Origin: Brachyspira sp.
GTDB taxonomy: Bacteria > Spirochaetota > Brachyspiria > Brachyspirales > Brachyspiraceae
Reading direction: 5' to 3'
Assembly: GCF_029258575.1 (NCBI RefSeq)
Contig: NZ_JARHYI010000143.1
Location: 1 to 64,000 of the forward strand
DNA length: 64,000 bases
The position numbers were made by a program, and so were the translations under genes. Position 1 is the stretch's first letter. Each line of letters starts with the position of its first letter. The notes beneath the pieces were generated by a model that searched no databases, had not been told where the DNA came from, and saw only the letters and a program-made list of their open reading frames with translations. Below are positions 1-64,000 of this stretch, piece by piece.

Positions 1-150
1 ATTACCTATTAAAAAACTAGTACCCATCATACCTCTAGATCTTGTACTGCTTGTTTCCAAAACGGATAGGGAATGCTTTGAAGATATAGTATTAGCACCG
101 AAAAATACAGAAGTATATATTAATGATATAATAAATATTTTCTTTAACAT
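1..150 (-). CDS. N-terminus of a secreted protein, cut by window edge
   Basis: This is not in the ORF track. Reading the minus strand from an ATG at 150 gives 50 uninterrupted codons that run off the left edge. The start MLKKIFIISLIYTSVFFGAN is a typical Sec signal peptide (two Lys, a hydrophobic core, then Gly-Ala), followed by a Ser/Thr-rich mature start. It lies 58 nt downstream of the ispE stop in the same direction, so it may be cotranscribed. There is only a weak purine-rich ribosome-binding stretch upstream. The function cannot be told from 50 residues. A plus-strand frame is also open here (about 2..172) but lacks a start and signal logic, so the minus reading is preferred. Confidence 0.6.
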   Translation of the reverse strand, partial: MLKKIFIISLIYTSVFFGANTISSKHSLSVLETSSTRSRGMMGTSFLIGN

Positions 151-208
151 CTTTATCGTTCTCTTTATATAATTTCAAAAATTATAACATAAAAAACTTT
201 AAATACAA

Positions 209-1063
209 TTAAATTAAACTTAATTTATAAATATCCATATTAATACTTGATTTTAATTTTTGAAAGTCATTTTCTAATTTTTCATCATTATGTTCATACA
301 AAATAAAAAGGGAAGAGCCAGAACCGCTCATAGATACTTTTCTATTTACAATATTTTCTATTTCTGTTTTTATATTTTCTATTTTTTTTTCTAAATCAAA
401 AACATTTTTCTCAAATATATTATATATACTTAAAACTATTTTTTCAAAATTGATACTATTATTATCAAGCATGTTCTTTATAGGAAATATATCCGATTGA
501 TTGAAATCATATGATTTAAATCTAGAATATGCTAATTTTGTTGATATATGAATATTCGGATATATTAATATTATATTATATGGAAGTGTAAAACTATAAT
601 TTTTTATTTTCTCCCCTATACCAGAAACCCAAGCACAGCCTCCTCTTATAAAAAAAGGAATATCCGCTCCGAATTTTGAAAAAGATTCTATTAATTCATC
701 ATTGATATCAATATTCAATTCTTCTAAAAAAAATTTTATAATACTAGCAGCATCAGATGAACCACCTCCAAGTCCTGCCCCTGTAGGTATATTCTTCTCT
801 ATATGTATATTATAATTATTTTTTAGATTCATTTCGTTTCTAAAATATTTAAATATCTCTGTTACTATATTCTCTTCATTATTGTCTTCTAATGCAAACT
901 TACCGCTAGTTGAAATACTGTATTCATCAGATTTTTCAATATTTATAATATCATATAAGTCAACAGTATGAAATAAAGATTCTATTAAATGATATCCGTC
1001 TTCTCTTTTTGAAGTTATATCAAGATAAATATTTATTTTACAAGGCGATTTTAATACATACAT
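209..1063 (-). CDS. ispE: 4-diphosphocytidyl-2-C-methyl-D-erythritol kinase (IspE)
   Basis: IspE phosphorylates the 2-hydroxyl of CDP-methylerythritol using ATP, a cytosolic step of the non-mevalonate (MEP) isoprenoid pathway. The protein is 284 aa, the normal family length. The N-terminus has the substrate-binding segment KINIYLDI...DGYH. The GHMP-kinase glycine loop PTGAGLGGGSSDAAS sits at about residues 93-107, and the C-terminal GHMP motif MSGSGSSLF is near residue 245. The gene lies downstream of two lipoprotein genes on the same strand (24-nt gap) and upstream of the partial secreted gene. No other MEP genes are nearby. Assignment is firm. Confidence 0.96.
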   Translation of the reverse strand: MYVLKSPCKINIYLDITSKREDGYHLIESLFHTVDLYDIINIEKSDEYSISTSGKFALEDNNEENIVTEIFKYFRNEMNLKNNYNIHIEKNIPTGAGLGGGSSDAASIIKFFLEELNIDINDELIESFSKFGADIPFFIRGGCAWVSGIGEKIKNYSFTLPYNIILIYPNIHISTKLAYSRFKSYDFNQSDIFPIKNMLDNNSINFEKIVLSIYNIFEKNVFDLEKKIENIKTEIENIVNRKVSMSGSGSSLFILYEHNDEKLENDFQKLKSSINMDIYKLSLI

Positions 1064-1087
1064 ATATTTTCCTATTTTGTATTTTAA

Positions 1088-1498
1088 TCATTTTAAAGGC
1101 AATTTATCTATAGATTCTATTTCCCATTTATTTGATTTATTTATAAGCCTAATATAATAATAAGTAGGAGAAAATTCTGTATTTCTAATGATGTAATAAC
1201 CTCTGTAAGGATTAGCACTGTCGCCTATTGTATAATTTATAGTTACAGAGAATTCTTTATTTGAAGATGATATTAATTTTTTAAGAGAATCATTATTATC
1301 TATTAAAATATTTTTTATATCTGCAATATTTTTTATATTAGAATTTTTCTCTATCCAATTGATATTATCATTTAATATTTCATTTTTAAAATCATTATAA
1401 AAAAGAAATAAAGTTTTTTTCTTACTGCTGTCCAAATCATCTAAACAAGATACAATCAATGTTAATATAATAATTAATATGATAAAAAGTTTTTTCAT
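1088..1498 (-). CDS. small lipoprotein, function unknown
   Basis: A 136-aa protein with a lipoprotein signal: MKKLFIILIIILTLIVSC, the Cys at position 18 being the expected lipidation site. The mature part is Asn/Lys/Ser rich and ends in a beta-looking segment (YYYIRLINKSNKWEIESI) that resembles the end of the neighbouring lipoprotein (NNKWNLITI). The two may be diverged tandem duplicates, possibly with an NTF2-like or cystatin-like fold, but that is a guess. A TAGGA ribosome-binding site precedes the ATG. It follows the neighbour by 20 nt, so both are probably in one transcript with cheB and ispE. The function is not recognised. Confidence 0.85.
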   Translation of the reverse strand: MKKLFIILIIILTLIVSCLDDLDSSKKKTLFLFYNDFKNEILNDNINWIEKNSNIKNIADIKNILIDNNDSLKKLISSSNKEFSVTINYTIGDSANPYRGYYIIRNTEFSPTYYYIRLINKSNKWEIESIDKLPLK

Positions 1499-1518
1499 TA
1501 AACAATCCTATTTTTTAA

Positions 1519-2013
1519 TTAAATATTTAAAAAGTTAATAGTAATTAAATTCCATTTATTATTCAAATAAATTGCAACAAATTCAATAGAGTTTTCAGAA
1601 ATTTTATTAAAAGACGGATATTCAATTTGAGCTACCGAAATGCCTTTGTATACTCTATATGTAACATTAACATCATAATATCCTCCGTCTTTAGGAAGAT
1701 AATTACAAAGAGAATCATCATTATTAGAAAATATCCTTTGATATACAGCACCCCTATTTTTTATAGATTCTATAATATTTATAGGAGTCAATTCATATAT
1801 TAAACTCATTTCATTTAAAGTAGATATAAATTTATCATCTATATCCAAAGCAAAATTAGAAGTGAATTCCAAAGTATCTTTATTCGATATTAAAGTAGAT
1901 ATATAACTTTCATATTCATATAAACTATATTCAATACTGCTATAATCTTTCTTTTTATTACAAGAAAAAAGTACAATAATCAATATAATAATTAAAATAA
2001 AATTCTTTTTCAT
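1519..2013 (-). CDS. small lipoprotein, function unknown
   Basis: A 164-aa protein beginning MKKNFILIIILIIVLFSC, a lipobox with the lipidated Cys at about residue 18, followed by a basic-polar stretch (NKKKDYSS). The rest is a small globular domain ending in short beta-like strands. The ATG directly abuts the cheB stop (TAA then ATG), and the AGAGG ribosome-binding site lies inside the end of cheB, so translation is likely coupled. It may be a distant paralogue of the lipoprotein just downstream. The product should be matured by Lgt and Lnt, both encoded in this window. No family was recognised. Confidence 0.85.
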   Translation of the reverse strand: MKKNFILIIILIIVLFSCNKKKDYSSIEYSLYEYESYISTLISNKDTLEFTSNFALDIDDKFISTLNEMSLIYELTPINIIESIKNRGAVYQRIFSNNDDSLCNYLPKDGGYYDVNVTYRVYKGISVAQIEYPSFNKISENSIEFVAIYLNNKWNLITINFLNI

Positions 2014-3174
2014 TTATAACTTACCTCTCAAATACTGTATCAAAAATTCAGCAATATCATAAAGCGATAATACCAAATGTGCAACATTATTTTCTATAAC
2101 ACTTCTAGGCATTCCGAATACAGTAGAACTGGCTTTATCCTGAGCAATGGTTAAATTATTATTATTGTATAATTTACTCATACCCAAAGTACCGTCATTT
2201 CCCATTCCTGTCATTATTATAGCAATAGCCCTATCTTTTACAACTTCATCAATTGTAGTAAATAAATAATCTACACAAGGAGTATAAATAAATTTTTTAT
2301 CAGGATCAGGATAAAATTTTATTCTGAGCTTTCCAGTGCTATCCATATATACACCCATATTTTTATCTCCAGGTGATATATAAACTATAGAAGGAAGAAT
2401 CTCATCATCTACAGCAGCCTCTTTTATTTTTATTTTGCATATATCCTGCAAACTAGAAATGAGAGATGATGAAAACTCTTTAGGTATATGCTGAGATATA
2501 AGTATCGGAATAGGAAAATCTTTAGGAATACTTGGAAGCATTATTCTAAGTGCCCTAGGACCTCCTGTTGATATTCCTATAGCAATTAAAAGAGGGGCTT
2601 TGAAATCTTTTCTAAAAGACTTACTTAAAGCCGTTGCCACTTCCTTTTGATTAAAAGGCATTATCCTTATATTCTCATCAAATTTACAGATATCGCTTTT
2701 TTTATGTTCTTTGAATGACTCTTTATTATTATAGGCATTTAATATATTAGAATTATAATCAAAATCTCTTCTAATACTAGGATCGGTTTTAGTTATTTTC
2801 AGTATACGCCCTAATATATTATCCTCAATGAAATCATTAGAAATATTTAGAGGTTTATATATTATATATAAAGCACCTAAACCCAAAGCCCTTGAATATA
2901 AATCTTTATTCTGTGCTAAAGAACTCATAATTAAGATATTTACTTTTATATCATCTTTTTTTAATAATTTTAAAAGCTCCATTGCCCCCATTAACGGCAA
3001 ATCTATATTCATCACAACAAAATCAGGTTTCATTGATATTATAGATTTATATGCATCTATACCATTATTAACAATACATACAACATCTATTCTATAATGA
3101 TTAGATAAAACATTATTTAACATATTACTAATCACTTTAGAATCTTCTGCTATAAGTATTTTAATATCTCCCAT
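2014..3174 (-). CDS. cheB: CheB-type chemotaxis methylesterase with non-canonical receiver
   Basis: CheB removes methyl groups from glutamates of chemoreceptors and deamidates glutamines. At 386 aa it has the family layout: a receiver domain (about 1-120), a linker, and a methylesterase domain (about 195-380). The catalytic residues are present: Ser202 in GISTGG, His229 in QHIPKEF and Asp327 in GMGNDG. The receiver keeps the acidic pair (AEDS), the Ser switch and the Lys (YKP), but the phospho-acceptor position is Asn57 (PDFVVMNIDLP instead of ...D-I-x-x-P). Activation by CheA phosphotransfer is therefore doubtful. AAGG precedes the ATG by about 10 nt. It sits 16 nt after lnt and abuts a lipoprotein gene; no other che genes are visible. 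Confidence 0.93.
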   Translation of the reverse strand: MGDIKILIAEDSKVISNMLNNVLSNHYRIDVVCIVNNGIDAYKSIISMKPDFVVMNIDLPLMGAMELLKLLKKDDIKVNILIMSSLAQNKDLYSRALGLGALYIIYKPLNISNDFIEDNILGRILKITKTDPSIRRDFDYNSNILNAYNNKESFKEHKKSDICKFDENIRIMPFNQKEVATALSKSFRKDFKAPLLIAIGISTGGPRALRIMLPSIPKDFPIPILISQHIPKEFSSSLISSLQDICKIKIKEAAVDDEILPSIVYISPGDKNMGVYMDSTGKLRIKFYPDPDKKFIYTPCVDYLFTTIDEVVKDRAIAIIMTGMGNDGTLGMSKLYNNNNLTIAQDKASSTVFGMPRSVIENNVAHLVLSLYDIAEFLIQYLRGKL

Positions 3175-3190
3175 ATATAAATTACCTTAA

Positions 3191-5578
3191 TCAATCCTCT
3201 TTTTTCAAATTATTATTTTTTTTAATATCTTTATTATTAAAACCTTCTTCATTTTCTTCTATGATTGTACTTAAAACAGAAGAAATATTAGATGCAAAGT
3301 TATTATCTTCAAATATTCTATATTTATTAGAATCTTCTATTATATCAGACATTTCTTTTGAATAATCTATATCTTTTTTATCAGTAAATAAATCTATAGC
3401 TTTACTATCATTTTCTCCAAGTTTGCTAATCTTTCTAGGTGTAATATCTTTCTTTACAGCAATATTAGAAACATTTTTATTATTATTGTTTTTATTAGTT
3501 TCATTAACAGTAACTTTATTATTAATTTCTTTACTGTTAGTTCTATTAACAGAAGCTTTATTACTATTTTCTTTATTAGTAACTTCTTTTCTACTATTTT
3601 CTTTATTAGTAACTTTCACTTCTTTTTTATCATCATTTTTAGAAACTAATTCTTCTATATCATCCAAACTAGGTAAATTATCATTATTATCATTATGAAG
3701 ATATTCATGAACTCTACTTGCTGAAGGAGCAGTAACCTCAGCATTTTTCAAATTCTTATTAAAGAAACGGTTTTTTACAATTTCTTTAATCTCAATTAAT
3801 GTTTTTGTTGTAGCAAATAATATAAGTACAGAAATGGATACCAAACAAAGGTATACAAACCACTCCCCAAATCTCGTATATATTGTTAATTTACTATTTA
3901 ATGCTACATTTGCAATCATATAATCAGGTTTCCAAAAAGGAAGAGTAGAAATAATTTTACCTGTACTGGATATATGACCTGTAACTCCAGAATTACCATT
4001 ATGAACTATATCTCTCCTATTTTCTATAGCTCTGAATATAGACATATAAAAATGCTGTAATAAAGATTCATCACTATAAGACCAAGCATCTTCTGTAATA
4101 ACCGCTAAAGTTTGAGCACCATCATAAACAAATTTTCTAACAAAATCTCCAAAAGCACTTTCAAAACATATAACCCCAGAAAATCTATATCCATTAGGAT
4201 GATTAAATACAGTTAAATTTTTACCTCTATTCCATCTATTAGCCCCTGCTTTATCAAATTGGGTATACATAAAGTTTATTATATTTTTGAAAGGGAAAGT
4301 ATTAAGTAAAAACTCATTATCCTGAAACGGATATGATTCTCCACCTGGAACAAGTTTTATTTTGGAATATTCTGCTATAACATTTCCTCTATCATTAATA
4401 AATTCCATACCATTATAATATTTGTACGGATTATATGCATTTTCATTAGTATCTTCTTTAATAATTGTAGTACCAAGCAAATGATATGTTTGAGTATATC
4501 TAATCATATCATAAAGTATATATGTATTATATATTCCAGGATACATAGAATTCGATGCAAGCCCATAATCAAAAGCCTCTTTATATTCGGATCTGTAAAA
4601 ACCATATGAATCTAAAGTAACCGATTCAGGATACACTATTAAAGAAGGCTTGGATAAAGAAGCATTTTTTGCAAGTTTGACTATTCTTTTAACAGAGATA
4701 GTACCATTTTGAGTTACGCCATCAGGTTTTTCTTCACTTACAAACTTTTCAGGCTTTAAAAGAAATTTCTCTGCAAAACCTTGTATGCCTTTAGAGCCTT
4801 TTCTAAAAGGTTCTCCTGTATATATATTATTCCAATAAATATTAGGGTCAAAGGATTTTTGTATCAATGCTATGGCAGTTTTAGGCTGTAATGTCCTTCT
4901 AGATTCTTCTACATTTATTTTTATAGCACCATATATAATAATTAATATGAATGATGATATAAATATTAATGCTGGAATATATGTTATCTTATATTTATTT
5001 TTATCTTTCTCAGCATATAATAATAAATAATGACTGATAATAGAATTAGAAAAATAAATAAAGAAACTTATGCCAAGCACCCCCCAAATATCAGCAGATT
5101 GTATAAAAAGAGAAAAATTCCATTGAGAATATCCTACAATTCCCCAAGGAAATCCAAGATATCCCACATTACGCATATACTCCATAAATGTAAATACAAG
5201 CGGTACAGCTATAAATCTAAACTCAGGCAACTTTTTTGATAAAAATCCGCTTAACAGCATAGCTGGAAAATAAAATAGAAATACTATTAAAAACAATATT
5301 GTAAATAAAGTAAGAAAAGAAACTATGGCTTCAGTTTCTTTCAGCATAAATGAGGTTACCCACATAAGCAGATAACCAAAAAACATAAGAACAAATATAG
5401 ATGATGCTATAACATAATATCTAATTTTATCTGCCTTATATATTATAATATTAAGTGGAACAAAAGCAATAAAAGACATTGGAAATAGATTAAGAGGAGG
5501 AAAAGCTAAAGAGAGAAGTATAGCACTAATAATACTTAATATAATTACACCAACTATGTATGAGTTACTTTTCGACAC
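3191..5578 (-). CDS. lnt: apolipoprotein N-acyltransferase with long C-terminal tail
   Basis: Lnt adds the third acyl chain to the N-terminal Cys of lipoproteins in the inner membrane. The N-terminal part has several membrane helices, and the periplasmic nitrilase-like domain carries the expected pieces: VYPESV (catalytic Glu), LVPGGESYPF (Lys region) and GVICFESAFGD (catalytic Cys), then RAIENRRDIVHNGNSG. A last helix ends near residue 592. The protein is 795 aa against about 500-550 for most Lnt; the extra 195 or so residues are an Asn/Lys/Glu-rich tail with imperfect repeats such as VTNKENS. The start is GTG at 5578 with AGGA 8 nt upstream. The tail should lie in the cytoplasm if the topology is standard. 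Confidence 0.93.
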   Translation of the reverse strand: MSKSNSYIVGVIILSIISAILLSLAFPPLNLFPMSFIAFVPLNIIIYKADKIRYYVIASSIFVLMFFGYLLMWVTSFMLKETEAIVSFLTLFTILFLIVFLFYFPAMLLSGFLSKKLPEFRFIAVPLVFTFMEYMRNVGYLGFPWGIVGYSQWNFSLFIQSADIWGVLGISFFIYFSNSIISHYLLLYAEKDKNKYKITYIPALIFISSFILIIIYGAIKINVEESRRTLQPKTAIALIQKSFDPNIYWNNIYTGEPFRKGSKGIQGFAEKFLLKPEKFVSEEKPDGVTQNGTISVKRIVKLAKNASLSKPSLIVYPESVTLDSYGFYRSEYKEAFDYGLASNSMYPGIYNTYILYDMIRYTQTYHLLGTTIIKEDTNENAYNPYKYYNGMEFINDRGNVIAEYSKIKLVPGGESYPFQDNEFLLNTFPFKNIINFMYTQFDKAGANRWNRGKNLTVFNHPNGYRFSGVICFESAFGDFVRKFVYDGAQTLAVITEDAWSYSDESLLQHFYMSIFRAIENRRDIVHNGNSGVTGHISSTGKIISTLPFWKPDYMIANVALNSKLTIYTRFGEWFVYLCLVSISVLILFATTKTLIEIKEIVKNRFFNKNLKNAEVTAPSASRVHEYLHNDNNDNLPSLDDIEELVSKNDDKKEVKVTNKENSRKEVTNKENSNKASVNRTNSKEINNKVTVNETNKNNNNKNVSNIAVKKDITPRKISKLGENDSKAIDLFTDKKDIDYSKEMSDIIEDSNKYRIFEDNNFASNISSVLSTIIEENEEGFNNKDIKKNNNLKKED

Positions 5579-5677
5579 TTAAAAAATCCTATTATTTTTT
5601 AAACAACAATCTCTTATTCAAAGGGAAATAACAAATTATATAAAAACCTTGATAACTATATTAGAAATAGTGCTTTA

Positions 5678-6136
5678 TTAATGACCTTCTTTTTTCTTTA
5701 AGGCTTCTTTAATTTCATTTACAAATTTCTTATCTTGGAAACCTATATGCTCCAAAAGCCAATCTTTTAGGAATTTAATAAATTTATTAGCTACGAAAGG
5801 CTGACCTTCTTCATATTTCCTAATTTGATCAACTATTTCTAGATAAAAACTTTTATGCATAGCCTTATGATTCTCAGCATCAGAATAATTAATCAAGTCC
5901 ATTATTTTTTCTTCTGTTTTAAAGTGATATTGAGTATAATCTATACATTTTTTAATTGCTTTAATAAAGGCTTCATTGGTATTAGCACTGTTATCTACAG
6001 TTGCTAAATAAAGTTCATTAACAATATTAACTAATTCTTTATGCTGACTATCTATAAGTTTATGTCTTGTTTCATACAAAGGCACCCATTTGATAAATAC
6101 ACTAGCTTCTTGTTGTTCATTGTTATTATCCATCAT
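5678..6136 (-). CDS. bacteriohemerythrin
   Basis: A 152-aa single-domain hemerythrin, an O2-binding di-iron four-helix bundle thought to store, sense or remove oxygen. All iron ligands of the family are visible with the right spacing: His32, His71 and Glu75 (HFKTEE), His90 and His94 (HKAMH), His130 and Asp135 (HIGFQD). There is no signal peptide or extra domain, so it is cytosolic. The start is either of two adjacent ATGs; GGAG lies 3 nt before the first and 6 nt before the second, so the second (6133) is slightly favoured. The role fits an oxygen-sensitive gut anaerobe. It stands between lnt and hslU on the same strand. Confidence 0.93.
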   Translation of the reverse strand: MMDNNNEQQEASVFIKWVPLYETRHKLIDSQHKELVNIVNELYLATVDNSANTNEAFIKAIKKCIDYTQYHFKTEEKIMDLINYSDAENHKAMHKSFYLEIVDQIRKYEEGQPFVANKFIKFLKDWLLEHIGFQDKKFVNEIKEALKKKEGH

Positions 6137-6212
6137 TTACTCCATTAAAATTTGCTTATATTTTATATTTTATAAAAAAATAATGAAAAATCTACAATAT
6201 ATAAAAACACTA

Positions 6213-7574
6213 TTACAATATATATCTACTTATATCCCTATTATCCTCAATATCTTTCATAGCATCTTTTATATTATCGGCATTAATTTTTATAAATTCA
6301 CCTTTATGTTCATCTGCACTGAAAGAAATTTCCTCAAAAACTTTTTCCATAATAGTATAAAGTCTTCTAGCACCTATATTTTCTACATTAGTATTTATAT
6401 TATAGGCAATATCGGCTATCGCGGATAAAGCATCTTCCTCAAATTCTATAGTTACCCCCTCAGTTTTTAAAAGTTCCTGATACTGCTTTGTTATGGCATT
6501 TTTAGGATTAACAAGTATATCTTTAAAATCTTCTTTAGATAAAGCCTTCAATTCCACCCTTATAGGAAATCTTCCCTGAAGCTCTGGAATCAAATCAGAA
6601 GGTTTATTAATATGAAAAGCTCCTGCAGCTATAAATAATATATGATCTGTTTTTATAGTACCATACCTTGTATTTACAGTAGTACCTTCTACTATAGGAA
6701 GCAAATCTCTCTGTACTCCATGACGGGCTACATCGGCACTATCTGTTTTATTACCGCTTGCTATTTTATCTATTTCATCTAAAAAAATTATACCCATATT
6801 TTCTGTAAGACTTAAAGCATCAGAAGTAATTTTATCCATATCTATAAGAGATTCAGAAGCCTCATTAATCAAATATTTTTTTGCCTCTTTAACTCTAAGA
6901 CGCTTATGTTTTTTGTTTTGAGGCATAATACTTCCTACCATAGACTGAATCATATCGCTTTCTTCAAAACCCATACCAGGAATTATACCAAACATTCTAT
7001 TATTTCCGCCTGATATTTTAAGCTCAACATAACTTTCATCAAAATCGCCATTAGATATACGCTTTTTTATCTGTTCTTTAGCATTTTTTTTCTTTTCGGA
7101 CTCTTCTTGGGATAAATTATCATCATTCTCTTTTTTTACAGAAGGAAGTAATAATTTAGCCAATTTATCCAAAGCTATTTCTGTAGCTTCTTTTTCTACT
7201 TCTTTCATCATAGCTGATTTTAAATCGAATATTGCCACATTAACTAAATCACGCACCATACTTTCAACATCTCGTCCAACATAACCTACTTCAGTATATT
7301 TTGTAGCCTCAACCTTAATAAAAGGAGCATTAACTAATTTGGCAAGTCTTCTGGCAATTTCTGTTTTACCAACTCCAGTAGGTCCTATAAGTATTATATT
7401 TTTAGGTGCTACCTCATCTTTCAATTCTTCTGGTAAATGTCTTCTTCTATATCTATTTCTCAAAGCTATAGCAACAGAACGTTTAGCCTCTACCTGTCCG
7501 ATTATATATTGATCTAGAGCTTCAACTATTTTTCTAGGTGTAAGTTCGCTTTCTAATTTCGCATCAAATGACAT
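6213..7574 (-). CDS. hslU: HslU, ATPase subunit of the HslUV protease
   Basis: HslU is the AAA+ unfoldase ring that feeds proteins into the HslV peptidase. It is 453 aa, the usual size. It shows the N-terminal segment LTPRKIVEALDQYIIGQ, Walker A GPTGVGKTE, the pore motif GYVGRDVES, an intermediate I-domain (about 135-230) rich in Lys/Glu, Walker B IIFLDEIDKIA and the C-terminal DISRYIL tail that inserts into HslV. It follows hslV by 2 nt, so the two are translationally coupled. The pair is probably transcribed from the promoter upstream of hslV. Confidence 0.97.
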   Translation of the reverse strand: MSFDAKLESELTPRKIVEALDQYIIGQVEAKRSVAIALRNRYRRRHLPEELKDEVAPKNIILIGPTGVGKTEIARRLAKLVNAPFIKVEATKYTEVGYVGRDVESMVRDLVNVAIFDLKSAMMKEVEKEATEIALDKLAKLLLPSVKKENDDNLSQEESEKKKNAKEQIKKRISNGDFDESYVELKISGGNNRMFGIIPGMGFEESDMIQSMVGSIMPQNKKHKRLRVKEAKKYLINEASESLIDMDKITSDALSLTENMGIIFLDEIDKIASGNKTDSADVARHGVQRDLLPIVEGTTVNTRYGTIKTDHILFIAAGAFHINKPSDLIPELQGRFPIRVELKALSKEDFKDILVNPKNAITKQYQELLKTEGVTIEFEEDALSAIADIAYNINTNVENIGARRLYTIMEKVFEEISFSADEHKGEFIKINADNIKDAMKDIEDNRDISRYIL

Positions 7575-7576
7575 AT

Positions 7577-8107
7577 TTACTCTATTACCTCCAAAGAAAT
7601 ATTACTGTTAGTGTATATACATATTTTAGAAGCTATTTCAAGTGATTTCCTAGCTATTTCTTTAGCTGACAAGTCGGTATTCTCACTTAAAGCCATAGCA
7701 GCAGCCTTAGCATACTGTCCGCCACTTCCTATAGCTAATATATTATTCTCACTTTCTATAACATCGCCATTACCAGAAAGTAAAAGCATTTTCTCTTTAC
7801 TTGCAACTATAATAAGTGCCTGTAAATTCCTAAGCATCTTATCAGTTCTCCATTCACGGGCAAGCTCAACTGCAGCTCTAGTCAAATCGCCTGAAAACTC
7901 CTGAAGTCTTTTCTCAAATTTTTCAAATAATGTGAAAGCATCTGCTGTAGAACCCGCAAAACCTGATATTACCTTTCCACCGTATAATTTTCTTAATTTA
8001 ACCGCATTCGGTTTCATTACAGTTTCACCTAATGTAACCTGTCCATCTCCTGCTATTGCTGTAATTCCGTCTTTACATACTGCACATATTGTAGTACCCT
8101 TAAACAT
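7577..8107 (-). CDS. hslV: HslV, peptidase subunit of the HslUV protease
   Basis: HslV is the proteasome-like threonine peptidase. It is 176 aa. The sequence begins [10 protein letters not shown], so a four-residue propeptide (MFKG) would be removed to expose the catalytic Thr5. Other conserved parts are AGDGQVTLG, the Lys of VKLRKLY and [15 protein letters not shown] ribosome-binding site precedes the ATG. It is the first gene of an hslV-hslU pair, with hslU 2 nt downstream. A sigma70-like promoter is visible about 45 nt upstream. Confidence 0.97.
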
Positions 8108-8149
8108 ATATTATTATCCTCTTTTTTAAAATTGAGATATTTACTATAT

Positions 8150-8178
8150 ATTGTATTATATATTTATATCTAATGCAA
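8150..8178 (-). promoter_or_regulatory. putative sigma70 promoter of hslVU
   Basis: On the minus strand, TTGCAT and TACAAT are separated by 17 nt, about 42 nt upstream of the hslV ATG. The region is A/T rich, so chance matches are common. Its position between the ankyrin-gene terminator and hslV supports it. Confidence 0.45.
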
Positions 8179-8191
8179 ATTTATTAAATGA

Positions 8192-8225
8192 TAGGCTTGA
8201 AATCTAATAAAGAATTTCAAGCCTA
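8192..8225 (-). terminator. hairpin downstream of the ankyrin-repeat gene
   Basis: A perfect 12-bp inverted repeat, TAGGCTTGAAAT with its complement, with a 10-nt loop, 36 nt past the ankyrin gene stop. The following minus-strand sequence is T/A rich but lacks a long T-run. It is the only GC-containing stem in this gap and likely ends that transcript. Confidence 0.6.
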
Positions 8226-8260
8226 AATTATATAATTTATATAATTATAAAAAGCTTATT

Positions 8261-10246
8261 TTACCACCATTTTTTATTCAAATCAGGCTTTCTTATATAT
8301 TCTGGAAGTATCAAATCTTTACTTTCAGTATTCTTATCATTATTCTCAGGTATATATTGAGAAGCACCTCTCAAATAAGTAGCTATATTTTCATAACCAT
8401 TATCAGAAGCCAAATCAGCAGCAGTATATCCATCACCGTCTTTTAAAGTTTTATCTGCATTACACTTTTCTACTAAAGCCATAACGCTATCTATATTACC
8501 ATAAGCAGCCGCATAATGTAAAGCTGTATCATTATTAGAATCTTTGATATTAACATCAGCATTTCCTTCATTAACCAAAGAAACTAAAGCATCAACATTA
8601 TTTTCTAAAGCTGCATAATGTATAGGATACATATTCTCATTATTTTTTATATTAACACTTGATTTATCAGCATTAACTATATTTTTTATAACATCAGCAG
8701 ATGCATACATTGAAGCATAATGTAAAGCTGTATTGCCATCTGTATTTTGTATTTTACTATCAGATCCATATTTCAAAAGCAAATTAACTGTAGAAGGATT
8801 ATCTTTCATAGCAGCCCAATGCAAAGGAGTATCATTTCCATTATTATCTGTTTCATTTACTAATGTTTTATCTTTCTCTAATAATAATGTAATCGCATCA
8901 TCATTGCCATTAGCAGCAGATACATGTATAGGCATAGATCCATCTACATCATCTCTAGCTCTAATATCGCATCCTGCATTGATTAAAGCATAAACGATAT
9001 CAGCATTTCCTGTATATGCAGCAGTAATTAAAGGAGTAGCACCGCCTAAATACCAATTATTCAAAGTAGCTTTATAAGGAAGTTTAACTTCTTTATTAAT
9101 ATCTTTATATGTAAGAAGTATCTCTACAGAATCCAAACTATTCTTAATAACAGCTAAATGTAAAGGACTATATCCATTTTCATCTATAAAGTTAGGATTA
9201 ACACCCTCTTTTACTAAAGTATTTAAAGCTATTATATCATTATTTTTAATAGCAACCAACATCTCAAGCTGTTTTACATCTAATTCTGTATTATTAGTTT
9301 GATTCTCATTATTTTCTACATAAATTTCACCGTTTTGCTCTAATTCTTCTACATTATTATCAGAAGTTTCTTCTACATTATTATTATCAGAAGTTTCTTC
9401 TGCTACTTCAGTATTCTCTTCATTATTCTTATTTTCATTATTTTCAGCAACAGCAGTATTATCTTCTCTTTCTATATTATTATTACCTGCTAAATATTTT
9501 TTAACATCATCGCGTCTTGCATAATATATAGGATTATTTCCATCTTTAGTTTTGCTCTCTTTATCCGCTCCTAAATCAACAAGTATTTGTACTGTTTGAA
9601 GAGATGAAAAAGCAGCTGCATAATGTAAAGGGGTCCAGCCGTCAGCATCTTTAGCTTCTATATCAGCACCATTTTCCATTAATAATTTCACAGTTTCAGG
9701 CTTATCCTTCATAGTAGCCCAATGTAATGGAGTATTTCCTCTATTATCTACATCATTTATTGTAGTAGGATCTTTATCGAGCAATATTTTTACAACCTCA
9801 TTATTACCATTAGCAGAAGCCATATGTATAGCCATGCTACCATCAACATCATCTTTAGCTTTAATATCAGCATTATTTTCAAGTAAAGCAGTAACTATAT
9901 TAGGCTCTCCTATATATGAAGCTAATATTAAAGGAGCAGCACCTCCCAAGTACCAGCCGTCTATACTAACCTTCATATCTAATTTTGAATTAATATCTAT
10001 ATTTTCATTTTTTAAAAGTGCATTCACAGTATTCAAATCTCTATTATAAATGGCTCTATGTAAAGGTGTATATCCCTCTTCGTCTAATACATTTATATTT
10101 ATATCTATAGAATTTGATAATATATTTGATACATTATCTGCATTCTTTTCGTTAATAGCATTAAATAAAATAGTTTCATCGGCAGTTAATGCAAATACAG
10201 AATAACTAAAAGTTAATAATACAATTAAAAATTTAATATGTTTCAC
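8261..10246 (-). CDS. secreted ankyrin-repeat protein with two homologous repeat blocks
   Basis: A 661-aa protein with an N-terminal signal peptide (MKHIKFLIVLLTFSYSVFA). Two arrays of ankyrin repeats (about residues 25-255 and 325-640) are joined by an acidic, Asn/Glu-rich linker with repeats of ETSDNN. The arrays are homologous in order: both contain WYLGGA(A/T)PLI, DDVDGSM(A/P)IH and TPLHWA(T/A)MKD at the same relative places, so the gene arose by internal duplication. Ankyrin arrays bind proteins; the partner is unknown. The start is GTG at 10246 with GGAG 8 nt upstream. It is likely periplasmic or surface-exposed. It is monocistronic by its downstream hairpin. Confidence 0.88.
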   Translation of the reverse strand: MKHIKFLIVLLTFSYSVFALTADETILFNAINEKNADNVSNILSNSIDININVLDEEGYTPLHRAIYNRDLNTVNALLKNENIDINSKLDMKVSIDGWYLGGAAPLILASYIGEPNIVTALLENNADIKAKDDVDGSMAIHMASANGNNEVVKILLDKDPTTINDVDNRGNTPLHWATMKDKPETVKLLMENGADIEAKDADGWTPLHYAAAFSSLQTVQILVDLGADKESKTKDGNNPIYYARRDDVKKYLAGNNNIEREDNTAVAENNENKNNEENTEVAEETSDNNNVEETSDNNVEELEQNGEIYVENNENQTNNTELDVKQLEMLVAIKNNDIIALNTLVKEGVNPNFIDENGYSPLHLAVIKNSLDSVEILLTYKDINKEVKLPYKATLNNWYLGGATPLITAAYTGNADIVYALINAGCDIRARDDVDGSMPIHVSAANGNDDAITLLLEKDKTLVNETDNNGNDTPLHWAAMKDNPSTVNLLLKYGSDSKIQNTDGNTALHYASMYASADVIKNIVNADKSSVNIKNNENMYPIHYAALENNVDALVSLVNEGNADVNIKDSNNDTALHYAAAYGNIDSVMALVEKCNADKTLKDGDGYTAADLASDNGYENIATYLRGASQYIPENNDKNTESKDLILPEYIRKPDLNKKWW

Positions 10247-10304
10247 CTTTAATACTCCAACCTCATAAAATATGTTAATAACATAAGTATATTAGATAAT
10301 AAAT

Positions 10305-10428
10305 AAATATCAAGTACAATAAAAATTTATATTATAAAAAATTTTATAAAAAATAAAAAATTATGCTTTAATAAACAAATATCAAGCACAGTAAGAAATC
10401 AATAAAAATCTCATGCACTTGATATTTT
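10305..10428. repeat. repeated ATATCAAG motifs between barrel gene and ankyrin gene
   Basis: A 21-nt stretch starting AAATATCAAGTACAATAAAA at 10305 recurs with three substitutions at 10377. The second copy is also followed by its inverted counterpart CTTGATATTT at 10418-10427, giving a 10-bp stem with a 31-nt loop. The stem could terminate the upstream barrel gene (minus strand); the direct repeats could be a regulatory pair for the ankyrin gene. No more can be supported. Confidence 0.45.
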
Positions 10429-10466
10429 TTGATACAATATTTATTAACAGACTTAAAAAACAATTA

Positions 10467-11186
10467 TCATTTAGCCCTTCCAAAAGAAATGCCCAAATAA
10501 AGCTCTACAGCAAAAGAAGAAAAATTATACTTATTATATACCCAATAAGGACCCAATCTATCATTATCAAGCTCCATACCAAAATTATATATTAAATTTC
10601 CTCCTGTCTTGAAAGACCATCTGTCTGAAAAATAAAAATATCTTACAACATTTAATTTCACATAAGGCATAAAAGGAAGCTTATACATAAAAGCAATATT
10701 TTTTTGATTAAACTCTGTCATCTCACTATAATCACCCATTCCAAATGAATAATCTGCCTTATTGGCTGTACTGTATAAAGGAATAAAAATTCCGCCTCCT
10801 ATACCTAGAGAAACTTTATTGTGAAAATTTAGTCTAAGCAAATATCCTAAAATAATACTATGATAATCATATATATAATAAGCCTGATCGGTATAATCAT
10901 CTTTATTGCCTCTTCTCTCCCTCTTATAATAATTATATCCTGTTTCAATCATACTGCTTATACTGGTTAAAATATTATTATTAATTTCATCATTTCTGCC
11001 CAATGACAGCAATACGCCTAATGAAAGTCCTGAACCTGCTCTAAAACCATCTAAATTATCAAAAAAGTTTCCTTCTTGATAGCTGAAATCAAATGTACTG
11101 CCTGAAAAAACAGAAAAATCAAATTCAAAGGAAGAAGCAAATACTATATTTGAAAATATAAATAGTATTATTAGTATATTTTTCAT
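10467..11186 (-). CDS. putative outer-membrane beta-barrel protein
   Basis: A 239-aa protein with a signal peptide (MKNILIILFIFSNIVFASS). The mature part is rich in aromatic residues and alternates polar and hydrophobic residues in short strands separated by charged turns (for example LRLNFHNKVSLGIGGGIF and YVKLNVVRYFYFSDRWSF), as expected for a small barrel of 8-10 strands. The C-terminus is ELYLGISFGRAK, so the classical terminal Phe is not the last residue. No named family was recognised. It is upstream of the ankyrin gene on the same strand but separated by a 220-nt gap containing a hairpin. Confidence 0.7.
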   Translation of the reverse strand: MKNILIILFIFSNIVFASSFEFDFSVFSGSTFDFSYQEGNFFDNLDGFRAGSGLSLGVLLSLGRNDEINNNILTSISSMIETGYNYYKRERRGNKDDYTDQAYYIYDYHSIILGYLLRLNFHNKVSLGIGGGIFIPLYSTANKADYSFGMGDYSEMTEFNQKNIAFMYKLPFMPYVKLNVVRYFYFSDRWSFKTGGNLIYNFGMELDNDRLGPYWVYNKYNFSSFAVELYLGISFGRAK

Positions 11187-11278
11187 AAATTATCCATTAA
11201 TTATTAATTGATACTTTTATAAGTGTATCGTAATTACAATAATAATCAACTATAAATTCACAAAAAACATAATAAAAG

Positions 11279-11486
11279 CTTGGGCGGGCGTTAACATTTA
11301 TATATATGCATTAAAAAAAATTAAAATTAAAATTTCAAAATCTAACATAATAATATAAAGGGCGGGGTATGTTATTAAAGTTTTAAAACTTATTTTCATT
11401 CCCCTCCCTATATATTTTATAATCTATTTTGAAATTTCTGTTTTTTTATTTTTTAAAACTTATACTGTAATTATAAAACCCGCCCT
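11279..11486. repeat. intergenic G/C-island element, copy 1
   Basis: The 525-nt gap 11187-11711 has no gene. It is A/T rich except for four short G/C islands: CTTGGGCGGGC (11279), GGGCGGGG (11360), CCCCTCCC (11401) and CCCGCCC (11479). AGGGCGGG at 11359 and CCCGCCCT at 11479 are exact inverted copies. On the minus strand the order CCCCGCCC - 78 nt - GCCCGCCCAAG matches the second copy near 56.6 kb (CCCCACCC - 77 nt - GCCCACCCAAG) in motif and spacing. GTTAATACGAAT also occurs near both. No ORF or known RNA family was recognised. Confidence 0.6.
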
Positions 11487-11640
11487 AGTTTTAATTAAAA
11501 TTTATAATTCGTATTAACGCAGCTTCAATATATTTTAATTATAATGCAATGTTAAATAGAATTTAATTTATATTTTAAATTATTCCAACCGTGTGTGAAA
11601 GTATAAAAGGATTTAAACGATATATTTTTTTTAATCAATA

Positions 11641-11668
11641 TTGTATTATAGAAAAAATTATCTATAAT
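11641..11668 (+). promoter_or_regulatory. putative promoter of the alcohol dehydrogenase gene
   Basis: TTGTAT and TATAAT with a 16-nt spacer. The gene's ATG at 11712 lies 43 nt beyond the -10 box and has AAGGA as ribosome-binding site. The hexamers are close to the sigma70 consensus. Confidence 0.5.
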
Positions 11669-11711
11669 ATATTTTCAGGAAATAAAAAATATAATTAAGG
11701 AAAAAATTATT

Positions 11712-12899
11712 ATGCAGAATTTTATATATAGCAATCCAACAAAAGTAATATTTGGAAAAGATACAGAAAATACAGTTGCAAATGAAATAAAAAATTTTGG
11801 TGGTACAAAAGTATTTATAGTATATGGCTCTAAGAGTGTGAAAGAAAGCGGACTTCTTGAAAAAGTAGAAAATATAATAAAAAAAGAAAATATCGAATAC
11901 AAACTATTCGGGGGAGTAAGAGCAAACCCTACACTATCACATGCCAGAGAAGGAGTAAAACAGGCATTAGATTTTCATACTGATTTTATACTTGGAATAG
12001 GAGGTGGAAGCGTTATTGATACAGCTAAAGCTATAGCAATAGGTGTTGCCAATTCAGATACTGATATATGGGATTTTTGGACTGGAGTAAAAAAGATAGA
12101 AAAAAGTATTTCTGTAGGATGCATACTCACAATAGCTGCTGCAGGAAGTGAAACTAGTACGGCTGCCGTTCTTACTAATGAAGATACTAAAGATAAAAGA
12201 GGAATTCATACAGATTTTAACCGACCTAGATTTACAATAATGAATCCTGTTCTTACTTTTAGTTTGCCTTATTATCAAGTAGCCTGCGGTATAGTTGATA
12301 TGCTTATGCATACTTTTGAGAGATATTTTGCAGATAGTGAAGGATCTATAAACGGTAATAATAATCAAACAACAGATGCAATTGCAGAAGCAGTTTTAAG
12401 AACTATTTTTAAGAATGGTTTAATAGCAATGGAAGATAAAACTAATTATGATGCTATGAGCGAACTTATGTGGTGCGGAAGTTTATCACATAATACTTTA
12501 ACAGGACTTGGACTTGCCTCCGATTTTGTAGTTCATAAATTCGGACATGAATTAAGTGCCAAATTTGATTGTGCCCATGGAGCAAGCCTTTCTGTAATGT
12601 GGGGATATTGGGCTAAATACTGTTTAAAAGATAGAAAAGAAAGATTTATTCAATACTCAAAAAATGTTTGGAATATAGATGATGATACTGGACTTAAAGG
12701 CATAGAAAAAACTATAGAATATTTTAAACAAATAAATATGCCTACAAACTTTACAGAATTAGGAATCAAAGTGCAAAACGAAAAGGTTTTACAAGATTTA
12801 ACTAAAAGATGTATAAAAGATGGTAAAATTGAGTTTAAACATTTCAGAGCTTTGAACAGAGATGATGTTTATAATATTTTTAAAATGGCTAATGTTTAA
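11712..12899 (+). CDS. iron-containing alcohol dehydrogenase (butanol dehydrogenase type)
   Basis: A 395-aa group III alcohol dehydrogenase, oxidising alcohols or reducing aldehydes with NAD(P)H in the cytosol. The start FIYSNPTKVIFGKD and the nucleotide-binding loop GIGGGSVIDTAKAIA are typical. The metal ligands are Asp and His in CGIVDMLMHTFERYF, then the His of KFGHELSAKFDCAHGASL. The pattern is closest to the NADPH-dependent BDH/YqhD branch. It fits mixed-acid or alcohol fermentation in an anaerobe. It is flanked by non-coding DNA and has its own promoter-like sequence, so it is probably monocistronic. The exact substrate cannot be told. Confidence 0.92.
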   Translation: MQNFIYSNPTKVIFGKDTENTVANEIKNFGGTKVFIVYGSKSVKESGLLEKVENIIKKENIEYKLFGGVRANPTLSHAREGVKQALDFHTDFILGIGGGSVIDTAKAIAIGVANSDTDIWDFWTGVKKIEKSISVGCILTIAAAGSETSTAAVLTNEDTKDKRGIHTDFNRPRFTIMNPVLTFSLPYYQVACGIVDMLMHTFERYFADSEGSINGNNNQTTDAIAEAVLRTIFKNGLIAMEDKTNYDAMSELMWCGSLSHNTLTGLGLASDFVVHKFGHELSAKFDCAHGASLSVMWGYWAKYCLKDRKERFIQYSKNVWNIDDDTGLKGIEKTIEYFKQINMPTNFTELGIKVQNEKVLQDLTKRCIKDGKIEFKHFRALNRDDVYNIFKMANV

Positions 12900-12950
12900 C
12901 CTAATCAATATTCATTTGAAAAATACATACATAACTATAATTTTTTATAC

Positions 12951-12978
12951 TTGTAACTTTAATCTTATATGGTATAAT
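12951..12978 (+). promoter_or_regulatory. putative promoter of the fabZ-lpxA-lpxB operon
   Basis: TTGTAA and TATAAT with a 16-nt spacer. The -10 box is preceded by TGG, forming an extended -10 element (TGnTATAAT). It gives a 5' leader of about 35-40 nt before fabZ. Confidence 0.6.
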
Positions 12979-13023
12979 TTTAATGTATATATTTTGTAAT
13001 ATTTATTAAGGATTTATTTGAAA

Positions 13024-13488
13024 ATGGAAAAAATTAATATAAATAAAATAATGGAATTATTACCTCATAGATACCCTTTTTTACTTGTGGATAGAGTAGA
13101 AAGTATCGAAGAAGGAAAAATACATGCTATAAAAAATGTTACTTTCAATGAACCTCAATTCACAGGACATTTTCCAGAAAGCCCTATTATGCCGGGGGTT
13201 TTGATGATAGAAGCATTGGCTCAAACTTCTGGTATATACTGCTATACTAAAATATTAAAGCCTGAAGAACTTGATAAAAAATTTATGTTTTTTGCAAAAA
13301 TAGATAATGTAAAGTTTAAAAATCCTGTTATACCAGGCGATGTTATGGATATGCATGTAACAGTTGAAGCATTCAGTAATAATCTGCTAAAAACTCATGG
13401 CGAAGTAAAAGTTGATGGTAAATTAGCATGCTCTGGAGATTTGGGGCTATTTTTAGTTGATAAAGAGGCTATGAAAATAGAAAAATAA
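13024..13488 (+). CDS. fabZ: 3-hydroxyacyl-ACP dehydratase FabZ
   Basis: FabZ dehydrates 3-hydroxyacyl-ACP in fatty acid synthesis; the same acyl-ACPs feed LpxA. It has the classic MELLPHRYPFLLVDRV start and the active-site His and Glu in GHFPESPIMPGVLMIEALAQ. The ATG at 13024 gives 154 aa. The track starts at TTG 13018, which is 5 nt from the AAGGA site, while the ATG is 11 nt from it; either is possible and the difference is two residues. It is the first gene of a lipid A cluster, with lpxA starting 32 nt downstream. Confidence 0.95.
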   Translation: MEKININKIMELLPHRYPFLLVDRVESIEEGKIHAIKNVTFNEPQFTGHFPESPIMPGVLMIEALAQTSGIYCYTKILKPEELDKKFMFFAKIDNVKFKNPVIPGDVMDMHVTVEAFSNNLLKTHGEVKVDGKLACSGDLGLFLVDKEAMKIEK

Positions 13489-13520
13489 TTTCTGTTTTTT
13501 GTAATATAATAGGAAATAAA

Positions 13521-14315
13521 ATGTCGAATAATATACATAAAACTGCTATAATTTCTAGTTCTGCTAAAATTGCAAATAATGTAGAAATTGGTCCATATGC
13601 TATTATAGAAGGCGAAGTAAATATAGGAGAAAACACTGTTATAGGTGCACATTCTGTAATAAAAGAATATACTTCTATAGGAAAAAATAATATAATACAT
13701 GATCATGCTGTTATAGGAAATCTTCCTCAAGATATACATTTCGATAAAAAAACTGTAAGCTTTCTTGAAATAGGCGATGGAAATGAGATTAGAGAATTTG
13801 CTAATTTGCATAGATCATGCAAAGAAAATGGTAAAACTATAATAAAAAATAATTGCTATATAATGGCTACAGGTCATGTGGCACATGATTGTGAAATACA
13901 TGATAATGTTATAATTTGCAATGGGGCATTGGTAGCAGGGCATGTAAGAGCGGAAAAAGGGGTATTCATATCAGGAAACTGCGTGGTGCATCAATTTTGT
14001 GCTATAGGTCAGTATGCTATGATAAGCGGTATGTCTGCTGTTGGAAGAGATATACTTCCATTTGCACTAACAGCTCATGCAGGAGAAGCGATTATTTATA
14101 AGTTGAATTTAGTTGGTATGAGAAGAGCTGGTTTTACATCAGAGCAAATTTCTCAGGCAGAAGAGGCTTATGATATGTGGTATAATTGGAATAAAACAAA
14201 ACAAGAATTTTTAGATACATATTTAAATGATAATTCATTAAATGATATAGCTAGAAGTATTGTAGAGTTTATATCCAAAGCTAAAAGAGGAATCACTCCT
14301 AAAAAGACGGTATAA
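13521..14315 (+). CDS. lpxA: UDP-N-acetylglucosamine O-acyltransferase LpxA
   Basis: LpxA transfers a 3-hydroxyacyl chain from ACP to UDP-GlcNAc, the first step of lipid A synthesis. The 264-aa protein is full length: a left-handed beta helix of hexapeptide repeats ([I/V]-x-G-x-x-x) in the first 190 residues and a helical C-terminus. The catalytic His lies in ATGHVAHDC. NLPQDIHF and HQFCAIGQYAMISG are also family landmarks. Together with lpxB and fabZ it indicates that this spirochaete makes a lipid A-based outer leaflet. Confidence 0.96.
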   Translation: MSNNIHKTAIISSSAKIANNVEIGPYAIIEGEVNIGENTVIGAHSVIKEYTSIGKNNIIHDHAVIGNLPQDIHFDKKTVSFLEIGDGNEIREFANLHRSCKENGKTIIKNNCYIMATGHVAHDCEIHDNVIICNGALVAGHVRAEKGVFISGNCVVHQFCAIGQYAMISGMSAVGRDILPFALTAHAGEAIIYKLNLVGMRRAGFTSEQISQAEEAYDMWYNWNKTKQEFLDTYLNDNSLNDIARSIVEFISKAKRGITPKKTV

Positions 14316-14332
14316 TTTAAACATCTACAATT

Positions 14333-15463
14333 ATGAGAATATTTATAGCTACAGGTGAAGTATCAGGGGACATTCAAGGTGCCTTATTAGCAAGAAAAAT
14401 AAAAGAATTAAATCCAGAAATAATATTAGATGGTTTCGGTGGCATTGAAATGCAAAAAGCAAATGTGAATATACTATCTGATATGTCAACTTTATCAACT
14501 ATAGGAATATTTGAAGGAGCCAATCCCAAAGTGGCTTTCAAAAATCTAGGTGCTTTCAATATATTAAAAGAGTATCTAAAAAAGAATAAAGTTGATATTA
14601 TGCTTCTTGTTGATAATCAGGGAGTTAATTTGATTTTAGCAAAATATTGCAAAGCTAATAATATAAATTATATGTACTATTTTCCTCCTCATGTAGGTAT
14701 ATGGGGAGCTTGGAATGCTAAAAGGCTTCTTTCTGCTAAAAAAATAATTACACCTTTCCTATTTGATTATGAAGTATATAAAAAGTTCGGATGCAATGTG
14801 ATGTATAGCGGACATCCTTTCGCCGATTTGGATTATGATAAAAAGATACCTCAATTAAATATGCCTAAAAAGGAATATACTGTAGGTGTATTATTTGGAA
14901 GCAGAAATCAGGAAATAAAAAAATTAGCTCCAGTATTTATAAAATCTATGAGAATGCTTAATGATATGCTGTCATCAAATATAAGATTCATTATACCTGT
15001 TGCATATCCTGAATATAAAGAATCTATTGAAAAAATATTAAATAATTATAAAAATTTATTAGACGGCGTTTCATATACATTATTATGTGGAGAAGATAAA
15101 GATTATGTTTATGCATATTCAGATGCTCTAATAATGTCAAGCGGTACTGCAAGTCTTTTGGCTGCATGCTATGGTAAGCCTATGGTAATATGCTATAAAA
15201 TATCTTATATAACTTTTTTACTTGGTAAAATTTTTACAAATATAAAATATGTAGGTATGCCTAATGTACTTCTAAATGAACAAGCTGCTCCTGAACTATT
15301 ACAAAATGACTGTAATCCTAATGCTATTACAAGTTATATTATTAAATATTTAACTGATAAAGAATACTATAATAAGATAAGTAGTAATTTGCTTAGAGTT
15401 AGAGAAACTTTTGGTGAAAAAAATGTACTTGAACGTATAGCAAAAGAGATTATAAACTCATGA
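14333..15463 (+). CDS. lpxB: lipid-A-disaccharide synthase LpxB
   Basis: LpxB condenses UDP-2,3-diacylglucosamine with lipid X to form the lipid A disaccharide; it is a GT-B, family 19 glycosyltransferase at the inner membrane. It is 376 aa. The start MRIFIATGEVSGD is diagnostic. Central family segments are present but diverged: LLVDNQGVNL where many have DAPDFN, and YYFPPHVGIWGAWN where many have YYVSPQVWAW. SSGTASLLAACYGKPMVICYK is conserved. It starts 17 nt after lpxA, and its last 4 nt overlap the next gene (ATGA). Confidence 0.93.
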   Translation: MRIFIATGEVSGDIQGALLARKIKELNPEIILDGFGGIEMQKANVNILSDMSTLSTIGIFEGANPKVAFKNLGAFNILKEYLKKNKVDIMLLVDNQGVNLILAKYCKANNINYMYYFPPHVGIWGAWNAKRLLSAKKIITPFLFDYEVYKKFGCNVMYSGHPFADLDYDKKIPQLNMPKKEYTVGVLFGSRNQEIKKLAPVFIKSMRMLNDMLSSNIRFIIPVAYPEYKESIEKILNNYKNLLDGVSYTLLCGEDKDYVYAYSDALIMSSGTASLLAACYGKPMVICYKISYITFLLGKIFTNIKYVGMPNVLLNEQAAPELLQNDCNPNAITSYIIKYLTDKEYYNKISSNLLRVRETFGEKNVLERIAKEIINS

Positions 15464-16272
15464 CAAATATAGAAGATATAAAAAAATATATCAAAAATCA
15501 TAAAAAAGAACCTATAAAATTTAATATTACTTGGCTTGATAATAGTTCTAAACAAAAAATAAATTTCATATCAGAAGAAATATTAAAAAAATATAATATG
15601 ACTAAATATAAAGATGATTGTCTATATATAATAATGGAATTGATATCTAATGCTATAAAGGCAAGATACTTACATATAATAACGATAAAAACTCTGATAG
15701 AAAGATTTCCAGAATTTTCTGAAAAAATAGAAAATGATAATTATTTTGATGATTATGATATAATGAGTGAGTATTCTAATATAATCAAAGATGAAGAAGA
15801 ATCTGCGTCGAAATTAAAAGAATATATCAAATTAGAAAATAAACTTATCAAAGATATTGATAATAATATTAAAATAGATGAAAATAAATATTCAGAATTA
15901 TTATTATTCGATCATAAAATCAAAAAGAAACTTGAAATAAAATTAATAATAAAATGGAATAAAAATAACATAGAATTTGAAATAGTGAATGATGCACCTC
16001 TTACTATGGTAAGCAGAACGAGGATAGATTCTAAGAGATTAACTTTTAAAGAGTATTATAAAAATAATTTGATAGAAAAATTCTTTATGGAACAGCTTGA
16101 TAATACAGAAAGTGCAGGATTTGGATTAGCATTATGCGATTTAAGACTTTTTAATCAGAATTTAGAACCTCATAATCATTTAAAAATATATGGAGAAAAT
16201 AATAAAACATATTCAAAATTAATACTTCCTATAAAGAAAGCATTTACTCTTGTAGTATATAATAAATATTGA
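15460..16272 (+). CDS. GHKL ATPase-domain protein coupled to lpxB
   Basis: A 270-aa protein with histidine-kinase-type ATP-binding motifs but no dimerisation/phospho-acceptor domain seen. The N box is IIMELISNAIKAR (Glu60, Asn64, Lys67), a G1-like segment is IVNDAPLT, and a glycine loop is ESAGFGLALCDLR near residue 225. The segment between the N and G1 boxes is unusually long, charged and helical (about residues 70-155). It overlaps lpxB by 4 nt (ATGA), so it is translationally coupled to lipid A synthesis. It could be an anti-sigma-like kinase, a signalling ATPase or a detached kinase core; the sequence does not decide. Confidence 0.72.
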   Translation: MTNIEDIKKYIKNHKKEPIKFNITWLDNSSKQKINFISEEILKKYNMTKYKDDCLYIIMELISNAIKARYLHIITIKTLIERFPEFSEKIENDNYFDDYDIMSEYSNIIKDEEESASKLKEYIKLENKLIKDIDNNIKIDENKYSELLLFDHKIKKKLEIKLIIKWNKNNIEFEIVNDAPLTMVSRTRIDSKRLTFKEYYKNNLIEKFFMEQLDNTESAGFGLALCDLRLFNQNLEPHNHLKIYGENNKTYSKLILPIKKAFTLVVYNKY

Positions 16273-16287
16273 TTTTATTCTTAAAAA

Positions 16288-16845
16288 TCATATAGACAAA
16301 TAAATTATTTTAGCACCACTTCCGCCTAAATTTTTTGGAGCATCAGAAGAATATTTTATATAATCTTTGCCTTCTGTTGCTATATAATACTCAACTAAAT
16401 TTTTTAAAACAGGTATTTTATTTGTACTGCCAAAACCTTTTCCATGTATTATTAATATTGGACTTATTTTCTTTTTTTGGCATTCATTAATAAAATGTTT
16501 AATTTCTATTAATGACCTTTCTACCGTAAATCCATGCAAATCTAATGTTTCTTTTGGAATAACATTTTTTATATTTGGTTTGAATTTAGTATTAACTTTT
16601 CCATTATGAAGAGATTTTTTAGAATGATTAGTGCAATCGAGATTTTCAATTGCACTTAAAAACATTTTTTTATCTTCTTCAGTATATGGTAATTGTTCTA
16701 TTTTATTTTTTTCTTTTTTGATTATTTTTTTTTCAGATTCAATTTTTTTATCTTCTTTTTTTTTTATTTTGCAATCATCAGGACAATATCCATGATCTAA
16801 ATAAAACTCAAATAATTTTTTATTTTCTTCTGAGTTTTTTTCCAT
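16288..16845 (-). CDS. Smr-domain protein (putative nuclease)
   Basis: A 185-aa protein. The first 95 residues are highly charged and Lys/Glu-rich. The C-terminal half is a Smr (MutS2-related) domain: the LDLHGFTVERS start, HGKGFGS, and the closing GGSGAKIIYL. Smr domains act as endonucleases on DNA or RNA, for example in ribosome-collision rescue, but this protein's target is unknown. It follows rho by 22 nt in the same direction, so it probably shares that transcript. The gene converges with the GHKL gene, whose stop is 15 nt away; there is no room for a strong terminator. Confidence 0.85.
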   Translation of the reverse strand: MEKNSEENKKLFEFYLDHGYCPDDCKIKKKEDKKIESEKKIIKKEKNKIEQLPYTEEDKKMFLSAIENLDCTNHSKKSLHNGKVNTKFKPNIKNVIPKETLDLHGFTVERSLIEIKHFINECQKKKISPILIIHGKGFGSTNKIPVLKNLVEYYIATEGKDYIKYSSDAPKNLGGSGAKIIYLSI

Positions 16846-16867
16846 TTTAGTAAAAACCTAATCAAAA

Positions 16868-18361
16868 TTATGAGTTTAATAATCTTAAAAACTCATCATT
16901 ATCTCTAGTATTTTTCATTTTAGATATAATCTTTTCAATAATTTCATACTCATCAATATTGATACCCTGCCCCTGAGCGCTTCTTATTAAATTCATTTTT
17001 ACAAGCTCTTCCTCATTAAGAAGTAAATCATCTCTTCTAGTAGAAGAAGAATCAATATCAATAGCAGGGAAAATTCTTCTATTAGCAAATTTTCTCTCCA
17101 AATGAAGTTCCATATTACCAGTACCCTTAAACTCTTCATATATATAATCGTCCATTTTACTTCCAGTATCAACTAAAGCTGAAGCAATTATAGTAAGAGA
17201 TCCTCCCTCTTCGATATTTCTAGCCGCTCCGAAGAATTTTTTAGGTTTATGAAGAGCATTAGAATCAACTCCTCCAGTTAATACCTTACCGCTTGCTGGA
17301 ACTACCAAGTTATAAGCTCTTGAAAGTCTAGTAATAGAATCCAATATTATAACAACATCATGTTTATTTTCTACAAGTCTTTTTGCTTTCTCTAAAACCA
17401 TTTCAGAAACCTGACAATGTTTTTCAGGTAATTCATCAAAAGTAGAAGCTATAACTTCAGCCTCTGGGACCTGTCTTTTCATGTCGGTAACCTCTTCAGG
17501 ACGTTCATCTATAAGAAGAATAAAAAGCTTAATATCAGGATAATTTCTACAAATAGCATTAGCAATTTCCTGAAGCATCATAGTTTTACCAGCTTTAGGA
17601 GGTGCAACTATCAAACCTCTTTGTCCTTTACCTATAGGAGAAACTAAATTAATAATACGAGTAGAAATTTTATTAGGAGCAAACTCTAAATCTATACGCT
17701 CATTAGGAAAAATAGGAGTAAGTTTATCGAAATGAGGTCTTTTATATAAATTATTAGGTTCTTCTCCATTAACAGTTTCTATTCTAAGCAATGCGAAGAA
17801 TTTCTCTCCAGCATTATCTTTAGGAGGTCTAACCTCTCCTGTAATAAGATCTCCTGTTCTAAGTCCGAAAAGTCTTATTTGAGCAGGCGAAATATATATA
17901 TCATCAGGTCCTACTAAATAATTACTATTTTTCGAACGTAAAAAACCAAAGCCATCTTGCAAAGTTTCTAAAGTACCTTCCGCAACAATCTTACCTTCCA
18001 TAGCAATTTGTGCCCTCAATATGGAATGCATAAGTTCCTGTCTTCTTATATTATTAGTATCTTTTTTTATTCCGTAACTTTCAGCAAATTCTAGAAGTTC
18101 CTCAAAAGTTAAAGCACTCAATTTACTAATATAAAGTATATCATGAGGTCTAGTGATTTTTTTAATAACTGCATTATTCTCAATTTCTTCATTAATTAAT
18201 TCTTCTTTATTTTGAGTCATTTCATCATTATTAGCCTCAGAAGTACTTACAATTTGTCTTATTACTTTTTTTCTTACACTTTTAACTTTCACACCTTGAG
18301 GCGATTCTAATTTTTCATTTTCACCAAAAGCTTTAACAGCTTTTTTTGCTTGAGAAGCCAT
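16868..18361 (-). CDS. rho: transcription termination factor Rho
   Basis: Rho is the hexameric RNA helicase that ends transcription. The C-terminal core is intact: Walker [23 protein letters not shown], the Q-loop region [12 protein letters not shown], and [12 protein letters not shown]. The RNA-binding OSB fold contains GFGFLRS. The track starts at 18424, but GGAGG (18369-18373) lies 7 nt before the ATG at 18361, giving MASQAKKAV and 497 aa. This is longer than typical Rho because of a basic/acidic N-terminal extension of about 75 residues. A perfect palindrome lies 33 nt upstream of the start. The gene is 123 nt after rplQ in the same direction. Confidence 0.95.
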
Positions 18362-18394
18362 AACAATACCTCCGACAAATATCAATAATGCGAA

Positions 18395-18418
18395 GTTATA
18401 GCGAATATTCGCTATAAC
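18395..18418. promoter_or_regulatory. perfect 24-bp palindrome upstream of rho
   Basis: GTTATAGCGAAT is followed directly by its exact reverse complement, with no spacer. It lies in the 5' untranslated region between rplQ and rho, 33 nt upstream of the rho ATG. With no T-run after it and no loop, it looks more like a binding site for a dimeric regulator than a terminator. As RNA it could form a tight hairpin before the ribosome-binding site. Confidence 0.6.
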
Positions 18419-18484
18419 ACACATAGTTAATATTTATCATAATCTGCTTATATTAGATTTATAAACTTGATTTATTTTTTAATT

Positions 18485-18871
18485 TTATTTATTTTCAGTT
18501 TTAATAGAAGTGCTGTCAGATTCGCAAAGCATCACCACACACATATCAGCAGCATCGCCGAATCTTTTATATGATAAAATTTTTCTTACATAACCGCCGT
18601 TTTTATCAGCGTATCTAGGAGCTATATCTTTGAAAAGTTTAGCAAGTATTACTTTATCTTTAATATATTTAGCAATGGTTCTTCTATTATGAACATTGTC
18701 AACTTTAGCTCTATATATTATTTTATCAGCTAATTGTTTTATAGCTCTACCTTTTTCTTTAGTAGTTTCTATCTTTTCATATTTAAGTAGAGAAGTAAGC
18801 ATATTAGAAAGCATAGCTTTTTTATGTGCACTTGTTCTATTAAATTTTTTTACTGTTACTCTATGTCTCAT
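18485..18871 (-). CDS. rplQ: 50S ribosomal protein L17
   Basis: L17 lines the exit-tunnel region of the large subunit. 128 aa, with the typical MRHRVTVKKFNRTSAHKKAM start and KLFKDIAPRYADKNGGYVRI-like centre. It has the usual place after rpoA in the alpha operon. AAGGA precedes the ATG. Confidence 0.97.
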   Translation of the reverse strand: MRHRVTVKKFNRTSAHKKAMLSNMLTSLLKYEKIETTKEKGRAIKQLADKIIYRAKVDNVHNRRTIAKYIKDKVILAKLFKDIAPRYADKNGGYVRKILSYKRFGDAADMCVVMLCESDSTSIKTENK

Positions 18872-18903
18872 TTTAATATCCTTGAAGTTTATTAACTTTT
18901 ATA

Positions 18904-19878
18904 TTATCCTCTCATACCTAGATGAGCATTATATTCTGCTAGCTTCTCTTTAATTTCTTCAATGATCATCTCATTAGCACCAATAAGTCTTAAAAGATCA
19001 GCATCAGTTTTTACTGCTACCTTATCTAAAGTTTTCAAATCAGAAGCCATTAAGAAATTAGCAGTTCTAACAGAGAATTCCACTTCTTCAATATGTTTAC
19101 CTTTAAGAGAATCAAGCACAGAGTCTTTAGGCGTTTCTTCTATTTTTTCATCATCTCCATTAGCCTCTTCAGGATCCATAAAATGCTTTAAATTTTCTCT
19201 CAAAATTTTAGCAGCTTGAGATAAAGCTTTATCAGGAGCTATATTACCTTTAGTTTCTATCTCAAGAGTAAGTTTACCATAGTCTATACGCTGACCAACT
19301 CTTATAGGATCAACATTATATTTTACACTTACAATAGGAGAATAAATAGCATCTATAGCTATAGCAGTAGCATCTTCTAATAATTCAATATTCATTTCAG
19401 CAGGTACATAACTATATCCACCTTCTATTTGAATATCCATTTCAAAAGTGTATCCTTCAGCAATTGTAGCTATATAATAATCAGGATTATGCACTTCAAC
19501 TTCAGTATCATCAGCAACTAAATCTCCAGCTGTAATAACACATGGACCTTCTTTTTTCATATGAATAGTTTTAGTATCAAGATGACTAGGAAGTGAAACT
19601 ACAACATTTTTAAGATGCATAATCATCACTATAGTATCTTCTTTCATTCCTTCTACATTATCAAATTCATTGCTAACACCCTCTATTTTGATAGTAGTAA
19701 TAGCATAACCAGGTATAGAAGATAATAGTACTCTTCTTAAAGCATTACCAACTGTTACTGCATATCCTCTCTCAAAAGGCTGAGCTATAAATTTACCATA
19801 AGTAGGAGTTAAATCCTTTTTCTCAAAAGTAACTCTATGAGGATGTCTAATAGATTCTAATATTTCTTTTAATGCCAT
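18904..19878 (-). CDS. rpoA: RNA polymerase alpha subunit
   Basis: RpoA dimerises to nucleate RNA polymerase assembly. It is 324 aa: the N-terminal dimerisation domain is intact (KFIAQPFERGYAVTVGNALRRVLLSSI) and a C-terminal domain is present from about residue 255. In that domain the Arg/Asn of the DNA-contact helix are kept (VRTANFL), but the usual GKKS helix-hairpin-helix segment is replaced by GANEM (residues 300-304). UP-element or activator contacts may therefore differ from E. coli. It lies between rpsD and rplQ as in most bacteria, with AAGGGG before the ATG. Confidence 0.97.
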   Translation of the reverse strand: MALKEILESIRHPHRVTFEKKDLTPTYGKFIAQPFERGYAVTVGNALRRVLLSSIPGYAITTIKIEGVSNEFDNVEGMKEDTIVMIMHLKNVVVSLPSHLDTKTIHMKKEGPCVITAGDLVADDTEVEVHNPDYYIATIAEGYTFEMDIQIEGGYSYVPAEMNIELLEDATAIAIDAIYSPIVSVKYNVDPIRVGQRIDYGKLTLEIETKGNIAPDKALSQAAKILRENLKHFMDPEEANGDDEKIEETPKDSVLDSLKGKHIEEVEFSVRTANFLMASDLKTLDKVAVKTDADLLRLIGANEMIIEEIKEKLAEYNAHLGMRG

Positions 19879-19908
19879 TCTTATAATACCCCTTATAAAA
19901 GAGTTCCA

Positions 19909-20535
19909 TTACTTAGAATAGTACTCAATGATGAGCTGTTCGTTAATAGGATACTCTATATGCTCTCTTATAGGTAAAGTTACGATTTCACCCGTTTTAC
20001 TTGAAAGATCTAAACTCAACCAAGCAGGAACATATTCGCTTTTCAAACCTTCTGCTATAGTTTTTACTTCAGTTACTGCATTACCTCTTTCAGTGAAAGA
20101 AATTTTATCGCCAACTTTAACACAGTATGAAGGGATAGTCATTCTTTTACCATTAACTGATATAAATCCATGAACTATAAATTGTCTAGCCTGATTTCTG
20201 CTTTTAGCAAATCCAAGTCTATAAACAACATTATCAAAACGAAGTTCCAATAATCTAAGTAAGTTTTCACCAGATACACCAGCTACACGAATAGCTTCAT
20301 GATAATAATTTCTAAATTGTTTTTCTAAAACACCGTAAATACGTTTAACTTTCTGTTTTTCTCTCATCTGAATACCATATTCTGATAACTGTTTCATTTT
20401 GCGGTTAACAGGACCTGGTACCTCTCTCTTTTTTGTTATAGCACATTTAGCGGTAAGACATCTGTCTCCTTTTAACATAAGTTTCATTTTCTCACGGCGA
20501 CATAATCTACAACTAGCATCTCTATATCTTGCCAT
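19909..20535 (-). CDS. rpsD: 30S ribosomal protein S4, zinc-binding form
   Basis: S4 is a primary 16S rRNA binder and assembly nucleator. 208 aa. The N-terminus carries four Cys (SCRLCRREKM ... DRCLTAKC), the zinc-ribbon version. The S4 RNA-binding domain follows (LELRFDNVVYRLGFAKSRNQ). It lies between rpsK and rpoA. Confidence 0.97.
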   Translation of the reverse strand: MARYRDASCRLCRREKMKLMLKGDRCLTAKCAITKKREVPGPVNRKMKQLSEYGIQMREKQKVKRIYGVLEKQFRNYYHEAIRVAGVSGENLLRLLELRFDNVVYRLGFAKSRNQARQFIVHGFISVNGKRMTIPSYCVKVGDKISFTERGNAVTEVKTIAEGLKSEYVPAWLSLDLSSKTGEIVTLPIREHIEYPINEQLIIEYYSK

Positions 20536-20561
20536 ATTATTTATCTCCTATTAATACAACT

Positions 20562-20972
20562 TTATATTCTTCTTCTTTTTTGAGGACGGCAGCCATTATG
20601 AGGCATTGGAGTAACGTCCTTAATAAGTTTAACTTTTAATCCTGCAGCTTCAACCGCTCTTATAGAACTTTCTCTTCCCATACCAGGACCTTTAACATAA
20701 ACTTCTACTTCTCTTACACCCATTTCATAAGCTTTTTTAGATGCTTTTTCACTAGCAACCTGAGCAGCAAAAGGCGTACTTTTTTTACTACTCTTATACT
20801 CACCATCTAAACCTGCACTAGCCCATGATAAAGTGTTTCCATTTCTATCTGTTATAGTAACTATTGTATTATTAAAACTAGCTTTTATATGTACTATACC
20901 AAAAGCTTCAACTTTCTTATCTTTTTTAATTTTTTTATCTTTTAAAGTTTTTTTACCTTTTTGAGTAGCCAC
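20562..20972 (-). CDS. rpsK: 30S ribosomal protein S11
   Basis: S11 forms part of the platform near the E site. 136 aa, starting with a Lys-rich segment, then [18 protein letters not shown] and the C-terminal [16 protein letters not shown]. The start codon is GTG at 20972, behind a strong GGGGGAG site 4 nt away. Confidence 0.97.
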
Positions 20973-20988
20973 TATTCTCCCCCATTAA

Positions 20989-21378
20989 TTATTTTTTACC
21001 TGGTGCTTTTTTCTTACCAGCTATAGCTTTTCTAGCACCGCCGCCTCTTGCATTACGAGAATTGGTACGAGTGCGCTGACCATGTACAGGAAGCCTCTTA
21101 ATATGACGCATTCCGCGATATGAGTGAATATCTTTTAAACGTTTTATATTATTATAAAGTTCTGTACGTAAATCACCTTCTACTTTAGTAGTGGCTTCTA
21201 TAGCATCTCTCAAAGCAGTAATTTGTGCATCTGTTAAATCTTTAGCCTTAATAGAATAATCTATATTGGCTTTATCACAAATAACATGTGCAAGAGTACG
21301 TCCTATACCATATATATCAGTAAGGGCTATTTCTATTCTTTTATTATTTCTTATCTCAACACCCATTAAGCGTGCCAT
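20989..21378 (-). CDS. rpsM: 30S ribosomal protein S13
   Basis: S13 sits in the head and forms intersubunit bridges. 129 aa, with MARLMGVEIRNNKRIEIALT and the C-terminal RGMRHIKRLPVHGQRTRTNS motif. It lies between rpmJ and rpsK. Confidence 0.97.
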   Translation of the reverse strand: MARLMGVEIRNNKRIEIALTDIYGIGRTLAHVICDKANIDYSIKAKDLTDAQITALRDAIEATTKVEGDLRTELYNNIKRLKDIHSYRGMRHIKRLPVHGQRTRTNSRNARGGGARKAIAGKKKAPGKK

Positions 21379-21400
21379 ATTAATTATCTCCTTAAATTAA

Positions 21401-21517
21401 TTACTTCTGTTTTTGTTTATGTCTTGGGTTTTTCTTACATATAACTCTAACGACGCCTTTTCTTTTAACTATTTGGCAGTCATTACAACGTTTTTTTATA
21501 GAACTTTTTACTTTCAT
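21401..21517 (-). CDS. rpmJ: 50S ribosomal protein L36
   Basis: Too short for the ORF track. The minus strand from the ATG at 21517 to TAA at 21401 encodes 38 aa beginning [20 protein letters not shown]. The zinc ligands Cys11, Cys14, Cys27 and His33 are present, so this is the zinc-binding form. It lies between infA and rpsM, the standard place, with GGAG upstream. Confidence 0.96.
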
Positions 21518-21541
21518 TGTAACTAATCTCCATTTAATTGA

Positions 21542-21760
21542 TTACTTATAACGATAAATTATTCTGCCCTTTGTTAAGTCATAGGGAGACATTTCTATAG
21601 TTACTTTATCACCAGGAAGTATACGAATAAAATTCATACGCATTTTACCTGATATATGAGCCAATATCTTATGACCATTTTCTAATTCTACTCTAAAAGT
21701 AGCATTTGGAAGAGGTTCTACTACAGTACCCTCAACCTCTATAGTTTCTCTTTCAGCCAT
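21542..21760 (-). CDS. infA: translation initiation factor IF-1
   Basis: IF-1 occupies the A site during initiation. 72 aa, an S1/OB fold with the conserved [20 protein letters not shown] and [13 protein letters not shown] ends. It begins 5 nt after the secY stop; the adk and map genes often found in this gap are absent. Confidence 0.97.
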
Positions 21761-21765
21761 ATTAT

Positions 21766-23106
21766 TTACCTTCTCACCTTAGATTTCTTCAATATGCCGT
21801 CATAGTTATGCATTTGTAAATAGGACTCTATTTGTTTCAATAACTCAACAGCAACACTAACGCTAATCATTACAGATGTTCCTCCCATCAAATAAACAAG
21901 AGAATTATTTGTACCTCTGAAAGGTGCAAATATAGGAATCTTAGACATTAAATCTGGAAATACTGCTATAGCTGCCAAAAATATTGAACCGCCTATAGTA
22001 ATTCTGCTTAATACTGTTTTAAGATATTCAGCAGTTTGAGTTCCAGGTCTGTATCCTGGAATAAATCCGCCTGATTTTTTAAGATTCTCTGCTATATCAT
22101 CAGGATTAAACTGTACTGATGTATAAACATAGGCAAACATTATAACTAAAAGACAATAAAGAATTATATAAGCCCAACTACCATAAGAGAAGAACCTAAG
22201 CAAAGCATCAAGCCATCTCCATTGAACTCCTCTAGTTAAGCTAGCTACTTGAGCAGGTATTGCCATTAAAGCAGAAGCAAATATTATAGGTATAACTCCA
22301 GAAGGGTTGATTTTAAAAGGTATATGAGTAGACTGAGCACCAAATACTTTTCTACCAACCACTCTTTTAGCATACTGAACAGGAATTCTTCTTTGTCCAC
22401 TTTCTTCATAAACTACACAGAATATTACTATAGCAAAAATAATAAAGAAAAGAACTATTACTAAAGAATTCAAATATTCGCTTTCCCTTTTCTGTATAAC
22501 ATCATAAACACCAGCAGGAATACGAGCAACAATACCAGCGAAAATTATAACAGATATACCGTTACCAAGGCCGCGTTCTGTGATTTGGTCACCCATCCAC
22601 ATCAAGAACATGGTACCAGCAGTAGCTGTTACAACCACTAACAATATAAATCCTATACCAGGATCCATAAATATCATAGCACCTTCATTTATACTCTGTA
22701 TCCAACTAGCCATAGCTGCAGATTGTACTATACAAAGAACAAGTGTTAGATATCTAACATACTGATTTATTTTTTTACGACCAGTTTCACCTTCTTTTTG
22801 CATTCTTTCCAAAGCTGGAATAACCACACCAAGAAGCTGCATTATAATTGAAGCAGAAATATAAGGCATAATACCTAATGCCAATATAGAAAATCTAAAT
22901 AAAGCACCACCTGAGAATAGATCCATTATAGTTAAAAGACCAGCACCACCTTGTGATGAGGACAAAAAGCCCAATAATGCTGTAGGATCTATACCTGGTG
23001 TCGGAATATGACTTCCTATTCTATATACTAATATAGCAATTATAGTAAAAAGAATTCTACTTCTTAACTCTGGTACTCTAAATATATTAGCAAATGATTT
23101 CAACAT
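21766..23106 (-). CDS. secY: SecY, protein translocase channel subunit
   Basis: SecY forms the Sec translocon pore in the inner membrane. 446 aa with ten predicted helices; landmarks are [14 protein letters not shown] in the first helix region, [15 protein letters not shown], the loop [20 protein letters not shown] and the C-terminal [12 protein letters not shown]. It lies between rplO (11-nt gap) and infA, as in most spc operons. It exports the many signal-peptide proteins in this window. Confidence 0.97.
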
Positions 23107-23117
23107 TATAATTTACC

Positions 23118-23609
23118 TTAAGATTTTTTATCTTCTTTTTTTCTAATATATTTTTTACGTTCATAAATTATAACTTTGCCACCTGATTTTTCAATCTTTT
23201 CTACAGCTTTTTTACTAGCCATATCAACTGTAATAGTAAAAGCATTTTTCACTTCACCCATAGAAAGAAGTTTTATATAATCTCTCTTAGATGATAAAAA
23301 TCCTTGCTGAAGCAAAGTTTCTCTTGTAATTTCATTAGAACCAATAGAATCTAAATCACCAACATTAATAATATTTACACATTTTTTAAAAGCTGCATTA
23401 GTGAATCCACTTTTAGGAATTCTTCTATGTAAAGGCATTTGTCCACCCTCAAAACCAGATCTTCTACTATAACCACTACGTGACTGTGCCCCTTTATCAC
23501 CTCTGCCTGCCGTACAGCCCCAACCAGAACCTTGTCCGCGTCCTACTCTATGACGTTTCTTGCTTGAACCTTTTGGAGCTCTCAATATTTTTGTATTTTC
23601 TTGTGCCAT
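23118..23609 (-). CDS. rplO: 50S ribosomal protein L15
   Basis: L15 is a late-assembly large-subunit protein. The glycine-rich N-terminal tail (RHRVGRGQGSGWGCTAGRG) is typical. The track's start at 23624 is a GTG that overlaps the GAGG ribosome-binding site; the ATG at 23609 (MAQENTKIL) lies 9 nt from that site and gives 163 aa. It lies between rpmD and secY. Confidence 0.95.
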   Translation of the reverse strand: MAQENTKILRAPKGSSKKRHRVGRGQGSGWGCTAGRGDKGAQSRSGYSRRSGFEGGQMPLHRRIPKSGFTNAAFKKCVNIINVGDLDSIGSNEITRETLLQQGFLSSKRDYIKLLSMGEVKNAFTITVDMASKKAVEKIEKSGGKVIIYERKKYIRKKEDKKS

Positions 23610-23620
23610 TTTTAAGAACC

Positions 23621-23800
23621 TCACTTATACTCTACTTTAAGAAGGTGTGATATTTTATTTATCATTCCATTTATCTGAGGAGTTGCTTCATGTTCTACAA
23701 CTCTTTTTCTCTTTTTAAAACCCAATGCTACAACTGTATCTCTTTGAGATTTTTCATAGCCTATAGGAGATTTTACTAATGTTATTACAACTTTAGCCAT
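23621..23800 (-). CDS. rpmD: 50S ribosomal protein L30
   Basis: Too short for the ORF track. The minus strand from the ATG at 23800 to TGA at 23621 encodes 59 aa, starting [20 protein letters not shown], with the family's [19 protein letters not shown] end. Its ATG shares one base with the rpsE stop (TAATG), so it is translationally coupled. It lies between rpsE and rplO. Confidence 0.96.
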
Positions 23801-24324
23801 TATTCTGCCCTCCCATAAATCTGGTCTATACTAATTCCTCTTTTATTAGCCATATACTCTACTGTTTTTAAAGATTTTAAACCTTCAAAAGTAGCTTTAG
23901 CCAAATTCATTGAATTGTTATTACCCAAAGATTTAGAAAGAATATTTTTTACTCCAGCCAATTCTAATACAGCACGTGCAGGACCTCCTGAAATAACTCC
24001 AGTACCTTTAGAAGCAGGTTTCATAATTATTCTGCTACTCCTAAATACACCTACTGTATTATGAGGAATAGTTTCACCTTTTAGGTTAACTTCTATCATA
24101 TTCTTTTTAGCTTGCTCTATAGCCTTTCTAATAGCATCTGGTACTTCATTAGCTTTACCATAACCTAAACCAACATGACCGTTTTTATCTCCTAAAACCA
24201 TCAAAGCCGCAAATCTAAAACGTCTTCCGCCTTTCATAACTTTAGCTACTCTATTTAAAGTTATAAGACGCTCTTCATACATACTTTTTTCTTCGTTATT
24301 GTTTATATCGTGTGCCAAGGTCAT
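23800..24324 (-). CDS. rpsE: 30S ribosomal protein S5
   Basis: S5 helps decoding accuracy and mRNA unwinding. The core [20 protein letters not shown] and [13 protein letters not shown] are conserved. The start is uncertain. The ATG at 24324 is only 1 nt from AGGAG, too close for normal initiation. A TTG two codons on (24318) is 7 nt from AGGAG and would give 172 aa ([10 protein letters not shown]...). A third candidate, the ATG at residue 15, has only a weak site. The TTG start is the best by spacing. The stop overlaps the rpmD ATG by one base. Confidence 0.95.
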
Positions 24325-24329
24325 ACTCC

Positions 24330-24686
24330 TTAAAATTTCAATCCTGCTTCACGAGCACTATCAGCCAAGGATTTTATTTTTCCATGATATATATAGCCGT
24401 TTCTATCAAATAAAACTTCGCTTATGTTTTTCTCTTTTGCTCTAGTAGCTAATACCTTTCCTACCTCTTTGGCTACATCTACATTCTTACCACTTTTTAA
24501 ATCTTTTTCTTGAGAAGATGCCGATACTAAAGTTATACCTTTACTATCATCTATTATTTGAGCAGATACATATTTAAGACTTTTATAAACTGTAAGTCTT
24601 GGACGCTCTGAACTTCCCTCTATTTTTATACGTATACTTCTTTTTCTTCTTTCGCGTTGAGCTTTAATTTTTTCTCTTAAACTCAT
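24330..24686 (-). CDS. rplR: 50S ribosomal protein L18
   Basis: L18 binds 5S rRNA in the central protuberance. 118 aa, with [20 protein letters not shown] and the C-terminal [26 protein letters not shown] precedes the ATG. It lies between rplF and rpsE. Confidence 0.97.
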
Positions 24687-24696
24687 AAAACCCCCC

Positions 24697-25269
24697 TTAC
24701 TTAGCAGCTTTTTTACTTTCTTTATATTTTATATACTCGCCTTCAAATCTAACACCTTTACCTTTATAAGGCTCAACAGGTCTTTTCTTTTTGATATTCA
24801 TAGCAAGCTCGCCTACTTGTTCTTTATCATTACCTTCTATAATGATCTTTGTATCTTTCTCTACTGTTACTTGTACACCTTCAGGTATTTTCATTTTAAC
24901 ATCACTAGAGAAACCTAATTGCAATGTTATAGTATCCCCTTGAACATTAGAACGATAACCAGTACCCTCTAACTGTAATACCTTTTTATATCCAGTTGTA
25001 ACGCCTTCTATCATATTAGAAACAAGTTTCCACACTAAACCTAATTGTGCAGAATATTTAGCCCTATTTTCTTTAATAGCTGTTTCATCAGTACTGTTAA
25101 TCTTAGGAGGCTTAACCCAAAGAGAATTATTTTCAAGTTCAAGTATTATATAATCAAAAAACTCTCTTGTCAACTCCCCTCTTTTACCTTTTACGATTAC
25201 TTTATGTCCGTCTACTTTAATTTCAACGCCCTGAGGTATCGATATAGGTTTATTTGCTAATCTACTCAT
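24697..25269 (-). CDS. rplF: 50S ribosomal protein L6
   Basis: L6 lies near the factor-binding site. 190 aa, two tandem alpha/beta domains; the C-terminal KKKRPVEPYKGKGVRFEGEY is diagnostic. It lies between rpsH and rplR. Confidence 0.97.
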   Translation of the reverse strand: MSRLANKPISIPQGVEIKVDGHKVIVKGKRGELTREFFDYIILELENNSLWVKPPKINSTDETAIKENRAKYSAQLGLVWKLVSNMIEGVTTGYKKVLQLEGTGYRSNVQGDTITLQLGFSSDVKMKIPEGVQVTVEKDTKIIIEGNDKEQVGELAMNIKKKRPVEPYKGKGVRFEGEYIKYKESKKAAK

Positions 25270-25290
25270 TATTAATACCCTCTTAATTTA

Positions 25291-25692
25291 TTACCATACA
25301 TAGCATAGAACTTCGCCGCCAACATTTTCTTTTCTAGCTTCTTTATCTGTCATAACACCTTTACTTGTAGATATTACAGATATTCCAAATCCATTTTTTA
25401 CCTGAGGTATAGTGTCTACTGAAGTATATACTCTCAAACCAGGAGTTGATACTCTTTGAATTCCTTCTATTACTGAACTTCCCTCATAATATTTTAGATC
25501 TATTTCTATGCGGAAGAAATTTTTATCTTTTACTTCTACTTTTTTGAAGTCATTAATATACCCTTCTTTCTTTAAAATTGCAAGTATATTTTCCATTTTT
25601 CTAGAAAAAGGTATAGTAACAACTTCTTTTTTTGCTCTACAACCATTTCTTATTATAGTTAAAGCATCTGCTATTGGATCATGTACGCTCAT
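25291..25692 (-). CDS. rpsH: 30S ribosomal protein S8
   Basis: S8 binds the central domain of 16S rRNA and in E. coli represses the spc operon. 133 aa, with DPIADALTIIRN at the start and GISVISTSKGVMTDKEARK-type C-terminal motif. It lies between rpsZ and rplF. Confidence 0.97.
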   Translation of the reverse strand: MSVHDPIADALTIIRNGCRAKKEVVTIPFSRKMENILAILKKEGYINDFKKVEVKDKNFFRIEIDLKYYEGSSVIEGIQRVSTPGLRVYTSVDTIPQVKNGFGISVISTSKGVMTDKEARKENVGGEVLCYVW

Positions 25693-25707
25693 TCATATTC
25701 TCCTTAA

Positions 25708-25893
25708 TTACCAACTAGACTTAGTTACGCCCGGTATCAAACCTTTATTTGCCAAATCTCTAAAACATATTCTGCACATCTTGTACTGTCTTATATAAGC
25801 ACGAGGTCTGCCGCATATTGGGCAACGATTATATTGTCTTGTTTTATATTTTTGTTTTTTTGTAGCTTTAACTTTAAGTGCCAATCTAGCCAT
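25708..25893 (-). CDS. rpsZ: 30S ribosomal protein S14, short zinc form
   Basis: 61 aa, the short S14 type with a four-Cys zinc ribbon (CPICGRPR ... CRICFRDLA). S14 completes the 30S head. Its ATG overlaps the rplE stop by one base. The short zinc form, rather than the 100-aa zinc-free form, is what is encoded here. Confidence 0.97.
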
Positions 25894-26456
25894 TATTTAT
25901 TCTCCTGACTTTTAGGTGCTGCACGAAATGGCAAACCAACTCTCTCTAGTAAAGTGCGTGCCATATCGTCATTATCTGCTGTTGTTACTATTGTAATATT
26001 TAAACCTTTTACAGCATCTGTTTTATCAAAACTTATCTCTGGAAATATTGTATGCTCTTTGATTCCCAAATTATAATTACCATTACCGTCAAAACCTTTT
26101 CTAGGAATACCTTGGAAGTCTCTTACTCTAGGCAAAGCAATGAAAATTAATCTTTCAAGAAAATCATACATTCTTTCGCCTCTTAAAGTTACTCTGCATC
26201 CTATAGGCATACCTTGTCTTAATTTGAAGTTAGCTATAGATTTTTTAGCTCTTGTTATAACAGCTCTCTGACCTGCTATTTGGCTTAATTCTTCTACAGC
26301 AGAATCAACATATTTCTTATCTGTTACAGCCTGAGTTACTCCCATATTGATGATGATTTTCTCTATTTTAGGTATAGCCATAGTAGAGCCTAAATTCATA
26401 TCTTTTAAAAGAGACTGTTTAATTTCTTTTTCATACCTATCTTTCAATACTGACAT
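25893..26456 (-). CDS. rplE: 50S ribosomal protein L5
   Basis: L5 anchors 5S rRNA and contacts P-site tRNA. 187 aa, with [17 protein letters not shown] and the C-terminal [20 protein letters not shown]. It lies between rplX and rpsZ, with one base shared with the latter. Confidence 0.97.
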
Positions 26457-26473
26457 AATTTATTTTCTCCTAC

Positions 26474-26815
26474 TTACTTGTCAAGAACTTCGCCTGATTT
26501 TTTGGCATATCTTTTTAATTTTCCATCTACTTCTTTTCTTCCAACTCTAGTAGTCTTTCCTGCTTTATTTACGACCATTACATTGGATATATGTATTGAA
26601 GCTTCTTTCTCAACTATACCGCCCTTTTGATTTTCCTGACTTTTAGGCATAGTCTTTTTTACCATATTAATATTCTTTACTAAAACTCTGCCTCTTGACC
26701 TATCTATAGACAATACTTCGCCGCGTTCTCCGCTCTGCTCTCCAGATATTACCTCAACAGTATCGCCTTTTTTTACTTTGTATTTTGTCTTACTTAAATC
26801 TTGTTTCTTTATCAT
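26474..26815 (-). CDS. rplX: 50S ribosomal protein L24
   Basis: L24 is an assembly initiator. 113 aa, with the KOW motif KKGDTVEVISGEQSGERGEV. It starts 2 nt after the rplN stop and lies before rplE. Confidence 0.97.
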   Translation of the reverse strand: MIKKQDLSKTKYKVKKGDTVEVISGEQSGERGEVLSIDRSRGRVLVKNINMVKKTMPKSQENQKGGIVEKEASIHISNVMVVNKAGKTTRVGRKEVDGKLKRYAKKSGEVLDK

Positions 26816-26817
26816 AA

Positions 26818-27186
26818 TTATATTACCTCTGGTGCAAGTGATACTATCTTCATAAAACCTCTGTCTCTAAGTTCACGAGCTACAGGTCCGAATATACGCT
26901 TACCTCTAGGCTCTTTTTTATCATCTACTATAACAGCAGCATTCTCGTCAAAACGAATATATGAACCATCTGGACGTCTAACTTCTTTTTTTACTCTTAC
27001 TATTACAGCTTTTACTACTTTACCTTTTTCTATAGAGCAAGTAGGTATTATATCTGTTACAGAACAAACGATTATATCACCTAAAGTAGCATATCTGCGT
27101 CTGCTTCCACCTAATACCTTAATACATTTTAACTTCTTTACGCCTGTGTTGTCGGCTACATTAAGAGTACTTGGTACTTGTATCAT
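26818..27186 (-). CDS. rplN: 50S ribosomal protein L14
   Basis: L14 bridges the subunits. The family start [19 protein letters not shown] fixes the ATG at 27186 (122 aa). The track start at 27204 is a TTG that overlaps the AAGGAG ribosome-binding site and the end of rpsQ. From the ATG, GGAG is 9 nt upstream. Confidence 0.96.
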
Positions 27187-27190
27187 ATTC

Positions 27191-27553
27191 TTACTCTCCT
27201 TCAACCTGTGAAGAAACTGCTGTTTCTAGAGCATGTTTTTCACGTTTTAATACGCTTTCTACATCGCGGTCCATAGAATCTTTTTCTATACGCTCTGCTT
27301 TCTTTATTATTTTTGTTAATCTGAATTTTTTATCTTTACTAAGAGGTCTACACTCTATTACTCTTACTAAATCGCCTTCATGACATTCATTTTTTTCATC
27401 ATGAGCTTTATATCTTTTATTTTTACTAATAGTTTTACCATAGAGTGGGTGTTTCTGCTTACTTTCTACTTTTACAACTATAGTTTTATCCATTTTGTCA
27501 GAAACTACAATTCCCTCAAGTACTCTTTTATATTTTTTTGCTTTGCTTTCCAC
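27191..27553 (-). CDS. rpsQ: 30S ribosomal protein S17, with C-terminal extension
   Basis: S17 is an early 16S rRNA binder. The OB-fold core is normal ([17 protein letters not shown] ... [14 protein letters not shown]). At 120 aa it is longer than the usual 80-90: about 30 extra charged residues follow TKIIKKAE. The tail's role is unknown. It lies between rpmC and rplN. Confidence 0.96.
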
Positions 27554-27565
27554 AGTAATACCTCA

Positions 27566-27769
27566 CTATTTTTTTATGCCAAGTTCATGCTGACGAATAA
27601 ATGTCTTAACTCTAGCTATATCTTTACGAACTTTTTTAAGTTGATGAGTTTGTCTTGCATCACCAACCACTTTTTCAAATCTATGCTCTTGATATTCTTT
27701 CTCTAATTTTAGAAGTTCACTTTTAAGCTCTTCTAAACCTAATGACTTATAATCTTTACTTTTAGCCAT
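27566..27769 (-). CDS. rpmC: 50S ribosomal protein L29
   Basis: L29 sits at the tunnel exit near the SRP and trigger-factor site. 67 aa, with LEELKSELLKLEKEYQEHRF and VRKDIARVKTFIRQ. Its ATG shares one base with the rplP stop. Confidence 0.96.
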   Translation of the reverse strand: MAKSKDYKSLGLEELKSELLKLEKEYQEHRFEKVVGDARQTHQLKKVRKDIARVKTFIRQHELGIKK

Positions 27770-28182
27770 TATATAGCCTCCCTCTTAATGAACTTTGTTT
27801 TGATAGGAAGCTTGAAACCAGCTAATCTGAAAGCTGATTGAGCTAATTCCTCTGGAACACCCGCTATTTCAAATATAATTTTTCCAGGTTTAACTACAGC
27901 TACCCAATATTCAACATTACCTTTACCTTTACCCATTCTAGTTTCAGCAGGCTTTTTAGTATAAGGTTTATCTGGAAATACTTTTATCCACATTTTACCC
28001 ACACGCTTAACATGTCTTGATATAGCAATACGTGCAGCCTCAATTTGTCTATCTGTAAGCCATACAGGTTCTAATGCCATAAGACCATAATCTCCGAAAG
28101 TCAAATTACTTCCTCTCTTAGATTTACCTTTCATTCTTCCTCTATGATGTTTACGATATTTCATTCTTGATGGTTGTAACAT
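27769..28182 (-). CDS. rplP: 50S ribosomal protein L16
   Basis: L16 organises the A-site region of the large subunit. 137 aa, beginning [19 protein letters not shown] and containing [20 protein letters not shown]. One-base overlaps with both rpsC and rpmC show tight coupling. Confidence 0.97.
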
Positions 28183-28919
28183 TATCTATCTCCTTTGGCA
28201 CTGATAACTTTACCTGCATCATCTTGCTTATGTTCTTTCTTATCAAGAATTTCTCCCTTATAGATCCACACTTTTATTCCGATAATACCGAATGTAGTAA
28301 GTGCTTCTGCAGTGCCGTAATCTATATTAGCTCTTAATGTATGTAATGGTACTGAACCATTTTTGTATTGTTCTGTTCTAGCAATATCTGCACCTGCTAA
28401 ACGACCAGAACACATAACTTTTATACCTTTAGCACCTTTCTTCATAGCCTGAGTTATAACACTTTTCATAGCTCTTCTAAAAGCAACACGCATCTCTAAT
28501 TGACGAGCAACATTCTGAGCAGCTAAATTAGCATCTAATTCTGCATCTCTAATTTCTGTAATAGAGAAATGAACTGGTTTTTTTACCATTTTTTGAACTG
28601 TTGTTTTCACAGTTTCAACTCTCTGTCCTTTAGGACCTATTACAACACCTGCTCTTGCAGTAGAGATGAAAATATTTATTCTATCTGGGAAACGTACTAT
28701 TTGTATATCAGATATAGCAGGGTCAAAAGACTCTTTTTTTCCACCTATTTTCTTTTGTTCTTCTTTTAATGTTTTATAGTAATAATTCATTATATAGCGT
28801 CTGATAGATAAATCTTCATGCAAACTATCTGCATAAGTTCTGCTATCTTCAAACCATTTACTAGACCAAGTTTTGTTAATTCCGAGTCTTAAACCTATTG
28901 GACTAACCTTTTGACCCAT
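28182..28919 (-). CDS. rpsC: 30S ribosomal protein S3
   Basis: S3 contributes to mRNA entry and helicase activity. 245 aa, with [18 protein letters not shown], the KH-domain segment [15 protein letters not shown] and [13 protein letters not shown]. It lies between rplV and rplP. Confidence 0.97.
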
Positions 28920-28922
28920 AGT

Positions 28923-29330
28923 TTATACCTCCGCTGCTTTAGGTGCTTCTTCTTTCTTAGCACTCTTAACTTTAATTTTTTTCTTTTCAGGTTTTTTATC
29001 ATCACTTAATACTATAGTAATATGTGAAAGTCTTTTTAATATTGGATCAGCACTTCCTCTGCTTGCTGCACGTATTCTTTTTAAAGTTGGAGCTTTATCC
29101 ACATAAGCAGCTTTTACCCATAATGTATCTGGATTGATATTTCTTGATTGGAATATAGCATTAGCTATTCCACTCTTAATAGCCTTTCTTAGAACTACTG
29201 ATGACATCTGAGGCATTGTTGCCAAATTGAATATAGCATGATTAACATACTCTCCTTTAACAAAAGGAAGAAGTCTTGCTACCTTTCTGCGACCAATGCG
29301 TAAATAACGTACCTTTACTTTATAATCCAT
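28923..29330 (-). CDS. rplV: 50S ribosomal protein L22
   Basis: L22 lines the exit tunnel and contacts the macrolide region. 135 aa, with RIGRRKVARLLPFVKG and the beta-hairpin segment APTLKRIRAASRGSADPILK. A Lys/Glu/Ala-rich C-terminal extension of about 20 residues follows the core. Confidence 0.97.
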   Translation of the reverse strand: MDYKVKVRYLRIGRRKVARLLPFVKGEYVNHAIFNLATMPQMSSVVLRKAIKSGIANAIFQSRNINPDTLWVKAAYVDKAPTLKRIRAASRGSADPILKRLSHITIVLSDDKKPEKKKIKVKSAKKEEAPKAAEV

Positions 29331-29341
29331 AGTCTAAATCC

Positions 29342-29611
29342 TTATTTCTTACCTACTTTAGCGGCACCTGCATGAGATATAAATTTTCTTGTTGGTGCAA
29401 ATTCGCCTAATTTATGACCTATCATATTTTCTTGTATATAAACTGCTACAAATGTTTTTCCATTATGAACATTTATAGTGAAACCTATCATCTCTGGAAT
29501 AATTGTTGAAGCACGGCTATAAGTTTTTATTTGATGCTTATTATCTCCAGCTTGTATCTTCTTAAAAAGATTCTTATCTACAAAAGGTCCTTTTTTAATA
29601 GAGCGAGACAT
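29342..29611 (-). CDS. rpsS: 30S ribosomal protein S19
   Basis: S19 forms the head complex with S13. 89 aa, beginning [19 protein letters not shown] and containing [15 protein letters not shown]. Its ATG shares one base with the rplB stop. Confidence 0.97.
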
Positions 29612-30447
29612 TATTTCTTACCCCCTCTTCTCTTAATTATTAATCTGTCAGAATATTTATGCTTCTTTCTAGTCTTATATCCCTTAGTAGGTACACCTGT
29701 TGGTGAAACTGGATGTGGATTACCTTGTCCGCTCTTACCTTCACCACCACCATGAGGGTGATCTACTGGGTTCATTACAACACCTCTTACTTTTGGTCTT
29801 CTACCTTTATGTCTTGTAGTACCAGCTTTACCATCTGTAGTATTGAAATGATCTAAATTACCAATCTGACCTATAGTAGCATAACAATTTTCTAATATTC
29901 TTCTCTCTTCGCCTGAACGAAGTCTTATTACACAATAACCGCCTGATTTAGCTGTTATTTGAGCACCACCTCCTGCTGCTCTAACAAGCTGACCACCTTT
30001 ACCAGGAGTTATTTCAATGTTATGTATTATAGTACCTAATGGAATTTTTTTCAATGGTAAACTGCATCCAATTTTAACTTTTGCATTCTCTCCGCTTACT
30101 ACTCTATCTCCTACATTAAGTCCCAATGGCCATATTATGTATCTTTTCTCGCCATCTGTATAGTGAAGTAATGCTATACGAGCAGTTCTGTTAGGATCAT
30201 ACTCTATAGAAACTACTTTAGCCTCTATATCATGTTTATCTCTTCTAAAATCTACAAATCTAAATAATTTTTTATGTCCGCCTCCGCGACGACGCATAGT
30301 TATACGACCATTTGTACTGCGTCCGCTTATACGTTTTTTTCCGCATACTAATGATTTACAAGGCTCATTTGTTGTAATATCCGAAAAATCAACTACTGTA
30401 CGATAACGCAAACTTGGTGTTGTCGGTTTAAATTTCTTAATAGCCAT
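29611..30447 (-). CDS. rplB: 50S ribosomal protein L2
   Basis: L2 supports the peptidyl transferase centre. 278 aa. The conserved loop [18 protein letters not shown] contains the essential His. The start [15 protein letters not shown] is typical. It lies between rplW and rpsS. Confidence 0.98.
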
Positions 30448-30459
30448 CGGTATCCCTCA

Positions 30460-30759
30460 TTATTTTACTATATCTATTGTCTCTTTGCCGTCAAGAACTA
30501 TTATCGCTTTCTTATAACTGCGTGTATATCCGCGTCTGCTCATTCTGCGATTTTTCTTTTTAGGCTTTACATTTATTATCTTACAATCTAGCGGATGTAC
30601 ATTAAATATTTTTGCAACCGCTTTCATCAATTCCCGCTTATTAGCGTCCTGTCTTACTTTAAATACATAATAACGCTTCTCTGTTCCTTTAGGCTCAGTT
30701 CTAAGCATATTACTTTTTTCTGTAAGTATAGGCTCAATCAAAAGTGAATACATGCTCAT
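30460..30759 (-). CDS. rplW: 50S ribosomal protein L23
   Basis: L23 is the docking site for trigger factor and SRP at the tunnel exit. The ATG at 30759 (MSMYSLLIEPILTEKSN, 99 aa) is chosen because AAGG lies 9 nt upstream; the track's start at 30783 would overlap rplD by 20 nt. It contains the usual YYVFKVRQDANKRELMKAV core. Confidence 0.95.
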   Translation of the reverse strand: MSMYSLLIEPILTEKSNMLRTEPKGTEKRYYVFKVRQDANKRELMKAVAKIFNVHPLDCKIINVKPKKKNRRMSRRGYTRSYKKAIIVLDGKETIDIVK

Positions 30760-30763
30760 ATTT

Positions 30764-31411
30764 TTAACCCTTAATTCTAGCATTTAATTTAGATAAAGCT
30801 GTTTTAGTAAAATACACCTCATCAGCATAAAACAAAGGATGTATAGACATACTGTCTGCATTTACAAGCTTTAAATCTTTGATGTTTCTTAAAGATAATA
30901 ATAACTTATTATAATTATCTCCTAAAGATTCATCTTTACCTACCACAAATGCCACCTTTCTTGTATTTGGTTCTTTAACCTTACTTATAAAACTAGCCAT
31001 TCTTTTTGTTTTTGGGGCATCAAAAGTAAAATCCTCAAAAACTTTAAGAACATTGCTTGCATATTTTAAAGATAAAACAGACAATAGAGCCTTACGTTTC
31101 ATTTTCTTTGGCAATCTATAGCTATAATCTCTAGGCTTTGGAGTATGTGTTTTACCACCGCCTACCCAAATTGGGGATCTAGTAGAACCTGCTCTTGCTC
31201 TTCCTGTACCTTTTTGTCTCCAAGGCTTTTTACCGCCTCCTGAAACTTCTGCTCTTGTTTTAGTAGAGTGAGTTCCCTGACGTCTATTAGCTAATTCATT
31301 TTTGATTGCTTCGTAAAGTAGATTATTGTTAACTTCTGATTTAAATATCTCATCAACAATCTCTAAATTGCCTACGCTATCTCCATTTTCATTTAGTATT
31401 ACTACTTCCAT
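30764..31411 (-). CDS. rplD: 50S ribosomal protein L4
   Basis: L4 reaches into the exit tunnel and in E. coli represses the S10 operon. 215 aa, with the tunnel loop segment GTHSTKTRAEVSGGGKKPWR and RQKGTGRARAGSTRSP. It lies between rplC and rplW. Confidence 0.97.
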   Translation of the reverse strand: MEVVILNENGDSVGNLEIVDEIFKSEVNNNLLYEAIKNELANRRQGTHSTKTRAEVSGGGKKPWRQKGTGRARAGSTRSPIWVGGGKTHTPKPRDYSYRLPKKMKRKALLSVLSLKYASNVLKVFEDFTFDAPKTKRMASFISKVKEPNTRKVAFVVGKDESLGDNYNKLLLSLRNIKDLKLVNADSMSIHPLFYADEVYFTKTALSKLNARIKG

Positions 31412-31440
31412 TTTATCATCCTGTTATTATTTCACTCTAA

Positions 31441-32094
31441 TTAATTCATTGAGTTTTTCTTCTTATTACGTTTCTTTACTGCTGATGTTAATTTAATTAT
31501 ACTGTTTATAGCACCAGGTATAGAACCTTTAATCATAATTAAATTATCATCTGGTCTTATTTCAACTACTTTCAAGTTTTGTATAGTAGTTAAAGCATTA
31601 CCCATATGTCCAGGCATACCTTTACCTTTCCATACTCTTGCAGGGTAACTGTTACATCCTATAGAACCTGCTCTTCTTCTGAAGTTAGAACCATGGCTCA
31701 TAGGACCGCCGTCATAATTATGTCTTTTCATTACTCCAGCAAAACCTCTACCTTTACTCAAAGAACTAACATCTATAAAATCGCCTGCTTGAAATATATC
31801 TGCTTTAAGTTCCTGACCTACAGTATAAGAACTAGCATCGTCCATTCTGAACTCTTTTAAATATTTCTTAGGCTCTAAATTTGCTTTTTTAAACTGACCT
31901 ATTTGAGGCTTCTTTAAATGCTTTTCTTTTACGGCACCATAACCTAATTGAATAGCACTGTAGCCATCTTTCTCATTATCTCTTATCTGCATAACTGTGC
32001 ATGGTCCAGCCTCTACAACTGTTACTGCTATAGCATTACCAGTTTCATCGAAAACTGTTGTCATACCCAATTTTTTGCCAATTATTCCTACCAT
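31441..32094 (-). CDS. rplC: 50S ribosomal protein L3
   Basis: L3 initiates large-subunit assembly. 217 aa, with MVGIIGKKLGMTTVFDETG and GRGFAGVMKRHNYDGGPMSH, whose loop approaches the peptidyl transferase centre. The 103-nt gap to rpsJ has a small A/T hairpin (AGATAAA with its complement) of unknown significance. Confidence 0.97.
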   Translation of the reverse strand: MVGIIGKKLGMTTVFDETGNAIAVTVVEAGPCTVMQIRDNEKDGYSAIQLGYGAVKEKHLKKPQIGQFKKANLEPKKYLKEFRMDDASSYTVGQELKADIFQAGDFIDVSSLSKGRGFAGVMKRHNYDGGPMSHGSNFRRRAGSIGCNSYPARVWKGKGMPGHMGNALTTIQNLKVVEIRPDDNLIMIKGSIPGAINSIIKLTSAVKKRNKKKNSMN

Positions 32095-32197
32095 CGGCGA
32101 ATCCTCTATAATGATTTTACTTACTACTTTTCTATTGTTTCAAACTATTACAGATAAAACGTAGTAAAGCTTTATCTTTAATATTTCAATTAAACGC

Positions 32198-32503
32198 TTA
32201 TTTAAGCTGAACATCAACCCCAGCTGGAAGCGCTAATTTCTTAAGAGACTCTGTTGTCTGAGGTGTTACATCAAAGATATCTATTAATCTTTTATATATA
32301 CGCATCTCAAATTGTTCTCTTGACTTAATGTTTACATGCGGACTTCTTATTACTGTTACCTTACGAATACTTGTAGGTAATGGTATAGGTCCTGATACTC
32401 TAGCACCTGTTTTCTTTACACTGGCTACTATAGACTGAGCTGATTGATCAACAAGCTCAATATCAAAGGCTTTTAGTTTAACTCGTATTTTCTGTTCTTT
32501 CAT
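32198..32503 (-). CDS. rpsJ: 30S ribosomal protein S10
   Basis: S10 is also the NusE partner in antitermination. 101 aa, with [19 protein letters not shown] and [18 protein letters not shown]. It follows tuf with an 82-nt gap that contains a strong hairpin. Confidence 0.97.
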
Positions 32504-32535
32504 AGCTTGAATTACTCGCTTTTTCTTAATTTATT

Positions 32536-32571
32536 AAAGGGTATATCTTTAATTGGAAAGGTATACCCTTT
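32536..32571 (-). terminator. hairpin between tuf and rpsJ
   Basis: AAAGGGTATA and its exact complement form a 10-bp stem with a 16-nt loop, 14 nt after the tuf stop. No T-run follows on the minus strand, so complete intrinsic termination is unlikely. It may be a partial terminator, a 3'-end stabiliser or a processing site that adjusts tuf relative to the S10 genes. Confidence 0.45.
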
Positions 32572-32585
32572 TATTTCTTACTTAA

Positions 32586-33812
32586 TTATTCTAATATTTT
32601 TGTTACAACACCGTTACCTACTGTTTTACCACCTTCACGAATAGCGAATCTTTGTTTTTCTTCCATAGCGATTGGAGTGATAAGCTCAATAGTTAAGTTA
32701 GCATTGTCGCCAGGCATAATCATCTGTGCACCTTCTGCTAAATTGATTACTCCTGTTACATCTGTTGTTCTGAAGTACATTTGTGGTCTGTAACCAGTTA
32801 CGAAACCACTATGTCTTCCGCCTTCTTCTTTCTTTAAGATATAAACTTCTGCTTCAAATTTTTTATGAGGTGTGATAGTACCTGGTTTAGCTAATACTTG
32901 TCCTCTTTCTACTGCTTTACGTTCAATACCTCTTAAAAGACATCCTACATTATAACCAGCCATACCAACAACTTCTTTCTTGAACATTTCTACACCAGTA
33001 CAAGTTGTTTTTTGAGTATCTCTAATACCAACGATTTCAACTTCATTACCTTTCTCGATTTTACCTCTTTCAATTCTTCCAGTAACAACTGTACCTCTCC
33101 CAGGAATTGAGTATACATCTTCGATTGACATTAAGAAGTCTTTATCTACTTCACGAACTGGATCTGGAATATATGTATCTAATGCATTTAAAAGATCTAA
33201 TATACATTTACAATCAGGATCAGTTCTAGGATCTTTTCCTGCTTCAATAGCTTGAATAGCTTTGATTGCAGAACCTCTAATAATAGGAGTTTTAGAACCA
33301 TCGAAACCATAGTGATCTAATACATCTATTACTTCTGCTTCTACTATTTCAGCCATTTCTGGGTCATCTAATTTATCACATTTATTTAAGAATACAACGA
33401 TATAATTTACACCTACCTGTCTAGAAAGAAGTACGTGCTCTTTTGTTTGAGGCATTACACCGTCTTCTGCTGATACTACAAGAATAGCACCGTCCATCTG
33501 AGCAGCACCAGTAATCATGTTTTTAATGTAGTCAGCGTGACCTGGACAGTCTACGTGAGCATAGTGTCTGTTATCAGATTCATATTCAACATGTGAAGTT
33601 GCAATTGTCAAAATTTTTGTTGGGTCTCTTCTTCCCTGACTTTCAGAAGCTTTTGCTACTGAGTCATAAGCTACTCTCTGTACTGTTTCTGGGAACATTG
33701 CAGATGATACTGCTGTTATTGATGATGTTAATGTTGTTTTACCATGGTCAACGTGTCCAATAGTACCAACGTTTACGTGTGTCTTTTTACCTTCGTAAGT
33801 TCCTTTAGCCAT
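32586..33812 (-). CDS. tuf: elongation factor Tu, with unusual switch I
   Basis: EF-Tu delivers aminoacyl-tRNA to the ribosome as a GTPase. 408 aa with intact G1 (GHVDHGKTT), G3 (DCPGHAD) and G4 (NKCD) motifs. Switch I is unusual: where nearly all EF-Tu read RGITIN before TSHVEYE, this one reads KILTIA (residues 66-71). The Mg-binding Thr69 is kept, but the preceding Arg-Gly-Ile is lost. The stretch before it ([10 protein letters not shown]) is also unlike other EF-Tu. There is an insert around residues 190-205 with a CKC. It is the last gene of the str part, between fusA and rpsJ. Confidence 0.97.
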
Positions 33813-33880
33813 TTTAATCCTCCAATTATTTATACTTTAGGAATTTATTTTTATATTTAATTTGTAACATTTTTAGTTAC

Positions 33881-35962
33881 TCACTTGCTATTACCCATTC
33901 TAGCACCTATTATCTCTTCTGCCACATTTTTAGGTACTTCTTCATAATGTGAGAACTGCATTGTATAGCTAGCTCTACCTTGAGATACATTTCTAATACT
34001 TGTTGTATATCCGAACATCTCAGCAAGAGGTACTGTAGCATTGATAGATTTATAACCAGACTTATCTGTAAATCCGTGAACCTGCCCTCTTCTTGAAGCT
34101 AAATCTCCTATTATATCACCCATATAATCTTCAGGAGTTACAACCTCTACTGTCATCATAGGTTCTAAAAGATAAGGATCTGCTTTTTTACATCCATCTT
34201 TAAATCCCATTGAAGCAGCAATTTTGAATGCCATTTCTGATGAATCTACTGGGTGGAATGATCCATCAAATGCTGATACTATAACATCAAGCATAGGATA
34301 GTTAGCAAGAACACCTGTATTCATAGACTCTACACAGCCTTTTTCTACAGCTGGTATATATTCTCTTGGAACTGCCCCTCCAACGATTTCATTATTAAAT
34401 TTAAATCCAGCATTAGGTTCATTTGGTCCTATTCTCAACCATACATCTCCATACTGACCTTTACCACCTGACTGACGAACGAATTTACCTTGAACTTCAA
34501 CTGTTTTCTTAATACCTTCTCTATAAGATACTTGAGGGCGTCCTACATTTGCCTCAACCTTATATTCCCTTTTCATTCTGTCACAGATGATTTCTAAGTG
34601 AAGTTCACCCATACCAGCAATGATTGTCTGACCTGTTTCCTCATCGAAGCTAACTCTAAATGTTGGATCTTCCTCTGCAAGTCTTGATAAAGCTACTGAC
34701 ATTTTATCTCTGTCGCCTTTTGTTTTAGGCTCTATAGCAACATTTATTACAGGCTCTGGAAAATTAATTGCTTCTAGTATTATAGGAGCATTCTCAGGAC
34801 ATAATGTATCACCTGTTGTAGTATCTTTAAGTCCTACAGCTGCCGCTATATCTCCAGAGTATACTTGATCAATTTCTTCTCTCTTATTGGCATGCATTTG
34901 AAGTATTCTTCCGATACGCTCTCTTTTTCCTTTTGTAGCATTGTATACATAAGAACCAGATTCTAATATACCTGAATAAACTCTTAAAAACGCTATCTTT
35001 CCAACATGAGGATCAGTCATTATTTTAAATGCTAATGCACTGAATTTCTCATCATCAGCTATTTTTCTTTTTATAACATTACCATCTAAATCAGTACCTT
35101 CTACTTCAGGCTTATCTATAGGAGATGGTAAATAATCAACTATTCCATTTATTAATACTTGAATACCTTTATTTTTGAATGCTGTACCGCAGAACATCGG
35201 GAAGAAATCTGCTGTTAATGTAGCTGTTCTTATAAGTCTTTTTATAGTAGCAACATCTATTTCCTCGCCTTCAAAAAACTTATTCATAGCATCATCGTCA
35301 TACTCAACAATTGCTTCTAATAAAGAATTTCTATATTCTTCTGCTTTCTCTTTTAATTCAGGTCTGATTTCTCTCTCTTCTATTTTCATACCGTCTTCAG
35401 AAACCCAAATTATTTCTTTCATGTTTACTAAATCAACAACACCTTCGAAACCACTTTCTGCACCTATAGGTATAACAACTGGGTGACTATTAGCCTTTAA
35501 TCTATCTCTAGTCTGTTCTAAAACAGCATAGAAATTAGCACCTATTCTGTCCATTTTATTAACAAAAATAGCTCTAGGAATTTTATAATTACTAGCCTGT
35601 CTCCATACTGTTTCACTTTGAGGCTGAACACCTCCAACTGAACAGAAAACTCCTACTGCACTATCTAATACCCTTAAAGATCTTTCTACCTCTGCAGTAA
35701 AATCAACGTGTCCAGGAGTATCTATCAAATTAATTCTATTTCCATCCCAAAAACAAGTAGTTGCAGCTGAAGTAATAGTAATACCTCTTTCCCTCTCCTG
35801 TTCCATCCAGTCCATCTCTGCTGCACCTTCATGAACCTCACCTAATCTATGAGTTTTACCTGTAAAGAATAATATACGCTCACTTAAAGTAGTTTTACCA
35901 GCATCGATGTGAGCCATAATACCAATATTACGTGTATTTTCTAATGAAATTTGACGTGCCAC
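33881..35962 (-). CDS. fusA: elongation factor G
   Basis: EF-G catalyses translocation. 693 aa, five domains, full length. The motifs [27 protein letters not shown] and NKMDR are all canonical, in contrast to the neighbouring EF-Tu. The C-terminal MSHYEE-type domain V is present. It lies between rpsG and tuf, in standard str order. Confidence 0.98.
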
Positions 35963-35982
35963 TTAAAATCTCTCCTTAAATA

Positions 35983-36453
35983 TTACCACCTAAAGTGTGC
36001 AAATGCTTTGTTACCTTCAGCCATTCTATGAACTGTATCTCTCTTAGCAACAGCCTGACCTTTTCCATCTATAGCGTCCACTATTTCATTTGATAAACGT
36101 TCTATCATACTTCTTCCGCCTCTTTTTCTTGAAGCATCTATAAGCCATGTAAATGCTAAAGAATTCTGTCTGTCTGGTCTTACATCAACAGGAACCTGAT
36201 ATGTAGAACCTCCAACTCTTCTTGATTTTACTTCTACACGAGGCTTGATATTCCCTATTGCTTCATCAAAAGCCTCTAATCCATCTTTACCTGTTTTTTC
36301 TTTAACTAAATCCATAGCCTTATAAAATATATTTTCAGCCTTACTCTTTTTACCATCATACATTAGCTTGTTTATAAACTTACTAATAACAACACTTCCG
36401 TAAATAGGATCAGCATCTATTTTTCTAGTTTGTGCTCTTCTTCTTCTAGCCAT
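35983..36453 (-). CDS. rpsG: 30S ribosomal protein S7
   Basis: S7 nucleates the 30S head and in E. coli represses the str operon. 156 aa, with [20 protein letters not shown] and [20 protein letters not shown]. It lies between rpsL (14-nt gap) and fusA. Confidence 0.98.
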
Positions 36454-36467
36454 ATTAATTCACTCCA

Positions 36468-36842
36468 TTAAGCCTTTGGTTTCTTAGTACCATACTTACT
36501 TCTAGCTTTCATTCTCTTTTCTACACCTGTAGCTTCACGACTTCCGCGAACTATGTGATAACGACAACCTGGCAAGTCTTTAACACGACCACCTCTTATA
36601 AGCACACGGTTATGCTCTTGCAATGTATGGTCTATACCAGGAATATAAGCTGTTACTTCCATGCCATTTGTTACTCTTACACGGGCAATTTTACGCATAG
36701 CTGAGTTAGGTTTTTTAGGTGTAGTTGTTGTTACACGAGTACATACCCCTTCTCTTTGCGGACATTTCATTAATGCAGGCGATTTTGTTTTATTTATTAT
36801 ACGCTTGCGACCTTTTCTTACTAATTGATTAATTGTAGGCAT
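36468..36842 (-). CDS. rpsL: 30S ribosomal protein S12
   Basis: S12 monitors decoding. The family start [14 protein letters not shown] fixes the ATG at 36842 (124 aa); GAGG lies 11 nt upstream. The track's 36890 start adds 16 non-conserved residues. The Lys residues tied to streptomycin resistance in other bacteria have wild-type identity here (TPKKPNSA and GRVKDLPG). It is the first gene of the superoperon; rpoBC is not adjacent. Confidence 0.97.
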
Positions 36843-37066
36843 AAAATACAAAACCTCTAATTCTTTATTTTTTTTTACAAGCCAATACATTAAAAATGCA
36901 TGACACTATTAAACATATTTTTTAATAAAACTTCAAACACGAAACAGTATTTAAAACTGAGCAATTATAGTATTAAAACTTAATCATAGTGAGAAAAACA
37001 TACTATACGCTTTAATCGCTTTTATGAAAGTGAGAGCATTATAAAGCAACAAAACAAAAAAATCAA
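36843..37066 (-). promoter_or_regulatory. str/S10 superoperon promoter and leader
   Basis: TTGATT (37061-37066) and TATAAT (37038-37043), minus strand, are separated by exactly 17 nt, the best sigma70 match in this window. Transcription would start near 37031, giving a leader of about 190 nt before rpsL, long enough for autoregulation. Further TATAAT/TATAGT-like boxes occur within the leader but lack good -35 partners. The rest of the 463-nt gap up to 37305 (the hisIE start) holds no gene that can be supported. Confidence 0.7.
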
Positions 37067-37305
37067 TACTATCTAATACTTTTTTTACTATTTTTTATAA
37101 TTTTAATTAATATTTTCTTATATTAGTTAAAATAAATACCGATATTCCTTCTTCATCTAAACAAAGATTGTAAATTATATTTAATAATAAAAAATATACA
37201 AATACAACTTATAAACAAAATTAATTCTAAATCAAATATTGCAAAAAAATCATATTTACATCATAATTACTGTTAATGATATTTTAAATTTATACGGATA
37301 ATTTT

Positions 37306-37974
37306 ATGGATAATTCTAAAGAAATAAAAGACATAATAGAAAAATTAAAATTTGATGATAAAGGACTAATACCTGCTATAGTTATAGATTATTATACAAA
37401 AGAAGTTTTAACCTTAGCATATATGAATAAAGAAAGTCTTGAAATAAGCATAAGAGAAGAAAAAACTTGTTTCTACAGCAGAAGTAGACAGGAACTATGG
37501 AGAAAAGGAGAAACATCTGGAAATTATCAGCATATACAATCTATAAAAAGCGACTGTGATAATGATGCTTTAATCGTTGAAGTGATAAAAGATGGTTATG
37601 CTTGCCATACTGGAAAAGAATCATGTTTCTTTAATGAAGTATATTCAAAAGAAAATTATAAAGATTTTTCTATTGATAAATTATATGAACTCATAAGGGG
37701 AAGAAAAATTAATCAAACAGAAGGCTCTTATACAACATATTTATTCAATAGCGGAATAGATAAGATATTAAAAAAAGTTGGAGAAGAATGTACCGAAGTT
37801 ATAATAGGCGCCAAAAACGAAAGCAACAAAGAAACTATATACGAATTATCCGATTTGCTTTATCATAGTTTAGTTCTGATGGTAGAAAAAGGAATAACTA
37901 TTAACGATATAAAAAACGAACTCGCTGGAAGATCCATAATAGATAAAAAAGAAAAGCAAAAAAGTATGAAATAA
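37306..37974 (+). CDS. hisIE: bifunctional phosphoribosyl-AMP cyclohydrolase / phosphoribosyl-ATP pyrophosphatase
   Basis: HisIE performs steps two and three of histidine synthesis. 222 aa, the fusion length. The HisI domain (about 1-115) has LTLAYMNKESL, a CFYSRSRQELWRKGETSGN-type segment, the metal site SDCDNDAL and ACHTGKESCFF. The HisE domain (about 120-215) has KVGEECTEVIIGAKNE. No other his genes are adjacent, so either the pathway is dispersed or this is a lone remnant. It is followed by a hairpin with short T-run. Confidence 0.95.
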   Translation: MDNSKEIKDIIEKLKFDDKGLIPAIVIDYYTKEVLTLAYMNKESLEISIREEKTCFYSRSRQELWRKGETSGNYQHIQSIKSDCDNDALIVEVIKDGYACHTGKESCFFNEVYSKENYKDFSIDKLYELIRGRKINQTEGSYTTYLFNSGIDKILKKVGEECTEVIIGAKNESNKETIYELSDLLYHSLVLMVEKGITINDIKNELAGRSIIDKKEKQKSMK

Positions 37975-38018
37975 TTAATTAAAAAATATATTATCTAAAA
38001 AACAAAGTTATGTATCAC

Positions 38019-38054
38019 AACATTATATATCAAATTTAATTGATATTTAATGTT
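38019..38054 (+). terminator. A/T-rich hairpin downstream of hisIE
   Basis: Arms of 15 nt (AACATTATATATCAA and its complement with one mismatch) flank a 6-nt loop, followed by TTTATAT. It lies 44 nt after the hisIE stop and probably ends that transcript. The remainder of 37975-38267 is A/T-rich with poly-A tracts and no gene. Confidence 0.5.
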
Positions 38055-38267
38055 TTATATACATTCAAAATATCAAATATCAGATAAAAATAATTCCATT
38101 TTTTTAATGATTAATTAAAAAATCTATAAAAATTGAAATAAATTTATAATTTTTATTAAAAAAACGCAAAAAAATGCAAAAAAAATTGTATTTAAAATTG
38201 TAATTTTTACATTAATGGTATTCTGTATAAATGTTATAAAAAATAAGTTACTTTATGGATATATGCT

Positions 38268-38810
38268 ATGAAAACACTATCTATTATTTCAATTATATTG
38301 ATTCTATTTATAACTTCATGCACTAAAGATTATGGGGTAAAAATTACTAAACCTGGAGCAGATTTGATACTTTCAAAAATGCAAAGCGGAAATTGGTCTG
38401 GTGTTAATGTAAATGGAGATAAACTTACTATTGGAGGAAGCAGTCAAAACACTGGAAATTATACTTTTGATGTACCTGTATTGGGATTGGGCGGTATTTA
38501 CAAAAATGATAATGGAAACGGATACATAATGACAGCTCCTACAGGAAACGGACTTTATGTAGTAGAAATAAATGAAGATGCTAAAAAAGCAGTAGATGCT
38601 ATACTTGATGTTTTGGATGATGAAGGAGGAGAGGCTGTTATTGGTAATCTTTTAGATACTATTATTAATAACGGAGGAAACGGCAATATAGATTTAAATC
38701 CTGATAAAATTCTTGAAGGAACTAATTTGCCTCCTGAAAAAAGAAAAGAAATTGAAAATATATTAGCAAATTCTAATGGTGGTTTTTCTAAAGGCGAAAC
38801 CATTAAATAA
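38268..38810 (+). CDS. lipoprotein, function unknown
   Basis: A 180-aa protein starting MKTLSIISIILILFITSC, a clear lipobox (lipidated Cys18). The mature part is Gly/Asn-rich (SGNWSGVNVNGDKLTIGGSS) in the middle, then acidic helical segments to the end. It is the first gene of a run of seven envelope genes on the plus strand, with 16 nt to the next. No family was recognised. A role as a partner of the downstream barrel proteins is inference from position only. Confidence 0.85.
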   Translation: MKTLSIISIILILFITSCTKDYGVKITKPGADLILSKMQSGNWSGVNVNGDKLTIGGSSQNTGNYTFDVPVLGLGGIYKNDNGNGYIMTAPTGNGLYVVEINEDAKKAVDAILDVLDDEGGEAVIGNLLDTIINNGGNGNIDLNPDKILEGTNLPPEKRKEIENILANSNGGFSKGETIK

Positions 38811-38826
38811 ATATTGAGTTCTTATT

Positions 38827-39738
38827 ATGAGAAAAGTTTTTATATTATTATCTATTTTGTTTTGTTTTAATTTTTATGCTTTTTCTAAAGGTCTTCCTCT
38901 TTCAACAGAGGTAACAGGAGATGATTATAGTTGGATAAAAGGAAGACAGATGATTAGCATAAACCTAAATCCTGGTGGTGCTATATTTTATCCATTACTA
39001 TTTAATACTGCTGCTAATAATGCTGTAAATTTAACATCACTTATTGGAGTGAATTTAGGAGATATTAATAAATATTTCGATTATGCAGATGCTAAAGGTT
39101 CAGCTTGGTATATACCTTCTATAGCATATTCATTATTTGTGCATAAACAGATAGCAATAGAGGTAGGTATAGGGGTTTATTCAAGTACATATAATTTAAC
39201 TATTTCGAAAGAGAATGCAGGAAAATTATTAGAAGCTTTAGGACAGCCTGATTATGGTTCTGTTATAGCAACAGATACTACTTTTAATGCTTCTTTTATG
39301 TTTATGCCATCAACTTTCGGAGTAAAATTTTACGGACCTAAAAGACAATTTTATAATGCATTTCGTTTCGGTATAGATGCATTTTTCTATACAGTTTCTA
39401 CAGAAAACGGACTTACAGGTATAAAAACAGATCATACAATATATGACGCTGCCTTATATGTTTCTTATGAAATAGGATGGAATATAGAATTATTCCCTAC
39501 AAAAGAATGGAAAGTAAAACCAACTATAGATATAGCATTACTTGAAATAGGATATTATGTAAGACCTTGGGCTGAAAATGTATATAATACTGTTACTGGA
39601 GGAGTTACTTCATTAACTTCAGGATTTTCGGCTTTTAATATACCTGCTTGGAATAGCTTACCTGGTTGGACAAGAAATATAGCTTTAAATGTGAGGTTTG
39701 CATTATTTCCTAGAATAGGATTTAGTTTAAGATTTTAA
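38827..39738 (+). CDS. putative outer-membrane barrel protein
   Basis: A 303-aa protein with a signal peptide (MRKVFILLSILFCFNFYAFS) and an aromatic-rich, beta-patterned mature part ending in ...RIGFSLRF, a C-terminal Phe typical of outer-membrane barrels. Its last third (ELFPTKEWKVKPTIDIALLE, then IGYY) is clearly related to the end of the next gene (SDWEVRPFIDISLLDLGYS), so the two are paralogues. Part of a lipoprotein/barrel cluster; 12 nt to the next gene. The substrate or role is unknown. Confidence 0.75.
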   Translation: MRKVFILLSILFCFNFYAFSKGLPLSTEVTGDDYSWIKGRQMISINLNPGGAIFYPLLFNTAANNAVNLTSLIGVNLGDINKYFDYADAKGSAWYIPSIAYSLFVHKQIAIEVGIGVYSSTYNLTISKENAGKLLEALGQPDYGSVIATDTTFNASFMFMPSTFGVKFYGPKRQFYNAFRFGIDAFFYTVSTENGLTGIKTDHTIYDAALYVSYEIGWNIELFPTKEWKVKPTIDIALLEIGYYVRPWAENVYNTVTGGVTSLTSGFSAFNIPAWNSLPGWTRNIALNVRFALFPRIGFSLRF

Positions 39739-39750
39739 TGGATTTGTATT

Positions 39751-40461
39751 ATGAATATAAAGAAAATAATTATTTTTATATCTTTAATAGTTTTTATATC
39801 AAGTATTGAAGTTAATGCTCAAGATTATTTAAAACATTCTTTAGGTGTAGATTTTGGAACTACTTTATTTTCTATGGGTACAATACCTATTATAACAGAT
39901 TTAGTTTTTAAGCCTAAAGAAGGTGCTAATGGAAAAGTTTATGACGGTAAATTTGGAATCAGACTATCATATAACTATACATATCTTCCAAAGCAATCCC
40001 TTGATGTAACTTTAGGATTCTATGCTTTTGATACACATCATGGAACATCAGGAAAACCTATTACTGATAATTCAGGAAATATCATAAACTCCCCAACTTT
40101 AACTAAATTCTATGATGGAAGTACAATAGCTATACCTGCTTCAATAGGAGTAAGATTTTATTTCAATAAAGATAATACAGCAAGTGGATTCTTTTTACTT
40201 CCTAAAGTAGGCATGACAACATTTATAGTAAATGGTAAAGAATTGAGAGATGATGGAAGTATAAGATATAAAACAACATCTGTTTTTGACTTTTATATAT
40301 CTGGAGAAATGGGATTTAGAATAGATCTATTTGCTAAAATTGGTTCTGATTGGGAAGTACGTCCTTTTATAGATATATCTTTACTTGATTTAGGATATTC
40401 ATTTACTCCGGGTATTAGAATCATACCTCTTCCAAGATTGGCTATAGGTATATTATTTTAA
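39751..40461 (+). CDS. putative outer-membrane barrel protein, paralogue of upstream gene
   Basis: A 236-aa protein with a signal peptide (MNIKKIIIFISLIVFISSIEVNAQ) cleaved near Ala-Gln. Beta-strand patterning continues to the end, which closes with LPRLAIGILF (C-terminal Phe). It shares its C-terminal strands with the preceding 303-aa protein. Closely spaced genes on both sides suggest one operon. No specific family was identified. Confidence 0.75.
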   Translation: MNIKKIIIFISLIVFISSIEVNAQDYLKHSLGVDFGTTLFSMGTIPIITDLVFKPKEGANGKVYDGKFGIRLSYNYTYLPKQSLDVTLGFYAFDTHHGTSGKPITDNSGNIINSPTLTKFYDGSTIAIPASIGVRFYFNKDNTASGFFLLPKVGMTTFIVNGKELRDDGSIRYKTTSVFDFYISGEMGFRIDLFAKIGSDWEVRPFIDISLLDLGYSFTPGIRIIPLPRLAIGILF

Positions 40462-40491
40462 TAATTGATAATGTTTTATAAGGTTTTTATC

Positions 40492-41172
40492 ATGAAAAGA
40501 ATTTTATTAAAAAGAATTTTATTATTAATAATAATGACTTGCTTTATGAGTTCATCTTTATTTCCAATAATTGAATCATTTTATATAGCACCAAAAATCG
40601 TATATAATTTTAATGATTCAGGTATTAATAATGATAAAGGAAAGCGTATAATAAATAATTATCTTGGAGCAGGTTTTTCTACAGGTTTTGACTTTTACAA
40701 ATATCAAAGAAGTTTACCTTTAAGATTAGAATTAGAATACACTTTCAAAGATGGTATGACAGGAAATTATTATGCAGGAAATATAGTAAAGCAATCTCAG
40801 CATTCTATATTAGCTGCTGCATATTATAGCATTCATATATTTCATATCAAAAAAAGCGAATTGAGAACTATCACAGCTGAAGAAATATATAGAAGAACTC
40901 CAATAATGTCTTTGTATTTAGGTATGCTTATGGGCACCAAGATAAATGCTAATACTTATGATAGATGGTTTGAAGACAGCGGTAAAGTAAAAACTACGGT
41001 AACTATACCAAAGCCTGCATTTGCAATAGGAGGTGCTGTGGGATTTGATATATATGTTGCAAGTTTTCTTAATTTAGATATAGGCTACAGAATATTGTAT
41101 GGTTTGGATAATGTACTATCGCATGAATTTGCCATAGCAGCAAGATTCCCTATACCAGATCTTAGGAAGTGA
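40492..41172 (+). CDS. putative outer-membrane barrel protein
   Basis: The ATG at 40492 (MKRILLKRILLLIIMTCFMS) is preferred over the track's TTG at 40465 because AAGG lies 8 nt upstream and a signal peptide begins there; 226 aa. The mature part starts with ESFYIAPKIVYNF and is clearly related to the 212-aa protein two genes on (same order of SxYIAPKI, G-x-G-F-x-x-G, LPLR/IPLR, SELxTxT, RTPxMxxYxG). It forms a second paralogous pair in the cluster. Its end overlaps the region of the next gene's ribosome-binding site. Confidence 0.75.
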   Translation: MKRILLKRILLLIIMTCFMSSSLFPIIESFYIAPKIVYNFNDSGINNDKGKRIINNYLGAGFSTGFDFYKYQRSLPLRLELEYTFKDGMTGNYYAGNIVKQSQHSILAAAYYSIHIFHIKKSELRTITAEEIYRRTPIMSLYLGMLMGTKINANTYDRWFEDSGKVKTTVTIPKPAFAIGGAVGFDIYVASFLNLDIGYRILYGLDNVLSHEFAIAARFPIPDLRK

Positions 41173-41177
41173 TAATT

Positions 41178-41435
41178 ATGAAAAAAATATTTTTATTATT
41201 GTTGTTATCAATAACATTATTTACTTCATGCAAAACAGGAACTTTAGTTATAGTGCCTATACCAAATATTGAAATGACTGTATATCCGCCTCAAACTAAT
41301 TTAGAAAGAACAAGCAGTTATAATTTTAATATTTATACTAATAGATTAAGGATAAATAATTTTTATAATAGCAGTATTTTATTTATTAATAATACTAATA
41401 ATTTATTTAAAAATAATTTTGTTTACTTAAAATAA
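41178..41435 (+). CDS. short lipoprotein
   Basis: The ATG at 41178 gives 85 aa starting MKKIFLLLLLSITLFTSC, a clean lipobox. The track's GTG at 41169 falls within the upstream stop codon region and beside the AGGA site (10 nt from the ATG). The mature part is only about 65 residues, Asn/Tyr-rich, with no conserved domain seen. It lies between the two members of a barrel paralogue pair, so it may be their accessory lipoprotein (inference). Confidence 0.8.
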   Translation: MKKIFLLLLLSITLFTSCKTGTLVIVPIPNIEMTVYPPQTNLERTSSYNFNIYTNRLRINNFYNSSILFINNTNNLFKNNFVYLK

Positions 41436-41447
41436 AAGGGTTGTTAT

Positions 41448-42086
41448 ATGAAACGATTAGTAATTATATTATTATTTTTTATTGTTGCCTTTTCAAATAA
41501 AAATTTATTTTCAGCAACTTTTTCAGGTGTTTATATAGCTCCCAAAATAAACTTTAAACTTGAGGCTTTAAATAAAACTAATAGATTAGAATTAGGAAAA
41601 CTTCCTTTTCGTGAAAAAAATAATTATGTAGGAGGAGGTTTTGCTGTAGGATATGATTTATTTAGAAAAACTAGATTAATACCTTTAAGATTCGATATAG
41701 AATATATGTTTCAGGGAGTAATTAATAAAAAAGAAACTTGGATGCAAAGTATAATGGGAAGTATTTATTATGATATAAATATATTTTTCTTAAAAAATAG
41801 TGAATTAGATACTGTTACTTCAAGAGTACTTTATAGCAGAACACCGCTTATGAATATTTATATAGGTTTATCTTTTGGAAATAGATTATATCAAATAGTT
41901 CATCATTATGATAATTTAGGAAAAGCACTTATTACTAGAAGTTCTTTTGCATTTGGTATAAATGCTGGTTTAACATATAATGTACTTGATTGGCTGGCTA
42001 TAGATTTAGGCTATAGATATATATTAGGTTTTGGATTTTTCGATGCTCATGAGGTGCTTCTCGGAGCTAGATTTACTATAAGATAA
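41448..42086 (+). CDS. putative outer-membrane barrel protein, paralogue of 40492 gene
   Basis: A 212-aa protein with a signal peptide (MKRLVIILLFFIVAFSNKN...FSA). The mature part begins FSGVYIAPKINF. It aligns along its length with the protein encoded at 40492, sharing YIAPKI, YVGGGFAVGYDL, LIPLRFDIEY, FFLKNSELDTVT and the SRTPLMNIYIGL block. It ends LGARFTIR. Duplicate barrels interleaved with small lipoproteins suggest a locus-specific surface system. Confidence 0.75.
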   Translation: MKRLVIILLFFIVAFSNKNLFSATFSGVYIAPKINFKLEALNKTNRLELGKLPFREKNNYVGGGFAVGYDLFRKTRLIPLRFDIEYMFQGVINKKETWMQSIMGSIYYDINIFFLKNSELDTVTSRVLYSRTPLMNIYIGLSFGNRLYQIVHHYDNLGKALITRSSFAFGINAGLTYNVLDWLAIDLGYRYILGFGFFDAHEVLLGARFTIR

Positions 42087-42110
42087 AAATTATATTTAAG
42101 AAGTTGAATT

Positions 42111-42788
42111 ATGAAAAACAAAATTTTTACTTTAATTTTTTTATCAGTTTCCATTATATTTTCAGTATCATGCTCTACTAATGATAAACATGTTATTGTA
42201 TTAGCATTAAGCAAGCAATTACATGCAGTACTTTATAATGATAATAGTGAATCTATAAAAACTGCATCAAAAACATATACTCAAAAGAATGAAATAAAAA
42301 CTATTACTAATCCTGTAAATACTAAAGTAGAAGAATATAAAAAAATAGAAACGATAGATAAAAAAGAAGAAGTCAAAATAGTGATAAATAATGATAAAAA
42401 TGAAGTATTAATCACTGCTAATATTATAAGTTTTGATTTTGATTCTTATGAATTAAAAAAAGAATATGATAATGGTATAAATGAAATTTATAAATATTTG
42501 AAAGAAAATAGAGATATTAATCTTATAATAGAAGGTCATAGCGACAATAGAGGAGATTCTAATTATAATATATATTTATCAGAAAACAGAGCCAAAGCTA
42601 TATATAATAAATTAATAGATAAAGGTATAGATAAAACAAGACTTAGATATATAGGATACGGCTCTACTCATTCATCTGAATATAATGTTAAAGATAGAAA
42701 ATGCCAATTTGTTATAATTAATGATTCTAATGAAGAAAGTAAATATAAAAAAGAAAATGAAACAGATATTATAAAATTAAAAAATTAA
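42111..42788 (+). CDS. OmpA-domain lipoprotein
   Basis: A 225-aa protein. The signal ends at a lipobox (FSVSC, Cys21). A Lys/Thr-rich linker follows, then an OmpA C-terminal peptidoglycan-binding domain (about 105-210): ISFDFDSYELK, IIEGHSDNRGDSNYNIYLSE with the Asp and Arg that hold diaminopimelate in this family, and LSENRAKAIYNKL. It is a Pal-like anchor that would tether the outer membrane to peptidoglycan. Last gene of the envelope cluster. Confidence 0.88.
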   Translation: MKNKIFTLIFLSVSIIFSVSCSTNDKHVIVLALSKQLHAVLYNDNSESIKTASKTYTQKNEIKTITNPVNTKVEEYKKIETIDKKEEVKIVINNDKNEVLITANIISFDFDSYELKKEYDNGINEIYKYLKENRDINLIIEGHSDNRGDSNYNIYLSENRAKAIYNKLIDKGIDKTRLRYIGYGSTHSSEYNVKDRKCQFVIINDSNEESKYKKENETDIIKLKN

Positions 42789-42936
42789 AAAATTAAAAAA
42801 AATCTTATTTGTATTTATTTAAGTAATTTATCAATTTACTAATAAAAAATCATAATTTTAAAATAATTCTGGCTTAAATCATAAAAAAAATTTGTTTAAC
42901 TAATGCATATAAACATTGATATAATGGAGTTTTTAT

Positions 42937-44460
42937 ATGCATACAAAAATATATTCAGAAGCTCTATATGGGATAGAAGGAATACCAATTGTAATAGAAG
43001 TTAATATATCAGAGGGACTTCCAAAATTTGATGTGGTAGGACTTCCAGATCAAGCCGTTAATGAAGCAAAAGAGAGAGTAATAGCTGCAATTAATAACAG
43101 TGATAGATTTTTTCCTCCTAAAAGAATAACTATCAATTTAGCACCAGCAGATTTAAAGAAAACAGGAAGTATGTATGATTTAGCATTTGCTTTGGGAATA
43201 CTTTCTTCTAGTGCTCAAGTATTTTTTTCAGATTTTATGGAAGAAACTATTATACTTGGAGAGTTGGCATTGGACGGAAGTGTAAGGGAAGTTAAGGGTA
43301 TATTTTCAATGCTTCTTAATGCAAAAGAACTAGGAATAAAAAATGCCATTATACCTTTTAATAATATAGAAGAGGCTAATATTGTTGATGGAATGAATCT
43401 TTATCCTGTAAAAACTTTAAAAGAAGCTATAAATGCCATAGAAGGGAAAAAAGCACCTATAATATCTGAAGGAAAATTTAATTTTTATAATAATGAAGAT
43501 GAAACAGTAGATTTTTCAGATGTTAAAGGTCAGGAATATGCCAAAAGGGCAGCTATGATAGCGGCAGCTGGAGGACATAATTTTATAATGATAGGTTCTC
43601 CCGGATGCGGAAAAACATTGATAGCAAAGAGAATACCTACAATACTTCCTCCTCTAACTTTTGAAGAGGCATTAGAGGTTACAAAAATTTATTCTTCTTA
43701 TGGACTTTTATCTAAGAATATGCCAATAGTAAAGAAGCGTCCGTTTAGAATACCGCATCATACTTCTTCTTATGTAAGTCTTGTAGGAGGTGGAAGAAAT
43801 ATAAAAGCTGGTGAAATTACTTTAGCACATAATGGAATTTTATTTCTTGATGAGTTTGTGGAGTTTCAAAGCTCAGCACTTCAAACTTTAAGAGAGCCTA
43901 TGGAAGAGAAAACTATTACTATAAGCAGAGCAAATGGAAGCCTTTCTTTCCCTGCTAATTTCACATTAATTGCTGCTATGAATCCATGTCCTTGCGGTTA
44001 TTATGGAGATGAAAAACATGCTTGCAGATGCTCGGATATTGCTAGAAGAAAGTATATAGCAAAACTTTCAGGACCTATACTAGATAGAATAGATATTTCA
44101 ATAGAAGTAAGGGCTGTAGATTATGCTAAAATGACTTCAAAAGCTGACGGAGAAAGTTCAAAAGCAATGAGAAAGATAGTAATTGATGCAAGAAAAAAAC
44201 AGCAAAAACGTTTCAAGGAAAATAATATAAAAATATTTTCAAATTCTTCTATGAGTATAAAAGATACTGAAAAATTTTGTATTTTAGATGATAAGGCTAA
44301 AAATCTTCTCAATTTGGCTATGGAGAAATTTTCTATGAGTGCAAGAAGTTATAATAAAATATTAAAAGTATCAAGAACAATAGCCGATTTAGAAGATAAA
44401 GATATAATAGGTATTGATCATATTACGGAAGCTTTGCAGTATAGATTTAATTTAAATTAA
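42937..44460 (+). CDS. comM: YifB/ComM-family Mg-chelatase-like AAA+ ATPase
   Basis: 507 aa, full length. The N-terminal S5-like/Lon-type region starts GLPKFDVVGLPDQAVNEAKER. The ATPase core has Walker A GSPGCGKT, IPHHTSSYVSLVGGG, a Walker B-like LFLDEF and the Cys-rich MNPCPCGYYGD loop. Where studied (ComM), the protein is a helicase that promotes branch migration during natural transformation. No competence genes are adjacent. GGAG lies 7 nt upstream of the ATG. Confidence 0.94.
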   Translation: MHTKIYSEALYGIEGIPIVIEVNISEGLPKFDVVGLPDQAVNEAKERVIAAINNSDRFFPPKRITINLAPADLKKTGSMYDLAFALGILSSSAQVFFSDFMEETIILGELALDGSVREVKGIFSMLLNAKELGIKNAIIPFNNIEEANIVDGMNLYPVKTLKEAINAIEGKKAPIISEGKFNFYNNEDETVDFSDVKGQEYAKRAAMIAAAGGHNFIMIGSPGCGKTLIAKRIPTILPPLTFEEALEVTKIYSSYGLLSKNMPIVKKRPFRIPHHTSSYVSLVGGGRNIKAGEITLAHNGILFLDEFVEFQSSALQTLREPMEEKTITISRANGSLSFPANFTLIAAMNPCPCGYYGDEKHACRCSDIARRKYIAKLSGPILDRIDISIEVRAVDYAKMTSKADGESSKAMRKIVIDARKKQQKRFKENNIKIFSNSSMSIKDTEKFCILDDKAKNLLNLAMEKFSMSARSYNKILKVSRTIADLEDKDIIGIDHITEALQYRFNLN

Positions 44461-44552
44461 TATTTTTTGATAAAAAATTAAAATTACTGTTGTAAATAAT
44501 AGATATATATTATTAAGTATACGATTATAAATTTTTAGGAGTTATAAAATAA

Positions 44553-44606
44553 ATGAAAGCAATCATCATTATGAATAGAATGCAAATGCCTATGTTGAAT
44601 AAATAA
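44553..44606 (+). CDS. putative Met-rich leader peptide
   Basis: A 17-codon ORF, MKAIIIMNRMQMPMLNK, with AGGAG 11 nt upstream and a stop followed 4 nt later by a hairpin with a T-run. Five of 17 residues are Met, four of them within eight codons. It directly precedes remnants of two methionine-synthesis genes (metY, metX). This is the classic layout of a transcription-attenuation leader peptide, here sensing Met-tRNA. The reading is inferred from architecture alone; the downstream genes are dead in this genome. Confidence 0.45.
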   Translation: MKAIIIMNRMQMPMLNK

Positions 44607-44640
44607 TGATAACTATTTAGTATAGTTTATTTTTTATTTT
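44565..44640 (+). promoter_or_regulatory. attenuator-like hairpins at the methionine locus
   Basis: Two tandem stems. ATCATTAT (44565) pairs with ATAATGAT (44603-44610), enclosing the Met codons of the leader ORF. Immediately after, AACTAT (44611) pairs with ATAGTT (44622-44627) over a 5-nt loop, followed by TATTTTTTATTTTTG. The second stem plus T-run looks like a weak intrinsic terminator. An anti-terminator pairing was not found by eye. Confidence 0.4.
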
Positions 44641-44699
44641 TGAACTTTCAATCCATCAAAATTATTTTGGCGTATATTGTATATTCAAGAAGATATAAA

Positions 44700-45086
44700 A
44701 TGAAAATTTGAAACTTTAGATGCTCATACAAAACAGCAGAATTTTAACGATGCTTTTGGAAGCAGAGATTACCTGTTTACAAAACAACATCATACCTTCT
44801 TCAAACTATAAAACATAGTGCTGATACAGTAATAAATTCTCTCACAAAATGGATTTGAGAACATAGAAGTGCAATAGAAGGAATAATCACAGATTCTGGT
44901 AATTTCAATTGGCAGAGCAATAAGTTTCCATTATTTTCTAAACCAGATTCCAATTATCATGGTATTCGCTGGGCTTAAGATTTATCTGATAAATTTAAGA
45001 GTATTGCATTAAGACTTAGATGGGAGTTATTTATTGATATAGATAATTTAGATATAAAAGAAAATAATAAAAATAAAGAGAAATAA
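44700..45086 (+). pseudogene. metY: remnant of O-acetylhomoserine sulfhydrylase (MetY)
   Basis: Translated pieces match the PLP enzyme that makes homocysteine from O-acetylhomoserine and sulfide. Near 44706 the frame reads KFETLDAHTKQQ (family KFETLQLHAGQ). Around 44815-44990 it reads HSADTVINSLTKWI, including the PLP Lys, then after a stop EHRSAIEGIITDSGNFNW and KPDSNYHGIRWA, then another stop, DLSDKFKSIALRLRWELF. Stops, frameshifts and large deletions mean the gene is dead. It is followed directly by a metX remnant. Confidence 0.85.
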
Positions 45087-45098
45087 AAAATTTTAATT

Positions 45099-45640
45099 TA
45101 CAAATGATGCAAGTATAGGTGTATTAACTATAGCATACACCATAAATGAAAATTTATAAAAAAACTTCATTGTGTTATAGACTACTCTATGGGAGGAATG
45201 CAGGCTTTGCAATGTACTGACTTATGTACTAATATAGGAAAAAGCAATTATAATAGAAAGTCCTATGGGGTATTCTCCTATGCAAATAGGCAAATAGCTT
45301 TAAATGAAATAGTAAGGCAGGTAATAACAGAAGACAATAAATGGTATGTCTAGTCATGCTTTGGCTAGAATGCTTGGACATATTACATATATGAATGAAT
45401 AATTATGAAGCAGAAATTCAGAAGAAAAATAAAAAAAGCTTTGAAATATTTTACTCCTTCTTTTGAAGTAGAAAATTATCTGCATTATAAAAATGGAGAA
45501 AAATTCACAGAAAATTTGATACCAATAACTTTTTTATATCTCACTAAAGCTATGGATTTTTTGATGTTAAAGATGATATAAAAAAGATAAAGACAAGAAA
45601 GAATATAGAATTAGAAAAAGTTCTTAATGATTTTTTATAA
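45099..45640 (+). pseudogene. metX: remnant of homoserine O-acetyltransferase (MetX)
   Basis: Fragments in changing frames match MetX, which acetylates homoserine for methionine synthesis. They include VLTIAYTINENL (N-terminal strand), YSMGGMQALQ (the GGSMGGMQALQW nucleophile-region motif, the nucleophile itself lost upstream), SPMQI plus NEIVRQVI, LARMLGHITYMNE (family GHITYLS), and FEVENYLHYKNGEKF ... YLYLTKAMDFF near the C-terminus. Multiple stops and deletions show loss of function. It ends at a TAA at 45638 and is followed by a terminator-like hairpin. Confidence 0.87.
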
Positions 45641-45672
45641 AAAAATACTGAACAAACAAAATATATAAAAAA

Positions 45673-45714
45673 CTTTTTATCATATTAATTTTTCATAAAA
45701 AGACTTGTTTTTTT
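45673..45714 (+). terminator. intrinsic terminator after the metX remnant
   Basis: CTTTTTAT and ATAAAAAG form an 8-bp stem with a 14-nt loop, followed by CTTGTTTTTTTATG. It survives as the end of the former metY-metX transcript, and precedes the LiaF-like gene. Confidence 0.55.
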
Positions 45715-45759
45715 ATGATTATTAGTTAGTATATAAAAATATGTTTTAAGGTATTATCT

Positions 45760-46434
45760 ATGAAAATAATTTTTTCACGATTTTTAATAGGAAGCTTTGT
45801 AATATTGATAGGAGCTTATATATTACTGCAATATGTTTTTCATATATATATTCCTGCTTTAGCATATACGCCTGTATTTACTATAATAGTTGCACTTTTA
45901 ATAATGGCTTGGGGAATTTCTATGGTCGTAGGAACTGGATTTTATGCCTCAAAAACATTACTTGGAATATTAGTAATAGGAACAGGAATATATATACTTA
46001 TAAGATATTGCTTTAATGTTAATATGCCTTTTATATTGTATACGCCTATATTTAGAATGATTATAGGTATGATAATAATATTTTTGGGGGTTTACATATT
46101 ATTTGGAATGCATTATGTAAGAGAAAGCATACCTAAAAACAAAAAAACAAAATATAATGTATATTTCAAAACTAATAATATAGATTTATCCAATTTAGAA
46201 ATAGATAGAAATAGAACTATAGATATCAATAGCGTTTTTTCTGATACTGTAATTTTTATAAGCGATAAAGTGCAGGTGCATATAAAAGCTGCAAGTGCTT
46301 TCGGAAGTGTTTCGCTGCCTACTGGAGATAGTGTGAGTTTTGGGGAAACTAATTTTGTTATTGGAAGTTCTGAAAATATACTTTATTTAAATGTAAGTGC
46401 GGCTTTTGCCCAAATCAGAGTTTTATACAAATAA
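45760..46434 (+). CDS. LiaF-like membrane protein
   Basis: A 224-aa protein. The first 125 residues hold four hydrophobic helices in two similar pairs (ILIGAYILLQYVFHIYIPAL and ILVIGTGIYILIRYCFNV), each followed by a YTP(V/I)F motif, indicating an internal duplication. The C-terminal 80 residues are a beta-rich cytosolic or external domain (DINSVFSDTVIFISDKVQV, then AAFAQIRVLYK) resembling the C-terminal domain of LiaF and related cell-envelope-stress proteins. The function here is unknown and no liaRS-type genes are adjacent. rsmD follows after 19 nt. Confidence 0.7.
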   Translation: MKIIFSRFLIGSFVILIGAYILLQYVFHIYIPALAYTPVFTIIVALLIMAWGISMVVGTGFYASKTLLGILVIGTGIYILIRYCFNVNMPFILYTPIFRMIIGMIIIFLGVYILFGMHYVRESIPKNKKTKYNVYFKTNNIDLSNLEIDRNRTIDINSVFSDTVIFISDKVQVHIKAASAFGSVSLPTGDSVSFGETNFVIGSSENILYLNVSAAFAQIRVLYK

Positions 46435-46453
46435 TAATATTCGGTAATAATTT

Positions 46454-47035
46454 ATGTACATTATATCTGGAAATAAAAAAGGAAGAAAAATAATAACTCC
46501 TAAAAGGGATTTTAGACCTACTCAAAGTAAGGTAAGAGAGGCTTTTTTTAATATAGTAGATGCAAAAGATAAAGTATTTTTGGATTTATGTTCTGGAAGC
46601 GGTGCTATGGGTTTTGAGGCTCTAAGTAGAAATGCCAAACATGTTACTATGATAGAAATAGATAAAGATGCTGTAAAAACTATATTTTTAAATGCCAAAA
46701 ATATATTTGAAAATGATGATACATTATACAAAATAAAAAGAATATCAGCTTTTGATTATGTTAAAAAAACTAATGATAAATTCGATATAATATATTTGGA
46801 TCCTCCTTATCATTCTAAAATATATTTAGATACAATAAACTCTATAGTAAGTAAAAATATATTAAATGAAAACGGAATTTTAACTGCAGAATTTGGACTT
46901 GATTATTATAAAAAATTTTTAGAAAATGAGAACTTCAATGATATTATATGCGGTATTATGAAATATGATGTAAAAATATACGGAGAAAGTGTATTAGTAA
47001 TATTTCAATATATAAATAAAGGAGATACCGAATAA
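46454..47035 (+). CDS. rsmD: 16S rRNA (guanine-N2-)-methyltransferase RsmD
   Basis: RsmD methylates G966 of 16S rRNA using SAM. 193 aa, with MYIISGNKKGRKIITP, RPTQSKVREAFFNIV, the SAM-binding FLDLCSGSGAMGFEALSR and the catalytic DPPY motif (IIYLDPPYHS). Normal length. It follows the LiaF-like gene by 19 nt. A short GGAGAT/ATCTCC hairpin overlaps the stop codon. Confidence 0.95.
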   Translation: MYIISGNKKGRKIITPKRDFRPTQSKVREAFFNIVDAKDKVFLDLCSGSGAMGFEALSRNAKHVTMIEIDKDAVKTIFLNAKNIFENDDTLYKIKRISAFDYVKKTNDKFDIIYLDPPYHSKIYLDTINSIVSKNILNENGILTAEFGLDYYKKFLENENFNDIICGIMKYDVKIYGESVLVIFQYINKGDTE

Positions 47036-47074
47036 TTCAGCATCTCCATAAAACTCTATTTATTTTTCATAAAC

Positions 47075-47188
47075 TTAAAGTTCTTGCCTTTTGAAGTAAT
47101 GATGAAGGTGTACAACCAAATCAGCATAAAGGCTTTATGTAGAAATAGCAGTTAAAGTTATTAATAAAGATAATAATTTTTTTGTCAT
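47075..47188 (-). pseudogene. possible fragment of a secreted-protein gene
   Basis: The 487-nt gap 47036-47522 has no intact gene. On the minus strand from the ATG at 47188 the frame reads MTKKLLSLLITLTAIST, a stop, then SLYADLVVHLHHYFKRQEL and a stop. The first part plus SLYA looks like a signal peptide and cleavage site broken by a nonsense codon. The rest is too short to name. The remaining gap up to apbE is A/T-rich with no further coding signal. Confidence 0.35.
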
Positions 47189-47522
47189 GGTTAATATCTT
47201 TAGTTATTATATTTTCATAAATAATCTATTGTTAATTATCTTCACAATTATAGTAGAAAATCAATTAATATTAATAAAATTTACTCTAATTTTACAATTT
47301 ATTTATAAAAAACTGTAACACTTTTTATATCTTTATGATTTTTATATATATTATAGTAATTTTTTTTACTTTAATTCGAGCTAATTAAAAAAATTATTTG
47401 TGATTTTATAGAATTTTCAAGTTATAATTAATAATAGAAAATCAATAAATAAATACAAAAAATTGGTTTTTACAATCATTTTTTATAAATGGTTTATAAA
47501 TTAATAAAATAATCTATCGGAT

Positions 47523-48536
47523 ATGATCAGCACTATGAAAAAAAAGATATACCTATCAATACCAATAATAGCTGTAGCATTAATAATAGCTATTTCATTT
47601 TACAGAAGCAGAGATAAATATATAACTTCTACTATTGTTATAAGCGATACTATACTTAATATAACAGCACAAATATCTGATAGGAATATGAAGAAATTAG
47701 TAGGAAGTATCACGAATGAAATAAACAGAATGGATAATATATTAAATCCCTATAATACCTCAAGCGAAATAGGAAGAATAAATAAAGAAAGTTTATCAGG
47801 AAAAACAGAGATAGAAATTTCTGAAGATATGGCTCATATATTTGAAACAGGAATAAAATATTCAAAATTAACTCCTTCATTTGATATAAGTATAAGACCA
47901 TTAATAGAATTATGGGGATTTGGAATAAAAGAAAATCAAACAGTACCTTCAAAAAAGGAAATAGATAATGCTTTAGCTAATATAGATTATTCGGCTGTAA
48001 GCATAATTACAAATGATGATAATAAAAAAATATTAAAATTATCAAAACCATTAACATTTGATTTTGGTTCTTATGGTAAAGGTTATATAATAGAAAAATT
48101 AAAAAATATATTTGCTGAATATAATATCAAAAACTATCTAATAGATTATGGCGGTGATACCTATGCAAATGGAGTTAATAAGAGAGGCAAGCCATGGGTA
48201 ATAGCAATAAGAAATCCTAGAAATGATGCTGACGGTTATTTGGGACTTTTAGAATCTACAAATTATACTATAGTAACAAGTGGAGATTATGAAAGATATT
48301 TTACTCAAGATGGTACTAATTATCATCATATAATAGATGCTTCTATAGGATATCCTACATACAATAGTATATCAGCAACTATAGTACATACGAATGCAGA
48401 AGAGGCAGATGCTTTATCTACAACTGCATTTTTAATGGGTACTAATTTCTTTACAAATGGGGCTTTCAAATATAAAGAGGCATATATTGTAACTACAGAA
48501 GGTGAATTATTTATAGTTACAAATGAAAATTTTTAA
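47523..48536 (+). CDS. apbE: FAD:protein FMN transferase (ApbE family)
   Basis: ApbE attaches FMN covalently to Thr/Ser of redox proteins such as Rnf/Nqr subunits, using FAD. 337 aa, with an N-terminal membrane anchor (IYLSIPIIAVALIIAISFY) instead of a lipobox. Family landmarks: MDNILNPYNTSSEIGRIN, DFGSYGKGYIIEK, YLIDYGGDTYANG, WVIAIRNP, and the Mg-binding end HHIIDASIGYP with ADALSTTAFLMG. The first ATG is used; an alternative ATG lies four codons on, and no strong ribosome-binding site separates them. It acts on the periplasmic side. No Rnf genes are in the window. Confidence 0.93.
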   Translation: MISTMKKKIYLSIPIIAVALIIAISFYRSRDKYITSTIVISDTILNITAQISDRNMKKLVGSITNEINRMDNILNPYNTSSEIGRINKESLSGKTEIEISEDMAHIFETGIKYSKLTPSFDISIRPLIELWGFGIKENQTVPSKKEIDNALANIDYSAVSIITNDDNKKILKLSKPLTFDFGSYGKGYIIEKLKNIFAEYNIKNYLIDYGGDTYANGVNKRGKPWVIAIRNPRNDADGYLGLLESTNYTIVTSGDYERYFTQDGTNYHHIIDASIGYPTYNSISATIVHTNAEEADALSTTAFLMGTNFFTNGAFKYKEAYIVTTEGELFIVTNENF

Positions 48537-48548
48537 TTGTATAAAATA

Positions 48549-48577
48549 TTGAAAAAAAGATTATATATTACTATACT
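48549..48577 (+). promoter_or_regulatory. putative promoter of the esterase gene
   Basis: TTGAAA and TATACT separated by 17 nt, 42 nt upstream of the ATG at 48620, which has GGAGG 8 nt upstream. Confidence 0.5.
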
Positions 48578-48619
48578 GCAAATATAGTTAAAAATATATT
48601 AACTTACGGAGGTTTTTAT

Positions 48620-49600
48620 ATGGCTTTTTTTGATTTGAATTTAGAAGATTTATACAAATATAAGGGAAGTACAGAAGAGCCTAAAGACTTTGATGAATTT
48701 TGGATTAATACTTTAAATGAAAATAATCATAAAACAGAAGTTCAATATAAGTTAATAGATACTCATTTGAAATTATTTGATGTATGGGATGTAACTTTCA
48801 AAGGATACGGCGAACATCCTATAAACGGCTGGTATATAGCACCGAAATATGCCAGAGAAAATAATCAAAAATTAACATGCATAATATGTTATCCAGGATA
48901 CGGTGGCGGAAGAGATTATCCTAATAAGCATTTACTTTTTCCTTCAGCTGGATATAGTGTATTTGTTATGGAAGTAAGAGGTCAAGGTGCTGAAGGAGGA
49001 AACGGAGCTACAACTGCAGATCCTGTAGGTTCAACGCCTCATGCTGACGGTTTCCTTACTATGGGAATATTAGATAAAAAAGCTTATTACTATAAAAGGG
49101 TTTTTGTAGATGCTTTTAAATCTATAGAAGCGGTAAAAGAACATTCTCTTACTGGAAAAATTGCTGTTAATGGTACAAGTCAGGGCGGAGGAATATCTCT
49201 TGCTGTACTTGCACTTGCTGAATTAAAAAAAGAAAAAATTGAGGCTGCTATGATTGATGTGCCTTTCTTATGCGATTATAAAAGGGCATGTACAATAACT
49301 GATACTTTACCTTATAATGAAATAGCTAGATTTTGTAAAACTAATAGAATGCATGAAAAAACTGCTTTTGAAACTTTATCATATTTTGACGGAGCATTAT
49401 TTGCAAAAAGAGCTAAAGTAAAAGCATTATTTTCGGTAGGGCTAATGGATATTTTATGCCCGCCTTCTACAGTATTTGCTGCTTATAATAATTATGCTGG
49501 CGAAAAAGCTATTGAAGTTTATACTTTTAATGGACATGAGGGTGGTGATAATGAGCAGAGTGATAAAAAATTGAGTTTTTTAAACTCATTAAATATATAA
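48620..49600 (+). CDS. acetyl xylan esterase / cephalosporin deacetylase family (CE7)
   Basis: A 326-aa cytosolic alpha/beta hydrolase that removes acetyl groups from sugars; no signal peptide. The CE7 N-terminus is present (AFFDLNLEDLYKYKG ... KDFDEFW). The catalytic triad is Ser187 in GTSQGGG, Asp277 in GLMDILCPPST and His306 in NGHEGG. The RGQG segment (VRGQGAEGG) is the CE7 signature. It probably deacetylates imported acetylated oligosaccharides. Standing alone, with its own promoter and a long inverted repeat after it. Confidence 0.92.
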   Translation: MAFFDLNLEDLYKYKGSTEEPKDFDEFWINTLNENNHKTEVQYKLIDTHLKLFDVWDVTFKGYGEHPINGWYIAPKYARENNQKLTCIICYPGYGGGRDYPNKHLLFPSAGYSVFVMEVRGQGAEGGNGATTADPVGSTPHADGFLTMGILDKKAYYYKRVFVDAFKSIEAVKEHSLTGKIAVNGTSQGGGISLAVLALAELKKEKIEAAMIDVPFLCDYKRACTITDTLPYNEIARFCKTNRMHEKTAFETLSYFDGALFAKRAKVKALFSVGLMDILCPPSTVFAAYNNYAGEKAIEVYTFNGHEGGDNEQSDKKLSFLNSLNI

Positions 49601-49668
49601 TGCAATAATCCCTATGATTTATATTTTTTATATAACTTAATTATAAATATAGGTTGATAATTATTGCA
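49601..49668. repeat. long imperfect inverted repeat after the esterase gene
   Basis: TGCAATAAT (49601) and ATTATTGCA (49660) are exact inverted ends; inside, CCTATGATTTATA mirrors TATAAATATAGG with one gap. The 68-nt element could fold into one hairpin. It may end the esterase transcript or be a small repeat; no T-run follows. Confidence 0.5.
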
Positions 49669-49721
49669 TATATGTTATTATAGTACAAGAGAGTATCTAA
49701 TAATAGATTAATGGATATGGT

Positions 49722-51185
49722 ATGAAGATTATATCTGGCAGGTTCTTATCTAAAACGGAATTAAAAAATAGAATATTAAGAGATGTAGTTATATCAATTT
49801 TGTTCTTATCTATAATTATTTTAATTTATATGCAAATTAGAAGTCCTATACCTATAAAATTTATATTTAAATCGCTTTTTCAGGATGTAAAAACTTCTGT
49901 TGTAGAAGAATATTCAAAAATATTCTACCCTACTTACTATTTTTCTATGCAAATGACGCCTATATTTGATATAGTAAATCAGGCTCCAGAAGCATATAAA
50001 ATTTTAATAACAAACTTTTTCCCAAAACATCAATTTATAGAAAAAGCAGCTATGCAGGTAGGAAATAATTATATGTCTATAACCAAAGAAGAAAATGGTT
50101 ATAAGGTTGTGGGGCGAATTGTAACGACTAATACAGAAGGTCAATATTCTTCAGTACCTTTTGAACAGCTCAGTATAGATTCTTTCTATATAAAAGATGG
50201 AAAACCATATATACATCTTATATACATAGCAAATGAAAATATAGCTTTTGAATATATTTCACAATTTAATGTAAATTTTAATGATATTGAATTAAAAAAT
50301 ATTGATAATATATATGCATATTTAGTAACAGGAAATAGTAAAATAACTTTTCCAATATCATATTCTTTTTCAAATAATAATGCACAAAATTTAGATTATG
50401 TAACTATAGCAAATATTATGACAGAAGAGTTCAAAGGAACAAATGAAGATATGATAAAAGTATTCTATAAAGACAGCAATTATTGGGGATATAAAGGCTC
50501 TTTTTCAGTTGCTGATAATAATATACAAATAGGCATTATCATACCAGAAAAAGCACTTATCAGTAAAATACAAATACCTATAATACTATTTTTGATTATA
50601 TTCGTAATAGTAACTATAGTGATAATAGTTATGCTTGCTATACATTATATAAGAATGATTGAAGATTTGAAAAGAAATCATATGAATATAAAAAAGCTCA
50701 TAGAAGAGGGCGAAAATACGAATGTAGAGTTCAAATCCACACTTCGTTATGATGCAAATACTGAAAAGATAAATAAGGCATTGGAAGAAGTAATTATGAA
50801 ATCCATTGCCGCTTTCAGTAATACAGAAGGAGGAAGGCTTTTTATAGGTATTGCCAATGATGGGCAGATATTGGGACTTGAACATGATTATTCTACATTA
50901 AAACAGCCTAATAGAGATTTCTTTGAATTACATTTAAGGACATTAATAGAAACATATTATGGCAATGCATTTTCTGCTGAAGGCATCAGAATAGATTTTG
51001 TTACAGAAGATGAAAAAGATATTTGTATAGTATATATAAGCAGAGGAAGAGAGCCTGTATATACTAAAATAACAAATAAGCAGGGAGCCAAAGAAGAAAA
51101 ATTCTATATCAGAGTGGGAAATTCTTCAAGAGAAATAGCCAATGCAAGTGAAATAATAGCATATGTAAAAAAACATTTTAAGTAA
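49722..51185 (+). CDS. membrane protein with Schlafen/AlbA_2-type cytosolic domain
   Basis: A 487-aa protein. Two membrane helices (about 20-42 and 285-312) enclose an extracytoplasmic region of about 240 residues of sensor-like size and beta/alpha mix. After the second helix a short coil leads to a C-terminal domain (about 325-487) with NTNVEFKSTLR, IAAFSNTEGGRLFIGIANDG and FYIRVGNSSREIANASEI, the AlbA_2/Schlafen AAA-4 divergent domain. That domain normally sits at the N-terminus of cytosolic regulators. This architecture resembles a sensor with a nucleic-acid- or nucleotide-binding output, but no function is established. Confidence 0.8.
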   Translation: MKIISGRFLSKTELKNRILRDVVISILFLSIIILIYMQIRSPIPIKFIFKSLFQDVKTSVVEEYSKIFYPTYYFSMQMTPIFDIVNQAPEAYKILITNFFPKHQFIEKAAMQVGNNYMSITKEENGYKVVGRIVTTNTEGQYSSVPFEQLSIDSFYIKDGKPYIHLIYIANENIAFEYISQFNVNFNDIELKNIDNIYAYLVTGNSKITFPISYSFSNNNAQNLDYVTIANIMTEEFKGTNEDMIKVFYKDSNYWGYKGSFSVADNNIQIGIIIPEKALISKIQIPIILFLIIFVIVTIVIIVMLAIHYIRMIEDLKRNHMNIKKLIEEGENTNVEFKSTLRYDANTEKINKALEEVIMKSIAAFSNTEGGRLFIGIANDGQILGLEHDYSTLKQPNRDFFELHLRTLIETYYGNAFSAEGIRIDFVTEDEKDICIVYISRGREPVYTKITNKQGAKEEKFYIRVGNSSREIANASEIIAYVKKHFK

Positions 51186-51255
51186 ATGAAATATTTCAAT
51201 ATGTATGATAGATAAAAAATATTTCAAATAAAATAAAATGTTTTATAATTCTAAC

Positions 51256-51284
51256 TTGACTATTTATAATTAAAACTATATAAT
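51256..51284 (+). promoter_or_regulatory. trxB promoter
   Basis: TTGACT and TATAAT with a 17-nt spacer, ending 31 nt before the trxB ATG. It is a near-consensus sigma70 promoter. Confidence 0.65.
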
Positions 51285-51315
51285 AATTATTATTAATAAT
51301 CAAAGGAGTGTGTAA

Positions 51316-52248
51316 ATGTCTGTATATGATAGCATTATAATAGGCGGAGGTCCTGCTGGACTTTCAGCTATGCTCTATTTGGGAAGAGCGTTAACTAATT
51401 CTCTTCTAATAGAAAAAAAAGGAATAGGCGGTCAAATGATGAGTACTGATACCGTTGAAAATTATTTGGGTTTCCCTGAAGAGATGAGTTCTTTTGAACT
51501 TGTATCAAGAATGCAACAGCATGCTGAAAAATTTTCTAAAAATGAAATAGTTTATGATGAGGTTGTTAAAGTAGAAAATATTAAAGATGAAGTAAAGAAA
51601 ATTACTACTGCTGATGGCAAAACTTATGAAACAAAAACAATAATACTTGCTATGGGCGGTTTTTCCAAAAAATTAGGTGCTAATGGAGAAGAAAATTTTT
51701 CTGGAAAAGGTGTTTCTTACTGTGCTACTTGTGATGGTGCTTTCTATAGAAACAAAACTGTTGCTGTAGTAGGAGGCGGAAACAGTGCTTTTGATGAATC
51801 TTATTTTCTTACTAGATTTGTAAATAAAATATATTTGGTACATAGAAGAAAAGAATTCAGAGCTGAACCTATCAATGTTAAGCATTTAACTGATACTGGA
51901 AAAGTGGAATATGTACTTGATTCTGTAATAGATGAAATTTGCGGAGATGGCAAAGTTAATAGCATAAAAATTAAAAATGTATTAGACGGTTCTGTGCATG
52001 ATCAGCCTGTAGACGGAGTATTTGTATTCGTAGGTCAGGAGCCTGCTACACATTTCTTAAAAGACACTGGATTGGAATTAAAACCTACAGGACATATAGT
52101 TACAAATATGTCTACAATGGAAACTAATATTGAAGGTGTATTTGCCTGCGGAGATTCTATATTTAAACCTGTTCGTCAAGTTGCTAATGCTGTTGGAGAA
52201 GGTGCAGTAGCTGCTATGAGCGTAACTCATTATTTAAATAAAGCTTAA
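51316..52248 (+). CDS. trxB: thioredoxin reductase
   Basis: TrxB reduces thioredoxin with NADPH through FAD and a redox disulfide. 310 aa. FAD-binding IIGGGPAGLSA at the N-terminus, the redox pair Cys136/Cys139 in SYCATCDG, the NADPH-binding VVGGGNSAFDE and VHRRKEFRAEP, and C-terminal GVFACGDS. GGAG lies 8 nt upstream. The gene has its own promoter and terminator, so it is monocistronic. It fits thiol-based oxidative-stress defence. Confidence 0.96.
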   Translation: MSVYDSIIIGGGPAGLSAMLYLGRALTNSLLIEKKGIGGQMMSTDTVENYLGFPEEMSSFELVSRMQQHAEKFSKNEIVYDEVVKVENIKDEVKKITTADGKTYETKTIILAMGGFSKKLGANGEENFSGKGVSYCATCDGAFYRNKTVAVVGGGNSAFDESYFLTRFVNKIYLVHRRKEFRAEPINVKHLTDTGKVEYVLDSVIDEICGDGKVNSIKIKNVLDGSVHDQPVDGVFVFVGQEPATHFLKDTGLELKPTGHIVTNMSTMETNIEGVFACGDSIFKPVRQVANAVGEGAVAAMSVTHYLNKA

Positions 52249-52261
52249 TTTAATAAAATAA

Positions 52262-52299
52262 AAAGAGTTTAGCTTTAGATAGTTAAACTCTTTTTTGTT
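52262..52299 (+). terminator. trxB intrinsic terminator
   Basis: AAAGAGTTTA and its inverted copy enclose a short loop, then a T-run (CTCTTTTTTG). It begins 14 nt after the trxB stop. The rest of the gap to 52455 holds no gene. Confidence 0.8.
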
Positions 52300-52455
52300 T
52301 AAAATACATACATATTTCATAAACTTTCTACAACTTATTAAATCTAATAAAATAATAATATAGAACTACTCAAATAAAAAATCTTTTTAAACTTATAGTA
52401 AAGATATAAATACTAATATCATATTTAAAATAAATTATATTTTTTATTATATCTA

Positions 52456-52484
52456 TTGACAAAAATCTAATTTGGTATTATAGT
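52456..52484 (+). promoter_or_regulatory. rrf2-hcp promoter
   Basis: A consensus TTGACA (52456) and TATAGT (52479) with a 17-nt spacer. The -10 box is embedded in the palindrome listed next. Confidence 0.7.
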
Positions 52485-52502
52485 ACCAATATACTAAATT
52501 AG
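52467..52502. promoter_or_regulatory. palindromic operator over the rrf2-hcp promoter
   Basis: Nested inverted repeats: TTGGTA (52472) with TACCAA (52484) over 6 nt, and CTAATTT (52467) with AAATTAG (52496). The element covers the -10 box, the start site and reaches the ribosome-binding site. A dimeric Rrf2 protein bound here would block its own operon. Confidence 0.6.
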
Positions 52503-52510
52503 GAAAAAAA

Positions 52511-52945
52511 ATGATACAAATATCAGAAGCTTCAGCTATAGCATTGCACTCTATGATTTATATATCAATAAAAGAATTTGCATCACTAAAAGATATAGCA
52601 GAAAGATTTGATGTATCATCTAATCATTTATCAAAAGTACTTCAAGCACTAGTAAAAGCAGGATATCTTACTTCTTCAAAAGGACCTGCTGGTGGATTTA
52701 AAATATCTGAAGGTATGGATAATACTTCTTTTTTAGAAATATATGAAGCAATAGAAGGTAAAAATTGGCAGCGAAGTTGTTTATTTCATTCTAAAGCTGA
52801 TAAATACTGCTCTGACTGTATAATGGGAGATTTAGTTAATGATATAAATAGAAAATTCAAAAACTATATGGAAAGCCATACAATCAAAGATCATTATCTA
52901 TTAGATAAAGATTTCAAAATAAATAAAACAGATGATAAAAAATAA
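52511..52945 (+). CDS. Rrf2-family transcriptional regulator (NsrR/IscR-like)
   Basis: A 144-aa Rrf2 regulator. The winged helix includes [29 protein letters not shown] and the wing GPAGGF. Three Cys (90, 100, 103) sit in the cluster loop; Rrf2 proteins bind an Fe-S cluster through three Cys here, though the usual spacing is wider (C-x5-9-C-x5-C), and the C-x2-C end differs from IscR and NsrR. Because it is transcribed directly with hcp, it probably senses NO or redox state and represses the operon through the palindrome. The effector is inferred, not shown. Confidence 0.88.
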
Positions 52946-52967
52946 AAACAAACTAATGGAGGCTCAA

Positions 52968-54617
52968 ATGGATAATAAAATGTTTTGTTATCAATGTCAG
53001 GAAACGATGAATAATACAGGATGCTCTGTATCGGGTGTATGCGGTAAAAAACCAGAATTAGCATATTTAGAAGATTTGCTTGTTCATGTTACAAAAGGAC
53101 TTTCAAATATCACTACAGCTATAAGAAAGGAAGGTGGGAAAATAGATAAAAAAGTAAATAATGATATAACATTCAATTTATTTACTACAATAACAAATGC
53201 CAATTTTGATAAGGAAGTTTTTTATAAAAGAATAGAATATACTTCAAAATTATCTAATGAATTAGCAAGTAAAGTAAAAGATAAATCATTAATATTTGAA
53301 GAATCTTTGTGGACTGCCAAAAGCAAAGAGGATATGGATGCTAAATCAAAAACTGTTGGAATATTGGAAGAGAAAGATAAGGATATAAGAAGTTTAAAAG
53401 AAACAGTTATATATGGAGTTAAGGGATTAAGTGCATATATAAGACATGCCAATATGCTGGATTATGAAAATGAAGAGGTTGATGCTTTTATACAGAGAGC
53501 TTTGAATGAAACATTAAGAAATGATATAAATGCTGATGAACTTTTAAATTTAATATTAGAAACAGGAAAAAATGGCGTTGATGGAATGGCTTTACTTGAT
53601 AAGGCTAATACTTCTACTTATGGAAATCCAGAAATTACAAAAGTGAATATTGGAGTAGGTACAAATCCAGGTATATTAGTATCAGGACATGATTTAAAAG
53701 ATATAGAGATATTATTAAAACAAACTGAAGGTACAGGAGTGGATATTTATACTCATTCAGAAATGCTACCTGCTCATTATTATCCAGAATTAAAAAAATA
53801 TAAACATTTCATAGGAAATTATGGTGGTGCTTGGTGGGAGCAAAGAAAAGATTTTGAAAGCTTTAATGGTCCTATACTTATGACAACTAACTGTATAGTA
53901 ACACCTCTTGAAAGCTATAAAAACAGAGTATATACAACAGGAGCTGCTGGTTTTGAAGGCTTGAAACATATAGAAAGTCATACAGATAAAGAAAGCGATA
54001 AAGATTTTACTCCTATAATAGAACATGCCAAAAAATGTAAAGCTCCTAAAGAAATAGAAAGTGGATTTATAGTGGGAGGTTTTGCTCATAATCAAGTATT
54101 ATCACTTAAAGAAAAAATAGCAGAAGCTGTAAAATCAGGAGCAATAAAAAGATTTATCGTTATGGGCGGATGTGATGGAAGACATAAAGAGAGAAAATAT
54201 TATACTGAATTTGCTGAAAAACTTCCTAAAGATACTGTTATATTAACTGCAGGATGTGCTAAATACAGATATAATAAATTGGATTTAGGAGATATCAATG
54301 GAATACCTAGAGTATTGGATGCTGGACAATGCAATGATTCTTATTCATTAGCTGTTATTGCTTTGGGACTTAAAGATTTATTTGGATTAGATGATATTAA
54401 TGATTTACCTATAGTTTATAATATAGCTTGGTATGAACAGAAGGCAGTTATAGTTTTACTTTCACTTTTATATTTGGGAGTAAAAAATATTCATCTAGGA
54501 CCTACAATTCCCGGATTTTTATCTGCTAATGTAGTTAATATATTAGTTTCAAAATTTGGTATTTCTGGAATAACTAACGCTGATGATGATTTAAAGAAAT
54601 TTAATTTAATTGCATAA
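52968..54617 (+). CDS. hcp: hybrid-cluster protein / hydroxylamine reductase Hcp
   Basis: Hcp reduces NO or hydroxylamine at a hybrid Fe-S-O cluster. The ATG at 52968 ([13 protein letters not shown]) has GGAGG 5 nt upstream; the track's 52932 start is 12 codons longer, overlaps rrf2 and is unsupported. 549 aa. The N-terminal cluster Cys are 7, 10, 19 and 25 (C-x2-C-x8-C-x5-C), the four-iron type. The hybrid-cluster ligands lie in [23 protein letters not shown] and [10 protein letters not shown]. It is operonic with an Rrf2 regulator. Cytosolic; nitrosative-stress defence. Confidence 0.95.
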
Positions 54618-54631
54618 TATATATAAATTAA

Positions 54632-54675
54632 AATAGCAGAGTTTAGCTTTAAAGTTATACTCTGTTATTTTTTAT
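54632..54675 (+). terminator. terminator between hcp and the nuclease gene
   Basis: AATAGCAGAGTTTA pairs with TATACTCTGTTATT (two imperfect positions), followed on the plus strand by TTTTTTATAA. The two genes converge here (the nuclease stop is at 54684), and the A/T flanks allow it to work for both. Confidence 0.7.
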
Positions 54676-54683
54676 AATACTTA

Positions 54684-55616
54684 TTATCTGTTTTCACTTC
54701 TAAATTTAGCTGGATCTGTAAATGGGCGTCTGCCTTGAAATTTGGATAAATAAACTATATTGCTTGCTATATTTATAAAACCGTTATCACCATATTTCAT
54801 TATTGTTTCTTTGGCTTGCTTATCTTTCATCATTGAATATGCTAATGGAATATTATTTACAAATAAATGACATAAAATTCTTCCGAAAGCATCATAAGAA
54901 CCTATAAGCATACTGACATTAGAAGAAGATGATATTTTATTTATTACATAAGCTTTAACATTAGTACCGTAATTCTGATTAAGTTCAGGAGCATCAAGCC
55001 CTATGAATCTGTAATAATTATCTTTGTATTTTATAGTATCGCCGTCTACCACTCTTATAGAATCTTTATCTAAAGTAACTAAATATTTTGACATATCTTT
55101 ATTATAATTAGAATCTATTTTATAGAAATCTTTATTTGTAAATGAGAGAAAAAGTTTTGTATTATTAATATCTTTCAAAGTTAAATATTCATTGCTGTTT
55201 ATATCATCAATATCCAAGACTACCCTGCAGTAATGGGTATTGAAAAATTTTAACTTATTAATAACTTTATCATCGCTTGCATAAAACATCATTTTATCTC
55301 TAAAAAATAAAGTATAAATAAAAAATCTAAAACTACTAATATATTCAGCACTCGGAAAATAAGTATTTATATATTTTTTATCTTCATCATCTTTAGTATT
55401 TAATATATAAACTCTATACCTATTTTTTATATAATCATAAATAATAGACATTTTATTATTATCTATCATGCTTATTATTGATTTTGAGTCTATAATTAAA
55501 TCTTTGCTTTCTTTAAGATTAGAAGTATTTACAATAAAAATCAAAGTAAATATTATGAGTACAGTATAAATACAAATCTTTATAATCTTTTCATTTTTTT
55601 TATTAGAAGTTCGCAT
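54684..55616 (-). CDS. membrane-anchored SNase-like (thermonuclease) protein
   Basis: A 310-aa protein. An N-terminal helix (IIKICIYTVLIIFTLIFIV) anchors it. Residues about 40-180 are an uncharacterised extracytoplasmic region. The C-terminal part is a staphylococcal-nuclease fold: RVVDGDTIKY, YRFIGLDAPELNQNYG, and YDAFGRILCHLFVNN. The first strand, RxxGLDAPE and the later FGR are family catalytic or binding positions. It probably cleaves nucleic acid outside the cytoplasm. Its ATG overlaps thiE by 37 nt in another frame, so translation may be coupled. Confidence 0.8.
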   Translation of the reverse strand: MRTSNKKNEKIIKICIYTVLIIFTLIFIVNTSNLKESKDLIIDSKSIISMIDNNKMSIIYDYIKNRYRVYILNTKDDEDKKYINTYFPSAEYISSFRFFIYTLFFRDKMMFYASDDKVINKLKFFNTHYCRVVLDIDDINSNEYLTLKDINNTKLFLSFTNKDFYKIDSNYNKDMSKYLVTLDKDSIRVVDGDTIKYKDNYYRFIGLDAPELNQNYGTNVKAYVINKISSSSNVSMLIGSYDAFGRILCHLFVNNIPLAYSMMKDKQAKETIMKYGDNGFINIASNIVYLSKFQGRRPFTDPAKFRSENR

Positions 55617-56272
55617 TTAGCTTTTATATCCTCAGAAGAAACTATCTCCGTAAGCATGCACAAACTCATAGCCTTATGCTCTATAAGTAAATCCATATTA
55701 TTTAATTTTATTCCGCCTATGCATACAAAAGGAACATCTAAATTATTTGCAACATAATCTAGATAATCTATTCCTGTAGATTCATTGGCATCAGGTTTAG
55801 TATTTGTAGAAAATATTGGACCTATCCCTATATAATCTGCAGAAGTATTAATACTCTCCAAAGCCTCTTTTTCATTAGTAGTAGAAAGTCCTATAATTTT
55901 ATCATATCCAACAATTTTTCTCACAGCTTCAATGGGTATATCTTTCTGCCCTATATGAACACCGTCAGCATCAACAGCCATTGCCAAATCGGCATAATCA
56001 TCTATTATAAATAATGCATCATAATCTTTTGTAAGCTCTCTAATCTTTAAACATTCCTCATACTTCTCACGCATATATTTATTTGGATTATCTTTTTCTC
56101 TGTACTGTACTATTTTTATACCTGCCTCAAGCATTGATTTTACAACTTCTATATTATTTCTGCCTTTAGAAAAATCTTCCGCTGTAACGCAGTATATTGA
56201 ATCTTTAAAATATTTCTCTTCTAAAGTTTTTCTTCTTACTTTTATATCTTTTGTATTCACTATATCTTTCAT
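55580..56272 (-). CDS. thiE: thiamine-phosphate synthase ThiE
   Basis: ThiE joins HMP-pyrophosphate and THZ-phosphate into thiamine phosphate. 230 aa, slightly longer than most (about 210) because of 20 N-terminal residues. Family motifs: VQYREKD, FIIDDYADLAMAVDADGVHI, GLSTTNEKEA, IGPIFSTNTK and CIGGI. No TPP riboswitch was recognised upstream. AGGA precedes the ATG. No other thi genes are adjacent; the downstream SNase gene overlaps its end. Confidence 0.94.
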   Translation of the reverse strand: MKDIVNTKDIKVRRKTLEEKYFKDSIYCVTAEDFSKGRNNIEVVKSMLEAGIKIVQYREKDNPNKYMREKYEECLKIRELTKDYDALFIIDDYADLAMAVDADGVHIGQKDIPIEAVRKIVGYDKIIGLSTTNEKEALESINTSADYIGIGPIFSTNTKPDANESTGIDYLDYVANNLDVPFVCIGGIKLNNMDLLIEHKAMSLCMLTEIVSSEDIKAKCELLIKKMKRL

Positions 56273-56613
56273 AATACTATTCCTAAATTTAATTGATTAT
56301 ATTTTAGTATAACTTTATTTTTTTTTCAAATTATAAAGTTATTCGTATGCATAGTGAAATAATTATAAATATGTATTTATTCTAATTTTAACATATTAAA
56401 GAATTATATTCATAATGCATGTATAATATTAAAAGCTTCAATAAAATTCAGTGGGATATTATCATAAAATAATTTTTTCTATCAATTTTTACAGTCGCAA
56501 AATTTGAAAAAGTTTTAATAATTGATTTTTATAAAAATTAAAATTATATAAATCAAAAAATAAAAAAATTAATACAAAATATATTTCTTGTTATTTTATA
56601 ATGTTCTCTAAAA

Positions 56614-56817
56614 CCCCACCCTTAATATATTTTGCTTTCTATTTCATTTTTATTACATTTTTCTTTTTTATTTTCTCTTTATTTTTAACCGCCCACCCAA
56701 GTTTTTTTAAAAATTTATTGCATTAATCACCGCACGCAGAACAAAGTTCTGTTAATACGAATCAATTAATAATTGTATGATAATTATATAAATAAGTTCT
56801 TTTATCGTGCGTTAATG
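56614..56817. repeat. intergenic G/C-island element, copy 2, and adjoining inverted repeat
   Basis: The gap 56273-56883 has no gene. CCCCACCC (56614) and TTAACCGCCCACCCAAG (56685) repeat, in the same order and spacing, the islands at 11.28-11.37 kb (other strand). Beyond them CATTAA...CGCACG (56721-56736) is mirrored by CGTGCGTTAATG (56806-56817), enclosing a smaller AGAAC/GTTCT hairpin and GTTAATACGAAT. The left part of the gap (56273-56613) is featureless A/T-rich DNA. Confidence 0.55.
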
Positions 56818-56827
56818 GAATTAAATA

Positions 56828-56859
56828 AAAGCCTAATATGTCTTATCATACTAGGCTTT
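56828..56859 (-). terminator. lgt terminator
   Basis: AAAGCCTA-x-TATG and its complement form a 13-nt stem with one imperfect pair and a 6-nt loop, followed on the minus strand by TTTTATTT. It begins 24 nt after the lgt stop. Confidence 0.8.
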
Positions 56860-56883
56860 ATTTTATTATTAGTTATAAAAGTA

Positions 56884-57816
56884 TTATTTCTTTTTATTCT
56901 TTTTTGTATTTGTTTCTGGTGAAGGATTATAATCTTTTCTTGTATAAATATAAATAAGCATAACTACACCTATTATCATCATAGGAACAGAATATATAGC
57001 ACCTGCTGTTATTGGTCCAACAGTCCACTCTGTAACATCTCTTATAAACTGCTCTATTAAAGTTCTAAAAAGTCCGTAAAGGAAAATCCAAACCCAAAGC
57101 CTTGTACCTGGTCTTATTTTTTTATTTTTCTCGCTTAAATAACCTATTAAGAAAGATACCAAAGCAAGAACTAATCCCTCAAGCAAAGCCTCATATAATT
57201 GCGAAGGGTGTCTAGGCTCTGTATAAGGTCTTATAGCTGGAAACATTGCTACCCATCTATCATAACCGCCTACTGCATCATATAATGGAAACTTCATCGC
57301 AAAAACAGAATCTGTAACTCTTCCGTAAAGTTCAGCATTCATAAAATTTCCTATCCTTCCGAAGAATAAACATAAACTTGCAGGAAGCGTACCGTTATCT
57401 GTGATATTATAAAAATCATATTTATATTTTTTGCTGAATACAAATAACGATATAAACATACCTATAAATCCGCCATGAAAAGACATTCCCGCAAAACCTG
57501 TAAAGGTAAATCCATTATCAATATTAATACCTAATATCTCCCAAGGGGTTAAAAAACTTTTAGGCGAATAAAAAAGAAAATACCCTATTCTAGCACCTAC
57601 TATAGCACCAACAGCAGCATAAAATACCATATCATATATACCACCGTTTTTTTCATCAAGATTGAATTTTATCCAGCCTCTTTTTTTCACAAAATATAAA
57701 ATTATACATGATGATACAATACCCACTATATACATAAGCCCATACCATCTTACAGCTCCAAGTATTGGTATATTAGGCGGAAACACAAAAGGAGTTAAAA
57801 ATTCAGGATAAGTCAT
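56884..57816 (-). CDS. lgt: prolipoprotein diacylglyceryl transferase Lgt
   Basis: Lgt transfers diacylglycerol to the lipobox Cys of prolipoproteins in the inner membrane, the first step before LspA and Lnt. 310 aa, about seven helices. Landmarks are RWYGLMYIVG near the start, ARIGYFLFY, MSFHGGFIG with the essential His, the Lgt signature FGRIGNFMNAELYG, and RHPSQLYEALLEG. The C-terminus is a short Lys/Asn tail. It is transcribed alone. It matures the numerous lipoproteins in this window. Confidence 0.96.
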   Translation of the reverse strand: MTYPEFLTPFVFPPNIPILGAVRWYGLMYIVGIVSSCIILYFVKKRGWIKFNLDEKNGGIYDMVFYAAVGAIVGARIGYFLFYSPKSFLTPWEILGINIDNGFTFTGFAGMSFHGGFIGMFISLFVFSKKYKYDFYNITDNGTLPASLCLFFGRIGNFMNAELYGRVTDSVFAMKFPLYDAVGGYDRWVAMFPAIRPYTEPRHPSQLYEALLEGLVLALVSFLIGYLSEKNKKIRPGTRLWVWIFLYGLFRTLIEQFIRDVTEWTVGPITAGAIYSVPMMIIGVVMLIYIYTRKDYNPSPETNTKKNKKK

Positions 57817-58019
57817 ATATTTATTTTCCTTACATTAATATTTTTTACTTATATGATAAAAATTGCCTGACTATATAAAAAGCATAACAATTCATATAAT
57901 TATTATTTTTTAGTATAATATAATATATTGAAATTATTAATCTATCAAGTGTTAATTTAATAGATTATTTTTTATACTCAATATATATAACAATATAAAA
58001 AATTGGTAAAATATATAAT

Positions 58020-58745
58020 TTATGATTTTAATATAGACAAAGACATTTTAGCCTGCAAAAATAGAATATCTTCATTATTATATTCATTTAAAAATTTGTT
58101 TAATATATCTTTGCTTTCTTCAATATTGAATGCCGATAAACAAGTAAGGCATTTCCATATAAGAAGTTTATCATCTTTATATTTATTCATTAAATTAATA
58201 ATATACTTAAGATTTTTTTTGTTTTGTAAAGATTCATTATGAAAAGCCATATAACCAATAGCATCTATAATTTCATAAATCTTTATTAAATCATCTGTAG
58301 CCAAAATTTCCAATAATAGATTAAATATAGTTATATCCATTTTAGCTAAAGTTCTAGCTATTATATCCCTTGGCAGCGGGTATGATTTTTTTGATGATAT
58401 TTTTTTGGGCAGAGTTTTATACTGATTTTTACCAATAATACCTACATAATTTATCATCTTTGAAGCGGTATTAATATCCCCATTTTGTAATGTTTCGCAT
58501 ATTGCTATCTTTGTATATAAACTTTTTTCTTTAAATAACTGCAATAATAAAATATTACAAATCTCATCTCTATCTATATAATATTTCAAATTGACAGAAG
58601 CAGATGTTCTTATTATAGCATTATTATCGTTTAAATAATTAATAAGTTCTTTTAGTGGCTTATCTTTCAAAAGATTGATATCCTCTTCTAATGCCATACC
58701 CTTACTTACTAATTTATCTATATCCGATTTCAAATTATGTTTCAT
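58020..58745 (-). CDS. HEAT/ARM-like helical-repeat protein
   Basis: A 241-aa, all-helical, cytosolic-looking protein without a signal peptide. Pairs of amphipathic helices recur (for example LKELINYLNDNNAIIRTSAS and LLLQLFKEKSLYTKIAICET), as in HEAT or PBS-lyase HEAT-like repeats that act as protein-binding scaffolds. No catalytic motif is seen. It stands alone between divergent or distant neighbours (203-nt gap to lgt, 155 nt to the next gene). The function is unknown. Confidence 0.7.
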   Translation of the reverse strand: MKHNLKSDIDKLVSKGMALEEDINLLKDKPLKELINYLNDNNAIIRTSASVNLKYYIDRDEICNILLLQLFKEKSLYTKIAICETLQNGDINTASKMINYVGIIGKNQYKTLPKKISSKKSYPLPRDIIARTLAKMDITIFNLLLEILATDDLIKIYEIIDAIGYMAFHNESLQNKKNLKYIINLMNKYKDDKLLIWKCLTCLSAFNIEESKDILNKFLNEYNNEDILFLQAKMSLSILKS

Positions 58746-58851
58746 AACTATATAATATTAATTTTTTTAATTTTATACAACAATTAATTATAATATATTA
58801 AAGCATATTTGATATTTTTTATTTTTTTTAATCAAAAAAAAATTAAATTCG

Positions 58852-58879
58852 TTGAAAATTTTTAAGTATATTCTATAAT
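58852..58879 (+). promoter_or_regulatory. promoter of the 58.9-kb gene set
   Basis: TTGAAA and TATAAT with a 16-nt spacer, 21 nt before the ATG at 58901; AGAGG serves as ribosome-binding site. Confidence 0.6.
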
Positions 58880-58900
58880 CTTTCAAGAGGTATTAATTTT

Positions 58901-59185
58901 ATGATTGAAAAAGTAAAAAATTTTTATAAAACTAAAAAAATTTTGTTTTTCATTATACTTTCTGCTTGGTTGTTATTAGTAGTAATATTTGGGGTATTAA
59001 TAGGTTTTAATTCCAAGCCAGATGTTATACCATTAACACCCGAAGAAGAAAATTCTAAAGCCTTAAACTCTATGAAAGAAGATGAAGAAAAAATTTTGAA
59101 GGGTGAAATGCTTTCAACAAAAGAAAATTTAAGTTTTGAAGAATTAGATTACTCAAGAAATTTTGTAGAAAGCCGAAGAAAATAA
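58901..59185 (+). CDS. small single-helix membrane protein
   Basis: A 94-aa protein: a Lys-rich start, one helix (ILFFIILSAWLLLVVIFGVL), then an acidic, Glu/Lys-rich C-terminus of about 50 residues (EEENSKALNSMKEDEEKI). There is no lipobox or cleavage site, so it stays anchored by the helix. It is 22 nt before the TPR protein gene and shares its promoter. No family was recognised. Confidence 0.75.
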   Translation: MIEKVKNFYKTKKILFFIILSAWLLLVVIFGVLIGFNSKPDVIPLTPEEENSKALNSMKEDEEKILKGEMLSTKENLSFEELDYSRNFVESRRK

Positions 59186-59207
59186 TACTAACTTTTAGGA
59201 GAAAATT

Positions 59208-60554
59208 ATGCGTGTTTATTTATATTCTGTTATTATAGCTATGTTTACAATATTTAATGTTGTATTCGCACAAGAAACTATAACTGTTCAGCCTGATGAT
59301 AAAGTGGTAACTAATACAGTTGCTGCACGTGTTAAAAACGGTCCTATAGAAGATGATTTGGTAAAAACTGTAGATTTATCTGAAAATACTCTTTTTTCAA
59401 TAAAATTAAATGCTACAAATTTTGATAGATATATTCGTATAACTAGTTACTCTACTAATCTTGATTTCGTAAGATTTACAAGAGATAAAACAAATGCTTT
59501 TCTTACATTTAGAACTTTAACTGCTGGAATAGGAAAACTTGATTTCCAAGTGGATAATGAAGAAAATATCATAAGAAAATATTTCTACACTATCAATGTA
59601 ACTAATAGTCAGGGAATAGCTTCTCCAGAAACTAATGCTATATTAGATCCTGATAACGAAACAAATGACATGGTAACTAATGAAATAATAACTAATGATA
59701 TGATTACTAATAACATGGTAACTAATGAAGTAATAACTAATGATATGATTACTAATGATATGGTAACTAATGATGTTATGCCTTCTACAAATGAAACTGT
59801 AACTAATAATACAGCTACAACAAATACAAATGAAACTATTAAAACTAATCAGGCTTCAACTAATGCTCAAAGTTCAATAATAAAAGAAAATACAAAACCT
59901 AAAAAAGTTATTGAAAATAATCCTGTAACTATAGCATTATTTAATTCAGCAGAAGAATTAAAAAATATAAAAGATTATAATAATGCAATTAATGCTTACA
60001 GCAATCTTATAAGTGAATATCCAGATTCAAAATATTCTGTTTACAGCTATTTTAGAATAGGGGATATTTATAATCAAAAGAAAGATTATAATAATGCCTA
60101 TAATATGTATAATGAAGTTTCAAAATTAAAAAATGCTAATAATAATGAAAAGGCAGCTGCTATTTATTCTATGGGCGTAATGAAAAAATATGAAAATAAG
60201 CATGATGAGGCTATTGCATATTTTAATGATGTTATGAATAAATATTCTCAAACTACTGTATATGGAAATGCTGCTTATGAAGTTGCTGACAGTTTAAAGA
60301 AAACTGGAAGAATATCTGATGCTCTTCCTATATTAGAAAAATCATTAGAAAAAAATGATAATTTCTCTAAAAGAGGAGATTCAATATTACTTTTAGCTGA
60401 AATATATGAAAAAGGTGATAATAACACTAGAGATTTTGAAAAAGCTTACAAAACTTACAATAAATATTTAGCTGAATACCCTACTTCTTCTAAAGCTAAA
60501 TATGCTAATGATAGAAAAAATTTCTTATCTCGTAATGCTGTTAATATAAAATAA
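59208..60554 (+). CDS. secreted TPR protein with a short tandem-repeat linker
   Basis: A 448-aa protein with a signal peptide (MRVYLYSVIIAMFTIFNVVFA). Residues about 22-135 form a beta-rich domain. A low-complexity linker follows, built of eight five-residue units (TNDMV, TNEII, TNDMI...) and a Thr/Asn stretch. Residues about 245-440 are TPRs of the YbgF/BamD type (FNSAEELKNIKDYNNAINAY, then YSNLISEYPDSKYSVYSYFRI). It is probably periplasmic and organises envelope proteins. A strong terminator follows. Confidence 0.82.
   Translation: MRVYLYSVIIAMFTIFNVVFAQETITVQPDDKVVTNTVAARVKNGPIEDDLVKTVDLSENTLFSIKLNATNFDRYIRITSYSTNLDFVRFTRDKTNAFLTFRTLTAGIGKLDFQVDNEENIIRKYFYTINVTNSQGIASPETNAILDPDNETNDMVTNEIITNDMITNNMVTNEVITNDMITNDMVTNDVMPSTNETVTNNTATTNTNETIKTNQASTNAQSSIIKENTKPKKVIENNPVTIALFNSAEELKNIKDYNNAINAYSNLISEYPDSKYSVYSYFRIGDIYNQKKDYNNAYNMYNEVSKLKNANNNEKAAAIYSMGVMKKYENKHDEAIAYFNDVMNKYSQTTVYGNAAYEVADSLKKTGRISDALPILEKSLEKNDNFSKRGDSILLLAEIYEKGDNNTRDFEKAYKTYNKYLAEYPTSSKAKYANDRKNFLSRNAVNIK
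59661..59780 (+). repeat. 15-bp in-frame tandem repeat (8 units)
   Basis: Eight consecutive 15-nt units of the type ACTAATGATATGGTA run without interruption inside the TPR gene. Because the unit is a multiple of three, copy-number change would keep the frame. It is a candidate VNTR locus. Confidence 0.85.
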
Positions 60555-60571
60555 AAACCAAATAGAAATAT

Positions 60572-60611
60572 AAAGCCCTTTAGAAATAATATTTTCTAAA
60601 GGGCTTTTTTA
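60572..60611 (+). terminator. intrinsic terminator of the TPR gene
   Basis: AAAGCCCTTTAGAAA pairs perfectly with TTTCTAAAGGGCTTT over a 6-nt loop, ending in a T-run. It starts 18 nt after the stop codon. Confidence 0.9.
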
Positions 60612-60704
60612 TATCTAATTAAAGATACAATTGCAATAAAATTCTAATCGCATTTCTAGTTTTATCGATAATTAAAATGATATATAAATTCTGGAGTGAA
60701 AAAA

Positions 60705-62450
60705 GTGCCAAGATACGAGCAGCTAAAATCAAAATCTAAAAGTATATCGTATACTAGACAAATTAAAAATGAAAGTAAAGAAATAAATTTAAAAAAACCA
60801 ATTATAATTTCAATAGCATTTATAATAATAACATCTGTTATATTCACCGTAGTAAAAAAATATTCTCCTATGGCTGATATAGCTATAAAAGACTTCTTTT
60901 CTATAAATCATAAAGAAGCATTAGTACTTGAAAGCGATGGTATAAGTGAAGATCAAGATAAAATGAGCTTTTTAAATGATATACCATTATTCAATTTCTT
61001 TATAAAAGCTGATACAAATAAAACTTTATCCGTAATGACATATGAAACTAATTCAAAAATAGAAGCTACTTTAGATATGACTGCTGATAATGAAAACACA
61101 AGCGGTCAAATAATAACAAGAGAATCCCTATTACCTTTTTTCAATAATAGCGGAAGAAGCAATTCTATAATATATGACAGTGGCTATATTGACTATGGAA
61201 ATAATCATGAATCTGTACTATTTTCAAATGAAATAACAGAACAGGAAAATGTAAATACAAATGATAATACACAAATACAAACAGAAAATAATTTAGAAAA
61301 TGAAAAAACATATAATTATCTTGAACAAATGATATTAGAAAATAGAAATAATAATACTAAAAATGAAATTTCAAATTTAGATGTAAAAACTAATACACAG
61401 CCGAAACAAGGAATGTTTGATAATATTTTAAAACCAAAAGAAAATAATAGAAGAGTAACTAGTACTATGAAGCCAGCATCAACTGCTACTTTCAGTAAAA
61501 AACCTCCTGCTAGTTATATTAATGAAACACAAAAAAATAATGCTGATGAAAATTATGAAAAAAATACTCAAAATAATAATACACCAATAACTACAGTAAA
61601 AGAAAATAATAATATAGTGGAAGAAAAAAGTATAATAAAAGAAAATAACAATGTAGTAAATAATAATATAGTAAGAAATAATAATGATGATAAATCAAGT
61701 AAAAAAGAAATATTTCAAAGCTCTATTTATACTATAACAAACTCATTCGATAAACCAAATATAGATTATAATAGAGTAATCAATGATATGGTTAATCCTA
61801 ATAATAATATAAAAAGAGATAATAATACATCAGAAGAAAAAAAATCTGATATCATAAAAGATAATAATGCAATAAAAGATAATAATGCAATAAAAGAAAA
61901 TAATATTATAAAAGATAACATAACAAAAAATAAAGAAATCATTAAAAAAGCACAAAATGATATAAATAATTATAATATAAAAAAGGCTAATAATAATATA
62001 AGCAGAGATTTAAAAGAGAGAAAATTAAAAGAAAATAATAATGAAGGTATATATTTAGTTGAATATGATGAGAATACAGGATCTATTACTTTAATATTTA
62101 GAGAAAGAAAATTTACTAATAAATTGTCTGTAGAAGAAGCTATAAATGAATTATTGATAGGGGCAACTGATGATGAAAATAATAGAAATATCATAAGCTG
62201 CATACCTAGAGATACTGAACTTCTTGATATATTTATAGAAAATAATACAGTATATTTAAATTTCAATGAAAACTTTGAATTTAATCCTCTTGGAAATGAA
62301 GGTACAATGGTTCAGATTTACCAATTCGTATATACAGCCACACAATTTGAAGGAATAGATAATGTTATATTTCTCATAAACGGAAAATTAAATGAAACAA
62401 TAGGTGCTGAAGGTGCTATAGAAAATATGCCTTTTACGAGGTTTGAATAA
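60705..62450 (+). CDS. membrane-anchored protein with C-terminal GerMN domain
   Basis: The start is GTG at 60705 (MPRYEQLKSK): GGAG lies 8 nt upstream, whereas the track's GTG at 60696 overlaps that site; 581 aa. One N-terminal helix (about 28-47) anchors it. Residues about 150-440 are low complexity, Asn/Lys/Glu/Ile-rich, with a tandem IKDNNA repeat near 61.85-61.92 kb. The C-terminal 120 residues match the GerMN (sporulation/germination) domain: SVEEAINELLIGA, IPRDTELLDIFIENNTVYLN and VYTATQFEGIDNVIFLINGK. GerMN occurs in many non-spore-formers, often as a peptidoglycan- or envelope-linked lipoprotein domain. Confidence 0.8.
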   Translation: MPRYEQLKSKSKSISYTRQIKNESKEINLKKPIIISIAFIIITSVIFTVVKKYSPMADIAIKDFFSINHKEALVLESDGISEDQDKMSFLNDIPLFNFFIKADTNKTLSVMTYETNSKIEATLDMTADNENTSGQIITRESLLPFFNNSGRSNSIIYDSGYIDYGNNHESVLFSNEITEQENVNTNDNTQIQTENNLENEKTYNYLEQMILENRNNNTKNEISNLDVKTNTQPKQGMFDNILKPKENNRRVTSTMKPASTATFSKKPPASYINETQKNNADENYEKNTQNNNTPITTVKENNNIVEEKSIIKENNNVVNNNIVRNNNDDKSSKKEIFQSSIYTITNSFDKPNIDYNRVINDMVNPNNNIKRDNNTSEEKKSDIIKDNNAIKDNNAIKENNIIKDNITKNKEIIKKAQNDINNYNIKKANNNISRDLKERKLKENNNEGIYLVEYDENTGSITLIFRERKFTNKLSVEEAINELLIGATDDENNRNIISCIPRDTELLDIFIENNTVYLNFNENFEFNPLGNEGTMVQIYQFVYTATQFEGIDNVIFLINGKLNETIGAEGAIENMPFTRFE

Positions 62451-62495
62451 TTATGATTATTTATGTATAATACTTTAAAAAAATAGGAAATTAAT

Positions 62496-62816
62496 ATGTT
62501 AAAATCTGTAAATGTGCAAGAAGCTACTAATCTGATAAAATCTAATGATGATATACAATTATTAGATATAAGAAGTATGATGGAAGTAAATATGACTGGA
62601 GCTATAGAAGGAAGTATATTAATTGATTTAAATGAGCCAAATTCTGAAAAATTAGTTCATAGTCTTGATAAAAATAAGAGATATTTGCTGTATTGTGTTA
62701 CTGGAACTAGGTCTGGAGCATTAGCCACATATATGGAAAAGCATGGATTCAATGAACTTTATAATTTAGATTATGCAGGGCATAGTCAATTAGCAATGGC
62801 TTTGAAAAATAATTGA
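62496..62816 (+). CDS. rhodanese-domain protein
   Basis: A 106-aa single rhodanese domain. The active-site loop is CVTGTRSG with Cys67, and IQLLDIRSMMEVNMTGAIEG is the first half motif. It is expected to carry persulfide sulfur in the cytosol. It starts 45 nt after the GerMN gene, without a visible terminator between, so it could be cotranscribed. A strong shared terminator follows. Confidence 0.9.
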   Translation: MLKSVNVQEATNLIKSNDDIQLLDIRSMMEVNMTGAIEGSILIDLNEPNSEKLVHSLDKNKRYLLYCVTGTRSGALATYMEKHGFNELYNLDYAGHSQLAMALKNN

Positions 62817-62826
62817 AATTTAAATT

Positions 62827-62874
62827 AATAAAGAAATTAGTATTCAGTAGAAACTAAATACTAATTTCTTTATT
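62827..62874. terminator. bidirectional terminator
   Basis: AATAAAGAAATTAGTATT and its exact 18-nt complement flank a 12-nt loop. A/T flanks on both sides give T-runs in either direction. It separates the rhodanese gene (plus) from the peptide-binding-protein gene (minus). Confidence 0.8.
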
Positions 62875-62932
62875 ATTATGCTCTATTTAATAATCGAAAA
62901 AATATATTTAAAATATAATTTTTTTATAAAAA

Positions 62933-64000
62933 TTATTCAATATAACAATAAAAAAATCTTCTTATCTCCAAAGTATCAACAATAACATCTTTAAGTCTAG
63001 GGTTTTGCATTGAAGGAGCTGTATAATGATAAAGAGGAATAAATGCCATATCCTCCCCTATAAGCATATCTTCAGCCTTATGCATATTATACATTCTAAT
63101 TTCATTATCAATAGTATTTTTAGCCTCTAATATAAGTTTGTCATACTTTATATTGCTATATCCTACCCTATTTCCAGAACTGCTACTTACAAAAAGATCA
63201 GCAAAAGTCATAGGATCAAGATAATCTCCTATCCAATCAGCCCTGCAAATAACATACTGTCTAGTTTGTCTATTCTTTTGAAATACAGACCATTCTTCTT
63301 GAGTGATAGTTATATCTATATTAAGATTATCCTTCCACATCTGCTGAACCGCCTCTGCTATAGTTAATCCAGCCCCTGGATTAGTTTTGAAATCTAATAC
63401 AGGAAAATTGTTTCCATTTGGATATCCAGCATCTGATAATAGTTTTTTAGCCTCTTCAATATTTGATTGATAATCTTCTTTTTTGACACTATAGTATCCC
63501 CCTCCATTCTCTCTGAAATCGCCTTCTATATCTTTAAGTCCATAAGGTATAAATGCAGCCGCTGGAACTTCTCCGCCTTTGGTAATATTCTCTACTATGT
63601 AATTTCTGTCTATAGCAAGTGATAAAGCTCTTCTTATTCTTTTATCTTTTAAAACTCTATTTGTATTATTCAAAGCATAATAAGCAGTTCCTAATGAAGG
63701 TTTTATAACTAAATATCCTTCATTTCTTATCAAATCAATATTGGCAGTTGGTATCTTTGATGAATACAATATAGAACCTTCCTTCATAGCAGCATAAGCG
63801 GTGGATACTTCTGAAAACATTATGAAATCTATTTTTTTAGCTACCATATTATCTTTATTCCAATAATTGGTATTAAGCTCTAAAGATATTATTTCATCAA
63901 CTCTTCTATTAACCATTTTATAAGGTCCGTTTCCTATATATGTATTTGGCGAAGAAGTCCAATCATCATTTTCTGCAAATTCCTTTCTCAAAGGTGAAAA
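62933..64000 (-). CDS. oligopeptide ABC transporter substrate-binding protein, 5' end beyond window
   Basis: Family SBP_bac_5 (OppA-like), binding peptides in the periplasm. At least 355 codons are open to the right edge; the track's TTG start at 63991 is not real, because the frame continues (FSPLRKEF, typical of OppA). It has GNGPYKM, TAYAAMKEGSI, KRIRRALSLAIDRN, WIGDYLDPMTFADLF and NIKYDKLI, all family landmarks of the C-terminal two thirds. About 170 N-terminal residues including the signal peptide lie outside the window. It likely belongs to an opp/dpp locus beyond the edge. Confidence 0.93.
   Translation of the reverse strand, partial: FSPLRKEFAENDDWTSSPNTYIGNGPYKMVNRRVDEIISLELNTNYWNKDNMVAKKIDFIMFSEVSTAYAAMKEGSILYSSKIPTANIDLIRNEGYLVIKPSLGTAYYALNNTNRVLKDKRIRRALSLAIDRNYIVENITKGGEVPAAAFIPYGLKDIEGDFRENGGGYYSVKKEDYQSNIEEAKKLLSDAGYPNGNNFPVLDFKTNPGAGLTIAEAVQQMWKDNLNIDITITQEEWSVFQKNRQTRQYVICRADWIGDYLDPMTFADLFVSSSSGNRVGYSNIKYDKLILEAKNTIDNEIRMYNMHKAEDMLIGEDMAFIPLYHYTAPSMQNPRLKDVIVDTLEIRRFFYCYIE

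Follow-up and report, generated by a model that had tools for sequence, protein, structure and literature searches.

Remnant of a Met-codon leader before decayed metY-metX in one Brachyspira genome, and its intact counterparts as putative attenuators in the genus

The leader remnant and its neighbourhood

The window is the whole 64,000-nucleotide stretch of Brachyspira sp. DNA (genome G000) that was analysed. An intact yifB/comM-like ATPase gene is the upstream neighbour of a short, Met-rich leader ORF, which is followed by remnants of metY and metX. The closest relative, G021, shares this gene order, with the end of a yifB-like gene, the leader, and metY-metX. The features are as follows, where regions 1 to 4 are the pairing segments of the intact element described in the next section and R1 is a covariance model built from 22 metYX leaders, the window copy excluded.

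44484-44528, plus strand: decayed promoter region, TTGTAA against TTGACA in relatives, the well-spaced -10 gone (pairwise alignment with G021)
44526-44682, plus strand: remains of the Met leader attenuator, over the whole extent of the match to model R1 (55.3 bits, E = 3.8e-6)
44537-44541, plus strand: Shine-Dalgarno AGGAG of the leader ORF, from sequence and at the same place in most relatives
44553-44606, plus strand: remnant of the leader ORF, MKAIIIMNRMQMPMLNK, made shorter than in G021 by a frame change and the loss of 8 nt (21-27 codons in relatives)
44565-44572, plus strand: region 1 relic AUCAUUAU, pairing with 44603-44610 as protector helix 1:2, conserved in relatives
44608-44615, plus strand: region 2 relic, the 5' arm of the antiterminator, GATAACTA against GATGGCTG in relatives
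44611-44627, plus strand: 6-bp stem with T-run from the preliminary description (dG -2.3 kcal/mol), its T-rich stretch being the spacer between regions 2 and 3
44649-44672, plus strand: terminator relic, regions 3 and 4, CAATCCATCAAAATTATTTTGGCG, aligned with AGCCGTCAAAGTAATTTTGACGGCTTTTTTT of G021
44700-45090 (end approximate), plus strand: metY pseudogene remnant (O-acetylhomoserine sulfhydrylase), frameshifted and truncated, with a 76% identity segment at 44784-45023 containing internal stops
45155-45685 (ends approximate), plus strand: metX pseudogene remnant (homoserine O-acetyltransferase), no MetX being found in G000 at E <= 1e-30

The leader ORF begins with ATG at 44553 and runs for 17 codons to a TAA stop at 44604-44606. 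Counting the start codon it has five Met, four of which fall inside eight codons, an enrichment with a binomial P of 4e-4 against the window Met frequency of 2.3%. Among 1721 ORFs of 10-40 codons taken from both strands of the whole window, nested starts included, this is the only one to combine a Shine-Dalgarno-like site with at least four internal Met within eight codons. The preliminary description had reported this ORF, its Met content and its ribosome-binding site ahead of metY-metX remnants; all were found where it placed them, and the remnants are genuine.

The same description proposed two tandem stems, of which the second, with its T-run, was taken as a terminator. Both can pair, but neither is stronger than dinucleotide shuffles (z = 0.05 for 44565-44572:44603-44610 and -0.31 for the second, in the stretch 44603-44640). 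We reject the T-run stem at 44611-44627 as a terminator, since its strength is at the level of shuffles and no such stem formed at the homologous stretch in the seven intact leaders folded; it is formed by the decayed region 2 together with the U-rich spacer. The terminator had thus been assigned to the wrong stem. Its true relic at 44649-44672 lies 3' of the interval originally described and has lost its 3' half, with GGCG kept and the relatives' 3' GCTTTTTT deleted in the alignment with G021. The energy of the terminator stem is -16.4 kcal/mol in G021 versus -1.6 kcal/mol in the window.

Missing from the window relative to G021 are TTGACA, 8 nt from the leader ORF, region 2, the 3' half of the terminator, and the start of metY. 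With region 2 mutated and half of the terminator deleted, it has neither a working antiterminator nor a working terminator and falls outside the set of intact elements. The window copy is a decayed remnant, and it probably has no regulatory role left. Operon and attenuator evidently decayed together here, leaving over the ORF and helix 1:2, and the window illustrates how a regulator can be lost along with its operon. Two genomes of the genus are missing a MetX hit, G000 with its dead element and G019, which is without MetY and MetX and in which R1 found no element. G000 retains metN, which lacks this attenuator element, and presumably depends on Met uptake.

The intact element in other Brachyspira genomes

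Our genus sample comprised 26 Brachyspira genomes, G000 and 25 others. Intact metY followed by metX is present in 22 of these 25 (with a gap of 80 nt in B. innocens), and all 22 carry a leader ORF and terminator 120-200 nt before metY. A promoter is likewise present in 22/22, consisting of TTGACA or TTGAAA and then a TATAAT-like box, in the form TTGACA-N17/18-TATAAT. The leader ORFs are Met-rich, 21-27 codons long, and usually have an AGGA-type ribosome-binding site. Examples are MKTIIVMNKMFCLMQMCMFNNDGCQ in B. hampsonii (G006), MKSIIVMNQMLCLMQMRMFNNDGCII in B. innocens (G008), and MNNAVIINMLCLMQMQKIITAA in B. pilosicoli T010 (G013). The core L-C-L-M-Q-M is found in 21 of the 22, with HCLMQM and FCLMQM occurring as first-position variants, and the intrinsic terminator reads AGCCGTCAAA...TTTGGCGGCTTTTTT. 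The preliminary description had made its attenuator depend on relatives with intact metYX having a Met-rich ORF and a hairpin at this place, and every one of the 22 has both.

Searching the genus with R1 showed that the element is not confined to metYX. It also precedes a lone metX in G001 and G003, two deep lineages whose leaders have a TTG start and read ...FSMMQMRFEDGCIV. A second copy stands before metN and then metI in G002 (B. alvinipulli), G020, and G018, with leader VNFLMIVINMLCKSMQMTMVCSIDGCEV (L083, L084, L085); MetN was assigned by its best hit, TIGR02314, which lies below the curated cut-off, and MetI by reading of the sequence. This metN-metI copy is confined to one clade, the other 21 metN loci checked being without the element, and in its 3' part the metN element is similar to that clade's metYX element, which makes copying of the leader likely. 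The intact copies total 27, from 22 metYX, two metX, and three metN loci.

Across 296 Spirochaetota genomes R1 gave merely two weak matches outside Brachyspira (G131 and G081), which we rejected as Met leaders because each is a plain hairpin with a T-run and no Met-rich ORF. No convincing Met-rich leader was found before metX at 30 other Spirochaetota loci (a few of the longest ORFs there may not be metX), and none before five MetY relatives outside the genus or before the MetY homologs of the Brachyspiraceae genera g2 and g3. Another weak model match, L086 (G006:C4, about 1705326-1705490), is a tandem array of nearly identical hairpin units, ATCCGTCAAGTAAACTTAACGGAT, separated by AATTTTTATTTTG spacers, and is unrelated to Met leaders.

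Two side observations concern the metY and metX genes themselves. About 200 nt upstream of a second, distant metY homolog, L165 (G001, minus strand) and L166 (G003, plus strand) have a different leader ORF with a Shine-Dalgarno site. These ORFs close on three tandem Met codons (MIKNLFNLSNIASCKFYFSFAFSMMMRVVAR; MSSFISLNLLNNASCVFSFSLSMMMRVCAR) directly followed by a GCGCG...GCGCGC hairpin, and they may be Met leaders of a different, independent design. The presence of metY and metX in nearly all Brachyspira genomes searched also contrasts with the B. hyodysenteriae genome paper, the first of the genus, which reported no methionine biosynthesis genes (PMC2650404).

Over the 27 loci the leader ORFs span 21-30 codons, with a clear Shine-Dalgarno site in most. 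Region 2, at the end of the ORF, is GAUGGCUG, UACGGCUG, or GACGGCUG; region 3 is (C/A)AGCCGUCA; and region 4 is GGCGGCU or GACGGCU followed by six or more U. Pairing of 2:3 is the predicted antiterminator and pairing of 3:4 the predicted strong terminator, each at about -12 to -16 kcal/mol and mutually exclusive because both use region 3. An antiterminator, which the preliminary description had failed to find, is thus present in relatives as GAUGGCUG:CAGCCGUC. Its six core pairs occur in all rows, and 91% of cells are paired over the whole helix. The terminator, between leader and first gene, has an 8-12 bp stem and then T6 in 27/27. The Met codons lie inside helix 1:2, CAUCGUUAU:AUAAUGAUG. 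Minimum-energy folds of the B. pilosicoli-like group pair AUGCAG with CUGCAU instead.

The spacing of codons is equally regular. In all 27 copies the nearest upstream in-frame Met codon begins 12, 14, 15, or 17 nt before region 2, a measurement that in G018, G020, and G002 leaves out two ATG codons overlapping region 2, and the stop codon begins 2-7 nt past region 2. With such a Met codon in its A site, a ribosome would be expected to shield the RNA roughly up to region 2, and one at the stop codon would cover region 2. This spacing of Met and stop codons is the geometry of trp/his-type ribosome attenuation. The metYX leaders of G018, G020, and G002 (L071-L073) have a one-base frame difference through which region 2 reads ...FIMMAV*, placing two Met codons inside the antiterminator arm. 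At this point the RNA is kept and the peptide is not.

Intact leaders have 2-6 internal Met upstream of region 2, versus the 2.3% background. This enrichment is individually significant in most copies, with P ~1e-4 in leaders with five Met and 9e-6 in the G018 metN leader. The weakest leaders (G012, G017, G020, and G002, with Met codons upstream of region 2 down to 2) reach 0.05-0.07. Taken singly, some leaders show only weak enrichment, so the argument depends on conservation combined with geometry. Upstream of region 2 there is coding constraint, with pS 0.46 versus pN 0.24 among 15 representative leaders, the pairs of which are not independent. A shuffle test of the region 2:3 pairing gave 1-52 of 2000 shuffles for seven leaders, at a G-C threshold that was too stringent for leaders of the G006/G021 type.

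Support from compensatory covariation is thin. In helix 1:2, where 97.7% of cells are paired, one pair changes from A-U to G-C in five genomes, and in 2:3 and 3:4 no pair is changed on both sides; pairing in slid controls is far lower. Helices 2:3 and 3:4 hardly vary, so covariation speaks neither for nor against them, and this near-invariance would be explained by the triple constraint on region 3. Of the alternative stems with covariation that the preliminary description had suggested looking for in relatives, the stems are there as 2:3 and 3:4, and the double change is restricted to the one pair of helix 1:2.

Proposed mechanism and alternative explanations

The relatives strongly support the presence of a Met-codon leader attenuator at a methionine locus, on a basis of anatomy, conservation, gene context, spacing, and decay that is read from the sequences themselves. 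The intact Brachyspira element is probably a transcription attenuator that works through the ribosome, as in trp and his, and reads Met. We infer that Met-tRNA charging is the signal and that the position of the ribosome is coupled to termination.

RNA polymerase would start at the promoter and a ribosome would begin translating the leader ORF. A shortage of elongator Met-tRNA would be expected to stall that ribosome at the Met codons, where it would cover region 1 and end just before region 2; region 2 would then pair with region 3 as the antiterminator, and metY-metX, metX, or metN-metI would be transcribed. With ample Met-tRNA the ribosome would reach the stop codon and cover region 2, 3:4 would pair, and transcription would end at the U-run. 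If there is no translation, helix 1:2 is expected to form and the terminator to win. Starvation for Met could blunt the response because the fMet needed for leader initiation is also limited, and failure to initiate would again lead to helix 1:2 and a winning terminator. SAM-I (RF00162) and T-box (RF00230) elements were found by covariance model in 0/26 Brachyspira genomes, with positive controls. We consider it likely that the genus has a small Met regulon (metY-metX, lone metX, and in one clade MetN-MetI) in which Met-codon attenuation replaces the SAM riboswitch and T-box.

Cysteine is mildly enriched in the leaders (L058-L085), and several have 2-3 Cys upstream of region 2 (P ~0.01), most in the G018 metN leader (8e-4). 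This could indicate a dual sulfur sensor reading both Met and Cys codons, a possibility largely compatible with Met-reading attenuation, and Cys and Met likewise occur together in the Streptomyces lividans metL candidate (PMC8079986). The metX leaders, however, are without Cys upstream of region 2, and about half of the copies have one Cys only, inside the UUUGC hairpin, which makes dual sensing unlikely.

The LCLMQM core, conserved in most metYX leaders, with MQM in 26/27, and the excess of pS over pN would also be expected of an arrest peptide, in which free methionine or SAM is detected by the nascent LCLMQM chain inside the ribosome, whose stalling then operates the same RNA switch. Nascent-peptide sensing of this kind is known from TnaC. 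Between metYX, metX, and metN leaders, however, the N-terminal half and the flanks of MQM vary while the Met codons and their spacing stay, and part of the conservation is accounted for by a small RNA hairpin, UUUGC/GCAAA, formed by the LC and QM codons. Arrest induced by Met would additionally give antitermination when Met is plentiful, which is the wrong sign for biosynthesis, and we regard this explanation as quite improbable.

Since Met genes are commonly under riboswitch control and a terminator is present, a metabolite riboswitch for SAM or Met, for which translation would be unneeded, was also considered. This is highly improbable. Rfam gave zero gathering hits on the window, and five intact loci matched no Rfam family, with three below-threshold matches at E 0.3-0.7. 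The genus has no SAM-I, the leaders contain no conserved aptamer besides the coding stem, and the ORF is under coding constraint. Finally, that the window ORF and hairpins arose by chance in an AT-rich intergenic relic, as the shuffle-level stems might suggest, is refuted by the relatives, given the match to the independent model R1 (E = 3.8e-6) and a position and synteny as in G021.

Comparison with known systems

SAM-I (S-box) and T-box elements in Firmicutes share terminator-based control of Met genes, but the Brachyspira element is without an aptamer or a tRNA-binding leader. The 5'UTR of the Xanthomonas campestris met operon similarly mediates methionine feedback on met genes, but it acts mainly at translation, and no leader peptide was described (PMC6230763). 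A survey of actinobacteria detected no conserved RNA element upstream of their methionine operons (PMC1262725). In S. lividans, a Met leader peptide, metL, has been proposed before metNIQ (PMC8079986, Table 4). It differs from the Brachyspira leaders in being known from a single genome, with two internal Met in 29 codons, no typical terminator, and unclear termination, and has no evident sequence resemblance to them; as a Met-leader candidate it is weak. This was the only published Met leader peptide found in a search that covered few subscription papers, and an earlier report may exist. Met specificity of leader attenuation is nearly absent from the literature found, while the kind of attenuator itself is classical.

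That classical kind is represented by the leader-peptide attenuators of trp, his, leu, thr, and phe in enterobacteria. Like these, the Brachyspira element has a short translated leader rich in codons for the product, regions 1-4, a U-run terminator, and a stop codon beside region 2. Attenuators of the enterobacterial type are discussed in PMC1262725 and PMC2965389. If the proposed attenuation is true, this spirochete genus would provide the first well-supported Met leader attenuator, one working although the starved amino acid also starts the leader, and a regulatory handle on sulfur amino acid metabolism in gut spirochetes. The absence of Met from the classical list is plausibly due to the need of every leader for fMet to start, a question that a conserved Met version makes testable. 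The Brachyspira element differs from the enterobacterial attenuators in reading Met codons, so that its cognate amino acid is the start residue too, and in its targets, which are metY-metX of direct sulfhydrylation and, in some species, Met uptake.
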